Positions 1 through 64,000 of a DNA stretch of 64,000 nucleotides are shown one piece after another. The stretch's first letter is position 1. Each line of letters opens with the position of its first letter. Under the pieces are notes generated by a model. It saw only the letters and a program-made list of their open reading frames with translations, made no database searches and was not told where the DNA came from. This DNA comes from Oxalobacter sp. (GTDB taxonomy: Bacteria; Pseudomonadota; Gammaproteobacteria; Burkholderiales; Burkholderiaceae_D), in the NCBI GenBank assembly GCA_003605115.1, contig QZKY01000004.1, positions 62,001 to 126,000 of the forward strand. Direction: 5' to 3'. The translations under genes were made by a program, and so were the position numbers.

Positions 1-602
1 AAAACCAGAAATCCTTTTTTATGCGACCCCTCACCATCTGCGACCATTTCCAGCATGTCCGTGATGACCGGTCTGCCGGTATCACGCGCTTTTTCCATGG
101 CCAGCCGCCGTTTGGTCTCCGACATCAAATCATAGCCCAAAGCTTTTTTTACTCTTGGTGAGTCGTAGGGCTCGACGTACCACACGGGCGCAGACCATTT
201 TCGTTTGGTGTCCGGCCATACTTTGTAATCTTCTACACCCTCCTTTTTGGCTTGCGCAGGAAGCGTCGCTTTTTCCGCTGCTGAGACTAGCCGAACGAAG
301 GCAACGCTTTTAATGCCGGGGTAGTTTTTGTGCAGATCCTGTGCGCCGATGTAATCTTTGAATTCGTGACGTTCGACCCTGTTCGACACCGTGAAAAGAG
401 AAGTCGTCGCACGCAAAATCAAGCGGCCATCTTGCACCCTTTTTTCAATTCGACCTTTGACTTGTCCAACAATCGTCTCGAATTCTTGGTGCAGTCTTTT
501 GGCTGATTCCCGTTGCGCAGAGCCCCATGTGGCAAACGTAATGGCGAAACCGACCAACAATATCAGCCAGTGCACATTTTTGGGAATCTCGAATTTTCTC
601 AT
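1..602 (-). CDS. CHASE-domain sensor protein, N-terminal part (runs off the window)
   Basis: This gene reads leftward from an ATG at 602, with an in-frame TAA 42 bases upstream, and is cut by the window edge after about 200 codons. One membrane segment lies at residues 11-27, followed by a periplasmic region. That region carries the CHASE signature at about residues 94-104 (YPGIKSVAFVR) with many charged residues after it. CHASE domains bind small extracellular ligands and feed a histidine kinase, GGDEF or cyclase module, which here would lie outside the window. It follows orn on the same strand after a 138-base gap. The output domain is unknown. The CHASE call rests on the signature and topology. 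Confidence 0.75.
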   Translation of the reverse strand, partial: MRKFEIPKNVHWLILLVGFAITFATWGSAQRESAKRLHQEFETIVGQVKGRIEKRVQDGRLILRATTSLFTVSNRVERHEFKDYIGAQDLHKNYPGIKSVAFVRLVSAAEKATLPAQAKKEGVEDYKVWPDTKRKWSAPVWYVEPYDSPRVKKALGYDLMSETKRRLAMEKARDTGRPVITDMLEMVADGEGSHKKGFLV

Positions 603-740
603 GCGCAGTCTGGGCAGCCTTATTGTTTTACGATTGTTGGCAGGTTAGCGCTTTCATCAAGGAGAATACCGCATCATTTTGTTGTTGCATATTCAATCGT
701 TTGATTCACACCACACTCCGCTGCAAGCTTTTGCCGTGTC

Positions 741-1334
741 TTATGGGCGAATGAAGTGTTGCCTGTAATAGCGCAATTCTTCGATCGATTCGAGAATGTC
801 GGCCAAGGCCGTGTGCTTTTGATGCTTTTTGAACCCATTGAGCAAATCCGGCTTCCACCGACGACAGAGCTCTTTGAGCGTGGAAATATCCACGTTTCGG
901 TAATGGAAGAAGGCCTCCAGTTTGGGCATGCCGCGCGCCATGAAGCGTCTGTCTTGATGCACTGAGTTGCCGCACATGGGGGATTTGCCCTTGGGGACGA
1001 AATGCCGCAAAAAATCGATAATCGCCGCCTCGGCATCGGCCTCAGTGACGGAAGACGCCTTGACGCGATCAATCAAGCCCGAACGACCGTGGGTGCCTTT
1101 GTTCCAGGCATCCATGCCATCCAGTACCGCATCCGGCTGGTGGATCGCAAAGACCGGACCTTCGGCCAGCACGTTCAACTCCGCATCGGTCACCACCACA
1201 GCGACTTCAATGATCCTGTCTTTTTCCGGGTCGAGCCCCGTCATTTCCATGTCTACCCATACCAAATTGAACTCGTTGGGCTTTGCGGCTTGACCTGTCG
1301 CGGTCTCTGCCTTTGTTTCGTTTCCTTGTGACAT
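741..1334 (-). CDS. orn: oligoribonuclease
   Basis: Orn is a 3'-5' exoribonuclease that degrades RNA dinucleotides, including pGpG from c-di-GMP turnover. The 197-residue product has the DEDDh set: D28 and E30 in [10 protein letters not shown]128 in NSVHQDRRF, and H174 with D179 in HTALADI. It is slightly longer than usual because of a polar N-terminal extension of about 20 residues. It is transcribed divergently from the M48 protease gene across 139 bases. Its presence suits a window rich in c-di-GMP-type signalling proteins. Confidence 0.96.
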
Positions 1335-1473
1335 AATTTGATCCTTGGTGTGGGCGCGCAGATTTTACTGCCGCGTCCTTTACTGTCCCTGCGCAAGCAG
1401 GCAATGTTTGATGGTGTAGGCTCTACGATGTACTGTAAGCTCACGGGTTGCAACATTTTCGCATAAGGCTGCC

Positions 1474-2742
1474 ATGACTTCGACGGTGTTTTCGATAGTC
1501 TTTATCTTTTTTCTGCTGACTTCATTCATCGTGCGCCTGTGGCTTGGTGCGCGTCACATGCGTCATATTCGTATTCACCGCGCCAACGTTCCGGCCCAGT
1601 TTGCCCACCGGATTCCGCTCGACGCTCACCAAAAGGCGGCTGATTACACCATTGCCAAAGTTCGTTTTGAAAGAATTTCCCTTGTTGTAAGCACACTTGT
1701 CTTGATTGTTTTAACGTTTCTGGGCGGCTTGCAATGGCTTTCCGATGTTCTGCTCTCCGCCCTGGAGCAGGGCATGACGTACCAAATTGCGCTGATTGCC
1801 GTTTTGGGATTGATCACCAGCGTCATCGATTTGCCGCTGGACTATTACCGCCAGTTTGTTTTGGAAGAAGCCTTTGGTTTTAACAAAATGACGCCGAAGC
1901 TGTTTGTCGTGGATATGATGAAGAGCGCCATCTTGGGTGTTGTCTTGGGACTGCCGCTGGTCTGGATCATGCTGACCGTGATGGGCAAGGCTGGCGACAT
2001 GTGGTGGGTGTATGCCTGGATTATCTGGTGCCTTTTCCAAATGGCCATGCTGGTGCTTTATCCTACGGTGATCGCACCACTCTTTAACAAATTCACGCCG
2101 CTGGAAAATGAAGCTTTGCGTTCTCGCATTGAAAGTCTCCTGCAGCGCACAGGCTTTGCGTCAAAAGGGCTGTTTGTAATGGATGGATCAAAGCGCAGCA
2201 CGCATGGCAATGCCTATTTTTCCGGTTTTGGCGCGGCAAAGCGGATCGTGTTTTTCGATACGTTGATCGAGCGACTCACCCCATCTGAAATTGAAGCGGT
2301 GCTGGCGCATGAGCTGGGTCATTTCAAACTCAAGCATATCGTCAAACGCATGTTTGTCATTTTCTCGATTTCGCTTGGCATGCTCGTCTTGCTGGGTTAC
2401 CTGAAAACGCAAGCCTGGTTTTTCGCAGGGCTCGGCGTCGATCCGCTTTCGGCCAACTCCAATGCCATGGCGCTCATCCTTTTTGCACTCGCCTTTCCTT
2501 TCTTTACTTTTTTCCTTTCCCCCCTGGGCGCCTTGGTCTCCCGCAAACATGAGTACGAAGCCGACGCCTTTGCAGCAAATTACACGGCACCACAAGACAT
2601 GGTCTCGGCGCTGGTCAAGCTCTACGAAGACAACGCCTCTACCCTGACGCCCGATCCGCTTTACTCCGCTTTTTACGATTCACATCCGCCCGCAGCGCTG
2701 CGTGTCGGCAAATTGCTGGCACATTCGCCTGCTTCTGCATGA
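1474..2742 (+). CDS. M48 family membrane zinc metalloprotease (Ste24/CAAX protease 1-like)
   Basis: This is a multi-pass inner-membrane metallopeptidase of 422 residues. The zinc motif HELGH is at 279-283 and the second-glutamate motif EYEADAFA at 360-367. Hydrophobic segments lie near residues 5-22, 68-88, 104-120, 150-172, 178-200, 292-312 and 330-350. Size and motif layout match the Ste24 subgroup of M48 rather than the shorter HtpX. Such proteins in bacteria are thought to take part in membrane protein quality control; the actual substrate is unknown. Its stop codon overlaps the rsgA start by four bases (ATGA), so the two genes are co-translated. Confidence 0.93.
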
Positions 2743-3629
2743 GCATGATCACCGCTACCGTTGTTGCCGCACATGGCCGCAATTATGTGGTGCAAGCCGG
2801 CGGCCAACGTTTGCATTGCGTGACGCGCGGGAAGAAGAGTGATATCGCCGTCGGCGATCAAGTCAAGGTGCGGCTTAGCGCTCCTTCGCAAGGGGTGATT
2901 GAATCGATTGATGAACGCCACTCACTGCTGTATCGCTCTGATCAGTACAAGTCCAAACTGCTGGCCGCCAATGTTACGCAACTTTTCATTGTCGTTGCGA
3001 CGGAGCCCAGTTTTTCGGATGACTTGATATCCCGCGCACTGGTTGCCGCTGAAGCGGCCGAAATCCCGGTTCACATTATTTTGAACAAGGCAGACTTGCC
3101 GGATATGCTTACACACGCGCGCGCGCGCCTGCAACAGTATGCCTCTCTGGCTTACCCGGTTCATGAGGTGTCCGCCTTGGTGGATGCCGAAAAGACGCGA
3201 GCTGACTTGATGCCGCTGTTGCGCGGGAAAACCACGGTTTTAATTGGACAATCCGGCATGGGCAAATCCTCCCTGATCAACTTGCTGGTGCCGGATGCCG
3301 ACATTGCAACGCGTGAAATTTCCACCGCGCTGAATTCAGGTAAACACACCACCACCTTCACGCGACTTTATTCGATCGATGCCGAGACGGCTGTCGTCGA
3401 TTCGCCCGGTTTTCAGGAATTCGGGCTCTACCATTTGAAAGAAGGCGCTTTGGAGCGAGCCTTTCGTGAATTCGCCCCATTTTTAGGGGGTTGCCGGTTT
3501 TATAACTGTCACCATCTGGTTGAACCCGGCTGCGCCATCCTGGAAGCCGTTAGCGCCGGGAAAATTCACCCTGCCCGTCATGCGCTGTACGCACAACTCG
3601 TACACGAGTCTTCCCAGAAAGTTTACTAA
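2739..3629 (+). CDS. rsgA: ribosome small subunit-dependent GTPase A
   Basis: RsgA is a circularly permuted GTPase that checks late 30S subunit assembly. The 296-residue protein has an N-terminal OB fold, then G4 NKAD at 116-119, G1 GQSGMGKSS at 170-178 and G3 DSPG at 221-224. The G4-G1-G3 order proves the permutation. A C-terminal zinc knuckle uses C252, C257, H259 and C265. It is translationally coupled to the upstream M48 protease by a four-base overlap. Confidence 0.96.
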
Positions 3630-3767
3630 GACCCTCAAAGTCACCCGAAATATTTGTCATAAAATCAACGCCGCGGCCAATTGCGCATTATTCCCGCATA
3701 AATTCCCGTATAATCCACGAGTTAGCAAATCAGGCGGCAGGCGCCAACCTCGCCGCTATTTTCATCT

Positions 3768-4685
3768 ATGGCAATCAAACATTTCCTGCAATTAAGCGAC
3801 TTTACGCTGGACGAATTTGAACACGTCATCGAACGTGCGCACATTATCAAGCGAAGGTACAAGAATTATGAAAAATACCATCCCCTCGTCGATCGTACGC
3901 TGGTGATGGTGTTCGAGAAAAGCTCGACGCGCACGAGGCTGTCGTTTGAAGCCGGCATGCAGCAGTTGGGCGGCAACTCTATTTATATCAACACGCAGGA
4001 TTCCCAGCTCGGTCGCGGAGAACCCGTGGAAGATGCCGCGCAAGTCATGTCGCGCATGTCCGACATCATCATGGTGCGCACTTTCGGTCAAGAGATCATC
4101 GAGCGTTTTGCATCCCATTCGCGTGTACCAGTCATCAACGGGCTCACCAATGAGCATCACCCTTGTCAGGTGCTGGCCGATGTTTTCACGTTCATCGAAC
4201 ATCGCGGTTCCATCAAAGGTAAAGCGGTCGCCTGGGTGGGCGATGCGAACAACATGCTGTACTCATGGCTACAGGCCGCCGAAATTTTTGATTTTCATGT
4301 GAATGTTTCTACACCCAAGGGTTATGACATCGACATGAACCTGGTTACCCCGGGTAACACGCATTTCACGCGTTTCGAGAAACCAGCCGATGCCTGCGTT
4401 GGCGCACACCTTGTCACAACAGACGTGTGGACGAGTATGGGCTTCGAAGCCGAGAACGACGAGCGCTTGAAAGCCTTTGACGGTTGGTGCATTGACAGCG
4501 AAAAAATGAAGCTTGCTGCACCGAATGCCGTCTTCATGCACTGCCTGCCCGCGCATCGCGGCGAAGAAGTCACGGGAGACGTGATTGATGGGCCGCAGTC
4601 GGTGGTCTGGGATGAGGCTGAAAACAGGCTGCATGTGCAAAAGGCTTTAATAGAATACCTGCTACTCGGAAAAGTAAAGGAATAG
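3768..4685 (+). CDS. argF: ornithine carbamoyltransferase
   Basis: ArgF makes citrulline from ornithine and carbamoyl phosphate in arginine biosynthesis. The 305-residue protein has the carbamoyl-phosphate motif STRTR at 53-57, the HPCQ motif near 125, and the ornithine-side motif HCLP at 258-261. A TATAAT at 3709-3714 could be its -10 box, but no good -35 lies at normal spacing. argG follows on the same strand, separated by 267 bases filled with two kinds of palindromic repeat. Confidence 0.96.
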   Translation: MAIKHFLQLSDFTLDEFEHVIERAHIIKRRYKNYEKYHPLVDRTLVMVFEKSSTRTRLSFEAGMQQLGGNSIYINTQDSQLGRGEPVEDAAQVMSRMSDIIMVRTFGQEIIERFASHSRVPVINGLTNEHHPCQVLADVFTFIEHRGSIKGKAVAWVGDANNMLYSWLQAAEIFDFHVNVSTPKGYDIDMNLVTPGNTHFTRFEKPADACVGAHLVTTDVWTSMGFEAENDERLKAFDGWCIDSEKMKLAAPNAVFMHCLPAHRGEEVTGDVIDGPQSVVWDEAENRLHVQKALIEYLLLGKVKE

Positions 4686-4711
4686 AAACTGAAAAAGCAG
4701 CCTGTTTCGGC

Positions 4712-4760
4712 GAAGGCTAACATGAGCGTAGCGAATGTTAAGGTGCGAAGCACCGGCCGG
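4712..4760. repeat. short palindromic repeat (GAAGGCTAACATGA family), copy 1
   Basis: The stretch holds GAAGGCTAACATGAGCG followed by a mirror half, giving TAACAT at 4718-4723 and ATGTTA at 4735-4740 around an 11-base loop. A small GGTG/CACC hairpin follows directly. A close variant occurs at 26696-26727 and the left half recurs at 36810-36823. The layout is like a REP-type intergenic element. Confidence 0.6.
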
Positions 4761-4789
4761 AGGCAAAATAGATTGCACGAATAAATTTC

Positions 4790-6284
<1,495 letters not shown>

Positions 6285-6325
6285 TGTCTGTGCTTAACTT
6301 CAACTCTCGAAGCTCAGACACAAAA

Positions 6326-6388
6326 CGGAAAACCGGGGTCAGAGTTTTTTTACGCGCAGCGTAAATTACTCTGACCCCGAATTTTCCG
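6326..6388. repeat. palindromic element with GGGGTCAGAGT arms, copy 2
   Basis: Arms at 6326-6345 and 6368-6388 share GGGGTCAGAGT in inverted orientation. A smaller hairpin TACGC-GCA-GCGTA sits at the tip. Together with the element before argG it brackets that gene. Confidence 0.75.
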
Positions 6389-6446
6389 AAAGAAAAATTT
6401 AGCTGCAGATCATTCCTCACTAACCCCTTCCTACTTACCCATTACC

Positions 6447-6761
6447 ATGACCACCCAATTCGACAACGTCAGCGTCGTTAAAAAATCTAACGTCTATTTC
6501 GATGGCAAATGTGTTTCCCACACGGTTCTGTTTGCCGACGGCACCAAGAAAACCATCGGCGTCATTCTGCCTTCCACCCTCACTTTCAACACCGGCGCAC
6601 CGGAAATCATGGAAGTGATTGGCGGCAAATGCCGTGTGCAACTCGCAGGCAGCGATGCGTGGCAAACCTACGGCGCAGGCCAAAGCTTCAACGTACCCGG
6701 CAATTCCAGTTTTCAAATCGAAACGATTGAAGCGCTCGATTACGTTTGCCACTTTGGTTAA
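6447..6761 (+). CDS. ppnP: pyrimidine/purine nucleoside phosphorylase (PpnP/YaiE cupin)
   Basis: This is a small single-domain cupin of 104 residues. Family members phosphorolyse purine and pyrimidine nucleosides to free bases and ribose 1-phosphate. The family pattern is visible: [17 protein letters not shown] near 23-39, then the PEIMEVIGG stretch, then a C-terminal PGNSSF turn. It is followed at once by a clear rho-independent terminator, so it probably ends its transcript. Confidence 0.9.
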
Positions 6762-6780
6762 GCAATATTCTGTGTAATAA

Positions 6781-6809
6781 AAAACGGGCGCCCAGAGCGC
6801 CCGTTTTTA
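6781..6809 (+). terminator. rho-independent terminator after ppnP
   Basis: The stem CGGGCGC/GCGCCCG is flanked by an A-run on the left and a T-run on the right. It ends the ppnP transcript and could also work on the opposite strand. Confidence 0.85.
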
Positions 6810-6943
6810 TGTCTGCCTTCTATATATTCCCCGAAATCTCAGCTTTTAATCCACTTCAGCTTAAACAAGGCACCAAGCGTATTCTTATTTTTCTTTTGCG
6901 GCCTTGTATCTCGACTCGATATGATCTCTTTCGATGACTGGCA

Positions 6944-7274
6944 TTAGAAGAAATACGTAATTTCCTTCATGGTTTGTTTCACATCCATGCGCTGCATCAA
7001 CGGCACAAACATGGTGTTCAAGAAATTGAAGCCTGCGAAAGAATACCCATGAGATAAAGTCGTAGAACCTGAGCACCGATAAATCCCAAAGTAAACGAAC
7101 TACCTTGGTATTTCTCAGCAAGTTTTGTTCAATCTTTTCTCTTTGATTAAGAATGGCCAGAAGAAGCTTTCCCTGCGCTGGTGCTAACTCAACATGCAAC
7201 CCTCCGTGATATTTGTGGAATGCCGAAATCGCCTCACGTGTCAGGTTATGGTAGTGCAAAGGAGGTATTTCCAT
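6944..7274 (-). pseudogene. small gene broken by two single-base deletions, function unknown
   Basis: A reading frame starts at ATG 7274 with an AGGAG site six bases upstream, 18 bases after murB. The frame fits a protein up to about residue 52 (NQREKIEQ). Restoring one A in the AAAA run near 7125-7131 continues it as KLAEKYQGSSFTLGFIGAQV and onward. Restoring one G near 7032 continues it as GFNFLNTMFVPLMQRMDV up to a TAA at 6944. The intact ancestor would have had about 110 residues with a hydrophobic C-terminal half. Both lesions lie in homopolymer runs, so sequencing error is an alternative to true decay. I do not recognise the family. Confidence 0.5.
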
Positions 7275-7292
7275 GTTTGCTCCTGACATGCT

Positions 7293-8321
7293 CTATATGA
7301 CAGTCGGCTCAATATCCAACGCCACCCCAAACCGCGCCGCCACATCTTTTTGTATGGCTTGCGCAAGCGCGATCACATCTTGTCCACTTGCTGCGCCGCG
7401 ATTCACCAGCACCAGCGCCTGCGTTTCCGACACCCCTGCGTGACCTGAAGTTTTTCCTTTCCAGCCAGATTGATCCACCAGCCACCCCGCCGCCAGTTTG
7501 AACGAGCCATCCTTTTCCGGATAGCTCACGAGTTGCGGGTATTGCTTGACGAGCGCGTCTTTCACCGCAGCGGGCACCACAGGATTTTTGAAAAAGCTGC
7601 CCGCATTGCCCAAGACTAAGGGGTCAGGCAGTTTTCTTTTGCGAATCACCGTCACGGCGTCGCTCACGTCGCGTGCCGTCGGCGAAACTATGCCGCGCGC
7701 TGCCAATTCTTGCGATACGTCTGCATACGTCGTATTGGCTTGCCAGCGTTTGGGCAAGGCAAAGGTAACATCCAGAATCACACATCGATCACGCATCGCA
7801 TGTTTGAAAATGCTGTCACGATAACCGAAAGCGCATTCCGCTTTATTCATCGTTTTTGTTTCGCCGCTCTCGAAATCAAACAGCGTCAATGCGTAGAAAC
7901 AGTCGGATAATTCCGCGCCGTAGGCGCCAATGTTTTGCACCGGCGATGCGCCCACGCTACCGGGAATCAGGGAGAGATTTTCCAGACCGCCCAACCCGCG
8001 ATCCAGCGTCCAGTTCACGAAAGCGTGCCAGTCTTCGCCCGCTGCGGCACGCACATAGGTAAAGTCCGCATCTTCTCCCACCACAGCGATGCCTTTTGTC
8101 GCCATGTGCAGAACAAGTCCGGAAAAATCGCGCGTGAACACAATGTTGCTGCCCCCACCCAGAACCAGGTAGGGCATTTTTGCCAATTCGGCGTCTTGAC
8201 CCAGCTTGGCCAGCTGGACAACCTCCGTCACACGCAAGTATGCTGCTGCCTGCGCTTCCAGCCCGAAGCTGTTGTAAGCACGCAAGGAAACATTCCGTTG
8301 TATCGGCAAGGTCGTTTTCAT
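7293..8321 (-). CDS. murB: UDP-N-acetylmuramate dehydrogenase (MurB, type I)
   Basis: MurB reduces UDP-GlcNAc-enolpyruvate to UDP-MurNAc with FAD and NADPH in peptidoglycan synthesis. The 342-residue protein shows the FAD motif GGGSN at 55-59, R168 in GYRDS, the catalytic S242 in NAGSFFKNP, and the catalytic E338 four residues from the C-terminus. Its length and the extra loop match the E. coli-like type I enzymes. It is transcribed divergently from yajQ. Confidence 0.96.
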   Translation of the reverse strand: MKTTLPIQRNVSLRAYNSFGLEAQAAAYLRVTEVVQLAKLGQDAELAKMPYLVLGGGSNIVFTRDFSGLVLHMATKGIAVVGEDADFTYVRAAAGEDWHAFVNWTLDRGLGGLENLSLIPGSVGASPVQNIGAYGAELSDCFYALTLFDFESGETKTMNKAECAFGYRDSIFKHAMRDRCVILDVTFALPKRWQANTTYADVSQELAARGIVSPTARDVSDAVTVIRKRKLPDPLVLGNAGSFFKNPVVPAAVKDALVKQYPQLVSYPEKDGSFKLAAGWLVDQSGWKGKTSGHAGVSETQALVLVNRGAASGQDVIALAQAIQKDVAARFGVALDIEPTVI

Positions 8322-8400
8322 CGGTTTGGATTATACAGCTAGCCACCTGTTGCCCGGTTCGCTAAAATGGGGCATTTCCACCGAATCATGAGGAACTGCC

Positions 8401-8886
8401 ATGCCATCTTTTGACGTTGTTTTGGAAGCCAATATGGTTGAGGTACGTAACGGTGTCGACCAGGCCAACAAGGAAATTTCCACGCGTTTTGACTTCAAAG
8501 GAAGTGACGCCCGCGTCGAGCAAAAGGAACGTGAGCTAACGGCCTATGCTGATTCCGAATTTCAGTTGAACCAGGTGCGCGACGTCCTGGTTGGACGCAT
8601 GACGAAGCGCAGCATCGACGTTCGCTTTCTTGACATGGGCAAGATCGATAAAATCGGTGGTGACAAGGTAAAGCAAGTCATCAAAATTAAAAACGGTATT
8701 GAAACAGAGTCCGCAAAGAAAATCGTCAAGCTAATTAAGGATAGCAAGATGAAAGTGCAGGCCAGTATTCAGGGTGATGCCGTTCGGATTACCGGTGCCA
8801 AACGTGACGACTTGCAAGCGGCCATCGCCCTGCTGAAAAAGGACGTGCAGGATCTTCCTTTGGATTTTAACAACTTCCGCGACTAG
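8401..8886 (+). CDS. yajQ: YajQ family nucleotide-binding protein
   Basis: The 161-residue protein is a full-length member of the YajQ/DUF520 family, with the N-terminal MPSFDVV start and the C-terminal [10 protein letters not shown] end typical of it. Members bind nucleic acid or nucleotides, and some bind c-di-GMP and act as effectors. An AGGAACT sequence precedes the start. The specific ligand here cannot be read from sequence. Confidence 0.93.
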
Positions 8887-8945
8887 CGGGCAGGCACTTT
8901 CGTGCCCGATATGCTAATATTTTGCGCAACAACTCGGGAGATACT

Positions 8946-9578
8946 ATGCGCCGCATACTGTTCGTTGTCCTTACTTTTTTTTGCACGTTTGCGGCACAGG
9001 CAACGGACGTTTCGGTCGTTGGATTGTTTCCTGGAAAAGCGCTGCTCGTCATTGATGGCGGCAATCCCCGCACTTATTCTGTCGGCGCCACCATTGCACC
9101 GGGTGTCAAATTGGTTGCGTCAAACAGTGCCAGTGTCATCATTGACTTCAATGGCAAGCGAGAAGAACTAGCGATTGGCCAGCACGTTGGCAGCGCTGGT
9201 GATGCGGGTGGCGGTAGCGTCACTTTGCATGCCGACAGACGCGGGCATTTCATTGCTGAGGGACAAATCAATGGTGGAATGGTGCGTATGCTGGTGGATA
9301 CCGGCGCCAGCCTGATTTCCTTGCCTTCGCATGATGCCATCCGATTGGGTATTGACTATCGTCAGGGACAAGTTGGCTATTCCAATACCGCCAACGGCAT
9401 GAAGCAAGTTTACTTAGTCAGACTGGATACCGTCAAAGTCGGCTCCATCGTTTTACATCAAGTCGATGCTTCTGTTAGTGAAGGGGGTTTGCCGATCATC
9501 CTGCTTGGCATGTCTTTCCTGAATCGCACGGAGATGCAACGCAGCGGTGACAAGATGACGCTCAAAAAGCTGTATTGA
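8946..9578 (+). CDS. periplasmic retropepsin-like aspartic protease (clan AA)
   Basis: The 210-residue protein starts with a signal peptide (residues 1-19, ending AAQA). The start at 8946 is chosen because GGGAG lies six bases upstream and the signal peptide then begins correctly. The C-terminal half has the single-domain aspartic protease motif DTGAS at 118-122 and the partner motif LLGMSFL at 187-193, as in the TIGR02281-type bacterial retropepsins. Such enzymes act as dimers. The substrate is unknown. A terminator follows. Confidence 0.88.
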   Translation: MRRILFVVLTFFCTFAAQATDVSVVGLFPGKALLVIDGGNPRTYSVGATIAPGVKLVASNSASVIIDFNGKREELAIGQHVGSAGDAGGGSVTLHADRRGHFIAEGQINGGMVRMLVDTGASLISLPSHDAIRLGIDYRQGQVGYSNTANGMKQVYLVRLDTVKVGSIVLHQVDASVSEGGLPIILLGMSFLNRTEMQRSGDKMTLKKLY

Positions 9579-9593
9579 ACTTCCGAATGTATA

Positions 9594-9622
9594 AAAGGCG
9601 GCCAAGGCCGCCTTTGTTTTTT
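9594..9622 (+). terminator. rho-independent terminator
   Basis: The stem GGCGGCC/GGCCGCC is followed by TTTGTTTTTT. It ends the aspartic protease gene. Confidence 0.85.
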
Positions 9623-9700
9623 ACCGCTCTGCGAAACACTGTCCCGCGATTTCTTTCTTGTCGAAGACAGAGTACCGCTACGTTTAACGCGGTCCCGCGA

Positions 9701-10774
9701 TTATTCTAGTTCATCCCCGGTGTCTTTCAGGCGACGTTGTTTGACAGCTTCAGCCAACACTTCCAGCACACCGACGGAGTCTTCCCAATCAATGCACGCA
9801 TCCGTTACGGACTGTCCATACACCAACGGTTTGCCCGGAATGAGATCCTGACGGCCAGCGACGAGATTCGATTCAATCATTACGCCGATAATGCGACGAT
9901 CACCATTGGCAATTTGTTTGGCAATGTCTCCGCACACCGGGATTTGATTTTCTGCTTTTTTCGAGCTGTTGCCGTGCGAAGCATCGATCATGATGCGTGC
10001 CGCCACACCGCTGGTCGCCACTTCCCTGCACGCAGCTTCCACGCTTTCCTCGTCGAAATTCGGCGCTTTGCCGCCGCGCAAGATGATGTGACAGTCTTCG
10101 TTGCCGGAAGTACGCACAATTGCGGAGTGGCCTTCTTTGGTCACGGACAGAAAATGATGCGGTTGCGATGCCGACTTGATCGCATCAATCGCGATCTTCA
10201 CATTGCCATCGGTACCGTTCTTGAACCCTACCGGGCAAGACAAACCTGAAGCCAGTTCACGGTGTACTTGGGACTCCGTAGTACGCGCGCCGATGGCGCC
10301 CCATCCGACCAGATCAGCAATGTACTGCGGACTGATCATATCGAGATATTCCGTCGCGGCGGGTAAGCCCATTTCATTTACGCTCAGCAAAACCTGACGC
10401 GCCGTGTGCAATCCTTCATTGATCTGATAGCTATTATCCAAATGCGGATCGTTAATCAAGCCTTTCCAGCCGACGGTGGTGCGCGGTTTTTCGAAATACA
10501 CGCGCATCACTATTTCCAGTTCGTTTTTATGCCGTTCGCGTTCGTTCACCAAACGATGTGCATAGGCTATCGCTGCTTTGGTGTCATGAATTGAGCAAGG
10601 GCCAATCACAACAATCAGGCGATCATCCTGACCGTGCAATATGCGGTGCATCGCAACGCGCGCGTCGGCAACGGTTTTCGCAACCTTCGGCGAGCAAGGC
10701 AAATCGTTTATCAATTTTATAGGCGGCAGCAGCTCCTTGATTTCTCGGATCCGTAAGTCGTCTGTGCGTGGCAT
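9701..10774 (-). CDS. aroG: 3-deoxy-7-phosphoheptulonate synthase, class I
   Basis: AroG condenses phosphoenolpyruvate with erythrose 4-phosphate, the first step towards aromatic amino acids. The 357-residue enzyme is of the E. coli AroG/F/H type, with GPCSIHD near residue 61, the KNGTDG loop in the middle, and the late DASHGN motif. The start MPRTDD at 10774 is chosen because GGAG lies nine bases upstream; the open frame extends further but matches nothing. A Phe-rich leader peptide, a terminator and a promoter lie upstream at 10854-11037, so control by phenylalanine through attenuation is likely. Confidence 0.95.
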   Translation of the reverse strand: MPRTDDLRIREIKELLPPIKLINDLPCSPKVAKTVADARVAMHRILHGQDDRLIVVIGPCSIHDTKAAIAYAHRLVNERERHKNELEIVMRVYFEKPRTTVGWKGLINDPHLDNSYQINEGLHTARQVLLSVNEMGLPAATEYLDMISPQYIADLVGWGAIGARTTESQVHRELASGLSCPVGFKNGTDGNVKIAIDAIKSASQPHHFLSVTKEGHSAIVRTSGNEDCHIILRGGKAPNFDEESVEAACREVATSGVAARIMIDASHGNSSKKAENQIPVCGDIAKQIANGDRRIIGVMIESNLVAGRQDLIPGKPLVYGQSVTDACIDWEDSVGVLEVLAEAVKQRRLKDTGDELE

Positions 10775-10853
10775 GGTTTTCTCCTGTTTTTCTTCCTGCT
10801 CCAACGCACGGTTTATGCCTTGGAAGCGGAATCCCATCTCAAAATTTTTAAAC

Positions 10854-10880
10854 AAAAAAACCGCCATCTCTGGCGGTTTT
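10854..10880 (-). terminator. attenuator terminator in the aroG leader
   Basis: On the minus strand the stem AAAACCGCCA/TGGCGGTTTT, with loop GAGA, is followed by a run of seven T. It lies 21 bases after the stop codon of the leader peptide and about 80 bases before the aroG start. The 5' arm ACCGCC (10877-10872) can instead pair with GGCGGT at 10931-10926 inside the leader gene, which would prevent termination. Confidence 0.85.
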
Positions 10881-10900
10881 ATCGGAATTCGGTTTGTTGC

Positions 10901-10984
10901 TCAGTCGCGTGCTTTCCGCCGATCCACCGCCTTGGGGTTGGAATAGCTAAAAAAGTAAAAAAAGAAAAAACGGAACACTTTCAT
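10901..10984 (-). CDS. Phe/Tyr-rich leader peptide of aroG
   Basis: This 27-codon frame runs from ATG 10984 to TGA 10901, with AGAGGA five bases upstream. The peptide starts MKVFRFFFFYFFSY: seven Phe and two Tyr within residues 4-14, followed by a polar tail. It sits directly between a sigma70 promoter and an intrinsic terminator ahead of aroG. The arrangement matches pheL-type transcription attenuation: a ribosome stalled on the Phe codons leaves GGCGGT (10931-10926) free to block the terminator stem, while one that reaches the stop covers it. The frame, the site and the hairpins are seen; regulation is inferred. Confidence 0.82.
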   Translation of the reverse strand: MKVFRFFFFYFFSYSNPKAVDRRKARD

Positions 10985-11008
10985 GATTTTCCTCTACGCG
11001 GGTGAGGC

Positions 11009-11037
11009 AATATAGCAGAGTTTCATTGGTGCTGCAA
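11009..11037 (-). promoter_or_regulatory. sigma70 promoter of the aroG leader
   Basis: On the minus strand TTGCAG (11037-11032) and TATATT (11014-11009) are separated by exactly 17 bases. The expected start is near 11002, about 18 bases before the leader peptide ATG. Confidence 0.75.
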
Positions 11038-11093
11038 TCTGGCTGTGGTTATTTTGCCAACGAGCTTTCGCCGTTCACTTTTTGCTCGCCTTG

Positions 11094-12557
11094 TTAACCC
11101 GTGCCCCCGACAATCATATCTTCAATCCTGATCGTGGGTTGTCCTACTCCGACCGGCACACTTTGCCCTTCTTTGCCACACATGCCGACGCCAAAATCCA
11201 GCCGCATGTCATTGCCAATCATGGAAACGCGATGCAACACGTCGGGGCCATTGCCGATGAGGGTTGCTCCTTTGACAGGATAGGTCACTTTTCCGTTTTC
11301 AATCATGTAGGCTTCGCTGGCAGAAAAGACGAATTTGCCGTTCGTGATGTCCACCTGACCACCACCGAAATTCACGGCATACAAGCCGTGTTTGACGGAT
11401 TCGATGATTTCTTGCGGATCTTTGTCGCCACCACGCATGATGGTATTCGTCATGCGCGGCATGGGCAAATGCGCGAACGATTCGCGTCGTGCATTGCCTG
11501 TCACGGACATTTTCATCAAGCGGGCATTCATGATGTCCATCAAGTAGCCCTTCAAAATGCCGTCTTCAATCAAGGTCGTGCATTGCGTCGCATTCCCTTC
11601 ATCGTCCATATTCAGGGAACCGCGTCGATCTGGAATCGTGCCGTCATCAACCACCGTCACGCCCTTCGCTGCCACACGCTCGCCAATCCGTCCGGAAAAC
11701 ACACTCGATCCCTTTCTGTTGAAATCGCCTTCCAGCCCGTGTCCGATGGCTTCGTGCAGCAAAATTCCGGGCCAGCCTGGCCCGAGCACCACCGTCTTTG
11801 GACCCGCTGGCGCGGGACGCGATTCCAGATTGGTCAGTGCAGACCGAACCGCGTTTGTGGCGTAGTGTTCCAACTGTTCGTCGCTGAAATGGGCATAATC
11901 CACGCGACCACCGCCGCCGCAGGTTCCCATTTCGCGGCGGCCATGTTGTTCTGCGATCACAGTAATCGATAGGCGAACGAGCGGACGCACATCCGCTGCC
12001 ATCACGCCGTCGCCGCGCGCCACGAGCACCACGTCATACTCACCCGCCAGGCTCGCCATCACTTGCACAATGCGCGGATCTTTTCGCCGCGCCATCTGTT
12101 CAACCTTTTCCAGCAAGTTCACTTTCGCTGTGGCGTCGAGCGATGCCAGTGGATCGTGTGGATGATAAAGCGAGCGACCGCCATTTTGCTTCAACATGCC
12201 CGCCACTTTTACTTTTCCTGCGCCTTGTCGCGCAATCGTCCTGGTAGCGTGTGCCGCTTTGGAAAGCGCAGCTTCCGAAATTTCGTCGGAATAGGCAAAA
12301 GCCGTTTTATCACCGGAAATGGCGCGCACACCAACCCCTTGATCGATGGCGTAACTGCCCGTTTTTACGATGCCTTCTTCAAGACTCCAGCTTTCATTTT
12401 TCGTGTACTGGAAATACAAATCCGCATAGTCCACGCGATGCGCAAACACTTCGCTGAGCGCTTTTTGCAGTTTCGATTCGTCCAGGCCAAACGGTGTCAG
12501 CAGCGTATCTCGTGCGATTGTCAAAATTGCCGGATTGGGGATAAAGGAATGACTCAT
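11094..12557 (-). CDS. tldD: metalloprotease TldD
   Basis: TldD forms a heterodimer with TldE/PmbA and degrades unfolded peptides; some members mature microcins. The 487-residue protein carries the zinc motif HEAIGH followed by GLEGD near the middle, and the family's GGTG-type C-terminus. It lies 30 bases after parB, as the apparent last gene of the mnmG-rsmG-blc-parA-parB run. Its partner pmbA is not in this window. Confidence 0.95.
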   Translation of the reverse strand: MSHSFIPNPAILTIARDTLLTPFGLDESKLQKALSEVFAHRVDYADLYFQYTKNESWSLEEGIVKTGSYAIDQGVGVRAISGDKTAFAYSDEISEAALSKAAHATRTIARQGAGKVKVAGMLKQNGGRSLYHPHDPLASLDATAKVNLLEKVEQMARRKDPRIVQVMASLAGEYDVVLVARGDGVMAADVRPLVRLSITVIAEQHGRREMGTCGGGGRVDYAHFSDEQLEHYATNAVRSALTNLESRPAPAGPKTVVLGPGWPGILLHEAIGHGLEGDFNRKGSSVFSGRIGERVAAKGVTVVDDGTIPDRRGSLNMDDEGNATQCTTLIEDGILKGYLMDIMNARLMKMSVTGNARRESFAHLPMPRMTNTIMRGGDKDPQEIIESVKHGLYAVNFGGGQVDITNGKFVFSASEAYMIENGKVTYPVKGATLIGNGPDVLHRVSMIGNDMRLDFGVGMCGKEGQSVPVGVGQPTIRIEDMIVGGTG

Positions 12558-12587
12558 TGAGGATTTTCTTGAACTATTGCGTAAACA

Positions 12588-13469
12588 TTATTTGCGCAGG
12601 CGGTTGATCACGCCATCGAGTACATCCAGATCGGCAAAATCAATCACCATCTGTCCACGACCCTTTGCACCCATTTTGAACGTCACTGGCGTAGCGAGGA
12701 GATCGGACAGTTCTTCTTCGAGGCGCGCGGTGTCCCGTGATTTTTCTTTTTGACGCTTGCTGCCTGTCTGCGTTTTTTTCGCCAGGGTTTTGGTCACCAG
12801 TTTTTCTGCTTCGCGTACCGACATGCGCTTCGCAATAAGTTGGTTCGCGAGGTTTATTTGCGTGGCACTATCCACCGCCAGCAAAGCGCGCGCGTGCCCC
12901 ATATCGATATCGCCTGCCATCAACATGGTTTGCACCGGCTTGGCCAAATTCAGCAAGCGCAACAAATTGGATACGGCACTGCGCGAGCGTCCAACGGCCA
13001 ACGCCGCCTGTTCGTGTGTTGCACCAAAGTCCGTGATGAGTCGATGGATGCCCTGCGCTTCTTCGAGCGGATTCAAATCTTCGCGCTGTATGTTTTCGAT
13101 CAGCGCCATCGCCGCGGCCGTCTGATCATCTACATCCTTGATCAGCGCAGGCATGTCTTTCAAGCCCGCCATTTGCGCAGCGCGGAACCGTCGTTCACCC
13201 GCGATGATTTCGTACGCCAGGGTACCGTTCTTCTCGCCGACCGGGCGCACGAGAATCGGTTGCATCACCCCTTGTTCCTTGATCGATGCTGCCAACTCAT
13301 TCAGCGCACCTTCATCCATCCGTGTGCGCGGTTGATAACGTCCCGCTTGCAGTTGTGCAATCGGAAGCGTGGTGGTGGTTCCGGGCGGCGCTGCTTCGAC
13401 CATGCTGACGGCTCCCCCCAGCAATGCGTCCAATCCTCGCCCTAATCCTTTTGGTTTTTTCGTTACCAT
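12588..13469 (-). CDS. parB: chromosome partitioning protein ParB
   Basis: ParB is the CTP-dependent clamp that loads at parS and spreads along DNA. The 293-residue protein begins with the GLGRGLDALLG motif (the ParA-activating tail). It then has the CTP-binding box GERRFRAA near 100, a helix-turn-helix around 130-170, and a C-terminal dimerisation region. Two parS sites lie 4 kb away upstream of mnmG. It follows parA by 41 bases. Confidence 0.96.
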   Translation of the reverse strand: MVTKKPKGLGRGLDALLGGAVSMVEAAPPGTTTTLPIAQLQAGRYQPRTRMDEGALNELAASIKEQGVMQPILVRPVGEKNGTLAYEIIAGERRFRAAQMAGLKDMPALIKDVDDQTAAAMALIENIQREDLNPLEEAQGIHRLITDFGATHEQAALAVGRSRSAVSNLLRLLNLAKPVQTMLMAGDIDMGHARALLAVDSATQINLANQLIAKRMSVREAEKLVTKTLAKKTQTGSKRQKEKSRDTARLEEELSDLLATPVTFKMGAKGRGQMVIDFADLDVLDGVINRLRK

Positions 13470-13510
13470 GTCTTTTCGCTTCTTCTTTTGCTTCTTTATT
13501 TGATTCTTTT

Positions 13511-14284
13511 TTAGTTCATTGCCCTGATGCGTTCCAGCATTTCCGAACCGAAATCAACATACGCTTTGGCGCCGCGCGATGTCGGGTCGAAACTCACGCC
13601 CGGCACGCCGTGCGAAGGTGCCTCTGCCAATCGTACATTGCGTGGAATGATGGTTTTAAATACTTTGTCACCAAAATGCTGTTCAAGCTGATCGGAGACT
13701 TGTATGGACAGTGTCATGCGCGGATCGAACATCACGCGCAGCAAGCCTATGATTTGCAGATCGTTGTTCAAATTGGCATGCACGCGCTTGATCGTGTTCA
13801 CCAGATCGGACAACCCTTCCAGCGCATAATATTCGCATTGCATCGGGATGATGACCCCGTGTGCAGAACACAGGCCATTCAAGGTCAGCAAGGACAGCGC
13901 AGGTGGGCAATCAATCAGTACAAAATCATATTCGTCAGAAACTGCGGCCAAGGCTGCCTTGAGTCGGGTTTCTCTGCGATCCATTTCAACCATTTCGATC
14001 TCCGCGCCCGCCAGTTCGCGATTGGCGGGCAATACGTCAAACCGACCTGTTTCGGAGACTTTGCGCGCCTCATGTACAGCAGCCTCGCCAATAAGCACTT
14101 GATAGGTAGAGCGATTGAGCCCTGCCTTGTCGATGCCCGATCCCATCGTGGCATTCCCTTGTGGATCAAGATCAACCAGCAGTACCCGTTGATCCAGTTT
14201 CGCCAAGCCCGCTGCCAGATTCACGGCTGTGGTGGTTTTGCCGACACCGCCTTTCTGGTTGGCGATGCAAAAAATTTTGGACAT
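13511..14284 (-). CDS. parA: chromosome partitioning ATPase ParA (Soj)
   Basis: ParA dimerises on DNA with ATP and moves ParB-parS complexes. The 257-residue protein has the deviant Walker A KGGVGKTT at 11-18, the LVDLDPQGN motif near 37-45, and the Walker B-like VLIDCPP near 118. It has no N-terminal DNA-binding domain, so it is the chromosomal rather than the plasmid P1 type. It follows the lipocalin gene by 35 bases. Confidence 0.96.
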
Positions 14285-14319
14285 GTTTTGCCTGTTAATT
14301 TCGCGCTGCTAACTTTTAT

Positions 14320-14886
14320 TTACTGGCTGTGCTTCGTTTTAACCAGCACTTTCACTTCAAATCCTTGTTCGGCTGCCCGTTTCACGCATTCGTCGTAGGC
14401 TTCTTGCGACAGATTTGGCGTGCGGGACAGTATCCATAAATATTTTCTTCCCGGAACACCTACCAGGGCATAGCTGTAATCCGGCGCCAATGCAAGAATC
14501 CAGTAGTCTCCCCACACCATCGGCAACCACGACATCCAGTCCGGAGAAAAACTCACTTTCAGCTTGGCATTACTGACCGTATCCACCACACGGCCAATGC
14601 CCGCAGTTTCTTCATGCATTCCATCATTTTTTCGGCAGCGATTGATGACATCGATTTTCCCGTCTTCGCGTTGTTGATATTCCGCCGTCACGTCACTCTC
14701 GCACTGCTTCTGGAACCAGTTCGGGAAACGCGCAATTTCGTACCATTTTCCTGCATAAAGGTTTAAATCCACTGATGCGACGGGTTTGACCTCTTTTATT
14801 GTTGTTTTGGTCACGTCTTTGTGTTGCCCATAAGCCTGACCCACGACTGTCAGCAGGAACACGATGCTTGCAATGCTTTTTTTCAT
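14320..14886 (-). CDS. blc: lipocalin family protein (Blc-like)
   Basis: Bacterial lipocalins bind lipids or other hydrophobic ligands in the envelope. The start at 14886 gives a signal peptide ([16 protein letters not shown]) and overlaps the rsmG stop by four bases. The lipocalin motif GKWYEIARFPNWF and the late ALVGVPGRKYLWILSR block are present. The mature product is about 168 residues. E. coli Blc is a lipoprotein, but no lipobox cysteine is visible here, so this one is probably a soluble periplasmic protein. Its place between rsmG and parA, joined by an overlap, is unusual for this conserved cluster. Confidence 0.9.
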   Translation of the reverse strand: MKKSIASIVFLLTVVGQAYGQHKDVTKTTIKEVKPVASVDLNLYAGKWYEIARFPNWFQKQCESDVTAEYQQREDGKIDVINRCRKNDGMHEETAGIGRVVDTVSNAKLKVSFSPDWMSWLPMVWGDYWILALAPDYSYALVGVPGRKYLWILSRTPNLSQEAYDECVKRAAEQGFEVKVLVKTKHSQ

Positions 14887-15545
14887 TTTTCGTCCCGCGC
14901 TATCAAAATCAAGTGCCGCTCCGCTTGCAAACCCGGAACATTCAGGGGCCACACACGATCCAAGCGCCAGCCAGGTGGAAGTTGGTTTATTTCCGCTTCA
15001 GGAATGCCCGCTTTCATCGCAATGTAACGACCGCCTTGTTTTAATAAATGATGCGTCAACTGTATAAAATTTTTTAACTCGGCAAAAGCGCGCGATGTAA
15101 TCACATCGTATTTTCCATCCGCTTCGTACTGCTCAACCCTGCCGGTCAGCACTGTAACATTCTCCAAACCGAGTTCGAGCTTTGCCTGGGTTAAAAATGC
15201 GGTTTTCTTATGAACTGTGTCGATAAGCGACACTTGCATCTCAGGCTTTGCTATTGCCAGAATGACACCAGGCAAACCCCCACCTGACCCCACGTCCAGT
15301 ACACGCATCCTTGTTTGGTTCTCTAATTCAAAGGCTGGCAATATGGCCAGGCAATCCAGCAAGTGCTGCCTGACCATTTGCTCAGGATCGCGGATCGCCG
15401 TCAGATTGTAAATCCCATTCCACTTTTGCAACAAATCCAAAAATTTCAGCAATTGGTCTTTTTGCTTAGGGTCGAGCGTCAGAGAAAGCTTTTGCAAACC
15501 CTCCGCCAAGAGTTCCCGGCATTTTTCGCGCGCGCCTGCATTCAT
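14883..15545 (-). CDS. rsmG: 16S rRNA (guanine527-N7)-methyltransferase
   Basis: RsmG (GidB) methylates G527 of 16S rRNA with SAM; its loss gives low-level streptomycin resistance. The 220-residue protein has the SAM motif [12 protein letters not shown] near 84-95 and the ITSRAFAEL motif near 148-156. It overlaps mnmG by four bases upstream and the lipocalin gene by four bases downstream, so translation is coupled through all three. Confidence 0.96.
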
Positions 15546-17503
15546 TGCTCTTGTGTCTCCGGTTCGCGGATGACAGGGCTTTGCGGAGCAAATCCGACCC
15601 AGTTGTGTTTCTTCAGATAAACCAGCAACAAGGAAATGGCAGCGGGTGTGACCCCTGAAATCCGCGATGCCTGACCCAGGGTTTCCGGTCTTTGCTTCTC
15701 CAGCTTTTGCCTGACTTCTACGGACAGTGCAGAAACGTCCGCGTAATGCATGTCGGCTGGCAAAAGCAGGTTTTCAAAGTTGCGGTGGCGCTCGATTTCT
15801 TTCGCTTGCCGCTCGATATAGCCCGCATACTTGATTTGGATTTCCACCTGCTCGCGCACATCAGTATCCAACTCCCCGTCCGTTTGCGCTGGACGGCCGA
15901 TATTTCGCCCGTCTTGGGTTGTCAGCGTCACCAGATTATCGTATTTCACATTCGGTCGGGTTAATAAGTCTGCGAGTGCATACTCTCGCTCTATCCCTTT
16001 ACCTAAAACGCGTTTGGCTTCTGACTCAGCCAAAATATTCGGATTAACCCAGGTTGACTTCAACCTTTGGATTTCCTTCGCCACCGCTTCGCGCTTCCGG
16101 TCGAACATTTCCCATTGGGCGTCGCCCACGCAACCCAGTGTGCGCCCGATTTCCGTCAGGCGCATGTCCGCGTTATCTTCTCGCAAACTCAAGCGGTATT
16201 CGGCTCGGCTGGTAAACATCCGGTAGGGTTCGGTCACCCCCTGCGTCACCAAATCATCCACCATCACTCCCAGGTACGCTTCACTGCGCCGCGGTGTCCA
16301 GGGATCCTTGCCCTGCGTTTGCAATGCTGCGTTAATGCCGGCCAACAAACCTTGCGCGGCGGCTTCCTCGTATCCCGTAGTGCCATTGATTTGTCCGGCA
16401 AAAAACAGACCGTGGATTTGACGGGTTTCCAGCGTGGACTTCAGGCAGCGCGGGTCGAAGTAATCGTATTCAATGGCATAACCTGGCCGCAGGATGTGTG
16501 CATTTTCCAATCCCACCATGGAATGCACCAGGTCGATTTGCATATCAAAAGGCAGGCTGGTCGATATGCCGTTGGGATAGTATTCATGCGTGTCCAACCC
16601 TTCCGGCTCCAGAAATATCTGGTGGGAGTCTTTATCGGAAAACCGGTGAATTTTGTCTTCAATCGACGGGCAGTAACGGGGGCCGATGCCTTCAATCACG
16701 CCGGTAAACATCGGGCTGCGATCCAAACCGGCCCGGATGATGTCGTGAGTATGTGTATTCGTATAGGTAATCCAGCACGGCATTTGTCTGGGGTGCATGG
16801 CCACATTCCCCATGAATGAAAACACGGGGATGGGATTCAAATCCCCTGCCTGTTCTTCCATGACAGAAAAGTCGATGGTTCTGCCATCGATCCGTGGCGG
16901 GGTTCCGGTTTTCAAACGGCTTTGGGGTAATTTCAATTCCTTAAGTCTGTTTGCCAAACCCACAGACGGCGGATCACCCGCCCGACCACCTGGATAGCTG
17001 CGCATACCAACATGGATTTTTCCATCCAGGAATGTGCCTGCCGTCAAAACGACGGTTTTTCCCGCAAAAGCAATGCCCGCCTGGGTAACAACACCCGTAA
17101 CTTGATCGCCTTCCAACATCAAATCTTCTACTGCTTGCTGATAGAGCCAAAGATTGGTTTGATTTTCCAGTTTTTTACGGATGGCATTGCGATACAAAAC
17201 CCGATCAATTTGCGCCCGCGTTGCCCGGACAGCTGGGCCTTTGGAAGAATTCAAAATCCGGAACTGAATACCAGCTTCATCCGATGCCAAAGCCATGGCA
17301 CCACCCATCGCGTCCACCTCGCGAACCAGGTGACCTTTTCCAATCCCACCAATTGAAGGATTGCATGACATTTGCCCGAGGGTTTCCAGACTATGTGTCA
17401 ATAAAAGGGTTTTTTGACCCATTCTTGCCGAGACGAGCGCCGCTTCTGTACCGGCGTGCCCTCCTCCAACAACAATGACATCGAACTTAATGGGATATAA
17501 CAT
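15542..17503 (-). CDS. mnmG: tRNA uridine-5-carboxymethylaminomethyl modification enzyme MnmG
   Basis: MnmG (GidA) works with MnmE to modify the wobble uridine of several tRNAs, using FAD and a folate methylene donor. The 653-residue protein has the N-terminal dinucleotide fold [12 protein letters not shown] near 11-22. It also has the conserved [11 protein letters not shown] block with its cysteine near residue 280, and a C-terminal helical domain. It is the first gene of the leftward cluster. The 410-base region upstream holds two parS sites. Confidence 0.97.
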
Positions 17504-17591
17504 TAAACGTAAGCATGAAAGCTTATGGTGATTACAGGAAGCTGGGATTATAAGGTTTTTTTGGATTAGCCAGAATTAACCCTTAAATCTA

Positions 17592-17607
17592 TGTTTCACG
17601 TGGAACA
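17592..17607. promoter_or_regulatory. parS site 1
   Basis: TGTTTCACGTGGAACA differs by one base from the bacterial parS consensus TGTTTCACGTGAAACA. It lies 89 bases upstream of mnmG and 4.1 kb from parB. Confidence 0.85.
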
Positions 17608-17633
17608 AAACCTTTTCTTTTATCCTTTGTTTT

Positions 17634-17649
17634 TGTTTCACGTGAAACA
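17634..17649. promoter_or_regulatory. parS site 2
   Basis: TGTTTCACGTGAAACA is a perfect 16-base palindrome and a full match to the consensus ParB loading site. It lies 42 bases from site 1, centre to centre, a typical local cluster. Confidence 0.93.
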
Positions 17650-17913
17650 TTCCTATTTTTAACCTTGAGCGTTTTTGTTATTAATGTGACGAATAAGTTG
17701 TGAATAAGTTTGTGGGTTGTTTATGGGTAGTTTGTGGCCTTCTTGATTTTTATCAAACTTTAAAAACTTCTACTCAAACCGCTTGGCTTGGTTACAGGGT
17801 TTATGAACCTTATAAAATCCTGTTTTTAAAACCCTTTTACCAGTTATCCACTGAAACACCCCTACTTCAGTATCAATCTTTATATATATAACCTATTTAA
17901 TTAACTAAACAAG

Positions 17914-18960
17914 CTAAACCAACTTCCAATCCAACTTCTCTTTGTAAGCCAAAGGAACAACCACAGAACTACCTAAAGGTAAAGTTGCAGGTATTTCCCA
18001 AGGTTCCTTTTTTAAAATTACTTTTGTTTTGTTTCTCGGTAACTTGTAAAAGTCAGCACCATTAAAACTGGTAAAGGCTTCCAAACTATCCAAAGCATTC
18101 TCTTTTTCAAAAACAGTGGTGTACAACTCCATGGCATGCAAACCAGTGAAGCAACCTCCTGAACCACTGGCTTGCTCCTTATTTTCTTTGGGATGGGGTG
18201 CGGAATCCGTTCCGGCAAAGAAACGTTTATTTTGGCTGGTTGCCGCTTTCACCAAAGCCTGCCTATCTTCTTCTGTCTTTAAAATGGGTAAACAATAATA
18301 ATGTGGCCGTATGCCACCCTGGAATATAGCGTTTCGGTTAAAAAGAAGATGTTGCGGCGTAATGGTTGCTGCAATGAACTCATCTGCTGAATTCACATAA
18401 TCCACCGCCACTTTAGTGCTGAGATGTTCAAAAACAATCCGCAACTCAGGAAAGTCGCGGCGCAAGGGTAAAAGTACCCTGTCGATGAAAACAGCTTCCT
18501 TGTCAAAAATGTCCACCTCAGGATCGGTCACTTCACCATGCAAAGACAAAGGCATACCGTTTTCCTGCATGGCTTCCAAAACCTTGTAGCAATGCTTCAG
18601 ATCGGTCACACCGGCCGCGGAATGGGTGGTGGCACCTGAGGGGTACAATTTCATGGCGTGGACGTACCCGCTTCCTGCGGCCTTCCAAACCTCATCCACC
18701 GAAGTATGGTCGGTTAGATACACAGTCATTAAAGGTTCAAATTGCACAGCTTCCGGTAAAGCTGCCAAAATACGCTCTCTGTAAGCGGTAGCCAATGCAA
18801 CTGTTGTCACAGGAATAGGTAAATTGGGCATGATGATGGCGCGGCCGAATTGTCTGGCGGTTAACGGCAGAACTGAGCGCATGGCATCGCCGTCACGCAC
18901 ATGCAAATGAAAATCGTCAGGACGCGTGATCGTGATGCTTTGTGCAGTTTGATTTGGCAT
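17914..18960 (-). CDS. pyrC: dihydroorotase, PyrC type
   Basis: PyrC cyclises carbamoyl aspartate to dihydroorotate in pyrimidine synthesis. The 348-residue enzyme is of the short E. coli type. Metal ligands are visible as H18 and H20 (HLH), the carbamylated K104, H141, H179 and D252. The gene runs towards mnmG on the same strand and is transcribed divergently from the cobalamin adenosyltransferase. Confidence 0.96.
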   Translation of the reverse strand: MPNQTAQSITITRPDDFHLHVRDGDAMRSVLPLTARQFGRAIIMPNLPIPVTTVALATAYRERILAALPEAVQFEPLMTVYLTDHTSVDEVWKAAGSGYVHAMKLYPSGATTHSAAGVTDLKHCYKVLEAMQENGMPLSLHGEVTDPEVDIFDKEAVFIDRVLLPLRRDFPELRIVFEHLSTKVAVDYVNSADEFIAATITPQHLLFNRNAIFQGGIRPHYYCLPILKTEEDRQALVKAATSQNKRFFAGTDSAPHPKENKEQASGSGGCFTGLHAMELYTTVFEKENALDSLEAFTSFNGADFYKLPRNKTKVILKKEPWEIPATLPLGSSVVVPLAYKEKLDWKLV

Positions 18961-19028
18961 AATTTTCCTTTTCTGACGGTAAGAAAGGTGAAGATTCCGT
19001 ACAGAAATATTATTGGTTAAATAAATAT

Positions 19029-19045
19029 ATACCCTAAGGGGGTAT
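19029..19045. promoter_or_regulatory. inverted repeat, possible operator between pyrC and the adenosyltransferase gene
   Basis: ATACCC and GGGTAT are separated by five bases, 20 bases upstream of the adenosyltransferase start. G/C tracts flanked by AT in inverted order resemble operators of the CsoR/RcnR/FrmR family. The regulator is not in the window, so this is a weak guess. Confidence 0.35.
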
Positions 19046-19065
19046 GTAAAAGAAAAGAGTAAAAA

Positions 19066-19614
19066 ATGGCGAACCGTTTAACGGCGATTGTGACACGAAC
19101 CGGCGATGATGGCAGTACAGGCTTGGGAGACGGCAGTCGTATCGGCAAGGAAAGTGCGCGCGTTCAAGCCATTGGCGACATCGACGAATTGAATGCTTTC
19201 ATTGGTTTGCTATGTTGCGAACTCCTGCCGAAAAAAATGCTGGATGAATTGCCCGGGATTCAGAATGATCTCTTTGATTTGGGTGGAGAGCTCTCGGTAC
19301 CGGGATTCGAGAAAATCAAAATTGAGCATCTCAATAAAATCGACGCCAGTCTGCAAAACTTTTTGAGCCAGCTTCCACCGCTGAAAGAATTTGTGCTCCC
19401 TGGCGGTACGCGTGGTGCAGCGCTGGCGCATGTGTGTCGCACCGTTTGCCGTCGCGCCGAACGGTCGCTGGTGGCCTTGGGAAAAGAAGAGAACGTCAAC
19501 CTCGTTTCGCAGCAATACCTGAACCGGCTTTCAGACCTGTTTTTTGTCTATGCGCGGGAAATTAACCGGCAGGCGGAAAAGGAAGAGGTGTTTTGGGAGT
19601 CAATGAGGGATTAA
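19066..19614 (+). CDS. cob(I)yrinic acid a,c-diamide adenosyltransferase, PduO type
   Basis: This enzyme transfers an adenosyl group from ATP to cob(I)alamin to make coenzyme B12. The 182-residue protein shows the PduO/MMAB N-terminal ATP site TRTGDDGSTGLGDGSR at 11-26, then the GDIDELNA helix. The C-terminal RAERSL and NRLSDLFFVYAR blocks are present. No other cobalamin gene is nearby. Its TAA stop ends exactly at base 19614, where the integron-like cassette begins, so the insertion left the gene intact. Confidence 0.94.
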   Translation: MANRLTAIVTRTGDDGSTGLGDGSRIGKESARVQAIGDIDELNAFIGLLCCELLPKKMLDELPGIQNDLFDLGGELSVPGFEKIKIEHLNKIDASLQNFLSQLPPLKEFVLPGGTRGAALAHVCRTVCRRAERSLVALGKEENVNLVSQQYLNRLSDLFFVYAREINRQAEKEEVFWESMRD

Positions 19615-19678
19615 CGTCTGAATTGAGCGGCCTGACGCGGCTTTTCTCGCGAGGTCTGCTCGAATGATGGGTTGGGGC
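19609..19678 (-). repeat. attC-like recombination site of an integron gene cassette
   Basis: On the minus strand the site opens with GCCCCAAC (19678-19671). Two imperfectly complementary arms follow, near 19665-19651 and 19633-19617, and it ends in GACG^TTAATC. The first box is the exact complement of GTTGGGGC at the other cassette end (20207-20200), which circularisation would bring next to it. About 70 bases with bulged complementarity is normal for attC. Confidence 0.7.
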
Positions 19679-20206
19679 TAACGGTCATTTTGCGGGCGCT
19701 CGCTTCCTTGCCCACGACACCAAGTCTTCTCCATCGTCGGCACCGGCGTAACTAACGTTTTGGCATGTTACCCGCCGCGCATATGGAAGGATCTTCCGCT
19801 GCGCAAGATCTATGCGCCAGACCCGCATAGTAGAAATGGTTTTCCAAGGCCTAGACGAAGCTATCTCGCCAACAACAATGAGTTCGGGATGCGCTGGATC
19901 CGAGCACGAAAACTCGAAATTACGTTCACTGGCAGAAACTACAATTTTGTCCAAGACCTCACCACACTCTTCATCGTTGCTGCGGTAGCGCAAAATCATC
20001 AACGCTTTAGTATTCAACCTCTCTTCAGTGGCCAGAAAAAGCTGTTGCTGCCTCAGCAGTCCTATCCCGAAATATCCTTTTGCCTCCCTCGGACAGAATC
20101 GCCCTTCATTCCCAGACTTCAGGGGTTCTGCCAGTGACAAGCTGCTAAGCCCAAGCAGGAGCGCAAGCGACAAGAGCAATTGCGGACACATAGTGGTTAG
20201 CCCCAA
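19615..20206 (-). mobile_element. solitary integron-type gene cassette
   Basis: The segment is bounded by two G^TT cut points, at 19615/19614 and 20207/20206. It contains one gene with only 15 bases before its start and 6 bases between its stop and the attC box, a layout typical of cassettes. No integrase gene and no second clear attC are present. Insertion seems to have used a non-canonical site GTTAATC right behind the adenosyltransferase stop codon. Confidence 0.65.
19685..20191 (-). CDS. cassette-borne secreted protein of unknown function
   Basis: The 168-residue product has a signal peptide (MCPQLLLSLALLLGLSSLSL, cut near AEP). Its mature part of about 147 residues holds several cysteines: the FCPREAKGY, EECGEVLD, FSCSD and VTCQN stretches could form two disulfides. 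The start at 20191 is preferred because it begins the signal peptide and falls just inside the cassette boundary; the frame stays open further upstream. I do not recognise a family. It is transcribed against the adenosyltransferase gene. Confidence 0.75.
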   Translation of the reverse strand: MCPQLLLSLALLLGLSSLSLAEPLKSGNEGRFCPREAKGYFGIGLLRQQQLFLATEERLNTKALMILRYRSNDEECGEVLDKIVVSASERNFEFSCSDPAHPELIVVGEIASSRPWKTISTMRVWRIDLAQRKILPYARRVTCQNVSYAGADDGEDLVSWARKRAPAK

Positions 20207-20228
20207 CGTGTTATAGATCGCAAAAACG

Positions 20229-20268
20229 CATAATAACATCGGCAACTGCGTAATAATATGGCAAGTTA
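20229..20268. repeat. imperfect 20-base tandem repeat
   Basis: GCATAATAACATCGGCAACT is followed directly by GCGTAATAATATGGCAAGTT, two diverged copies just outside the cassette's 5' end. The role is unknown. Confidence 0.5.
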
Positions 20269-20313
20269 GAAACGCTGAAACCCGCTTGCCTATTGGGGTT
20301 TCGGTTATTACAC

Positions 20314-20451
20314 ATGTACAGCACTAAAAAACCCATAAATTATGCACTCACGCACTCTGCTGTGAGCACTGCCGGGCGGGAAGCCGAGATCAGCGGCAAG
20401 AGCTTGAACATCTGGGCGGCGGAAGTAATTAGCAGGGCAGCGCGCGCATAA
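20314..20451 (+). pseudogene. HicB-type antitoxin remnant (C-terminal fragment)
   Basis: A 45-codon frame starts MYSTKKPINY and ends with EISGKSLNIWAAEVISRAAR. That tail matches the C-terminal Arc-like segment of HicB antitoxins, which typically reads GKSLNQWAAEVL-RA-A. The partial HicB-fold domain expected before it is missing, and no HicA toxin is seen. It lies in the accessory patch between the cassette and the DUF2141 gene. It could also be a small expressed peptide. Confidence 0.5.
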
Positions 20452-20505
20452 AAAGCGGCCACACAAAAACAAGTGCAGGCAATCGTACTCGCACAACAGC
20501 CACAC

Positions 20506-21024
20506 TTAGTAAGTCAAACTGATCGTCAGATTGACGCTGCGGCCATCGTACGGGAAACTGGCGGCGCGAAAAGAGGGGGCGGTCAAGATAGCCTTTGCAT
20601 CGTTTGAAAAGCCATAGCCTTCTGTTGGGATGCCTGCCCAGTTGGTGTCCAGCTTGCCGTTCATGTTTTCATCATGAATGACCGCAAGTGCATACCGTCC
20701 CGGCGGAATGTCTTCAAAATCGCAACGCGCCTGCGACCTCTTTATTTTGATCATCATGATATTCGTGGCGGAGAGCAGAAATTCCGTAGGAAAGCCATCT
20801 GACGATTCGAATAGCGCGCAAGCGACGGCGCCCGTGCTGTTTTTAATGTTCAGAATGTTCACATGAATGCCGGGACACGATGCTTGAGCGAAGGCGGGAG
20901 CGGGAAAATTCGCGAATACCAATAGTGCGCACAATGCAAGGCATCGCAAGACAGGGTGACGCCGTGATTTCATCCTCGTGAGCGAGGAGACCAGCGTGGA
21001 TCTGAGAAGGCTTGATGCATTCAT
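20506..21024 (-). CDS. DUF2141 family exported protein
   Basis: The 172-residue product from ATG 21024 has GGAG eight bases upstream. It has a long N-terminus ending in a signal sequence (LALCALLVFANFPAPAFAQA, residues 29-48). The mature part shows the DUF2141 pattern: V-ILNIKNSTGAVACALFES, then PPGRYALAVIHDENMNGKLD, then IPTEGYGFSNDA. A second ATG at 20973 would give a shorter signal peptide. Function is unknown; the fold is expected to be a beta sandwich in the periplasm. Confidence 0.85.
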   Translation of the reverse strand: MNASSLLRSTLVSSLTRMKSRRHPVLRCLALCALLVFANFPAPAFAQASCPGIHVNILNIKNSTGAVACALFESSDGFPTEFLLSATNIMMIKIKRSQARCDFEDIPPGRYALAVIHDENMNGKLDTNWAGIPTEGYGFSNDAKAILTAPSFRAASFPYDGRSVNLTISLTY

Positions 21025-21336
21025 GATTTTCTCCACAGCTCCGTTGCCTAAATGAATCGTTGTGGAACCAGAAATATTGTATTGAATCGGACGCCTCGGT
21101 CTGACAGATTGCAAAACTGCATAGAAACACCATTAACAGGTAGCAACATCGGCGCGGAAGCTGCCGAAACACGCACCTCGCTGATTTTCCGGAATCCATG
21201 CTGCACGGGCTCGTTATAACAAAAACGAGAAAGCGAAACTTTGTTCTGGCTTAAGGGGAAGCCAGAAAGGATAGGCCACCTAAAAAACAACGGCAGCCAA
21301 TGGGCTGCCGTTTTATTTATAAGTACTGCTTAAAAA
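21025..21336. other. intergenic region between folE2 and the DUF2141 gene
   Basis: No convincing gene is present. The region holds an inverted repeat at 21244-21267 (TTCTGGCTT/AAGCCAGAA) and the folE2 terminator at 21282-21314. The promoter of the DUF2141 gene must lie here but I cannot place it. Confidence 0.5.
21282..21314 (-). terminator. rho-independent terminator after folE2
   Basis: On the minus strand CGGCAGCC, a CATT loop and GGCTGCCG are followed by TTGTTTTTT, 23 bases after the folE2 stop. Confidence 0.85.
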
Positions 21337-22194
21337 TCAAATCCGCTTGTCGTGTTCGATCAGCGCGTAGGCGGAATGATTGTGGATGGATTCAAAATTT
21401 TCCGCTTCGAGTTTGTAGGCAGCGATGCGGTCATCCGCATTGAGCATGCTGGCGACATCGCGCACCAGGTCTTCGACAAATTTCGGATTGTCATAAGCAC
21501 GCTCGGTGACAAATTTTTCGTCCGGACGTTTCAGCAAACCATACAGCTCGCATGACGCCTGCGCTTCGATTTTGGCGATGAGTTCTTCCATCGGGAAATG
21601 ACCCGCCATGACGGCATGCACAGTAATGTGGGAACGTTGGTTGTGCGCACCATACGCCGCGATTTCCTTGGAGCATGGACACAAGCTCGTGACCGGCACC
21701 ACCACTTTTTGTGTGACTTCCAGCAAGCCATGCTTGACTTCACCGGAGAGGCCGACTTCATAATCCATCAGGCTTTGCACGCCTGAGACCGGCGCCGTCT
21801 TGTTGATGAAATACGGGAAGGTCACGTCGATACGGCCGGACTCTGCTTCCAGCAGGGTCAGCATCTTGCGCACCATGCGACTGAAAATAGCCACATCAAT
21901 GGCCATCGAATCTGCACCATTCATGGCTTCGAGCAAGCCAATGAAGCGCGACATATGCGTGCCCTTTTGGTGCTCGGAAAGCTGAACCGCCAGCGTCCAG
22001 TTACCGACGGTGGACAAAATGCCCGTTGGTGTTTTAAGGCGAATGGGATAGCGGACATCTTTTACGCCCACACGCTGAATCGCGATGTGACGCGTATCGG
22101 CAGAACTCTGGACATCCGGCATGGTCTTGGCAACCTGTTTGGCCTTTTTGGCACCTATGGTGCCTGTGCGTTTGGCTTCTTGCATGTCCTGCAT
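21337..22194 (-). CDS. folE2: GTP cyclohydrolase FolE2 (type IB)
   Basis: FolE2 converts GTP to dihydroneopterin triphosphate, the first step of folate synthesis, and can replace the zinc enzyme FolE. With the start at 22194 ([10 protein letters not shown]) the protein has 285 residues, the usual size. The active-site segment [20 protein letters not shown] and the C-terminal [10 protein letters not shown] histidine motif are present. The upstream extension of the open frame has no family match. It lies 80 bases after dxs on the same strand. Confidence 0.93.
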
Positions 22195-22274
22195 TCGATA
22201 GGGAAATTTTGTATGAAATGAAACGTCGAGTAGGTATTCTAAAGCAAGCCCCACAAAATTGCAGGAGAGAAAAT

Positions 22275-24149
22275 CTAACCCTTCACTTTCTTTGCGGTGA
22301 GCATGGCTTCTTCCTTCATGAAGCGTTGACGAATCGCTGCGACAATGCCTGCGCCATCCAAGCCGCAAAGTGCCAGCAAATGCGGCGCATCACCGTGATC
22401 GATGAACAAATCAGGCAAGCCCAACATCAAAATGGGTTTGACCACGCCGGCTTCCGCCAGCGCTTCCGCTACGGCAGAGCCAGCACCGCCCATGGTCGCG
22501 CCTTCTTCAACCGTGACAATCGCATCATGCGACGCGGCGAGTTGCAGAACCAGTTCGGTATCCAGCGGCTTGATGAAGCGCATGTTCACAACGGTCGCGT
22601 CCAGGGTTTCACCAGCGGCGGTAGCCGGGGCGACCATGGTACCGAAGGCGAGAATGGCAACGCGCTTGCCGGTGCGGCGAATTTCTGCTTTACCGAAAGG
22701 CAGGGGATCCAGATCCATGGAAACTGTCGCCCCCACCCCGGCGCCGCGCGGGTAGCGGACGGCGGCAGGCCCTTTGTACTGATAAGCCGTCGTCATCATT
22801 TTGCGGCATTCGTTTTCATCCGCTGGCGCCATGAGTACCATGTTGGGAATGCAGCGGACGAAAGCAATGTCGTAATTGCCCGCATGCGTTGCACCATCGG
22901 CACCGACAATGCCGGCGCGATCCAGGGCAAAGGTGACATCCAGATTTTGAATGGCGACATCGTGGATCAGCTGATCGTAGGCACGCTGCAGGAAAGTCGA
23001 GTAAATGGCAACAACCGGTTTGTATCCTTCGCACGCAAAACCGGCGGCAAAAGTCACAGCATGTTGTTCAGCGATGCCGACATCATAAAACCGATCAGGA
23101 AAGCGCTCGGCAAACGCGACCATACCCGAGCCTTCGCACATGGCCGGTGTAATCGCCAGCAGCTTGTCATCTTGCGTCGCCATGTCGCAAAGCCAGTCGC
23201 CGAAAACCTGCGTGTATGTTTGCTTGGCACTGGCAATGGGGATAATGCCCTTTTCGGGGCTGAACTTACCCAAGCCGTGATACGCAATCGGATCGGCTTC
23301 TGCGAGTTTGTAACCTTGACCCTTTTTGGTCACGACATGCAGGAAAACCGGCCCTTTGATGTCCTTGACGTTTTGCAAAACAGGAATCAGCGCATTCAAA
23401 TCATGGCCATCGATGGGGCCAAAATATTTGAAACCGAATTCTTCAAACATCGTGGCGGGCGCAATCGCCATCTTCGCCTGGCTTTCAATTTTTTTGGCGA
23501 TGTCGGCAACCGGTTTGGGCAACACTGCCTTGGCGGCGCTGCGCGTGGCGGCGTAAAACTTGCCGGACATCAGGCGGGAGAAGTAGCGATTCAGCGCACC
23601 GACTGGTCGCGAGATCGACATGTCGTTGTCGTTCAGTACGACGAGGAAATTGATATCGTCATACACGCCGGCATTGTTCAGCGCTTCAAACGCCATGCCG
23701 CCAGTGATGGCGCCGTCGCCAATTACGGCAATGGCGTGACGCGGATCGCTAGCGTGACGCGCAGCGAGTGCCATACCCAAGGCTGCAGAGATAGACGTTG
23801 AAGAATGCGCGGTGCCAAAGGCATCGTATTCGCTTTCGTCCCGTTTCGGGAAACCAGACATGCCACCGAATTGACGCAAACCGGCCATTTGTTCGCGACG
23901 ACCCGTCAAAATTTTGTGTGGATAAGTTTGATGACCAACGTCCCAAATCAAGCGATCCGATGGCGTATTAAAAACATAGTGCAGGGCAATGGAGAGCTCA
24001 ACCGTGCCAAGATTGGAAGACAAATGACCGCCCGTTCGGGAAACGGAATGCAGCAAAAATTCACGCAGCTCATCCGCCAATTGAATGAGTTGAGCGCGCG
24101 ACAAATGGCGCAAGTCGGTTGGATTGTTAACGGTTTCCAGCAAAGTCAT
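22275..24149 (-). CDS. dxs: 1-deoxy-D-xylulose-5-phosphate synthase
   Basis: Dxs makes DXP from pyruvate and glyceraldehyde 3-phosphate, the entry to the MEP isoprenoid pathway. The 624-residue thiamine diphosphate enzyme has the [18 protein letters not shown] cofactor motif near 150-167. The catalytic glutamate lies in VGIAEQHAV, and a transketolase C-domain follows. The start at 24149 ([10 protein letters not shown]) follows the ispA stop by one base. Confidence 0.97.
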
Positions 24150-24150
24150 G

Positions 24151-25044
24151 TCAGGCAGTCCTGTGAACAATAAGATGAGCAAGTTCGGCGAGACGATTCG
24201 CCTTATCGCCAAAGGGTGCAATGGCAGTCAATGCATCATTCAAAAGTTTTTTTGCAAGGATACGCGAAGTATCCAGACCCAATAAAGAAACGTAAGTCGG
24301 TTTGTTGTCAGCGGCATCCTTGCCAGCGGTTTTTCCGAGCGTCGCAGAGTCTGCGGTCGCATCCAAAATATCATCGACAACCTGAAAAGCTAGGCCAACC
24401 GCACGCGCATAAGCGTCCAGCGCAGCTTCTTCGTTTGCGTTTAAAGCCTTGCCGCACAAGGCGCCCAAAAAGACAGAAGCGCGGAGCAAGGCGCCCGTTT
24501 TCAAGCGATGCATTTGTTCGAGTTCCGTCACCGTTAAAGCAGTGCCCACGCTGGCCAAATCAATGGCTTGTCCGCCGCACATGCCCAAAGAACCAGCCGC
24601 CTGCGCCAGCATTCGCACCATCGCCAGAACGCGTACAGGATCGGCAGTGCTTTCTGAAAGGACAGAAAACGCCTGGGCTTGCAAGGCATCCCCCACCAGC
24701 AAAGCCGTGGCTTCGTCATACTTGACGTGCACGGTCGGCTTGCCACGTCGCAAAGCGTCATCGTCCATGCAGGGCATGTCGTCATGCACCAGCGAATAAA
24801 CATGAATCATTTCAACAGCAGAAGCGGCACGTGTCAGCAAATCCGGATCGGCATCAAATAGCTCGCCCGCAGCAAACACCAGCGCAGGGCGCACACGCTT
24901 TCCACCCTCCAGCGCGGTGTAGCGCATGGCTTCGTGCAAGCGCGCGGGGACAACCGCCGCAGATGGCAAAAACTGTGCGAGCGCGATTTCCATGGCACCT
25001 TGATTGGTTAACATCCAATCATCAAAAGCTTGGGCTACTGACAT
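24151..25044 (-). CDS. ispA: farnesyl diphosphate synthase (polyprenyl synthetase)
   Basis: IspA condenses DMAPP and IPP to geranyl and farnesyl diphosphate. The 297-residue protein has the first aspartate-rich motif DDMPCMDDD, followed by [10 protein letters not shown], near 93-111, and the second motif DDILD near 230. It overlaps the xseB stop by one base and is followed by dxs, so all three are likely one transcript. Confidence 0.95.
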
Positions 25045-25289
25045 TATTCTGTTCCGGCATTCTGGGAAAACGGTTTCAGCATTTCACCTTCCAAAACCTT
25101 GATTTGCGACTCGACTTTTTCCAATTGGCCAACACAAAATTTTACGAGCGCCGTACCGCGCTGATAAGCCGTCACGGACTCGTCCAAAGGCAATTCACCC
25201 GATTCGACACGCGCCACAAGCTGTTTCAATTCGGCCATGGCTTCTTCAAACGAAGCAGGGGCTTTCTCGCTTTCCCGTTTCTTAGACAT
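25044..25289 (-). CDS. xseB: exodeoxyribonuclease VII small subunit
   Basis: XseB is the small helical subunit of ExoVII, which degrades single-stranded DNA. The 81-residue protein shows [27 protein letters not shown] in pieces typical of the family. It starts the xseB-ispA-dxs-folE2 run; xseA is not in the window. Confidence 0.93.
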
Positions 25290-25605
25290 AGGTTAGTTCA
25301 GAGGTTCAAGCGCGACTATTGTAAATCAAGCATGACCATGCAAAAGCCAAGGTCAGAAAGCCAACGGCTAGCCATCGCTTGTGGGACGACCAATGTTGTG
25401 CGGGTGTTATCGCTCGTGGTGTTGGGCGGCAACACTCGCATTGACGCGTGAAGGCGTGATTATAAAGGCAGAGAGGAAATTCACAGCAGGAAGTATCAAA
25501 AAGTGCCTTAAAAGTGCGTGAAAGATGACATGCGGCAATCCGCTGGCGCAATGCGCATGCAAGAGGGTATGATGGCCGCTTGCTCATTTGCCAGCCACTC
25601 AACAC
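25290..25605. other. divergent intergenic region between xseB and the EamA permease gene
   Basis: These 316 bases show no supportable gene. A GTGTTG/CAACAC hairpin sits at 25419-25435. A TATAAT in minus orientation near 25460-25466 could serve xseB, but its -35 is poor. Confidence 0.4.
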
Positions 25606-26544
25606 ATGCAATCGCTTTGGATGCTTTTTGCCACATTTACGTTTTCGCTCATGAGCGTATGCGTGAAGTTTGCATCTGAAAGCTACTCGACGGTCGAAAT
25701 CGTCATGTACAGAAGTTTGGTCGGCGTAATTGTCATTGGCGCGATGATGGTCTTGCGCAGAAAAAGTTTTAAAACACGTTTTCCGCTCGCCCATCTTTGG
25801 CGCGGCGCGGTGGGCGCAACAGCCTTTGGTTTGTGGTTTCTCTCCATGGCGAATTTGCCGCTTGGTACGGCCATGACCCTGAACTACATGTCCCCCATCT
25901 GGATTGCAGCGATCATGTTTGGGATTGGGTGGTGGCACGGCAAGGCGCAATTTGAATGGCGACTGGTGTTGGCGGTGCTCGCCAGCTTTACCGGCGTCGC
26001 CCTGCTGTTACGCCCGGCCATACACGCCGATCAATTGATTTGGGGTGTGTATGGCTTGATCTCGGGGATGCTTGCCTCGCTGGCGTATTTGCAGGTTCGC
26101 CATCTTGGGATATTGGGCGAGCCGGAAGATCGCATTGTGTTTTACTTTTGTGTCACAGGCACGATAGGCGGCGCGATTGCCTGCGTGATTAGGGCGCATT
26201 TGCCTGAAAGTGATGGCGTGATATGGCACGCGCATGATCTCAAGGGGTTTTTGCTGCTGGCCGGCATAGGGGTTGCGGCGGCTATCGGCCAAATAGCCAT
26301 GACGCGCGCTTACCACCTCGGCAAAACCTTGGTCACCGCCAACCTGCAATACACGGGCATTGTTTTTTCAAGCGTTTGGGGAATTTTGTTTTGGGATGAC
26401 AAGCTGGGTTGGATGGGTTGGTTCGGGATGTGCATCATCATTGCCAGCGGTGTTACGGCCACTTTCTTCGACGTCAGGCACAAGGCGCGACTGACCGAGG
26501 AGGTTTACGTGAAGGCCAAATCTATTGTCGAAGAAGCAAAGTGA
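25606..26544 (+). CDS. EamA/DMT family permease
   Basis: The 312-residue protein has ten hydrophobic segments arranged as two repeated EamA units, with the conserved MANLPLGTAMTLNYMSPIW segment in the first half and a matching LQYTGIVFSSVWGILFWDD in the second. Such drug/metabolite carriers export amino acids, nucleotides or other small molecules; the substrate cannot be told. The ATG at 25606 is taken; an in-frame TTG at 25588 is the alternative. A tRNA promoter follows it. Confidence 0.9.
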   Translation: MQSLWMLFATFTFSLMSVCVKFASESYSTVEIVMYRSLVGVIVIGAMMVLRRKSFKTRFPLAHLWRGAVGATAFGLWFLSMANLPLGTAMTLNYMSPIWIAAIMFGIGWWHGKAQFEWRLVLAVLASFTGVALLLRPAIHADQLIWGVYGLISGMLASLAYLQVRHLGILGEPEDRIVFYFCVTGTIGGAIACVIRAHLPESDGVIWHAHDLKGFLLLAGIGVAAAIGQIAMTRAYHLGKTLVTANLQYTGIVFSSVWGILFWDDKLGWMGWFGMCIIIASGVTATFFDVRHKARLTEEVYVKAKSIVEEAK

Positions 26545-26557
26545 GGAAAACGCAAAC

Positions 26558-26586
26558 TTGCCTATTCCCGACGATTTGCCTATAAT
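26558..26586 (+). promoter_or_regulatory. sigma70 promoter of the tRNA-Phe locus
   Basis: TTGCCT (26558-26563) and TATAAT (26581-26586) are 17 bases apart. Transcription should start near 26593, before the broken tRNA copy, and continue into the intact tRNA-Phe. Confidence 0.8.
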
Positions 26587-26629
26587 CCCGAGTCTTGGTC
26601 AAATTGACCAAGCAATGTAAAGCATCAAA

Positions 26630-26742
26630 GGCTAGGTAGCTCAGTTGGTAGAGCAGCGGACTGACCAGCGACTGCGATAGCAGGCGCGCAGCAGTGAAGG
26701 CTAATGTGAGCGAAGCGAACGTTATGCTGGAGCTAAAATCCG
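26630..26742 (+). pseudogene. interrupted 5' copy of tRNA-Phe
   Basis: Bases 26630-26664 are identical to the first 35 bases of tRNA-Phe (26770-26804) and stop inside the anticodon, after the second anticodon base. A 70-base insert follows. AAAATCCG at 26735-26742 then matches the continuation of the anticodon loop and stem, after which similarity ends. No T-arm or acceptor 3' strand remains, so this copy cannot make a tRNA. Confidence 0.8.
26665..26734. repeat. palindromic insert in the anticodon loop of the broken tRNA copy (repeat family copy 2)
   Basis: The insert begins CCAGC and has GCTGG at 26726-26730. Bases 26696-26727 hold GAAGGCTAATGTGAGCGAAG and a mirror half (TAATGT/ACGTTA), a close variant of the palindrome at 4712-4740. 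It looks like a small REP or MITE unit. Confidence 0.6.
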
Positions 26743-26769
26743 TAGTAAGTAGGAAACAGCAGTAAAAAT

Positions 26770-26845
<76 letters not shown>

Positions 26846-26966
26846 CTCTCCCCCTCCCCTCTCTCCCGCAGGATTATTCAGCCAATGAAGCAGCGCCTTT
26901 TCGCGCTTCGCCTGCGCAATTGTGGCAAGATGCTCGCACCAGACGCAACTATCCGCTATCCCAACC

Positions 26967-27572
26967 ATGCAAACCGAAACAAGCAAGCCGAGACGATTGA
27001 TTGTCGCGATGACGGGCGCGTCAGGCGCTATCTATGGTCTTCGCTTGCTCGAATTGCTGCACGCGGCGCGCCAATTTGAAACCCACTTGCTCATTTCAGC
27101 TGCTGGCGAACAAGTACTCAAGCATGAATTAAATTTGCATCGCCGCGACCTTGAACCTTTGGCTGATAAGGTATACGACGTTCACAATATTGGCGCGGCG
27201 ATAGCAAGTGGTTCGTACAAAACGGAAGGCATGATCGTTGCGCCTTGCTCTATGAAAACGTTATCTGCCATCGCGCACGGATATGCCGACAACCTCATCA
27301 TACGAGCTGCCGACGTTGTTTTGAAAGAGCGCAGAAAACTGGTTTTGCTTGTGCGAGAAACGCCACTCAATTTGATTCATCTCAGAAACATGACGACTGT
27401 GACGGAAGCCGGTGGAATTATTTTTCCGCCTGTGCCGGCCTTTTATCAGCAACCCGCAAGCGTTGACGATATCGTTTTACACTCTGTCAAACGCATCTTG
27501 GGGCAGTTCGATTTATCTCATGTAGAATCTTCCGAGTGGCGAGGCTTGAATAGTGCGCGCGCTGAGTTTTGA
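26967..27572 (+). CDS. ubiX: flavin prenyltransferase UbiX
   Basis: UbiX prenylates FMN to make the cofactor for the UbiD decarboxylase in ubiquinone synthesis. From the start MQTETSKPRR the protein has 201 residues. It has the N-terminal flavin motif TGASGAIYG, the IVAPCSMKTLSAIAHGYADN segment and the RETPLNLIHLRNM segment typical of the family. The small gene at 27752 follows on the same strand. Confidence 0.95.
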   Translation: MQTETSKPRRLIVAMTGASGAIYGLRLLELLHAARQFETHLLISAAGEQVLKHELNLHRRDLEPLADKVYDVHNIGAAIASGSYKTEGMIVAPCSMKTLSAIAHGYADNLIIRAADVVLKERRKLVLLVRETPLNLIHLRNMTTVTEAGGIIFPPVPAFYQQPASVDDIVLHSVKRILGQFDLSHVESSEWRGLNSARAEF

Positions 27573-27751
27573 CTTTCATCAAATTGATCAGGGCACCTCT
27601 GCATTATTCTCGTTTATCCTCTAAAATACAGTCTCCTGTCATAAGCACGATTAGCAAGTTGAGTGCCCGCATTGCGGAGCGGAAACACAAAGGGGCAACA
27701 AACTATTTGCGAGAGGTAATGATGCGCTATGGCAAAGGATCGGAGGACGAT

Positions 27752-27976
27752 ATGGCAACTCAGCCCCAACTTCAACAACAGCAAACAGATATGGCATCAG
27801 CACAGCATTCTCGTCGGAAAGACGCAAAGACAGCGAGTATCGTGAACCAGGCGCTTCTGTTCCAGGAGCGAATTGGTACGGATTACGCGGCCGCTTACTT
27901 GAGCTGCAAGGGTGTGAACGTCGAAGTAGCCATCCGCGTTTTGTCCAGACCGCGCGAGCGCCGCAAATACTACTGA
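27752..27976 (+). CDS. small basic protein, paralogue of the gene at 60095-60379
   Basis: The start at 27752 is chosen for its GGAGG at optimal distance; ATGs at 27719 and 27722 are alternatives with a weaker GAGAGG. The product of about 74 residues has a Gln-rich N-terminus. Its C-terminal block of about 50 residues reads K-T-A-S-I-V, then GTDYAAAYLS, then VNVEVAIRVLSRPRERRK. Some 26 of these positions are identical in the second copy. Predicted structure is mainly helical with a basic tail. I recognise no named family. It lies between ubiX and a terminator. Confidence 0.65.
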   Translation: MATQPQLQQQQTDMASAQHSRRKDAKTASIVNQALLFQERIGTDYAAAYLSCKGVNVEVAIRVLSRPRERRKYY

Positions 27977-28006
27977 TGGTTTAAAAAGCCCCAGGGGATC
28001 TGCATT

Positions 28007-28046
28007 CGCCTGACCGACTTCAATGCGGCAGGCGTTTTGTTTTTTT
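28007..28046 (+). terminator. rho-independent terminator
   Basis: CGCCTG and CAGGCG form an interrupted stem followed by TTTTGTTTTTTT. It ends the ubiX/small-gene transcript. Confidence 0.7.
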
Positions 28047-28130
28047 GGAAGAACTCACCGCAATTTCAACAAAGAAGTGCTCTGTTTCTCTGCGCCAATA
28101 CGCGATCGATCCATTCGAAAGAGGAATGAA

Positions 28131-28161
28131 AAAGCCCGTTGAAGATCAACGGGCTTTTTTG
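28131..28161 (-). terminator. bidirectional terminator behind tRNA-Thr
   Basis: A nine-base stem GCCCGTTGA/TCAACGGGC has A-runs on one side and T-runs on the other, so it can end the leftward tRNA-Thr transcript and rightward transcription. Confidence 0.8.
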
Positions 28162-28162
28162 T

Positions 28163-28238
28163 TGGTGCCGGCTGCAGGACTCGAACCCGCCACCCCATGA
28201 TTACAAATCATGTGCTCTACCTGATGAGCTAAGCCGGC
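28163..28238 (-). tRNA. tRNA-Thr (TGT)
   Basis: Read on the minus strand the 76-base cloverleaf has acceptor GCCGGCT with GCCGGC at the 3' side, an encoded CCA, a D-arm TAGCTCATCAGGTAGAGCA, and an anticodon loop with TGT flanked by CATGA/TCATG. The T-arm is GGGTTCGAGTCC. Confidence 0.96.
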
Positions 28239-28273
28239 TTTATTTTGAATAATGTGTTTTGAGGATGCGTATT

Positions 28274-28732
28274 TTACTTGATGCGCGTCAACGTTGGTTT
28301 GCCACCTTTTGGCGGATCTGGTGTGTCATCTGATTCATCGCTCACGGCACGGGTTTCCGTGGGAACCGAATGCAGCGTGGGTGGTGGCTCTTTGGAAGAC
28401 GCCGTCTTTTTGGTGCTCAAATCCGGCGCTTCAAATGCCATTCCCTGCCCGTTTTCGCTGGCGTAAATGGCGATGACATTTTCTACCGGGACATACACTT
28501 CACGTGCCACGCCGCCAAAACGTGCGCCGAAGCGAATGGACTCGTTATCCATTTTCAAGCCCTTGGTTGCCCCTTGGCTGATATTCAGCACGATCTGGCC
28601 GTCACGCACGAATTGCAGTGGTACCTGGGTCGAATGATCGACCATGACAGCAAGATAGGGCGTGTATCCATTATCAGTGCACCACTCATAAATGGCGCGC
28701 ATCAGATAAGGTTTGGTCGAGATTTCGCTCAT
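28274..28732 (-). CDS. sspB: ClpXP protease specificity-enhancing factor SspB
   Basis: SspB tethers ssrA-tagged peptides to ClpX and raises their degradation by ClpXP. The 152-residue protein has the SspB fold in residues 1-105 (YLMRAIYEWCTDNGYTPY start, FGARFGG and YVPVENVIAIYA blocks), then a low-complexity linker. The last residues, PTLTRIK, resemble the ClpX-binding tail. It lies 21 bases behind sspA. Confidence 0.95.
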   Translation of the reverse strand: MSEISTKPYLMRAIYEWCTDNGYTPYLAVMVDHSTQVPLQFVRDGQIVLNISQGATKGLKMDNESIRFGARFGGVAREVYVPVENVIAIYASENGQGMAFEAPDLSTKKTASSKEPPPTLHSVPTETRAVSDESDDTPDPPKGGKPTLTRIK

Positions 28733-28753
28733 GAGGTATCGCCAATTCGCCGA

Positions 28754-29365
28754 TTACCGCCGCATGATTTTTTCAGGCGGCGTCAGCGCCTCAATGTACG
28801 CCGGGCGTGAAAAGATGCGTTCCGCGTATTTCATCAATGGTGCTGCGGTTTTCGAAAGCTCGATGCCGTAATAGTCGAGACGCCACAGCAAAGGCGCGAT
28901 GGCAACGTCCAGCATGGAGAACTCTTCACCAAGCATGTATTTGTTTTTGATAAAGAGCGGTGCAAGCGTCGTGATGCGCTCGCGGATTTCATTGCGTGCG
29001 CGTTCAATGGCTTTTTCGCTCGCTTTGCCTTTGTCGTTTTCCAGAACATGAACATGGATAAACAATTCACGCTCAAAATTGAAGAGCATGAGTCGTGCGC
29101 GTGCGCGCATGAGCGGATCAGGCGGCATCAGTTGCGGATGCGGAAAGCGCTCATCAATATATTCGTTGATGATATTAGATTCATATAGGATCAAGTCACG
29201 CTCAACCAGGATCGGTACTTGACCGTAGGGATTCATAATGGAGATGTCTTCCGGCTTGTTGAACAGGTCAACATCACGGATTTCAAAATCCATGCCCTTT
29301 TCAAACAGCACCAAACGGCAGCGTTGCGAAAAAGGACAGGTCGTGCCTGAATAAAGAACCATCAT
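28754..29365 (-). CDS. sspA: stringent starvation protein A
   Basis: SspA is a glutathione S-transferase-fold protein that binds RNA polymerase and shapes stress responses. The 203-residue protein has the thioredoxin-like N-domain (LYSGTTCPFSQRCRLVLFEK) and a helical C-domain ending in the SRPAYIEALTPPEK type motif. It forms a pair with sspB downstream. Confidence 0.95.
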   Translation of the reverse strand: MMVLYSGTTCPFSQRCRLVLFEKGMDFEIRDVDLFNKPEDISIMNPYGQVPILVERDLILYESNIINEYIDERFPHPQLMPPDPLMRARARLMLFNFERELFIHVHVLENDKGKASEKAIERARNEIRERITTLAPLFIKNKYMLGEEFSMLDVAIAPLLWRLDYYGIELSKTAAPLMKYAERIFSRPAYIEALTPPEKIMRR

Positions 29366-29777
29366 GTTTGTCGATCCTTTGTAAAAAGGTATGGGATATC
29401 AAGCGCTTCAGTTACTGGTAACCCAGCGGAGGAATGCCGTATTTTGCGCTTTTCGGGGTACCAATTGCAAGCTGGAACCCATTGCCAGAGAAACTAAATG
29501 GCAAAAAGCATTTTGAAGCGGCCTTTTGGCGTCAAAATGAGAAGACTTGAAGAAATCCAGCGCTCGCGATTATAGCGAAAGCACCAGCGGAACGAAAGCC
29601 AGATTCATACAGAATGTACAAATGGCAAAGAAAAGATGCCAAAAGTGATGGCTAAACGGCCAGCTTTTGAAAAATGCACATGATTATGTGTTCCGCTACC
29701 CTATCAAATTGATAATGGCAGAAGGCATTTTAGGTAATGCTGCCAGGCGTTTGGGTGGTGTCGCCGTGTAAGGGCGA
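29366..29777. other. intergenic region upstream of sspA
   Basis: These 412 bases show no supportable gene. A minus-strand TATAAT at 29574-29569 with GC just before it is the best candidate for the sspA -10 box; its -35 (TTTCGT) is weak. Confidence 0.4.
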
Positions 29778-31679
29778 TCAGTAAGACAGTTCTTGCTGTG
29801 TTTGGTTGGCGCCAACGCCCAACTCGCTGAAAGAAACAATGGAGGCGCCTTTGCCATGCTTCGCTTGATACATGGCGTGGTCGGCATTTTTCAAAATGTT
29901 TCGCACATCTTCACCATGCTCAGGATAAATGGCGATTCCAATACTGGCAGAGATGCTGATATCGTGATTTTCAATGTCGAAAGACCGCTCGATTTCCTGC
30001 AAGACTTTATGCGCGATGGCTTTGACATTTTGTTCCGTGTTGGTGCCGGGGAGGAGAACAACGAATTCATCGCCGCCGATACGGGCGGCGGTGTCAGATT
30101 CGCGTATGCAGTCACGGATGCGCTGCGCAACTTCTTTCAATAATTGGTCACCGACATCGTGGCCGAAACGGTCATTGACGGGTTTGAATTTGTCCAGATC
30201 GATGAAAAGCAGCGCCAAATTTGCCTGATAGCGTTTTGCTGCCAGAACCGATTGACGCAAACGGTCGCTGAAAAGCGCACGGTTGGGCAAACCTGTTGTG
30301 ACGTCATAGTGTGCCAGATAATAGATGCGCTCTTCATTTTCCTTGCGCTCAGTGATATCGGAAAAAACGGAAACGAAACTGGTGACATGTCCTGCGTCGT
30401 TGCGAACGCTGTTAACCGATAACCAGCAAATGCAGGGCTTTCCATTTTTTTTACGCAGCGTGACTTCTCCTTGCCAGCGTCCCGTGCGAACCAGGGTGCG
30501 CCAGAGATCGTTCATAAGCAAAGGCTGCATGGAGGGGTCTGCCAGGTCACGCGGGTCTCTTCCGATTACTTCATCAGCTTGGTAACCTGTGATGGCGGTG
30601 AACGAGGGATTGACCGAAACGATTTTACTGTCACGACTGGACACGAGTACCGCTTCGTTAACGACTTCAAAAACAGTAACCGCCATGCGAAGGGATTCTT
30701 CCTCTCGGTAACGCTCGGTGCGATCCCGACGACTGCCGCGTCGCCCCATATACTTGCCCTGCTTGTTGTAAACCGCTTTGCAGGAATGCGCAATCCAACG
30801 GACTTCGCCATCGCGCCGCACAATGCGAAAATCGATTTCGCTACCGTCATCCTGATGTTGCGAGACATAGTGCATGTGAATGTCCATCAGGTGACGATCT
30901 TCTGGGTGGATGATTGTGTAAATCAAATTGGGATTGGCAGTGAATTCCGCGACGGAATACCCCGTGATTTGCTCACAGGAGGGAGACATGTAAATGATTT
31001 CTTTATCCGGCCCTTGCCAGTACTCCCAGCTGTGAGCCTGATCCGCCACGGCGCGTATCCACATTTGGCTGAGGCTGACATCGCGTTCAGCTTGCCTCCG
31101 CCTCGCAATTTCTTCCTGAAGCTGCAAATTCAATTCCAGGATTTCAAAAGTCTGATTTTCCAGTGAAGCGTACAAATCCTTGAGCGTGAGATCGAAGGCA
31201 AGATGGGGATCGGCACTTTCAGCTGCACGTGGTGTGCGGCCATTGGCACGAATGGCAAGCACTTCGTGAGCGAAAACGGCGTCTGTACCGGCAATGTGTG
31301 AAACCATCCACTTCAGCAAGAAGTCCAGCATCAGGGGAATCTTGACGTCGGCTTTGGTGACAAGCAGGCGCGCAACGCGATCGATGTAGTGAATAAAATC
31401 CTGGTGCGCCTTTTCGTGATATTCACGGTGTTGCGGAGAGACGTCCAAGGTGGACATCAATTCTTCTTCCGTGTCGAAATTGATGACGGCGCAACTGCGC
31501 AAATGGCTTAAATCTATCAACAGCTCTTCATGCGACTCGCTTTGAGCGCAATGCTTGCGAACGTCATTCGCAATGGCAAACAGTTCCCGGTGCTGGGCGT
31601 CGATTTCAGCCAAGCCGGTTAGTAGATTCTCGTTCCACGCAATGGCAGGAACGTCTGGCGACGCATGAGTTGGTGCCAT
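29778..31679 (-). CDS. hemerythrin-PAS-PAS-GGDEF protein, active-type cyclase
   Basis: The 633-residue protein joins an N-terminal bacteriohemerythrin domain (1-140), two PAS domains (about 205-330 and 345-460) and a GGDEF domain. GGDEF is intact at 535-539, with the inhibitory RxxD site (RESD, 526-529) five residues before it, so it should make c-di-GMP with product feedback. In the hemerythrin domain H30, E71, H84, H88, H128 and D133 are kept, but the histidine expected four residues before E71 is N67. Iron or oxygen binding may thus be altered. It lies beside a paralogue of the same layout. No transmembrane segment is seen. Confidence 0.92.
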   Translation of the reverse strand: MAPTHASPDVPAIAWNENLLTGLAEIDAQHRELFAIANDVRKHCAQSESHEELLIDLSHLRSCAVINFDTEEELMSTLDVSPQHREYHEKAHQDFIHYIDRVARLLVTKADVKIPLMLDFLLKWMVSHIAGTDAVFAHEVLAIRANGRTPRAAESADPHLAFDLTLKDLYASLENQTFEILELNLQLQEEIARRRQAERDVSLSQMWIRAVADQAHSWEYWQGPDKEIIYMSPSCEQITGYSVAEFTANPNLIYTIIHPEDRHLMDIHMHYVSQHQDDGSEIDFRIVRRDGEVRWIAHSCKAVYNKQGKYMGRRGSRRDRTERYREEESLRMAVTVFEVVNEAVLVSSRDSKIVSVNPSFTAITGYQADEVIGRDPRDLADPSMQPLLMNDLWRTLVRTGRWQGEVTLRKKNGKPCICWLSVNSVRNDAGHVTSFVSVFSDITERKENEERIYYLAHYDVTTGLPNRALFSDRLRQSVLAAKRYQANLALLFIDLDKFKPVNDRFGHDVGDQLLKEVAQRIRDCIRESDTAARIGGDEFVVLLPGTNTEQNVKAIAHKVLQEIERSFDIENHDISISASIGIAIYPEHGEDVRNILKNADHAMYQAKHGKGASIVSFSELGVGANQTQQELSY

Positions 31680-31782
31680 GAAACCTTGCTGAAAAAGTTT
31701 CTTTTGGGGAAATCAGTATATCGGCATTGCCGTGCGGAATCAATTGCACGTTCTATGTGTTGTCTTTGCGCGCAATTGTACT

Positions 31783-33669
31783 TTAAACATCAAAAGATTC
31801 CGAGGCTTCAAAAATTTTTGCCAAGGCACCACCTGCCCGTTTGGCTTGAAATACGGCCAAGTCCGCGCTTTTCATGAGTTGTGGCGCGTCTTTGCCATGT
31901 TGCGGATATAGGGAAATGCCGATGCTTGCCGAGAGAGGGATCGCTTCCTTGTTAACGACAAAGGGCGCTTTGAGGCAATGGAGAATGGCGTTTGCCTTTT
32001 CATTGGCTTGCTGCGCGGTTTCTGCATTCGGCAACAAAACAACAAATTCGTCACTTCCGATGCGCGCTGCCGAGGCGGGGTGTGGCAGGCAGTTACGTAG
32101 ACGCTCTGCAAATTGCTTCAAAAGCAAATCGCTCATTTCGTGGCCGAGGTGATCTTTGGTGTGCTTGAACCTGTCGATATCGACATACATCAAGGAAAAA
32201 GATCGGCGCTTCGATTTGGCCGCATCCAGGGTCTGTTGCAGGCACTCACTAAACAATTTCCAGTTCGGGAGCGCCGTTAAAAGATCGTGGTTAGAAAGAT
32301 ATTGAATGCGCTGCTCGCTTTCTTTTCTTTCCGAGATGTCTGAAAAAATGATGATGAAGTTGGAGATGTTGTCATTGCGATCACGAATGCTGTCGATGGA
32401 TACGGCGGCAACGAAAACAGCCCCGCTCTTGCGCCGGTAGTTGAGTTCGCCCTGCCAGCGCCTTTTCGATGTAACTTTGCGCATGAGCTCGTCGACTTGT
32501 TCTATGGGCAGGGGTTTTTCGGCAAGGACGGTAGGATTGTGACCGATCACTTCCTCAGGTTCATACCCTGTGATGCTGGAGAAAGCCGTGTTAACGACGA
32601 TGATGCGATTATTTTGATCGGTGACGATGGCCGCTTCGTTGATGGATTCGAACACGTTCGCAACGAGCAGCATGGAATCATTGTGCAGTTGCCGATTGGT
32701 GATATCGCGATTGCTGATGCGTTGACCGAGAAAATCCGCATTGGGGCTATACAGATATTTGCATGAGTGAATGATCCAGCGCACGCTGCCATCCCGATGA
32801 ATGATGCGAATGCCCAATTCATCTTCAGCGTCGTCTTGCATGGACGCCGTTTCGAGGTATTCATCCATGAGTTTGCGATCATCTGGATGAATGATGCGAT
32901 ACAGTAAATCAGGATTGTTCTTGAATTCATCAGGGGTGTAGCCGGTAATGCGCAGACAAGAAGGCGACATGTAGAGCACCTTGCCATCCGACCCTATCCA
33001 GTATTCCCAGCTGTGCGCATGGTCGGCCATTGTGCGAAAGCGGGCGTTGTTGTCGAGCAGCGCCAGTTCAACTTCCTTACGTCTTTCAATTTCCATTTGC
33101 AATTGGAGATTCTGCTCCATCATTTGAAGGGTGCGATCAGCCAAATCTCTGTATACGGAATTGATGTTTTCGATGAAGGATTGTGTGAAGTGTTCGCTCA
33201 GGGGGCGATGACGACTAACGACACTGCCGCGTTGCGCGAGATAGATTTCCTCTGCCAGCAGCATGTCCATGATGGCAATGTGATGCAAAAGCCATTGCGA
33301 CAAAAAAGCAAACAATAAATCGACAGCCGTGCGCAGGTTGCTTGTGGCCAGTTGAGTGATGTGACCAAGGTGAGAAACAAAGCTCTGGTGGGCATGCAGA
33401 TGCATATTCCTGTGAGCCTGCGAGACGTCATATTTTTCCATCAACATCTCTTCCGCATGGAAATGATGGATGGCGTAAAGGTCTAATTCATGCAGCAAGT
33501 CTTGTACTTGCTCGAGGTCGGGGAGATGGTGATGAAAGGTTCTAAGTTTTTCGGTTAGCTCAAAAAACTTTTTATGTTGTGTGTCAACATTGGCAATGCC
33601 AGTCGCCAAAGATTGATCCCAAACGAAGGCGGTTTTAGCATGTTCCGATTCTGGATGAAGACTGTGCAT
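31783..33669 (-). CDS. hemerythrin-PAS-PAS-GSDEF protein, degenerate cyclase motif
   Basis: The 628-residue paralogue of the next gene has the same order: hemerythrin (1-142), two PAS domains and a GGDEF-fold domain. Here the hemerythrin ligands are all present (H32, H69, E73, H86, H90, H130, D135). The cyclase signature reads GSDEF at 538-542 and the RxxD site is absent (PHPA in its place). It may be a weak or inactive cyclase that still senses oxygen or redox, possibly by pairing with its neighbour. The two genes are 103 bases apart on the same strand and probably arose by tandem duplication. Confidence 0.9.
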   Translation of the reverse strand: MHSLHPESEHAKTAFVWDQSLATGIANVDTQHKKFFELTEKLRTFHHHLPDLEQVQDLLHELDLYAIHHFHAEEMLMEKYDVSQAHRNMHLHAHQSFVSHLGHITQLATSNLRTAVDLLFAFLSQWLLHHIAIMDMLLAEEIYLAQRGSVVSRHRPLSEHFTQSFIENINSVYRDLADRTLQMMEQNLQLQMEIERRKEVELALLDNNARFRTMADHAHSWEYWIGSDGKVLYMSPSCLRITGYTPDEFKNNPDLLYRIIHPDDRKLMDEYLETASMQDDAEDELGIRIIHRDGSVRWIIHSCKYLYSPNADFLGQRISNRDITNRQLHNDSMLLVANVFESINEAAIVTDQNNRIIVVNTAFSSITGYEPEEVIGHNPTVLAEKPLPIEQVDELMRKVTSKRRWQGELNYRRKSGAVFVAAVSIDSIRDRNDNISNFIIIFSDISERKESEQRIQYLSNHDLLTALPNWKLFSECLQQTLDAAKSKRRSFSLMYVDIDRFKHTKDHLGHEMSDLLLKQFAERLRNCLPHPASAARIGSDEFVVLLPNAETAQQANEKANAILHCLKAPFVVNKEAIPLSASIGISLYPQHGKDAPQLMKSADLAVFQAKRAGGALAKIFEASESFDV

Positions 33670-33740
33670 GGTGGGGTGTGTTGTGATTAAATCAACCCTA
33701 AGCCTAAACCTGAACTAAAATCAGCAAACTATTCTTTTTA

Positions 33741-34685
33741 CTACAATAAACCCTCCGCGTGCTTTTCTGCATGATAACTCGAACGGACGAGTGGACCAAC
33801 TTCCGCGTGTGAAAATCCTAATTTTGTTGCTTCCTGTTCAAACGCTTTGAAGATGTCGGGATGTGCGTAGCGCTTCACGGGAAGATGATGATCAGAAGGT
33901 GTTAAGTATTGGCCAATGGTCAAAATAGAAACATCGTGCGCGCGCAAGTCATGCATCACTTGCAGAATTTCGTCATCGGTTTCTCCCAGCCCCAACATCA
34001 AGCCAGATTTGGTTGGAACCTCGGGGCGCATTTCATGGAATCGTTTCAGAAGTTGCAGCGAGTGCGCATAATCGGCACCCGGACGCACTTCTCGATACAG
34101 GCGCGGCACGGTTTCCAGATTGTGATTCATGACATCAGGCGGATCGGCGAGAAGTTGTTCCAATGCGGTGTTCTCGCGACCGCGAAAATCCGGCGTCAAA
34201 ATCTCAATGCGCGTTTGAGGTGCAAGTTTGCGGATTTCGCGAATGCAGGCAGCAAAATGTCCGGCTCCGCCATCACGCAAATCATCGCGATTGACCGAAG
34301 TGATCACGACATACGAAAGCTTCAGTGCAGCAACCGTTTCAGCCAAGATGGCAGGTTCATTCGGATCAAGAGGATCCGGCAGACCATGGCCGACGTCGCA
34401 AAAAGGACAACGACGTGTGCATTTGTCGCCCATGATCATGAAAGTGGCCGTGCCTTTCCCAAAACACTCGCCGATGTTGGGGCAATTGGCTTCTTCGCAA
34501 ACGGTGATCAGTTTGCGCTCGCGGAGCAAATGCTTGATTTCGTAAAAGCGCGTTGCGTGCGACCCTGCCTTGACGCGGATCCAATCCGGTTTTGGCAAGG
34601 GCGTGGAGGGGACGATTTTGATGGGAATGCGCGCGGTTTTCTCCGCGCCCTTTTGCTTTTTTCGGGGATCGTAACTGCTGGTCAT
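33741..34685 (-). CDS. lipA: lipoyl synthase
   Basis: LipA inserts two sulfurs into protein-bound octanoyl chains using radical SAM chemistry. The 314-residue protein has the auxiliary cluster cysteines in the [12 protein letters not shown] segment and the radical SAM cluster in CTRRCPFC. The family's C-terminal RSSYHA block is also present. It overlaps lipB by four bases. Confidence 0.97.
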
Positions 34686-35326
34686 GGGTGTGAGAAAAAC
34701 AGATGGCGCTGAAGACGTGCAAGCAAGGCCGATTGCACGCGAGAGAAAGGCTCGTCGACGCCCGCCGACTTCATGTCGATGACATCCATGCCCGCATAGC
34801 CGCAGGGGTTGATCGCAGAAAAAGGTGCCAGATCCATGTTCACATTGAGGGCAAGGCCGTGATACGTATAGCCATTGCTTTGTACTTTCAGGCCGAGTGC
34901 AGCAATTTTTGCTCTTGGCCGAGCACCCGAAGAAAGATAAATGCCGGGCGCGCCTTCGCGTCGCTCAGCGGGCAAATGAAATTCTGCCAGCGTTTCGATG
35001 AGCGCCTGTTCGATGGAACGAACAAATTCCTTCACGAGGAATGCCCCATCTGTTTGGCGTCGTTTCAAATCGATCATCAGATAGGCGACGAGCTGTCCTG
35101 GCCCGTGATAGGTAATTTCACCACCACGATCGGTTTCAACAACCGGAAAGCCAATGTCCGTCAAGAGGTGCGCAGGTTCGGCAGCCAGGCCAAGGGTAAA
35201 AACAGGATCGTGTTCGACCAGCCAAATTTCATCCCGGGTTTCCAGCGTGCGCGCAGCGGTAAATGCGCGCATGGCATCGTAGACGGAAGGATAAGCAGCA
35301 CGGCCGAGATCACGAACGGCAAACAT
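34682..35326 (-). CDS. lipB: octanoyl-[acyl-carrier-protein]:protein N-octanoyltransferase
   Basis: LipB moves octanoyl from acyl carrier protein to lipoyl domains, before LipA acts. The 214-residue protein has the [11 protein letters not shown] motif near 72-82, the lysine in KIAALGLKV, and the catalytic cysteine in INPCGYAG. It overlaps the DUF493 gene by one base upstream and lipA by four bases downstream. Confidence 0.96.
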
Positions 35327-35619
35327 TAGAGCACCACTTTCACCATTGGGTGAGAAGAGAGCGCGATATAAATATTGTCCAGTTGCTCGCGACTGGTCGC
35401 ACGCACGATGGCCGTCAGGCCAAGATAGTTGCCTTTGGAGGAAGCGCGGACAGTGATTTTCCCGGCGTGAAATTCAGGGTCGTGTGCCACAATCACTTCA
35501 ACAACCGTCGCAGCAAAATTGTCGTGTGCAGCGCCCATGATCTTGATGGGGAAATCGCTGGGGTACTCGATGAGATTGTCCGCGCGACAGGCAGCTTGAA
35601 CAAGTTGATCTTTCAGCAT
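35326..35619 (-). CDS. DUF493 (YbeD) family protein
   Basis: The 97-residue protein matches the YbeD family, small ACT-like proteins with a conserved place between dacA/dacC and lipB. Typical features are IEYPSDFPIKIMG near the start and SSKGNYLGLTAIVRA in the middle. The start at 35619 follows the dacC stop by one base. The role is unknown; the conserved location suggests a link to envelope or lipoate metabolism. Confidence 0.9.
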   Translation of the reverse strand: MLKDQLVQAACRADNLIEYPSDFPIKIMGAAHDNFAATVVEVIVAHDPEFHAGKITVRASSKGNYLGLTAIVRATSREQLDNIYIALSSHPMVKVVL

Positions 35620-35620
35620 G

Positions 35621-36778
35621 TTATTTCGTCCAAAGTCGCAGGGAGTCCCATGCCCTTCCAAAAACACTGGCGGTGTTGACCGACTCCAGTGCGACCACGG
35701 GCAATTCGACAAGTACGCGATCATCCACCATCATCTTTAGGGTACCGACGCGTTGCCCATCCTGAATGGGCGCCAGTAGCGGATCGCGATGCTCCAGCAC
35801 GGGGCGCATCTTCGTCGCCATGCCCTTGGGTACCGTCACAAAAAGGTCGCGCTTGAATCCGACTTTCACATTTCCGCTGGAGCCCTTCCACACTTCCGGC
35901 GAAGCAATGACTTGTGCGCGGGAATAAATTTTGACCGTTTCAAAATGCTGGAATCCCCAATTCAACAATTTCAGGCTTTCCTGCGTGCGCAATTGATCCG
36001 ACCCGGCGCCAAGGACGATGCTTAAGAGGCGGCGATTCCCCGCACGCGCAGGGCGCTTGGCAGAGGCAATCAATGAGTAAGCGGATCGTTCGGAGCGTGC
36101 CGTGATCAAACCGTCGACCGCGGGATCCAGCCAAAGCAGCCGGTTGCGATTGGTATGTCGGATAGCACTGTACTCAAAGGATTTGGTGGAGAAAAAGTGA
36201 TAGTAGTCAGCGTGGTCCGCAATTAAATGCGCGGCCAGCAAAGAAAGATCGTAAGCCGTCGAAAAATTCTCCGTGCTGGGGTGGCCGTGGGGGCTGGAAA
36301 ATTTTGTCTGCGTCATCCCCATGCGCGCTGCCTCTTGGTTCATTAACGCAACAAACTGCGCTTCCGTGCCCGAAACGGCTTCAGCCAGCGCAATCGCGGC
36401 ATCGTTGCCGGATTGCACCAGCAAACCCAAAATCAGTTCTCGCACGGTTACGGCTTTTTTTGGGCTCAAAAACATTCTGAAGCCACCGCCGCTCATTTTT
36501 GAGGCGGCATCAGAAACACGCACAGAATCACTCAAAGATAATTTACCGTCGCGCACGGCATTAAACGTCAGATACGCCGTCATCAATTTGGTGAGCGACT
36601 CCGGTTCAATGCGCTCATGTGGCGCACTTGAGGTGATAACCTGCCCGCTGCCAAGATCGACCAGCAGCCAGGATTTGGCAGCAATAGTCGGTGCCTGCAA
36701 GTTTTGCGCATAAGCAGACTGTACAAACAAAAAGACTGTAAACAAAAAAGCCGACAGGAAGGCAGACAGTTTTCTCAT
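35621..36778 (-). CDS. dacC: D-alanyl-D-alanine carboxypeptidase family protein (PBP5/6 type) with a lost KTG motif
   Basis: The 385-residue protein has a signal peptide (cut near SAYA-QN). The penicillin-binding SxxK motif is SLTK at 61-64 and the SGN motif at 123-125. The third motif, normally KTGHT after VDG, reads ITARS at 225-229, while the flanking residues VDG and YSLIASAKR are kept without a length change. A PBP5 C-domain follows, with a short amphipathic C-terminal end. Family members trim pentapeptides. With K and G of KTG replaced, activity is doubtful; a structural or regulatory role is possible. It leads the dacC-ybeD-lipB-lipA run. Confidence 0.9.
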   Translation of the reverse strand: MRKLSAFLSAFLFTVFLFVQSAYAQNLQAPTIAAKSWLLVDLGSGQVITSSAPHERIEPESLTKLMTAYLTFNAVRDGKLSLSDSVRVSDAASKMSGGGFRMFLSPKKAVTVRELILGLLVQSGNDAAIALAEAVSGTEAQFVALMNQEAARMGMTQTKFSSPHGHPSTENFSTAYDLSLLAAHLIADHADYYHFFSTKSFEYSAIRHTNRNRLLWLDPAVDGLITARSERSAYSLIASAKRPARAGNRRLLSIVLGAGSDQLRTQESLKLLNWGFQHFETVKIYSRAQVIASPEVWKGSSGNVKVGFKRDLFVTVPKGMATKMRPVLEHRDPLLAPIQDGQRVGTLKMMVDDRVLVELPVVALESVNTASVFGRAWDSLRLWTK

Positions 36779-36809
36779 GACCGTAAAAAAGAAGCAATAA
36801 GTTAAAGAA

Positions 36810-36863
36810 GAAGGCTAACATGAATCAGAGGGAGGCGCCACGCAGAAGCGAAGCCCCTGGCGC
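36810..36863. repeat. partial palindromic repeat and hairpin (repeat family copy 3, left half)
   Basis: GAAGGCTAACATGA at 36810-36823 equals the left half of the repeat at 4712. It is followed by an unrelated hairpin with arms GCGCCA (36835-36840) and TGGCGC (36858-36863). The stretch lies between the hydrolase stop and the dacC start. Confidence 0.45.
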
Positions 36864-36891
36864 AGACGAAAGTCATGAAATTTCGCGCTGC

Positions 36892-37518
36892 TCAATCGCG
36901 TGCAAAATGGTTTAAAACGATATTTTTTAAATGATGCAGCTTTCGATTGAAGAGATGATCCCCTCCGGGAATGACAATGACAGGGAGGTCTTGCGGACGT
37001 GCCCAATTCATGACATCGCTTAAGCGGATCAATTCATCGTGTTCACCATGAACCAGAACCGTGTTTTGCGGAACTGGGGGCAAATCCCATTTGCCAGCGG
37101 TGACACTGACCAGCAACATGCGTTCTGGCGCAGCCCCTTCTTTCTGCAGGCGTTGGTGAAGTTGCGCTAGCACAAACGTACCGAAGGAAAAACCACTCAA
37201 GACAACGGGCAAACCGGGATATTGCTGCTTCATATAATTCAATAAAAGCATCATGTCATCGGTTTCACCACGTCCTTCATCGTGCGTGCCAGCGCTACGT
37301 CCCACGCCACGAAAATTCATGCGCGCGACAGCGTAACCAGCAGAAGCAAGGGCGCGATCAATGGTTTGCACAACCTTGTTTTCCATGGTGCCACCATAAA
37401 GCGGGTGCGGATGGGCAACGAGTGCAATGCCAACGGGGGGCGAGTCAGGCAGATCGAGAGCACATTCAATATGCCCTGCGGCGCCTGACAAAAAAAAGAA
37501 TTGGGTTGCCTGTGTCAT
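36892..37518 (-). CDS. alpha/beta hydrolase
   Basis: The 208-residue protein is a compact alpha/beta hydrolase of the YqiA/dienelactone-like small group. The oxyanion HPHPLYGG motif is near 36-43, the nucleophile elbow GFSFG near 109-113, an acidic residue lies in HGEHDELI, and the catalytic histidine in GGDHLF. No signal peptide is present, so it is cytosolic. The substrate is unknown. It lies 30 bases behind the VanZ-like gene. Confidence 0.9.
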   Translation of the reverse strand: MTQATQFFFLSGAAGHIECALDLPDSPPVGIALVAHPHPLYGGTMENKVVQTIDRALASAGYAVARMNFRGVGRSAGTHDEGRGETDDMMLLLNYMKQQYPGLPVVLSGFSFGTFVLAQLHQRLQKEGAAPERMLLVSVTAGKWDLPPVPQNTVLVHGEHDELIRLSDVMNWARPQDLPVIVIPGGDHLFNRKLHHLKNIVLNHFARD

Positions 37519-37548
37519 TTCAATAAGAAGAAAAAATAATGGGATGAT

Positions 37549-38691
37549 TTATTTGTTTGTAGCATACGCCCGTTTGGGCGCGATGAGGAAGGACAGTGCC
37601 AAAATGGGCCAGCATAATGCCAGCATGTGGGTTGCACCGTTGAAGTTCAAAAATTTTCCATGCGACCACGCACTCAAAGTAGACACAAAATAGTAATTGG
37701 CGGGTATCAGGTTGACGATAGCAAAACAAATGAAAAGGGTTGCCATCGCTAATTTTCTTTGCACGGGTGATGGCGCGAACGCCAGGCCGGAAACCATTGT
37801 GATACCAATGATCAATCCGCCAATGGCGCCCGGCGTTAACCACACTAAACCGTTTTCCGGCCCAAAAAACAAGGCGAGCGCCAAAGTCTTTGCCAGCAAG
37901 GCAGCAAACAGCATCACAAGGGAAAGGCGGATTCGCGGCGCATGATGTTGTAACAGGGAAAGCAACATAAGCAATGTGCCGGTCAGGCCAAAGGCCGTGA
38001 TGATGGTTTCAGATAACCAGAATTGCCAGGGATGATCGAAGTGAAGATAGAGTGCTTGGCGAAAAGACTCACCAAGATCGACGGGTTCGCCAAATGAAGC
38101 GGTCAGCCATTTTGAGATAACGGTGACGACTTGGCCGTGTCCAAACAAAAAGGATTGTGGATAGATTTGTGCCAACGGCCAGAGCGCCAGAACTGCCAGG
38201 ATGCCTCTGGCTTCTTCACGGAACCAGCGCTGCCCAAGCCGGTGAAACAAGCCTTGATTCAGAAAGGTACGAGCAAACATCAGGCCAATCATTGCGCCAA
38301 TGGTTGCCCCCAAAATATTGGTGGTCAAATCCAGTAAAGAGGGAACACGGCTCGGTAAATAGGCCTGGAGGGTTTCCATCAAGGCAGATAACAATCCGCC
38401 CAGCAGAATGGCAAGAAAAACAGCGCGCTTCCCTCTGAAAATGGGGTACAGTGAAAAAACGATCAACAGACCGAGTGGCATGTAGGCAAGCACATTGGTG
38501 CCGACGTCGAACCAGGTCCAAAATCGCGGGAAGCCGGAAAAAAGAAAGGCATAGGGAGAACCGCTGATGTCTCGCCAGCCGGTGAAGGGATAGCAACTCG
38601 CATAGACAATCGCCAAGAGATAGGCGAGCAAGCTGGCACGAGAGAAAGCGGATGCCCTGGAAATATATCGGCTCAGAAAGCGATGGGTCAT
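37549..38691 (-). CDS. VanZ-like family membrane protein
   Basis: The 380-residue protein has about nine hydrophobic segments. The N-terminal half carries the VanZ-like core (FDVGTNVLAYMPLGLLI near 61-77, then METLQAYLPSRVPSLLDLTTN near 105-125). The C-terminal half is a further membrane region of unknown type. VanZ-domain proteins are linked to teicoplanin resistance or envelope functions in other bacteria; nothing points to a specific role here. Confidence 0.85.
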   Translation of the reverse strand: MTHRFLSRYISRASAFSRASLLAYLLAIVYASCYPFTGWRDISGSPYAFLFSGFPRFWTWFDVGTNVLAYMPLGLLIVFSLYPIFRGKRAVFLAILLGGLLSALMETLQAYLPSRVPSLLDLTTNILGATIGAMIGLMFARTFLNQGLFHRLGQRWFREEARGILAVLALWPLAQIYPQSFLFGHGQVVTVISKWLTASFGEPVDLGESFRQALYLHFDHPWQFWLSETIITAFGLTGTLLMLLSLLQHHAPRIRLSLVMLFAALLAKTLALALFFGPENGLVWLTPGAIGGLIIGITMVSGLAFAPSPVQRKLAMATLFICFAIVNLIPANYYFVSTLSAWSHGKFLNFNGATHMLALCWPILALSFLIAPKRAYATNK

Positions 38692-38837
38692 AAGTGCTCA
38701 AGCCTGCGCAAAATGGACAGCAGAAGATGCCATCGATTATATGCTTCCAAGGGGCGTGAATCGTACGCGGACGGAAATTACAACAAATTCAAGGAGATTG
38801 CATAGTCACTGAAGAAGCCTTCTCGTAAAATGCGATC

Positions 38838-39614
38838 ATGATCTCCGTTCAACGCATTGAAACACTACGTTCGCAGGACGCCCGGATCGTTGACCTTGAA
38901 GTCGTGAGCGAGACAGGCTCAACCAATGCTGATTTGCTGGCACGCGTGACCGAACTGGTGAGGCCGGTATTGCGTGTAGCGGAACGACAGACACAGGGGC
39001 GAGGGCGAGCGGGTCGTGCTTGGTTGTCGACGCCAGGCGGTTCACTGACTTTTTCCTTGGCGTGGAAGTTCGGCGGAGGTGTGCAAACTCTGACCGGCTT
39101 GCCCTTGGCCGTTGGTGTTGCAGTATCGCAAGCGCTGGACGCCTTTGGCGTGCGTACCGGTTTGAAGTGGCCGAACGACATATTAAAAGACGGCAAAAAA
39201 CTGGGTGGCATATTGATTGAGACCGAGAATGTGCCAGAGGGATCTTGGGCCGTGATAGGCGTGGGGCTGAATCTGATGCTGCCAGACGAGATGGAAGCAC
39301 AAATCGGACAACCGGTTGCCGAAGCTCGTTGGCTAGCGCAGGCGGATCGTAGCGTGTTGATGGCGAGCTTGCTGAATGCGCTTGCTTCTGCGATGGTTGT
39401 GTTTGAGCGTGACGGCTTGCGCGCTTTCACGGATCGTTGGAACCAGTTGCATTTTCACGCGGGCAAAAAAATCGTGATGTTGCGTGATGATCAGGTTTAT
39501 CTGGAAGGCGTCGCTCACGGCGTAGATGAATGGGGGCGCTTGCTGGTCGACACGCCTGTCGGTCGGCAGGCGGTTCATAGCGGAGAGGTATCTTTGCGCG
39601 CGACGGAGGAATAA
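38838..39614 (+). CDS. birA: biotin--[acetyl-CoA-carboxylase] ligase
   Basis: BirA activates biotin and attaches it to the biotin carboxyl carrier protein. The 258-residue protein lacks the N-terminal helix-turn-helix of E. coli BirA, so it is a ligase without repressor function. The adenylate loop GRGRAGRAW is near 55-63, KWPNDI near 114-119, and the GGILIETE stretch follows. A C-terminal SH3-like domain closes the protein. coaX starts three bases after it. Confidence 0.95.
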   Translation: MISVQRIETLRSQDARIVDLEVVSETGSTNADLLARVTELVRPVLRVAERQTQGRGRAGRAWLSTPGGSLTFSLAWKFGGGVQTLTGLPLAVGVAVSQALDAFGVRTGLKWPNDILKDGKKLGGILIETENVPEGSWAVIGVGLNLMLPDEMEAQIGQPVAEARWLAQADRSVLMASLLNALASAMVVFERDGLRAFTDRWNQLHFHAGKKIVMLRDDQVYLEGVAHGVDEWGRLLVDTPVGRQAVHSGEVSLRATEE

Positions 39615-39617
39615 GTC

Positions 39618-40379
39618 ATGTTGCTATTGGTTGACGTTGGAAACACCATGCTTAAATGGGCGCTCGCGGAAAATGCCGAAGCGGCGCTTGGTCAATGGCA
39701 AGAAAGAGGTGCGGCAGCGCATAAGGATATTGAACATCTTCGGGATGTTTTGCGAGGGCGGAATATTTCTCGCGCCATCGTGTCGAATGTTGCCGGGAAA
39801 GCCATTCGGGAGCGCCTGCAACACTTGCTGCGCGCAGTACAAGCCAAGCCCTTTGAACTGGAGTGGTTCGCCTCTGTCGAAGCCTTGGGCGGCATACGCA
39901 ATAGTTATCGCAATCCTGCGCAATTGGGGTGTGACCGTTTTGCCGCGATGGTCGGCGCCCATGCCTTGTTCCCGAAAGAAAATTTGATCGTGACGTGCTG
40001 CGGCACGGCCACTACCGTGGATGCCGTTTCGGCCGATGGCCTGTTCATCGGCGGCATGATTTTGCCAGGACTCGGCTTGATGGCTTCATCGCTTGCACGC
40101 AGCACGGCGCATCTGCCTCAGGTGGCGCAGCACAGTTTGAGCTTCAATCCCTTTGCCTCCAGCACCAACGACGCCATTACAAGCGGATGCATTGCAGCGC
40201 AAATCGGCGGTATCGAGCACGCGGTCGGGCTGCATGCCAAGCGATCAGGCCAGGTGCTTTGCGTGCTATCGGGTGGCGCAGCCAAGGCGATAGCCCCCCA
40301 TCTATCCGTTAGCCATCAAATCGTCGATAATCTTGTGCTGATAGGCTTGCACGCGGTAGCGATGACCCCCTCTTCCTGA
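39618..40379 (+). CDS. coaX: type III pantothenate kinase
   Basis: CoaX phosphorylates pantothenate, the first step of coenzyme A synthesis, and is insensitive to CoA feedback. The 253-residue protein has the ASKHA P-loop DVGNTMLKWA at 6-15. The substrate loop GCDRFAAMVGA is near 110-120, and GGMILPGLGLMASSL follows. It is tightly spaced behind birA and followed eight bases later by the SPOR gene. Confidence 0.95.
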   Translation: MLLLVDVGNTMLKWALAENAEAALGQWQERGAAAHKDIEHLRDVLRGRNISRAIVSNVAGKAIRERLQHLLRAVQAKPFELEWFASVEALGGIRNSYRNPAQLGCDRFAAMVGAHALFPKENLIVTCCGTATTVDAVSADGLFIGGMILPGLGLMASSLARSTAHLPQVAQHSLSFNPFASSTNDAITSGCIAAQIGGIEHAVGLHAKRSGQVLCVLSGGAAKAIAPHLSVSHQIVDNLVLIGLHAVAMTPSS

Positions 40380-40387
40380 TCGACGCC

Positions 40388-41134
40388 ATGCTGAAACTGA
40401 TATTCTGGTCTTTGCTCTTAGTAAATGCAGCGCTTTTTGCGTTTCGACTGGGGTATCTCGACAGTCTCATGGTATCCAAAACTGAATCCGAGCGACTCGC
40501 CAAGCAGCTTAACGTCGACAAACTCAAAATCGTCAAAAAAGAACCCGCTGGACAAACGCCATCCCCCACGAGTGTGACGCCGCCTTTGGCAGCAACGTCA
40601 GCCCCCCTCGCTTCCGCACCACCCGTGGCACCAGCGGCACCGCCGAAGGTGCAGGCTCGCCCGCCAAAACTGATCCCCTGCACCGAGGTTGGCGAATTTG
40701 TGTTGGAAGAAGCCAAAAAAATTGAGCCGCGATTACTGAAATTGGTGCCAGGAGAGCGTTTTTCCAAAAGAACCAGGCAGGAAGTGGTCACTTACATGGT
40801 GCATATTCCGCCTCAGAGCGGGAAGGCCGCCGCAGAAAAGAAAGCTGGGGAACTTAAGGCCTTGGGCGTAAAAAACTTTTTTATCATTCAAGACAATTCG
40901 ACAATGCGCTGGGGCATTTCATTGGGCGTATTCAAGAGTGAAGCCGCTGCCAAAAGGCATCTTGAAAGCCTGAAAAAACAGGGCGTGCGCAGCGCACGGG
41001 TGGGTCCCCGGAGCGTGGCGGACAGACGCTACACCTTCGTATTGCGCGATCTGGATGATGCCAGTCTGAAAACCCTGGATAACATCATGCGCGACTTCCC
41101 CGAGCAGGAAGCCCAGGCGTGCGGGACGCGCTAG
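40388..41134 (+). CDS. SPOR domain membrane protein
   Basis: The 248-residue protein has one N-terminal membrane segment (3-20, LKLIFWSLLLVNAALFAF), a Pro/Ala-rich linker (about 55-92) and a SPOR domain (about 130-205, with VHIPPQSGKAAAEKKAGEL and WGISLGVFKSEAAAKRHL). SPOR domains bind denuded glycan strands at the division septum. It belongs to the birA-coaX transcript, a common arrangement in Burkholderiales. Confidence 0.9.
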   Translation: MLKLIFWSLLLVNAALFAFRLGYLDSLMVSKTESERLAKQLNVDKLKIVKKEPAGQTPSPTSVTPPLAATSAPLASAPPVAPAAPPKVQARPPKLIPCTEVGEFVLEEAKKIEPRLLKLVPGERFSKRTRQEVVTYMVHIPPQSGKAAAEKKAGELKALGVKNFFIIQDNSTMRWGISLGVFKSEAAAKRHLESLKKQGVRSARVGPRSVADRRYTFVLRDLDDASLKTLDNIMRDFPEQEAQACGTR

Positions 41135-41276
41135 GCGTCAGTCGCGCGCTACGTGTGCACCTTCGTTAGCGGATGGGCAAAATAGGAATTTTTTGGTCAA
41201 TGGGCTGCAAAATCCTGAATTTCGCGCATAATTCGAAGCTGGAAAATTTGACCAATCCTAACTTTTACAGGCACCC

Positions 41277-41918
41277 ATGAAATTTCAGATCATTCCCGTT
41301 ACACCGTTCCAAGTGAACTGCACGCTCATGTGGGACGAAAAAACCAACAAGGCTGCTGTGGTCGATCCGGGCGGTGACATACCGCGTATTGTCAGTGCGC
41401 TGGAAAAAAATGGCTTGACGCTTGAAAAAGTGTTTGTGACACATGGCCATCTTGATCATTGCGGCGGCGCCAAGAAATTGGCCGCGCAATTTGGTGTGCC
41501 GATTGAAGGCCCCAATAAGGCAGATGAATACCTGCTCGAATCGCTGGCAACGACCCAAACGCGCATGTGGGGTTTACCGGCAGGCGATCCCTTCACGCCA
41601 GACCGCTGGCTCAGCCAGGGCGATACCGTCACTGTGGGCGATGAAACGCTGAACGTTTACGAATGCCCCGGCCACACCCCCGGACATATTGCCTTTTTCC
41701 ATCCTGCGACCAAAGTGGCCATCACCGGCGACGTGCTTTTCCAGGGCTCGGTTGGCCGCACTGATTTGCCCAAAGGCAGCTTCAAGGATCTGGAAAACTC
41801 GGTACGTACTAACTTATATACCTTGGGAGACGATGTCCAGTTCATCCCCGGCCATGGCCCAACCTCGACCATTGGCAACGAAAAACGCACGAATCAATAT
41901 GTTCCGGACAGAAAATGA
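41277..41918 (+). CDS. MBL-fold metallo-hydrolase (glyoxalase II-like)
   Basis: The 213-residue protein has the metal motif THGHLDHCGG near 56-65, then GHTPGHIAFF, GDVLF and the late PGHGP motif. These are the five metal-binding elements of a two-zinc metallo-beta-lactamase-fold hydrolase. Size and motifs resemble the YcbL/glyoxalase II-like group, which cleaves S-lactoylglutathione-type thioesters; the true substrate is not certain. A strong terminator follows. Confidence 0.92.
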   Translation: MKFQIIPVTPFQVNCTLMWDEKTNKAAVVDPGGDIPRIVSALEKNGLTLEKVFVTHGHLDHCGGAKKLAAQFGVPIEGPNKADEYLLESLATTQTRMWGLPAGDPFTPDRWLSQGDTVTVGDETLNVYECPGHTPGHIAFFHPATKVAITGDVLFQGSVGRTDLPKGSFKDLENSVRTNLYTLGDDVQFIPGHGPTSTIGNEKRTNQYVPDRK

Positions 41919-41954
41919 GGATGACTTGCTAGCGCGCTAGCATCAGGTAACACA

Positions 41955-41988
41955 ACACACTGGCGACGAGAGTCGCCAGTGTGTTTTT
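41955..41988 (+). terminator. rho-independent terminator after the MBL-fold gene
   Basis: A 13-base perfect stem (ACACACTGGCGAC with GTCGCCAGTGTGT, loop GAGA) is followed by TTTT. Confidence 0.9.
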
Positions 41989-42328
41989 ATACCGGCACAA
42001 ACGCGTGAATAGAAAATTTCTCTGCAGCACGATCAAGGTGCATATTCAAAACGACGTGCGCACAAAATGAAGTTGCATGTGAGATTTTTTGCATATGGGG
42101 AAAGGCGTCATGCGTCGTACAGGCCGGTTTCTCACGACCCTTTCACCAAAGGCGAAAAGAGCGGGCAAAATGTTTTGATAATCGTCAAACTTTCATTGAC
42201 TGGCAAAAATGCGGCGGGTACAATCTGCCCGTTTGAGATTGCGCGGAGCGAAAAACCTTCGCTCAAGTAAGAGTTGACGGCGGATCCGGGTACTGCGGCT
42301 TTTATTGTAAGACAGGCAAAGGATCGGG
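41989..42328. other. intergenic region upstream of the ATP synthase operon
   Basis: No convincing gene is seen. The operon promoter sits at 42196-42224. The 5' untranslated region is about 100 bases long and contains no clear hairpin terminator. Confidence 0.5.
42196..42224 (+). promoter_or_regulatory. sigma70 promoter of the atp operon
   Basis: TTGACT (42196-42201) and TACAAT (42219-42224) are 17 bases apart, each one base from consensus. The expected start is near 42231. Confidence 0.85.
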
Positions 42329-42679
42329 ATGGAAATGGCGCGCATTATCAGGCTGCAGTTGCTGGCGACCATTGTGGTCGCGCTACTGGCGGTGATTCTT
42401 GCCGGGGGCGTTGCAGGGGTTTCGGTATTGCTGGGTGGCTTGAGTTGTATGTTACCGAATGCCTTGTTTGCAATGCGCCTTTTCATGAATGAGCGCAAGC
42501 CGGGCGGAGCAAGTCCGACGACTTTTTTTATTTGGGAGTTCGTCAAGATTGGCTTGACGATGAGCGCCATGGTTGCCGTAGGCTGGCTGTATGAAGATAT
42601 AGTTTGGCCTGCTTTTATTGTGGGTGTAATTGTTGCATTGAAAAGTTATATTATTTTATTGTTCAGAAACCAACCATGA
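42329..42679 (+). CDS. atpI: ATP synthase subunit I
   Basis: AtpI helps assemble the c-ring. The 116-residue protein has four hydrophobic segments and an [12 protein letters not shown] motif near 71-82 typical of the family. It opens the atp operon. Its stop overlaps the atpB start by four bases. Confidence 0.9.
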
Positions 42680-43500
42680 GTGCTGCGGCTCCAACACCTT
42701 CAGAGTACATTGTCCACCATCTGGGACATTTCTCCACAAAGCATCAGGACAAGATCGTCGATTTTTCCATTCTCAATATCGACACCCTGTTCTGGTCCGT
42801 TTTCGTTGGCATCATCGGTTGTCTGGTCATGTATTTGGCCGCACGCAAGGCGACAGCTGGCGTGCCTGGCCGGTTTCAGGCGCTCGTCGAGATAGTCGTC
42901 GAAATGGTTGAAGAACAATCCAAGTCCATCGTTCATGGCGATCGCAGGTTCATTGCCCCGCTGGCGCTGACGGTGTTTGTCTGGGTGTCGTTGATGAACT
43001 GCCTGGATTTTCTGCCTGTCGACATGTTCGGTGCAATTTTCAGGCTTTTCGGCAACGACCACGCCTATCACCGCGTGGTGCCGACCGCCGACTTGAACGG
43101 CACGCTCGGCATGTCGCTGGGCGTACTGGCGTTGAGCCTGTACTACGGCATCAAGATCAAGGGTTTCGGCGGCTGGGTGCACGAACTGTTTGCTGCGCCC
43201 TTTGGCATCAAGATGGCGCCATTCAACTTCATCCTGCAAATTATCGAATATTTGGCCAAGACGATGTCGCTCGCCATGCGACTTTTTGGCAATATGTATG
43301 CTGGCGAGATTCTGTTCATGGTCATCGCCATGCTCGGCTCTGCCGCGGCACTGTCTCTGGGTGGCTCGTTCCTGTTCTTGGGTCACGTGATCGCGGGTAC
43401 CGCTTGGGCCATCTTCCATATCCTGATCGTGTTCCTACAGGCATTCATTTTCATGATGCTGACGCTGGTATACATCGGTCAGGCACATGAAGCACACTAA
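42676..43500 (+). CDS. atpB: ATP synthase F0 subunit a
   Basis: Subunit a forms the proton half-channels. With the start at 42676 ([11 protein letters not shown]) it has 274 residues and several membrane helices. The essential arginine lies in [14 protein letters not shown]. The start is set by the ATGA overlap with atpI. Confidence 0.96.
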
Positions 43501-43540
43501 TACCTATTTTGTCGTTTTGTTTGATTTGTTTTTGTTTTAA

Positions 43541-43804
<264 letters not shown>

Positions 43805-43880
43805 TGTCTTTGGCACCAAGCCAAGCATTTTTTGAAATTCAACCATTGGCGTAGTAAGCTATTTTTAGAAGGAAATCGCC

Positions 43881-44351
43881 GTGAACCTAAATGCAACCTT
43901 GTTTGCGCAGTTCGTGGTCTTCTTCATCTTGGCGCTTTTCACGATGAAATTCGTGTGGCCGCCGCTGATGAAGGCGCTCGACGAGCGCGCGCAGAAGATC
44001 GCTGACGGTTTGGCCGCTTCCGACCGTGGCAAGGCAGAGATGGCAGCCGCTGAAAAGCGCATCCAGATCGAACTGACCGCTGCCCGCGAGGAAGTCCAAA
44101 AGCGCATTAGCGATGCCGAAAAGCAGGCTCAAGTGGTCGCTGATCAAGTCAAGCAAAGTGCTCAGGCTGAAGCTGCTCGTATTATTGAGCAAGCCAAGGC
44201 AGATGCTGAACAGCAGACAATCCAAGCGCGTGAAGCTTTGCGCGCGGAAGTGGCTGCACTGGCTGTCAAGGGCGCTGAGCAAATCCTGAAGCGAGAAGTC
44301 AACGCGACAGCACACGCTGACTTGTTGAAGCAACTGGCGGTCGAGTTATAA
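43881..44351 (+). CDS. atpF: ATP synthase F0 subunit b
   Basis: Subunit b forms the peripheral stalk. The 156-residue protein has one N-terminal membrane helix (about 5-24) and a long charged coiled coil after it, the normal size for the family. AGAAGGAAAT lies before the start. atpH begins three bases later. Confidence 0.95.
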
Positions 44352-44353
44352 TC

Positions 44354-44887
44354 ATGGCTGAACTTGCAACCATTGCCCGCCCTTACGCCGAAGCCCTGTT
44401 CCGGGTCGCAAAATCCAGCAACATGAACGCATGGTCCGATCTTGTGTCCGAAATGGCGCAGGTCGGCGCGCATCCGGATGTCAAGGCGCTGGCAGCCAAT
44501 CCGAACGTTTCAGACCGTCAGGTTATCGAGACGCTTCTCGCGTTGTTGAAATCGGAAGTCTCGAAAGAGGTAAAAAACCTTGTCGAGGTACTGGTTGAAA
44601 ACGATCGCGTGGGATTGTTGCCGGAAATCGGCGTACAGTTTCAAGCACTGAAGAATGCGGATCAGGGCACTGCGGACGCGGAGATTTTTAGCGCGTTTGC
44701 CATGTCGGACGCGCAAGTCGCCGAGCTGACCAAAGTCTTGGGCAAGAAATTTGGACGCAAGCTGAAGCCTACTGTCATCGTAGACAATTCGTTGATAGGC
44801 GGCGTACGCGTCGTGGTTGGGGATGAAGTCTACGATACGTCCATACGTGCCAAGCTGCAACAGATGCACGCTGCCCTGGTTTCATAA
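44354..44887 (+). CDS. atpH: ATP synthase F1 subunit delta
   Basis: Delta links F1 to the peripheral stalk. The 177-residue protein begins with the family pattern [11 protein letters not shown] and ends with the [20 protein letters not shown] block. Confidence 0.95.
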
Positions 44888-44935
44888 CGCCGCCTGAACA
44901 CGGCGAATGCCGAGAGAATATTTTTAGGAGTTTGT

Positions 44936-46477
44936 ATGCAACTCAACCCGTCTGAAATCAGTGAACTGATCAAGAGTCGGATTCAAGGACTTGGCGATTC
45001 AGCCGAGATTCGTAATCAGGGTACGGTCGTATCCGTATCCGACGGCATTTGCCGCATCCACGGCCTGTCCGATGCGATGCAGGGCGAGATGCTGGAATTC
45101 CCAGGCGACACGTTCGGCCTTGCGCTGAATTTGGAGCGTGATTCTGTCGGTGCCGTTATTCTTGGTGAATACGAACACATCTCCGAGGGTGACACCGTCA
45201 AATGTACGGGGCGCATCCTGGAAGTGCCGATCGGGAATGAGCTCATCGGGCGCGTGGTCAATTCGCTCGGTCAGCCGATCGATGGCAAGGGGCCGATCAA
45301 TGCCAAACTCACTGCGCCAATCGAAAAGATTGCTCCCGGCGTTATTGCGCGTCAGTCCGTGTCCCAGCCGATGCAAACCGGCCTCAAGGCAATTGACTCG
45401 ATGGTACCGATTGGCCGTGGCCAGCGCGAACTGATCATCGGCGACCGCCAAACCGGCAAGACGGCTGTGGCAATTGACGCGATCATTAACCAGAAGGGTC
45501 AGGACATGATCTGCGTGTATGTCGCGATCGGTCAAAAAGCGTCTTCAGTCAAGAACGTCGTGCGCTCGCTCGAGCAGTATGGCGCGATGGATTACACGAT
45601 CGTGGTTGCTGCGACGGCGTCTGAATCGGCCGCGATGCAGTACATTTCCCCGTACTCTGGCTGCACCATGGGCGAATACTTCCGTGATCGTGGTCAAGAT
45701 GCGCTGATTATTTATGATGACTTGTCCAAGCAAGCCGTTGCTTATCGTCAGGTATCGCTGCTGCTGCGCCGCCCACCGGGTCGCGAAGCTTATCCTGGCG
45801 ACGTTTTCTATTTGCACTCCCGCTTGCTGGAACGTGGTGCACGCGTGAACGCTGAGTATGTCGAGCAATTTACCAATGGCGAAGTCAAAGGCAAAACCGG
45901 TTCACTGACGGCGCTGCCGATCATTGAAACCCAGGCAGGTGACGTTTCTGCCTTCGTTCCGACCAACGTGATTTCGATTACGGACGGCCAGATCTTCCTG
46001 GAAACCTCGCTGTTTAACTCCGGTATCCGTCCTGCGATTAACGCCGGTATTTCAGTTTCCCGCGTTGGTAGCGCCGCGCAGACCAATGCGGTTAAGGGGC
46101 TGTCCGGCGGTATTCGTACCAACTTGGCGCAGTACCGCGAACTGGCCGCGTTTGCGCAGTTTGCCTCGGATCTCGACGAAGCAACCCGCCGTCAGCTGGA
46201 TCGCGGTGCGCGCGTGACGGAACTGCTCAAGCAGAACCAGTACGCCCCCTTGCCGGTCTCTCTGATGTCAGTCTCGCTGTTTGCCGTTAACGCAAACTTC
46301 CTGGATGACGTCGACGTGAAGAACGTGCTGCCATTCGAAGCAGCGCTGCACGCGTACATGAAGGCTTCCCACTCGGCGCTGCTGGAAAAGATTGAAACCA
46401 GCAAGCGTATCGAAAAGGAAGACACGAATGCGCTGGCTGATGCGATCGCGGATTTCAAGAAAACCAGCTCCTGGTAA
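44936..46477 (+). CDS. atpA: ATP synthase F1 subunit alpha
   Basis: Alpha carries the non-catalytic nucleotide sites. The 513-residue protein has the P-loop GDRQTGKTA near 169-177 and the family signature [24 protein letters not shown] lies seven bases before the start. Confidence 0.97.
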
Positions 46478-46512
46478 TCCCTGACTTCTGAAGAAAACAA
46501 GGAGCAAGGCTC

Positions 46513-47382
46513 ATGGCAGCAGGAAAAGAAATACGTGGCAAGATCAAGAGCGTAGAAAATACGAAGAAGATCACCAAGGCTATGGAAATGGTCGCTGCGT
46601 CCAAAATGCGCAAAGCGCAGGATAGGATGCGCGCGGCCAGACCGTACAGCGACACCATTCGCAATATCGCAGCCAATCTGGCGGAAGCCAATCCGGAATA
46701 TGTTCACCCCTTCCTGGTTACACAAGAAGGAGCGAAACGAGTCGGTTTCATCGTCGTCACCACGGACAAGGGTTTGTGCGGGGGTCTGAATACCAACATC
46801 CTGCGCATCACGACCAATCGTTTGCGTGAAGTTGAAGCAGCAGGCAACGGTATTGATGTGGTTGCGATTGGCAACAAGGGTTTTGGCTACATGAACCGCA
46901 TTGGCGCGAAAATCGTCTCGCATGTGGTTCAGCTTGGCGATACCCCGCATCTTGACCGCCTCATCGGACCGGTCAAGATCCTGCTTGACGCCTATCAGGA
47001 AGGCAAACTGGATGCGATTTACCTGTGCTACACCAAATTCATCAACACGATGAAACAGGAGCCGGTGATTGACCAACTGCTTCCCCTGACCTCAGACAGG
47101 ATGACATCGGACAAACCGGCGCACTCTTGGGAATATATGTACGAACCGGACGCACCGTCAGTGATTGACGAACTTCTGGTGCGCTACGTTGAAGCACTGA
47201 TTTACCAATCCGTGGCGGAAAACATCGCTTCGGAACAATCGGCGCGGATGGTGGCAATGAAGTCCGCGAGCGATAACGCAGGCAACGTGATTTCCGAGCT
47301 CAAGCTGGTTTATAACAAAACGCGTCAGGCAGCGATTACGAAGGAACTTTCAGAGATCGTTGCTGGTGCAGCAGCGGTTTAA
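46513..47382 (+). CDS. atpG: ATP synthase F1 subunit gamma
   Basis: Gamma is the rotating central shaft. The 289-residue protein has long terminal helices ([20 protein letters not shown] pattern at the start) and the C-terminal signature [25 protein letters not shown] precedes the start. Confidence 0.96.
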
Positions 47383-48825
<1,443 letters not shown>

Positions 48826-48897
48826 GCCATGACTGTGCACGCTGCGGCAGGAGATGCTGCAGCGTGATTTTTTCGAATGAACAGAAAAGGTTCAAAC

Positions 48898-49323
48898 ATG
48901 GCAAACACCATACACGTAGACGTCGTTTCTGCCGAGGAGCAAATTTACTCCGGGCCGGCGGAGTTCGTCGCGTTGCCGGGTGAAATGGGCGAACTGGGCA
49001 TCCTGCCCGGCCACACGCCGCTGATCACTCGCATCAAGCCGGGCGCTGTCCGCATCAAGGTTCCGGGCGAAGCAGAAGAAAACTTTGTGTTCGTCGCCGG
49101 TGGCATTCTCGAAGTTCAGCCGCACACCGTAACGGTTTTGGCCGACACCGCCATTCGCGGTCACGACTTGGATGAAGCGAAGGTCATGGAAGCGAAGCGC
49201 CAAGCCGAAGAAGCGCTCACCAACCGCGAATCAAACATTGACTACGCCGTTGCGCAAGCAGAAATTGCGCTGATGGTGGCGCAGTTGGCTGCGATTCGTC
49301 AGCTTCGCGGCAAGAAGCACTGA
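48898..49323 (+). CDS. atpC: ATP synthase F1 subunit epsilon
   Basis: Epsilon regulates rotation with its C-terminal helices. From [10 protein letters not shown] at 48898 it has 141 residues: an N-terminal beta sandwich with [14 protein letters not shown] near 32-45, then a helical hairpin. It is the last gene of the operon, ending at a terminator. Confidence 0.95.
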
Positions 49324-49340
49324 TCTATGCTCAGCATAAA

Positions 49341-49370
49341 ACAAAAGGCAGCCTCGGCTGCCTTTTTGTT
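49341..49370. terminator. bidirectional terminator between atpC and argB
   Basis: GGCAGCC/GGCTGCC lies between A-runs and T-runs, so it can end both converging transcripts. Confidence 0.87.
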
Positions 49371-49382
49371 TAGTATCTTACG

Positions 49383-50279
49383 TTAATGTGATCGAATCAT
49401 CGTTCCAAATATGCGATCTGTTAACACTTCAAGCAAAAGCGAATGCTCAATGCGTCCGTCGATGATGTGGACCGTGTTGACGCCCGATTTGGCAGCGTCA
49501 AGCGCCGAAGAAATCTTCGGTAACATGCCGCCGTGGATCGTGCCATCTTCGAACATCCCATCGATTTGCTTGGCCGAGAGATTGGTGAGCAGTTTATTGT
49601 CCTGATCCAGAACGCCAGGCGTGTTGGTCATCATCACCAGTTTTTCCGCCTTCAAAATCTCTGCAATCTTGCCAGCGACGAGATCGGCATTGATGTTATA
49701 GGCTTGGCCGTCTTCGCCGAAGCCAATGGGGGAAATGACTGGAATAAAGGCATCGTCTTGCAAGGCTTTGACAATGGCCGGATTGATTGACGTGATTTCA
49801 CCGACGAATCCAAGATCAATCGATTTGCCGGGGTTTTGCGGGTCAGGCATTTCCATTTTTTTCGCGCGAATCAAGCTGCCATCTTTGCCGGTGAGCCCAA
49901 CGGCCTGACCACCATACTGGTTGATCAGCATGACGATATCTTGTTGTACTTCGCCACCGAGAACCCACTCCACAACTTCCATCGTTTCTTCGTCAGTAAT
50001 GCGCATGCCTTGCACAAATGTGCCTTGTTTGCCAATTTTCTTGAGCGCATTGTCGATTTGGGGGCCGCCGCCATGCACGACGATGGGGTTCATCCCGACC
50101 AGTTTCAGCAAGATGACGTCGCGGGCGAAGCTGTGCTTTAGATGTTCCTCGGTCATGGCATTGCCGCCGTACTTGACAACGATGGTTTTGCCATGAAACT
50201 TGCGAATGTACGGCAGGGCTTCCGCCAGAATTTCGGCAGTCAAATGCGGCGGGAGTTTTTTGATTTCTTCCTTTGACAT
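49383..50279 (-). CDS. argB: acetylglutamate kinase
   Basis: ArgB phosphorylates N-acetylglutamate in arginine synthesis. The 298-residue protein has the phosphate-binding KYGGNAM near 36-42, the GGGPQID motif and the [19 protein letters not shown] nucleotide-binding part. The N-terminal helix is of the length seen in hexameric, arginine-inhibited enzymes, so feedback control is likely. It faces the atp operon across a shared terminator. Confidence 0.95.
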
Positions 50280-50315
50280 AATTGATCCAGAAAAAAGGAA
50301 AATGAATGAACAATC

Positions 50316-51104
50316 CTAACCGAAAGGTGTGTGTGGCGTATGGGGTAAGTCAGGTTTGCCAAAAACATCGATATAGGTTGGGTAAAACGAACAATAAAGC
50401 AGAATGGACATGAAGATGGTCATCAAGAACAGCAGCACCATCGCAAAAGATTTACCGACGACCGTTGCCAGCAGACCCGATATAAAAACAGGGCAGAGCA
50501 CGCCGACCAACATCCAGCCGAGGAAATAAACGATAAACGCACGGATGGCTCTGAAAACAGCAAAAAAGCTGTAGAACATGGCTTGAAACACGGGCATTTT
50601 TTGCCAAACGATGAGTGGCGCTGCGTACCACAGCGGCGGCATGAAAATCAGGAAGAAAGTCAGCATGGTGATCAGCACGCCGATATCCTGTTGAGCCGTG
50701 GTCTTTACTGCCGGACCGCCCTTTAGCAGTTCGCCCATGAGGACGTTGCCCAAGCTTGAAAAAACAAACATGACCGCTAGGGATAGAAACAAGCCAATCG
50801 CCACGTATATGGCACCCAAAGTAAAGATGCGCTTGCCGACAGGAGGATCAAATGAAGCGCGCAATTGAAGAGGATTGAGCTCGCCTTTTCGCTCAATTTG
50901 TGCGCAGGCGATCATAAAAATCATGGAAAAAATCGGCGCAAAAAAAGCTTGCAGAAAGCTTCCCAGAAAAGGAATGAAAGCCAGTGCAATCAAAATCACC
51001 AGGTAAGTGGAGAACAGTAAGGAAAACTGGCCAGGGTGCATGCGGAAAATCGCAAAGCCTTGCTTGATCCAGTTCCAGCCGTGACGAGCAGTCAAAGTAT
51101 TCAT
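50316..51104 (-). CDS. BPSS1780 family membrane protein
   Basis: The 262-residue protein has about six membrane segments with a soluble N-terminus ([20 protein letters not shown]). This start and the following [10 protein letters not shown] segment match the BPSS1780 family, widespread in Betaproteobacteria and of unknown role. It overlaps thrB by four bases, as often in this group. Confidence 0.83.
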
Positions 51105-52063
51105 GCAAAAAATAGAGCAGGGGGGGTGTGGGTAATACGCAAGCGTAACACACGCTCGAAATGTGCCGGGTCGTGTGGCGTCAGCATTTCGGCATCGCGC
51201 GGCAAATGGAAATCATACAGGCGGGAAAGCCAGAAGCGCAACGCGGCTGCGCGCAACAAAGCTTGCCAGGCAGCTTGTTCGTTTACGGTGAAGGGACGCA
51301 CAGCGTGATAGGCGTCGAGCATTGCGCGAGTGCGCGGCATATCCAGTGCGCCAGTGGCCAAATCAATGCACCAGTCGTTGACAGTGACAGCCACGTCGAA
51401 AAGCCAGGTATCGCAACCGGCAAAATAGAAATCAAAAAACCCGGTCAGCCTGTCTCCGTCAAACATGACGTTGTTGCGGAACAGATCCGCATGAATGGGT
51501 CCCACCGCCAGTTGGCGATAGACGTCAGAAGCGGCAAAGCCATCCTGAAAGGCCATTTCGTCACGCAGCAAGGCTTGATTGTCTGGGGAAAGATAAGGTG
51601 CCACAACGGGGGCGGTTTCACGACGCCATTCAATGCCGCGCAGGTTCGGCTGAAACATGGGGAAATCCTGTGCCGCCAGATGCATTTTTGCCAGCATGCC
51701 ACCCACGGCAGCACAATGCACGGGAGAGGGGTGTAATTGCCACTGCCCCTGAAGCTTTGTGACGATGGAAGCGGGTTTGCCATGCAAGACGTTCACAATG
51801 TCGCCCTTGTCATTGGCGATAGGTGCTGGCACCAGTACGTCGCGTTGCGCCAGATGACGCATCAGCTTCAAATAAAAAGGCAACTGTTCAAAGCTGAGCT
51901 TTTCGAAAATGGTGAGTACATACTCCCCTTTTTCGGTGGTAATAAAAAAGTTGCTGTTTTCAATGCCTGACGCTATACCGCGAATGGCCAAAGCCCTGCC
52001 TAAAGGGAATTGTGTAATCCAGGATGTGAGGTCATCCAGGCTGACCGGTGTAAAAACTGCCAT
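51101..52063 (-). CDS. thrB: homoserine kinase (APH-fold type)
   Basis: This type of ThrB phosphorylates homoserine for threonine synthesis and belongs to the aminoglycoside phosphotransferase fold, unrelated to the GHMP-type ThrB of E. coli. The 320-residue protein has an N-lobe with [11 protein letters not shown], the catalytic [12 protein letters not shown] near 190-201 and the metal-binding GFFDFYFAG near 210-218. It lies upstream of and overlaps the BPSS1780 gene. Confidence 0.94.
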
Positions 52064-52086
52064 GCGTATTGAGTAGAGAAATCAGC

Positions 52087-52500
52087 TTACTTGTTGCCAG
52101 ACTTGGGGGGGCTGGGGGCAGGCTCGAGTCGTTGGGGCGCGGCCTTATCATCCGCCTCCTTTGGCGTTTTGCCGTTGAATTCTTTGACGACCCATTGCGG
52201 CACAACCACGTCATCAGCCGGGGTATTGCCGGTGGCACGCTTCGGACGAAGAATATAGGTGCTGGGACCGCTTTTCACTTTGATTTCTTTCAGTTCGTTT
52301 CCGGAACCGCGTTCTTCGGTGATCCTGTTTTTTGAGGAAGGCGGTTTAATGGTGATGGTCGGTGGTTCACCTTCTTCAAGTTTTTCGAGTTTCGGCGGGG
52401 CTGCCTCATCTTTGGCGGGGGTTTGCGCCAAGACACAGAAAGGCACCAGCAACGCGATTGTGCCGAAAGTCAGAACGGGCAAAAATGGTATTTTGCGCAT
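52087..52500 (-). CDS. DUF2782 family periplasmic protein
   Basis: The 137-residue protein has a signal peptide (cut near VLAQ-TP), a Lys/Glu/Pro-rich linker and a short core (PPTITIKPP, then ELKEIKVKSGPSTYILRPKR) that fits DUF2782. Its C-terminus is disordered. Role unknown. It lies between thrB and the LOG gene on the same strand. Confidence 0.8.
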   Translation of the reverse strand: MRKIPFLPVLTFGTIALLVPFCVLAQTPAKDEAAPPKLEKLEEGEPPTITIKPPSSKNRITEERGSGNELKEIKVKSGPSTYILRPKRATGNTPADDVVVPQWVVKEFNGKTPKEADDKAAPQRLEPAPSPPKSGNK

Positions 52501-52542
52501 GACTGGAGAGCCTTTAAATAATATAAGAGCGCGTATTTTAGC

Positions 52543-53283
52543 CTATAGGTAAAGCATTTTCTGTCTTTCCTCGTCCGTCATGGCGAGTTCGCGCGCCTTA
52601 TAGAAATCAAGAATGGCTTGCACGATTTCCTTAGGGTCGTCGAGTACCTGCATGAGAGCCAGATCATCCTGACCGATCAAACCATTCCCGACCATCTGTT
52701 CCTGGAACCAATCCAGCAAGCCCTTCCAGAAAGTGCGGCCAACCAAAATGAGTGGAATCCGCCGAATTTTTTGCGTTTGCATCAACGTCAGCACTTCGCT
52801 CATCTCATCCATGGTGCCAAACCCGCCCGGGAAGAGTACAAAAGCGTCGGCATATTTCACAAAGCCGACTTTGCGCGCAAAAAAGTGGCGATACTGAATC
52901 GAGATGTTTTGCCACAAATTGGGTTTTTGCTCATGGGGGAGAATAATATTCAGACCAACCGAGGGCGACTTACCCTCGAATGCCCCACGGTTGGCGGCAG
53001 CCATGATGCCGGGGCCACCACCCGAAATGACCGCAAAACCTGCGTCTGAGAGGCGATGTGACACGTCAATGCATTTGATATAGTCGGGATGGTCAGGGTG
53101 GATGCGTGCGGAGCCAAAAATGGTCACGGCAGGGTGCAAGGTCGAAAGTCGTTCGGTCGTCTCGACAAACTCTGACATAATGGAAAACATGCTCCAGGAT
53201 TCACGCGCCTTGAGAATGGTGGCGACCTCGATGTTGTCCAGTTCGCGCAAATTCGGCAAATTTTTTCCGTTGTTATCAGCCAT
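52543..53283 (-). CDS. LOG family Rossmann-fold protein (TIGR00730)
   Basis: LOG enzymes release nucleobases from nucleoside 5'-monophosphates. The 246-residue protein has the GSARIHPD motif near 54-61, SGGGPGIMAAANRGA, and the catalytic PGGFGTMDEMSE. With the start at 53283 its ATG directly abuts the divergent polA ATG (CATATG). A TTG two codons earlier is an alternative. The physiological substrate is not known. Confidence 0.92.
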   Translation of the reverse strand: MADNNGKNLPNLRELDNIEVATILKARESWSMFSIMSEFVETTERLSTLHPAVTIFGSARIHPDHPDYIKCIDVSHRLSDAGFAVISGGGPGIMAAANRGAFEGKSPSVGLNIILPHEQKPNLWQNISIQYRHFFARKVGFVKYADAFVLFPGGFGTMDEMSEVLTLMQTQKIRRIPLILVGRTFWKGLLDWFQEQMVGNGLIGQDDLALMQVLDDPKEIVQAILDFYKARELAMTDEERQKMLYL

Positions 53284-56061
53284 ATGCAAAAAACCTTGTT
53301 GTTAGTTGATGGTTCCAGCTACCTGTATCGCGCCTTCCATGCGCTTCCCGATTTGCGTAGTCCCGCAGGAGAACCCACGGGCGCCTTATACGGAATCATC
53401 AACATGCTGCGCCGTCTACGCCATGATTATCCCGCAACTTACGCCGCCTGTGTGTTTGACGCGAAGGGAAAGACTTTCAGAGATGATCTCTATCAAGACT
53501 ATAAAGCAACACGCAGCGACATGCCGGAAGATTTGGTGCGTCAGATCGCGCCCATACACGAAGCGGTGAGCCTGCTGGGCTGGCCCATTTTGATGGTCGA
53601 GGGTGTGGAGGCAGACGATGTGATTGGCACGCTCGCACACCAGGCGGCAGCGCAAGGCATCAAGACGATCATCTCAACGGGCGATAAGGACATGGCGCAA
53701 CTGGTGAACGGTCGCGTGACGCTGGTGAACACGATGAGTAATGAAACGCTCGATTACGATGCCGTCATCGAAAAATTTGGCGTGCCGCCGGAGCGCATTA
53801 CCGATTATCTGACGCTGGTGGGTGACACGTCTGACAACGTGCCGGGCGTGGCGAAGTGTGGGCCGAAAACCGCGCTCAAGTGGCTCACAGAATATGGCAC
53901 CTTGGATGGCGTCGTTAAAAATGCAGGAAAGATAAGTGGTGTCGTTGGCGAAAATTTGCGGAATACGCTGGATTGGTTGCCGATGGCACACACCTTGGTG
54001 ACCATCAAAACCGATTGCGATTTGTCTGCGCATATTGCATCGATTGAAGACACGCTGCGCACGCATCCGGAAGATCGGGAGGCGCTGAAAACTTTCTTTG
54101 ACCGCTATGGTTTCAAAAGTTGGTTGCGTGAGTTGAGCGTATCTTTGAGCTCCAGTGAAAAAAAAGCAGAAGATAAAAAGTCGGATCCACCAATCAATCA
54201 ATCCGCTGATTCCGGCACGTCCCTAACTGAAACGGCGGTTAAAGCGACGCCCGTTGAGGCGCATTATGAAACGGTGCTCACGCAAGACAGGCTGATGTTC
54301 TGGCTTAAAAAAATCAATACGGCCTTGTTGACGGCGCTTGATACGGAGACCACTTCGCTGGAACCCATGGAAGCGCAACTGGTCGGCATCTCCCTTTGTT
54401 GTGAACCCGGGATCGCGGCTTATATTCCGGTGGCGCACCAGTATCCCGATGCGCCGGCTCAATTGTCGCGAGACGCGGTTCTCAATACGCTCAAGCTATG
54501 GTTGGAAGATGCCCAGAAGCCAAAGGTCGGGCAAAATCTCAAGTACGACAGTCATGTTTTCGCGAATCACGGCATCACCTTGCGCGGCATCGCGCACGAC
54601 ACCTTGCTGGAATCCTACGTGCTGGAAGCGCATCGCAGCCATAACATGGACAGCCTCGCGCAGCGGCATCTGAATCGCACGACCATCACCTACGAGGAAG
54701 TATGCGGCAAAGGCGCATCGCAGATCGGGTTTGACGAAGTATCGATTGATCGTGCTACCGAGTATGCCGCAGAAGATGCGGATGTCACGCTGCAATTGCA
54801 TCAAGCAATTTGGCCGCGCATTGAAGGGGAAGACAAGTTACGGTTCATCTACGAAAAAATCGAATTACCGACAGCGGTGACCTTGCAAAAAATGGAGCGT
54901 AACGGCGTGTTGATCGATGTGGACAAGCTTACTGTGCAATCGCACGAATTGGGCAAAACCATGTTGTCGCTGGAACAAAGCGCATACGAAGCTGCCGGTC
55001 AGCAGTTCAATCTGAACTCCCCCAAGCAAATCGGCGAAATTTTCTTTGACAAGCTGAAGCTGCCCATCGTGAAAAAAACGCCGTCCGGCGCGCCGTCCAC
55101 CGATGAAGAAGTCTTGCAAAAGCTGGCAGAAGATTTTCCGCTGCCCAAAACTTTGCTGGAATACCGTGGGCTGGCCAAGTTGAAATCTACCTACGCAGAC
55201 AAGTTGCCGAAGATGGTGAACCCTCATACGCATCGCGTACACACCAATTACGCGCAAGCCGTCGCGGTAACGGGGCGTCTGGCATCGAACGATCCCAATC
55301 TACAAAACATCCCGATCCGTACTGCCGAAGGTCGTCGCATTCGTGAAGCTTTCATAGCGCCGCCCGGCTGCAAAATCGTTTCCGCCGACTATTCGCAAAT
55401 CGAATTGCGGATCATGGCGCATATTTCAGGCGACGCGAATTTGCTGCAGGCGTTTGCGGCGGGCGAAGACGTGCACCGTGCTTCAGCGTCCGAAGTGTTT
55501 GGTGTGACGCCGCTCGAAGTCAGTAGCGAACAGCGCCGTTACGCCAAAGTGATTAACTTCGGCCTCATTTACGGGATGAGCGAATTTGGGCTGGCATCGA
55601 ATCTGGGCATCGAGCGTCATGCGGCACGTCACTACATTGATCGTTATTTTCAACGTTATCCCGGCGTGGCGCACTACATGGCAGACATTCGCGCGCAAGC
55701 CAAGGCACAAGGCTATGTCGAAACAGCATTCGGTAGACGATTGTGGCTGCCGGAAATCAATTCACCCAACGGGCCGCGTCGTCAGGCAGCAGAACGCGCA
55801 GCGATCAATGCGCCGATGCAAGGCACCGCTGCGGATTTGATTAAGCTCTCGATGATTGCGGTACAGGACTGGCTAGAAAAAGAAAGTCTCAGCACAAAAC
55901 TCATCATGCAGGTACACGATGAACTGGTGCTCGAGGTTCCAGAAAACGAACTGGCTGTCGTGCGGGAACATTTGCCAAAATTGATGTGTGGCGTGGCTAC
56001 GTTGAAAGTACCGCTGGTGGCAGATGTGGGCGTCGGGAACAATTGGGATGAAGCGCACTAA
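53284..56061 (+). CDS. polA: DNA polymerase I
   Basis: PolA fills gaps and removes RNA primers. The 925-residue protein contains three domains: the 5'-3' exonuclease (1-290), a 3'-5' exonuclease with intact acidic residues (DTETTSLEP near 349), and the polymerase domain. Polymerase motif A is DYSQIELRI, motif B RRYAKVINFGLIYG, motif C QVHDELV. All are intact. Its start codon touches that of the divergent LOG gene, so its promoter must lie within the LOG coding region; no clear ribosome binding site is visible. Confidence 0.97.
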   Translation: MQKTLLLVDGSSYLYRAFHALPDLRSPAGEPTGALYGIINMLRRLRHDYPATYAACVFDAKGKTFRDDLYQDYKATRSDMPEDLVRQIAPIHEAVSLLGWPILMVEGVEADDVIGTLAHQAAAQGIKTIISTGDKDMAQLVNGRVTLVNTMSNETLDYDAVIEKFGVPPERITDYLTLVGDTSDNVPGVAKCGPKTALKWLTEYGTLDGVVKNAGKISGVVGENLRNTLDWLPMAHTLVTIKTDCDLSAHIASIEDTLRTHPEDREALKTFFDRYGFKSWLRELSVSLSSSEKKAEDKKSDPPINQSADSGTSLTETAVKATPVEAHYETVLTQDRLMFWLKKINTALLTALDTETTSLEPMEAQLVGISLCCEPGIAAYIPVAHQYPDAPAQLSRDAVLNTLKLWLEDAQKPKVGQNLKYDSHVFANHGITLRGIAHDTLLESYVLEAHRSHNMDSLAQRHLNRTTITYEEVCGKGASQIGFDEVSIDRATEYAAEDADVTLQLHQAIWPRIEGEDKLRFIYEKIELPTAVTLQKMERNGVLIDVDKLTVQSHELGKTMLSLEQSAYEAAGQQFNLNSPKQIGEIFFDKLKLPIVKKTPSGAPSTDEEVLQKLAEDFPLPKTLLEYRGLAKLKSTYADKLPKMVNPHTHRVHTNYAQAVAVTGRLASNDPNLQNIPIRTAEGRRIREAFIAPPGCKIVSADYSQIELRIMAHISGDANLLQAFAAGEDVHRASASEVFGVTPLEVSSEQRRYAKVINFGLIYGMSEFGLASNLGIERHAARHYIDRYFQRYPGVAHYMADIRAQAKAQGYVETAFGRRLWLPEINSPNGPRRQAAERAAINAPMQGTAADLIKLSMIAVQDWLEKESLSTKLIMQVHDELVLEVPENELAVVREHLPKLMCGVATLKVPLVADVGVGNNWDEAH

Positions 56062-56184
56062 ACGGGCGCATGATCACTAATAGCGCCAGCCTTCAAGCGG
56101 CAACAGAAATGTCGCGCTACAATGACCAAAAAGTTTCGCAGTACAAGCAGATTCAAATGTCTTTCAGAGCGCAAGGAGGAAGCC

Positions 56185-56433
56185 ATGACCGCACGAAAAG
56201 AGCAATTTAAAAATACATACACTTGCAAGGTAAGTGGCGAGGGGTATGAATACGAAGCCGAATACGCCATCGGAAAGAAGGTAAAGTGGAGCGCGCGAAT
56301 TTACAAAGACGGCGAGCTAAAAGGCAATCCTACCGGAGAAGTGGCGAACGAATTAAAAGGCGAAGCGCTCAAGCAGTACATCATTGCTTATATCGAAGGG
56401 ATTATCGAAAAGCATTTGGGGGTCGCAGAGTAA
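56185..56433 (+). CDS. conserved small protein of unknown function
   Basis: The 82-residue protein starts at an ATG with an excellent AAGGAGG site nine bases upstream. It is charged and mixed alpha/beta: YTCKVSGEGYEYEAEYAIGKK suggests two strands, and a C-terminal helix ends in IIEKHLGVAE. There is no signal peptide and no metal motif. I do not recognise the family. It lies between polA and the convergent MidA-like gene. Confidence 0.75.
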   Translation: MTARKEQFKNTYTCKVSGEGYEYEAEYAIGKKVKWSARIYKDGELKGNPTGEVANELKGEALKQYIIAYIEGIIEKHLGVAE

Positions 56434-56462
56434 GATTGCCCAAGAGAAGAAACCTTGCCCAA

Positions 56463-57626
56463 TCAGAGGCGCTGACTGCGATCAGCGCGCGCGAGTGCTT
56501 CCGGCAGGGTGATGTTTTTCCCGACAACCAGCACCTTGAACAACTCCCCCATTTCCGTTGGCGAGAGCAGCATTTGCACGGCGTTGGCTTGCGGTAAATA
56601 ACGTGCGGCGTCCTCAGGCGGCGTACGCAGCAAAAGATCGCCAATACCGGACGCCATCAAGAATGAAGCCTGATTCATGTACGCGAGTATGTCCAACCCT
56701 GCCGCTTCAGCGGTACGCGCCAAAGCCGTAAAATCCACATGTGCGGTAATGTCTTGCAAGCCGGGATAAAAAAACGGGTCGCTGTGTGCATGATGCCGGT
56801 AATGACACATCAACGTGCCAGTGCAACGTTGATTCAGGTAATACTCGCGGGAGGGAAAGCCGTAATCGATGAAGATTGCTGCACCACTTTCTCCACGATG
56901 AATCATCTCTGCGACGGAGCGCATGAAGCCCAATGCTTGGAGTGGCACTTCGGTGCAATAATTTTCAGGAAGCGTCTCAGTTTTGGGAATATGGGTTTCA
57001 ATGTACTCGCGCAAGTCTTTACTGCAGGCGCGATTTTCAAAAGCAAAAGCATTATTTTTGACAACCACGCCCTGTTCACGCCAGCCGCCTGGCATTTTTG
57101 CAATCAGATTTGCCGGCATGGCATCAAGTACTTCATTGCCAATGACTGTGCCAGAAAAAGTCTCCGGCAATTGATCAATCCACTCGATCTGTGAAAAATT
57201 TTTTAGCAGTTGTTGCTGACGCGCGCGCAGTTCACCGGAAGGTTCAAGAATGAAGTATCGTTCCGGCTGAATGCCGCGCCCTTCAAGTTCTGTCAGCAAG
57301 TCGAGAGCGAGCTTGCCAGTGCCGGCACCGAACTCCAGCACAAACGGAGAAGTCTGTTCCAGCAAAGCCGCGACGGATTGCGCCAGGCTTGCGCCGAAAA
57401 GTGGCGTGATCTCAGGGGAGGTTGTAAAATCACCCGCCCGTCCCAGTTTGACCGCGCCGCCCGCATAGTAGCCGAGCGTGGGCGCATAGAGCGCCAAATC
57501 CATGTAACGGGCGAATGATATCCAGCCGCCTTGCCGAGTGATATCATCGGCAATCAAGCGGCAAAGTTTATCGGACGCAGCAAGGGCGTCCTCACTCGGC
57601 TCAGGAAGCGACTCAGGAAAGCGCAT
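56463..57626 (-). CDS. MidA/NDUFAF7-like SAM-dependent methyltransferase
   Basis: The 388-residue protein fits the PF02636 family. It starts with the helix-rich GWISFARYMDLALYAPTLGYY block near 38-58, then the SAM-binding FVLEFGAGTGKLALDLL near 97-113, then GTVIGNEVLDAMP and the FIDYGFPSREYY block. The mitochondrial relative NDUFAF7 methylates an arginine of complex I; the bacterial substrate is not established. The start at 57626 is the first Met fitting the family. Confidence 0.9.
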   Translation of the reverse strand: MRFPESLPEPSEDALAASDKLCRLIADDITRQGGWISFARYMDLALYAPTLGYYAGGAVKLGRAGDFTTSPEITPLFGASLAQSVAALLEQTSPFVLEFGAGTGKLALDLLTELEGRGIQPERYFILEPSGELRARQQQLLKNFSQIEWIDQLPETFSGTVIGNEVLDAMPANLIAKMPGGWREQGVVVKNNAFAFENRACSKDLREYIETHIPKTETLPENYCTEVPLQALGFMRSVAEMIHRGESGAAIFIDYGFPSREYYLNQRCTGTLMCHYRHHAHSDPFFYPGLQDITAHVDFTALARTAEAAGLDILAYMNQASFLMASGIGDLLLRTPPEDAARYLPQANAVQMLLSPTEMGELFKVLVVGKNITLPEALARADRSQRL

Positions 57627-57670
57627 CCTGGCATTGTATTCGCAAACGCACACAATTCGGCCACTCGACT

Positions 57671-58486
57671 ATGACAACCAAGCAGCCCAGCGACGAGCCA
57701 TCGAACCCGCAGCGCGTGGCACTGGTGACAGGCGCGGCAAAGCGCATCGGACGCGAAATCGCGCTTGCACTTGCCAGGCGCGGCTGGGATATAGCCGTCC
57801 ATTATCGCCTGTCTGCCAATGAAGCAAATGATGTCGTCAAAGCCATAGAAGCCATCGGCCAGCGTGCGCTTGCCTTGCATTGCGATTTCGCAGACGAAGC
57901 CTCCGTCAAACGCTTACTGTCGGAGGCAGCAGCGAAGTTGGGCGCGGTTTCCTGTGTCGTCAACAATGCCGCCATCTTCGAACACGATTCCGTAGAGCAG
58001 TTTTCATACGCGTCACTGGATATGCACATGCGCACGAATCTGGGCGCGCCGATCCTCTTGACGCACGCCCTGCATCAGGCAACACCGGAAGGCAGCCAAT
58101 CGGTTGTCGTCAATTTGCTGGATCAAAAACTGGTGAATCTCAATCCGAGTTTCCTGTCGTACACGCTTTCCAAAGCGGCCTTCGATACGGTAACGGTGAT
58201 GCTAGCACAGGAACTCGCGCCGAAATTGCGCGTCGTCGGCGTTTCACCGGGCATTACACTGAAGTCATCGGATATGACCGATCAGGAATTTGCGATGGCG
58301 CATGTTGCAACCCCGCTCGGTAAATCCAGCACACCCCAAGACATTGCCGCTGCGGTGTGCTTTCTCATCGAATCTCCCGCCATTACCGGTACGACACTCA
58401 CTGTCGATGGCGGACAACATCTGATCCCCACGCGACAAGACATTATGTTTCTTGTCAAAGCGCCTGATCAAACCAGAAAGCCTTAA
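57671..58486 (+). CDS. pteridine reductase-like short-chain dehydrogenase
   Basis: The 271-residue SDR has the cofactor motif TGAAKRIG at 20-27, which fits the TGxxxRxG signature of pteridine reductases, an NNAAIFEHD motif and the catalytic YTLSK. folB follows after two bases. Together they suggest a dihydropterin- or dihydrofolate-reducing role (FolM/Ptr1 type), but a general NADPH-dependent reductase cannot be excluded. Confidence 0.87.
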   Translation: MTTKQPSDEPSNPQRVALVTGAAKRIGREIALALARRGWDIAVHYRLSANEANDVVKAIEAIGQRALALHCDFADEASVKRLLSEAAAKLGAVSCVVNNAAIFEHDSVEQFSYASLDMHMRTNLGAPILLTHALHQATPEGSQSVVVNLLDQKLVNLNPSFLSYTLSKAAFDTVTVMLAQELAPKLRVVGVSPGITLKSSDMTDQEFAMAHVATPLGKSSTPQDIAAAVCFLIESPAITGTTLTVDGGQHLIPTRQDIMFLVKAPDQTRKP

Positions 58487-58488
58487 GT

Positions 58489-58890
58489 ATGCTGACAGAA
58501 TTAAATCGACAAAAACTCACTGATTGCCGCCGCCTCTTTTTGCGCAACTATGAAGTGCCCATCAAAATTGGCGTGGACGACGAAGAAAAGCTGGCTGCGC
58601 AACGCATGTACGTCAATGTGGATGTGTACATCCCGTTAGTTTGGTCAACGCCGACGCGCGATGATTTGTCCGAAGTTGTGGACTACAACTTCATGCGCGA
58701 CGCACTGGTGATGCGTACCTCCAGCGGGCACATCCAATTGCAGGAAACGCTGTGCGACGATGTTGCGGGCATTTTGCTCTCGCATCCTAAGGTGTACGCT
58801 GTTCGTGTGTCTACCGAAAAGCCCGACATTTATGCAGACTGCGAAAGCGTGGGTGTGGAAGTGTTTCACATCAAGGAAGCCTTGGTGTGA
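58489..58890 (+). CDS. folB: dihydroneopterin aldolase
   Basis: FolB cleaves dihydroneopterin to hydroxymethyl-dihydropterin in folate synthesis. The 133-residue protein has the family start FLRNYEVPIKIGVDDEEK, the DDLSEVVDYNFMRDAL stretch, the catalytic glutamate in QLQETL, and the STEKPDIY block. It is likely co-transcribed with the SDR upstream. Two palindromic repeats follow. Confidence 0.92.
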   Translation: MLTELNRQKLTDCRRLFLRNYEVPIKIGVDDEEKLAAQRMYVNVDVYIPLVWSTPTRDDLSEVVDYNFMRDALVMRTSSGHIQLQETLCDDVAGILLSHPKVYAVRVSTEKPDIYADCESVGVEVFHIKEALV

Positions 58891-58921
58891 TTGAAATGGG
58901 CAAAACTAAATCCGGAGCGAA

Positions 58922-58982
58922 GAATAAATGGGGTCAGCAGTTTTATTTTGCGTAGCAAAATTTACTCTTACCCCATTTATTC
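58922..58982. repeat. palindromic element, GGGGTCAG family, copy 3
   Basis: Perfect 13-base arms GAATAAATGGGGT and ACCCCATTTATTC enclose an inner hairpin ATTTTGC-GTA-GCAAAAT at 58945-58961. Confidence 0.75.
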
Positions 58983-59015
58983 AGACAAGAAGTAGGCCTC
59001 AATTAATTCGTAAAA

Positions 59016-59072
59016 AATTCGGGGTCAGAGTCAAATATCGCAAGCGATAGTTTGACTGCTGACCCCGGTTTT
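59016..59072. repeat. palindromic element, GGGGTCAGAGT family, copy 4
   Basis: Arms with GGGGTCAGAGTCAAA (59021-59035) and the nearly complementary TTTGACTGCTGACCCC (59051-59066) surround TATCG-CAAG-CGATA. It stands in tandem with copy 3 between folB and ttcA. Confidence 0.75.
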
Positions 59073-59112
59073 TTACTGCGTCACGTTATTGGAACGCTAA
59101 AAGATAAAACCC

Positions 59113-59958
59113 ATGCCCCAAACTGTCCGCACCAAAAAAGCCATCAAGGCAGCTTACGAAAACAATAAGCTGCACAAGCGCTTGTGTCGTCAGGTGGGTC
59201 AGGCGATTGGCGATTACAACATGATCGAAGCGGGTGACAAGGTCATGGTGTGTCTCTCCGGTGGCAAAGATAGCCACGCCTTGCTGGATGTATTACTGAC
59301 GCTCCAGTCGCGCGCACCCATTGATTTTGAAATCATTGCGGTCAATCTCGAACCCGTACTCCCCCATTATCCGTCAAACGTCTTGCCTGCCTATCTTAAA
59401 GAGCGCAGCGTGTCATTTCACATCGAGCGGCAGGACACGCTGTCCATTGTCAAAAGCCATTTCCCAGAAGGGAAAAATGCCTGTTCGCTGTGTTCACGTT
59501 TGCGTCGAGGCATTCTGTATCGCGTGGCAGGTGAAATCGGTGCGACAAAAATTGCGCTCGGTCATCACCGCGAAGACATTCTCGAAACTTTTTTTCTCAA
59601 TCTCTTTTTCGGCGGCAAACTGAAAACCATGCCGCCCAAACTGCGCACCGACGATGGTCAACACATCGTCATACGCCCGCTGGCCTATGTGAAAGAGGCA
59701 GATTTGGAACGCTACGCTGCGTCTAGAAATTTCCCCATCATTCCGTGCAGCTTATGTGGGCTGGAACCGAACCAGCAAAGAGCGCAGATGAAGGCCATGT
59801 TGCGCGAGTGGGAGAAAAAATTCCCCGGCCGAATCGAAAATACGTTTGCCTCTCTGGCGAAGGTTGTGCCATCGCACTTGATGGATCCGACGTTATTTGG
59901 TTTCGCGGAGTTGAAATCGGATGGGGTTTTGCGCGACGGCAGCGAGGAAGAAGCGTGA
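59113..59958 (+). CDS. ttcA: tRNA 2-thiocytidine(32) synthetase TtcA
   Basis: TtcA thiolates C32 in certain tRNAs with ATP and an iron-sulfur cluster. The 281-residue protein has the PP-loop SGGKDSHAL near 50-58, the first cysteine pair in [11 protein letters not shown] and the third cysteine in CSLCG. The [10 protein letters not shown] stretch is also typical. It stands behind the palindromic repeats. Confidence 0.95.
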
Positions 59959-60004
59959 AATGCGCAAGCCCTTCACGAATGCGCCAAAGGCATAAAGGGA
60001 AAAA

Positions 60005-60035
60005 CAAAGGCAAGCACATTACGTGCTTGCCTTTG
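60005..60035. terminator. perfect hairpin after ttcA
   Basis: The 13-base stem CAAAGGCAAGCAC/GTGCTTGCCTTTG with loop ATTAC lies between ttcA and the convergent small gene. No long T-run follows, so it is a weak terminator or a shared 3' hairpin. Confidence 0.6.
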
Positions 60036-60094
60036 AGAGTGGGCGTTATGGAGACTGCGCTTGAGACAATAACGGGATGATCCATCCCGCGGTT

Positions 60095-60379
60095 TTATTC
60101 GGACTCACTACTTTTGCGGCGTTGCCAAGGACGGTTGAGCACGCGGAACGTGACTTCAAAATTTACGTCGTTGGCTTTCAAGAAGGTTGCAGCGGCCATA
60201 GTGCCAAAGCTCTCTTGAATCCTGATGGCTTTCTCAACGATTTCGGCCGTTTTAAGATCTTTCCTTAAATCAGATATCCTGAAACCCGGGAGAGGATCGG
60301 CAACGGATTCATTGCTCGAAATAACGGCGCGTCCATTTTTGAGATTTAAGGCTGATAATGCTCGGCTAACTGCTTTCAT
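60095..60379 (-). CDS. small basic protein, paralogue of the gene at 27752-27976
   Basis: The frame is open to 60517. I choose the Met at 60379 (MKAVSRALSA), giving 94 residues, because the part before it has no counterpart. Its C-terminal half shares about 26 of 50 positions with the other copy: K-T-A-E-I-V, then GTMAAATFL, then VNFEVTFRVLNRPWQRRK. No clear ribosome binding site precedes the start, so the start is uncertain. The function is unknown. It lies between ttcA and the YdjM-like gene on the opposite strand. Confidence 0.6.
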   Translation of the reverse strand: MKAVSRALSALNLKNGRAVISSNESVADPLPGFRISDLRKDLKTAEIVEKAIRIQESFGTMAAATFLKANDVNFEVTFRVLNRPWQRRKSSESE

Positions 60380-60578
60380 GATAAACGGCGGAAGGACGAA
60401 AAGCGCTAATGATACCTCAATTCCACGGCTATTGCCTCGAGGAAATGGCGCAGAATTTTTCGAAATAGGCCGAATTGATTGGGCTGGGGAGTGAGTTAGT
60501 GCTGACAATGCCAACATGTTAATTACATTATTTGCAACATTGGGAAATGGTCTCCGCCATCGCAGGAGTGTCTAAAAA

Positions 60579-61076
60579 ATGATTCTGGCTCATCTCCCTG
60601 TCGGCTACATCGCCGCCAAGTTGCTGCACAAGCGTGCTGGATCGCACGGCGTATCCTGGAAAGTTTTCTTGGCTTTGGCGCTCGTCGGTTCCATCGCGCC
60701 CGATTTGGATTTTGTGTATTACCTGATCGATAGCAGCCGACATCACCATATTTTTTTTACGCATTACCCGGCGTTTTGGGGTGCTTTGCTGATCGGAGCC
60801 GCATCTTGGTATGGCTTTGCACGCGACAGGCGTTGGCCAGTCCTGGCACTTGCGCTAACGCTCAATGCGTTTGTGCATGTGTGCCTGGATAGCGTGGCGG
60901 GCAGCATTCGCTGGCTGGCGCCAGTCAGTTTCGAACCGTATGCGTTGGTGACGGTGCCGCGCGTGACCGGCTCGCGCCGCCTCGATTATCTCGTGCACTG
61001 GTCGTCGTGGCTGGAGTTGATCCCGATAGTGTGGGCGCTTCTGTTGTGGCGGAATGCAAAAAAAGAACTGGCGTAA
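60579..61076 (+). CDS. YdjM-like inner membrane metal-dependent hydrolase family protein
   Basis: The 165-residue protein has four hydrophobic segments. It has the PF04307-type metal motif GSIAPDLDFVYY near 38-49, then HHHIFFTHYP near 54-63 and HVCLD near 92-96. Family members include the LexA-controlled YdjM of E. coli; activity is unproven. The stop codon TAA lies inside a half copy of the GGGGTCAG/GGGGACAG repeat family. Confidence 0.83.
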   Translation: MILAHLPVGYIAAKLLHKRAGSHGVSWKVFLALALVGSIAPDLDFVYYLIDSSRHHHIFFTHYPAFWGALLIGAASWYGFARDRRWPVLALALTLNAFVHVCLDSVAGSIRWLAPVSFEPYALVTVPRVTGSRRLDYLVHWSSWLELIPIVWALLLWRNAKKELA

Positions 61077-61097
61077 ATTACGCTGTCCCCATTTTTA
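61071..61097. repeat. half copy of the palindromic repeat family
   Basis: GCGTAAATTACGCTGTCCCC matches the right half of the element at 6357-6377 (GCGTAAATTACTCTGACCCC) at all but two positions and runs on into a T-rich flank. It provides the stop codon of the YdjM-like gene. The left half is missing. Confidence 0.55.
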
Positions 61098-61100
61098 CAG

Positions 61101-61586
61101 CTATTTTGGAGAGCGCACTTTCGCCAGCAAGGCCGTCGTCGAACGATCATGCTCAAACGCGATGGCAACAACTTTTCCGCCTTGCGAGAGAATGGCCTGG
61201 CCTTCGGGGATGGTGGCAACATCGTAATCGCCGCCCTTGGCGTAAATGTTCGGGCGAGCTTGTTGTACTACTTCCTGCGCGGTGTCTTCCTCAAACGGCA
61301 CAACGAGGCTGACCGATTCCAACGCAGCGAGCACCGCCATCCGATCTTCGCAAGTGTTCAGTGGACGATCATCGCCTTTGTTCAAGCGCTTGACGGAAGC
61401 ATCGGTGTTGACCGCCACCACCAGCGACGCGCCCAAGGCGCGTGCTTGCGCAAGATAGGTGACATGGCCGCGATGCAGGATGTCGAAAACGCCGTTGGTG
61501 AGCACGACGGGTTGTGGCAGCGCGGCGACGCGTTTGGCCAGGTCGACGCGGGGGCAGATTTTTTGTTCGAACGCGGGCGTACTCAT
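61101..61586 (-). CDS. rfaE2: D-glycero-beta-D-manno-heptose 1-phosphate adenylyltransferase (stand-alone)
   Basis: This enzyme makes ADP-heptose for lipopolysaccharide core synthesis. It is fused to the kinase in E. coli HldE but separate here. The 161-residue protein has the nucleotidyltransferase motif [12 protein letters not shown] near 31-42 and the [12 protein letters not shown] block near 116-127. It overlaps nrdR by four bases. Confidence 0.93.
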
Positions 61587-62059
61587 ACGTAGGGCTCCTG
61601 AGCAGACGCATCTTGAGCCACTTCCTCGATCACATCCTGGAATTCCGCAACGTCCTTGAAGCTGCGATAAACGGAAGCGAAGCGGATGTAGGCAATTTTG
61701 TCGAGTTTTTGCAGCTCACGCATCACCAGTTCGCCAACGCGCGTGGAAGACACTTCGCGCTCCCCGCTGGTTAACAATTTTTCGGAGATGCTTTGAATGG
61801 CACGGTCGATGGATTGTGCCGAGACGGGACGTTTGCGCAAGGCCAGCATCATGCTGGCGCGCAGTTTGGCAGGATCAAATTCGGTACGGCTGCCATCGCG
61901 TTTGACGACCACCGGCATGTTCAGCTCGATGCGTTCGTAAGTTGTGAAACGCTTGTCGCATTTGCTGCAACGTCTACGGCGGCGAATGCTGTCCCCTTCT
62001 TCCGACACGCGCGTGTCAATGACTTGCGTTTCTTCGTGCTGGCAGAAGGGGCATTTCAT
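61583..62059 (-). CDS. nrdR: transcriptional repressor NrdR
   Basis: NrdR represses ribonucleotide reductase genes when bound to dATP/ATP. The 158-residue protein has an N-terminal zinc ribbon (CPFC at 3-6, CSKC at 31-34 with an Arg-rich stretch before it) and an ATP-cone domain. It lies 15 bases behind glyA, a common neighbour in Proteobacteria. Confidence 0.96.
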
Positions 62060-62074
62060 GCCGGGTTTATTCTC

Positions 62075-63322
62075 CTATGCGCCGTAAACAGGGAACGCGT
62101 TTGTCAGCTTCTTCACTTCAAGCTGGACACGTTCGATAGTAGCAGTATCTTCCGGCTTGTCCAGCACGTCTGCCAGCAAATTGGCGACCAGGATGGATTC
62201 CGCTTCCTTGAAACCGCGCGTGGTCATTGCCGGGCTACCGAGGCGAATGCCGGAAGTCACGAACGGGGATTGCGGATCGTTCGGGATGGCATTTTTGTTG
62301 CAAGTCAGATGGCCATGATTGAGGATGTTTTCCGCAGCGCGCCCGGTGATGTTCTTGTTGCGCAAGTCAACCAGCATCAAGTGTGATTCGGTGCGACCAG
62401 AAACGATGCGCAAGCCGCGCGAAATCAGCGTTTCCGCCAGAACCTTGGCGTTCTTGATCACTTGCTCTTGATACGTTTTGAAATCAGGTTGCATCGCTTC
62501 CTTGAACGCGACGGCTTTCGCAGCGATCACATGCATGAGCGGACCGCCTTGCAGACCCGGGAAAACGGCGGAATTGATTTGTCGCTCGAATTCCGATTTC
62601 ATCAGGATGAAACCGCCGCGCGGGCCGCGCAGCGATTTATGCGTGGTCGAGGTAACGAAGTCAGCGTGCGGCACCGGATTCGGATACACGCCGGCGGCGA
62701 TGAGACCGGCATAGTGCGCCATGTCCACCATGAAGTAGGCGCCAACATCCTTCGCGACTTTCGCAAAGCGTTCAAAATCGATGTGCAGAGAGTAAGCAGA
62801 CGCACCGGCGATGATCAGCTTGGGTTTTTTCTCGTGTGCGAGACGTTCCATCGCATCGTAATCGATTTCTTCTTTTTCATTGAGGCCGTAAGAAACGATG
62901 TTGAACCATTTGCCCGACATGTTCAGTGCCATGCCATGTGTCAGATGGCCGCCTTCTGCGAGCGACATGCCCATGACGGTATCGCCGGGCTTGAGCATCG
63001 CGAGGAAAATCGCCTGGTTGGCTTGGGAGCCGGAATTCGGTTGCACGTTTGCGGCTTCGGCGCCATAGATTTCCTTGATGCGCTCCAGCGCTAGCGTTTC
63101 CGCCATGTCGACAAATTCACAACCGCCGTAATAGCGTTTGCCGGGATAACCTTCCGCATACTTGTTGGTGAGTTGCGAACCCTGCGCTTGCATTACGGCT
63201 GGCGAACAATAGTTTTCGGAGGCGATCAATTCAATATGGTCTTGCTGACGTTGATTTTCGCGTTGAATGGCGGACCAAAGTTCAGGATCAACTTTGGCAA
63301 TGGTGTGATCTTTTGAAAACAT
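62075..63322 (-). CDS. glyA: serine hydroxymethyltransferase
   Basis: GlyA interconverts serine and glycine and charges tetrahydrofolate with a one-carbon unit. The 415-residue PLP enzyme has H126, D200 and the Schiff-base lysine K229 in [21 protein letters not shown] site precedes the start. It heads the glyA-nrdR-rfaE2 run, and no riboswitch-like structure is evident in the 248 bases before it. Confidence 0.97.
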
Positions 63323-63570
63323 GAATGAAACACTCCGAACAATAAAGTGAGGCTGATGGTATGACGGGCGCTCGTTGGGGTAATAAATAAAAAAAGGGCG
63401 GATAACCCGTCCCGAGCGTCGAAAAGCACGAAAAAGAGCAAAAAATTCTATAGGATAAGCAGGTTTTCATCAACTTCGAAAACATTGCCATTTAACCATG
63501 AACATTGATACATGCCTTCTTGAATGTTTGTATAATACCGCATCACAGCCCTCTCACTTTGTCCCCTTTT

Positions 63571-64000
63571 GTGCCTAATTTCGTAGAAATCCGCAATCTC
63601 AGTTTCCAGTATGGAGAGCGCCCGATACTGTCTGGCCTTCAGATGGATTTTCCACGCGGGAAAGTGATCGCCGTGATGGGGGGCTCCGGTTCGGGAAAAA
63701 CGACGATTTTGCGACTTATTGGCGGCCAGTTACGCCCACAGGCGGGGGAAGTGCGTGTGGATGGTGAAGTAGTGCATGCGCTTGACGCGCCAGGTTTATA
63801 TCGCTTGCGCCGCAGGATGGGCATGCTGTTCCAGCACGGCGCGCTTTTTACCGATTTGACCGTATTTGAGAACGTCGCTTTCCCCTTGCGGGAACATACC
63901 GATTTGCCCGAAACATTGCTGCGTGATTTTGTTTTGCTGAAACTGCACGCCGTGGGCTTGCGCAATGCCGCCTATTTGAAGCCAGGTGAAATCTCCGGCG
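63571..64000 (+). CDS. mlaF: phospholipid transport ABC ATPase MlaF, N-terminal part (runs off the window)
   Basis: MlaF powers the Mla system that moves phospholipids between the outer and inner membranes. About 143 codons are visible from a GTG at 63571. The family start FVEIRNLSFQYGERPIL is followed by the Walker A motif GGSGSGKTT near 38-46 and the Q-loop FQHGALFTDLTVFENVAFPL. The GTG start is inferred from family alignment; no ribosome binding site is clear. A TATAAT at 63531-63536 with TTGATA 20 bases upstream could be its promoter. The rest of mla would lie downstream. Confidence 0.9.
   Translation, partial: MPNFVEIRNLSFQYGERPILSGLQMDFPRGKVIAVMGGSGSGKTTILRLIGGQLRPQAGEVRVDGEVVHALDAPGLYRLRRRMGMLFQHGALFTDLTVFENVAFPLREHTDLPETLLRDFVLLKLHAVGLRNAAYLKPGEISG

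Follow-up and report, generated by a model that had tools for sequence, protein, structure and literature searches.

The closest described relatives of the element reported here are the pheL-pheA leaders of E. coli and other gammaproteobacteria (Rfam RF01859, Phe_leader) and pheM-pheST, all built around a short Phe-rich leader ORF. In pheL-pheA the codons read are for Phe only, the target is biosynthetic, and an antiterminator overlaps the 5′ arm of an intrinsic terminator. In trpL-trpEDCBA three mutually exclusive helices (1:2, 2:3 and 3:4) compete, and the position of the control codons is such that a stalled ribosome frees segment 2. In the thrL (Thr/Ile), ilvGMEDA and ilvBN cases a single leader holds control codons for two or more end products of its branched pathway. 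The repression of DAHP synthase by aromatic amino acids is, in E. coli, the task of TyrR, a DNA-binding repressor acting on aroF and aroG.

We analysed a 64-kb stretch of the genome of Oxalobacter sp. (hereafter, the window), in which an earlier note had described a Phe leader peptide and a transcription attenuator in front of aroG. The features that define the trpL/pheL type are found here together: (i) a short leader ORF that can be translated and contains a run of end-product codons; (ii) an intrinsic terminator between this ORF and the structural gene; (iii) an alternative antiterminator that uses the 5′ arm of the terminator. On the other hand, the target is aroG, the first step of the shikimate pathway, and not pheA or pheST, and the control codons are for Phe and Tyr, unlike those of pheL. 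Compared with trpL-trpEDCBA, the amino acids, the target, the sequence and the lineage all differ; compared with the thrL and ilv leaders, the end products are Phe and Tyr, with Trp on occasion, and the target serves the first step, common to all of them. The task is the same as that of TyrR, but it would be performed by RNA attenuation. We consider it likely, with a probability of roughly nine in ten, that the element acts as a transcription attenuator of aroG, operated by a translating ribosome and responding to the charging of tRNA-Phe and tRNA-Tyr. The attenuator part of the earlier proposal stands, and its sensor has to be extended from Phe alone to Phe and Tyr.

The element was found in none of the RNA catalogues searched, and the open-access literature searched yielded no account of a leader or attenuator of aroG in Betaproteobacteria, though an earlier prediction may exist in older attenuation papers. 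Membership of Phe_leader was rejected, since the window leader scored 33.1 bits against a gathering threshold of 55; none of 20 related loci passed this threshold, and another site in the same genome outscored the window leader on this model (34.9 vs 33.1 bits). Among the window matches up to E = 1 there was no T-box or riboswitch family.

All the features described below lie on the minus strand of the window. The unit begins downstream of the end of tldD, which is encoded on the same strand (11094-12557), with a candidate sigma70 promoter at 11009-11037, identified by direct reading. It consists of a −35 box TTGCAG (11037-11032), a 17-nt spacer and an extended −10 element TGC-TATATT (11017-11009, with TATATT at 11014-11009), and would start transcription near 11003. 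The boxes and the spacing are as previously reported and the −10 box agrees with the consensus at five of six positions; the −35 box agrees at only three of six, and it is because of this weakness that a consensus scan did not report the promoter. In 40% of 93 related leaders a −10-like hexamer (at least 5/6) is present upstream, compared with 19% in shuffles, which lends the promoter weak support only.

The leader ORF, 27 codons long, occupies 10901-10984 (stop TGA at 10903-10901), encodes MKVFRFFFFYFFSYSNPKAVDRRKARD and is preceded by a ribosome-binding site AGAGGA at 10990-10995. Direct reading confirmed the seven Phe and two Tyr codons counted before within codons 4-14: Phe at codons 4, 6-9, 11 and 12, and Tyr at codons 10 and 14 (10943-10975). 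In all six frames of the window, this is the sole frame with at least seven Phe in 11 codons, and in a first-order Markov control such a run is expected 0.05 times per 64 kb; chance alone would not be expected to produce it. The ORF is followed by the intrinsic terminator AAAACCGCCA-GAGA-TGGCGGTTTT (10880-10857; 10854-10880 with its T run), already recognised in the earlier reading and conserved in relatives, as are F/Y-rich ORFs homologous to the leader peptide before their aroG genes.

Three RNA segments can be assigned to the leader. Segment 2, the 5′ half of the putative antiterminator, spans 10914-10931 and contains GGCGGT (10931-10926), ATCGG (10923-10919) and CGG (10918-10916); segment 3, the 3′ half, spans 10872-10892 and contains CCG (10892-10890), CCGAT (10885-10881) and ACCGCC (10877-10872). 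The last of these doubles as the 5′ arm of the terminator. The complementarity between the in-frame GGCGGT and this arm had been pointed out before, at a distance of about 18 bases from the last Phe codon; we measured 17 nt, and 11 nt from Tyr14. Segment 1, GTGTTCCGT at 10970-10978, can pair with CGGAAAGCAC at 10918-10909 in a protector helix 1:2 with a computed energy of −12.7 kcal/mol, which is an addition to the scheme proposed earlier. The 171-nt leader as a whole folds with −47.2 kcal/mol (z = −2.2), and in the full-length fold without a ribosome the simple 1:2 helix is not the sole structure. When the window RNA was folded before the 3′ arm of the terminator is made, the antiterminator reached −21.9 kcal/mol, compared with −15.0 kcal/mol for the terminator hairpin alone. 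By the same procedure, the antiterminator was the minimum free energy structure in 92 of 93 leaders.

To follow the ribosome along the leader, folding was repeated with its leading edge set at the A-site + 12 nt, a footprint value assumed from general knowledge that shifts the resulting switch point by about one codon. In the window, the full antiterminator was available up to codon 14, which is the last aromatic codon, in agreement with the claim that a ribosome stalled on Phe leaves GGCGGT free; at codons 15, 16 and 17 its energy fell to −17.9, −12.1 and −9.9, and it was zero at the end. A ribosome at the stop codon does not cover GGCGGT as had been supposed: with a standard footprint it covers about 10918-10891, and masks instead the inner arm of the antiterminator. 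Across 108 distinct leaders the last permissive codon coincided with the last aromatic codon in 61, was one or two codons later in 40 and one codon earlier in seven; in these seven, the modelled switch precedes the last aromatic codon by one codon. Moreover, 63 of the 108 leaders, and the window leader, have exactly 11 nt between the end of the last aromatic codon and GGCGG, and this spacing recurs in clades with otherwise different peptides. The control codons are thus placed so that stalling frees the antiterminator and reading on masks it, as in an attenuator, and the recurrent 11-nt spacing offers a clean comparative estimate of the leading edge of the ribosome in attenuators.

Conservation was evaluated on aroG loci taken from named genomes and from relatives of the Oxalobacter sp. 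genome. An F/Y-rich leader and a terminator were present in all but about ten of 110 aroG upstream regions, including nearly all of the Oxalobacteraceae, Burkholderia, Paraburkholderia, Caballeronia, Pandoraea and Ralstonia loci fetched, so the Phe run and hairpins, whose absence from relatives the earlier note had named as contrary evidence, are indeed there. The layout in these loci is a short F/Y-rich ORF (typical peptides are MSFARFYFYFYFSYSSPKAVEKR and MSAKFYFYFFWHLRPLADREG), followed by GGCGG and by a terminator with ACCGCC/GGCGGT. A covariance model derived solely from leader sequences, without any aroG sequence (R1), was then used in whole-genome searches. It matched 59 of 250 genomes sampled across the order, and all the fetched matches were directly before aroG. 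In the Oxalobacter sp. genome it gave one convincing match, with 106 bits; the next one (20 bits, E about 1, at a terminator) was rejected as a second leader copy. A wider model (R2), likewise free of aroG sequence, matched 62 of the 250 genomes, in 41 of the 121 genera of the order, these order-wide counts being lower bounds because the searches were strictly filtered. Among the 40 nearest genomes R2 found exactly one match in each of 25, all just upstream of aroG, located independently, and on the same strand. Outside the order, the element is also present before aroG in four genomes of the same class (L143, L144, L159 (family f63) and L160 (f68)), with leaders such as MNAARASFYFWYYFPKPLAEEGLRSP and MNMLPNRYWFYFFYVFRNHWRKG. 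A plasmid search gave no match.

The leader-less aroG loci include L036/L092, L055/L095 and L106-L110. In the Oxalobacteraceae loci L036/L092 and L055/L095, aroG closely follows tldD with neither leader nor terminator, an apparent loss of the attenuator. In a Collimonas MAG (L031) the leader RNA is largely intact, the F/Y run is out of frame and there are six T instead of seven, which perhaps reflects decay or a homopolymer assembly error.

These data bear on the simplest alternative, in which the terminator merely marks the end of the tldD unit upstream and the Phe-rich ORF is there by accident. tldD is indeed upstream on the same strand, and intergenic terminators are common. Such an arrangement, however, would not explain a Phe run beyond chance, nor why leader, antiterminator and terminator are kept together, with fixed spacing, in about 100 loci, nor why the model matches only before aroG; in addition, in L036 and L055 aroG follows tldD without any terminator. 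We regard this explanation as hardly credible, and an attenuator of aroG as the reading that these comparisons favour; its exclusive link to this gene and the codon/antiterminator spacing come, like its anatomy and its alternative pairings, from sequence and comparison.

The pairings were examined by exchanging partners among 57 non-redundant leaders in 5000 permutations, a design in which relatedness is not fully removed. For helix 1:2, the duplexes of native partners were stronger than those of swapped ones (1/5000 permutations; 18/5000 within clade), and the same was true for the variable inner part of 2:3 (0/5000; 83/5000 within clade). In A2, helix 1:2 was paired in 89.5% of cases, with a covariation of 0.284 vs 0.169 in shuffles, and slid controls paired in at most 58% of cells. 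The compensatory changes that had been suggested as a check were found for helix 1:2 in Massilia/Janthinobacterium, where ACCTGC/GCAGGT, ACCGGCC/GGCCGGT and ACCCGC/GCGGGT occur and pair 6-55 is G-C in seven leaders, U-A in seven and C-G in one. They were not found in the GGCGG/CCGCC/GGCGG core, which shows almost no variation down to the most distant leaders. Such a core leaves the central 2:3 helix without covariation, and for the core 2:3 and 3:4 helices the variable flanks were examined in its place. Burkholderia/Pandoraea alone gave no significant signal for 1:2 or inner 2:3 in the swap test, their computed 1:2 duplexes are weak, and a protector helix in Burkholderia is at most putative. 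A shared inner 2:3 helix for Burkholderia was discarded, as it showed one compensatory pair and a slid control at −2 scored equally.

The core is also informative when read as codons. Across the leaders GGCGG lies in all three reading frames; it is mostly read as Ala-Val, Ala-Asp, Ala-Glu or Ala-Ala, but as Arg-Arg in L028, L056, L097, L122 and L123, and as Gly-Gly in L019, and upstream of it conservation of the F and Y codons is at the amino-acid level. An RNA kept at GGCGG while the peptide shifts frame, with F/Y kept upstream, is as an attenuator would predict. It fits poorly with the idea that the ORF encodes a functional small hydrophobic peptide, membrane-bound or toxic, whose own expression is controlled by the hairpins. 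The FYFYF-rich peptides are hydrophobic and conserved, which favours this idea; against it, their C-termini shift frame while the RNA motif stays (L028, L056, L097, L019, L122), the leaders range from 17 to 32 codons, no protein family is matched and the place is always before aroG. A peptide function therefore seems very improbable.

As to what the attenuator senses, the stretch ahead of GGCGG contains a mean of 4.7 Phe, 2.4 Tyr and 0.3 Trp codons per leader. Near the switch Tyr ranks first among the aromatic residues, at offset 11 (49%) and offset 20 (51%), and F and Y continue to alternate in clades whose peptides differ in other respects. On account of the mean Phe and Tyr counts and of Tyr at offset 11, we read the element as a Phe-plus-Tyr sensor, within which the window leader appears tilted to Phe. 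The same attenuator could respond to Phe only, the Tyr codons being filler that keeps the peptide readable. Support for a response of this kind comes from the window leader itself, with seven Phe vs two Tyr, from Phe at offset 17 in 83% of the leaders, from the orthology of AroG with the Phe-sensitive enzyme of E. coli, and from the analogy with gammaproteobacterial pheL. The frequency of Tyr and its leading place near the switch, together with the conserved alternation, make it unlikely, though less so than the other alternatives considered here. Arrest-peptide leaders also exist, and one can imagine a TnaC-like nascent-peptide arrest in which free Phe or Tyr, rather than the lack of charged tRNA, is the signal. 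The polarity would be wrong for a biosynthetic gene, since arrest at high Phe would raise aroG, and there is no fixed arrest motif, F, Y and W being interchangeable and the flanks variable; we give little credit to this possibility and retain charged tRNA-Phe and tRNA-Tyr as the probable signals.

The regulated gene, aroG, encodes a type I DAHP synthase of 357 aa (9701-10774, with a ribosome-binding site AGGAG at 10785-10781). The protein matches NCBIfam NF006723 (592 bits, cutoff 568) and PF00793, and its best PDB match is the Phe-regulated enzyme of E. coli; on these grounds it can be taken as a true AroG orthologue, the counterpart of the Phe-sensitive E. coli enzyme. It was the only DAHP synthase of its type found in the genome (2.3 Mb, 99.9% complete). 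Within the terminator there is an ATG that shares the reading frame of aroG (10867-10774), so that ORF callers may start the gene 31 codons early (388 vs 357 aa). A TyrR-type HTH was not found in the Oxalobacter sp. genome, in a search in which E. coli was positive. The search for other aromatic leaders in this genome covered pheA and trpE. No F-rich leader was seen upstream of pheA, which lies behind serC. Just before trpE there is a Trp-rich short ORF, MSLNQKLIVVEKDGLEAWPWRRWQSWSGLNS (L148 1246-1341, G000:C10; trpE at 1414), with four Trp in eight codons, followed by a GGCAAGTTTTTT tract; the terminator scan passed none there, and the ORF is a probable trp leader.

The following mechanism can be proposed. 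RNA polymerase would start at the promoter downstream of tldD and make the leader, with a ribosome following on the 27-codon ORF. When Phe or Tyr is short, the ribosome would stall within codons 4-14, covering segment 1 and leaving everything from about 10933 on free; segment 2 (GGCGGT...CGG) could then pair with segment 3 (CCG...ACCGCC), the terminator would not form and aroG would be transcribed. When both amino acids are plentiful, the ribosome would pass codon 14 and mask segment 2, so that segment 3 would pair with the 3′ arm of the terminator and transcription would stop. If the leader is untranslated, or the ribosome is gone, helix 1:2 would be expected to block formation of the antiterminator. 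Transcription and translation of the leader, the dependence on tRNA and the size of the effect on aroG are the parts of this scheme that we infer. Judged from the comparisons, the attenuator is widespread and appears to work like the known pheL/trpL kind.

For the biology of these bacteria, the element would provide a concrete mechanism by which a large bacterial order controls the first enzyme of the shikimate pathway, and would do so in a genome where the search for a TyrR-type HTH found none. The leader model could be converted at once into an annotation family, the element being missing from Rfam, and the leader itself could serve as a ready-made sensor of aromatic amino acids for engineering aromatic production in Burkholderiales. 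The Oxalobacteraceae genomes that lack the attenuator would be useful for asking what replaces it. In a wider perspective, we are inclined to believe, with some reserve, that this is an ancient aroG attenuator reading Phe and Tyr, which would gate entry to the shikimate pathway as a whole in much of what used to be classed as Betaproteobacteria, as well as in a few other gammaproteobacterial lineages, and would fill, at the RNA level, the role played in E. coli by TyrR.
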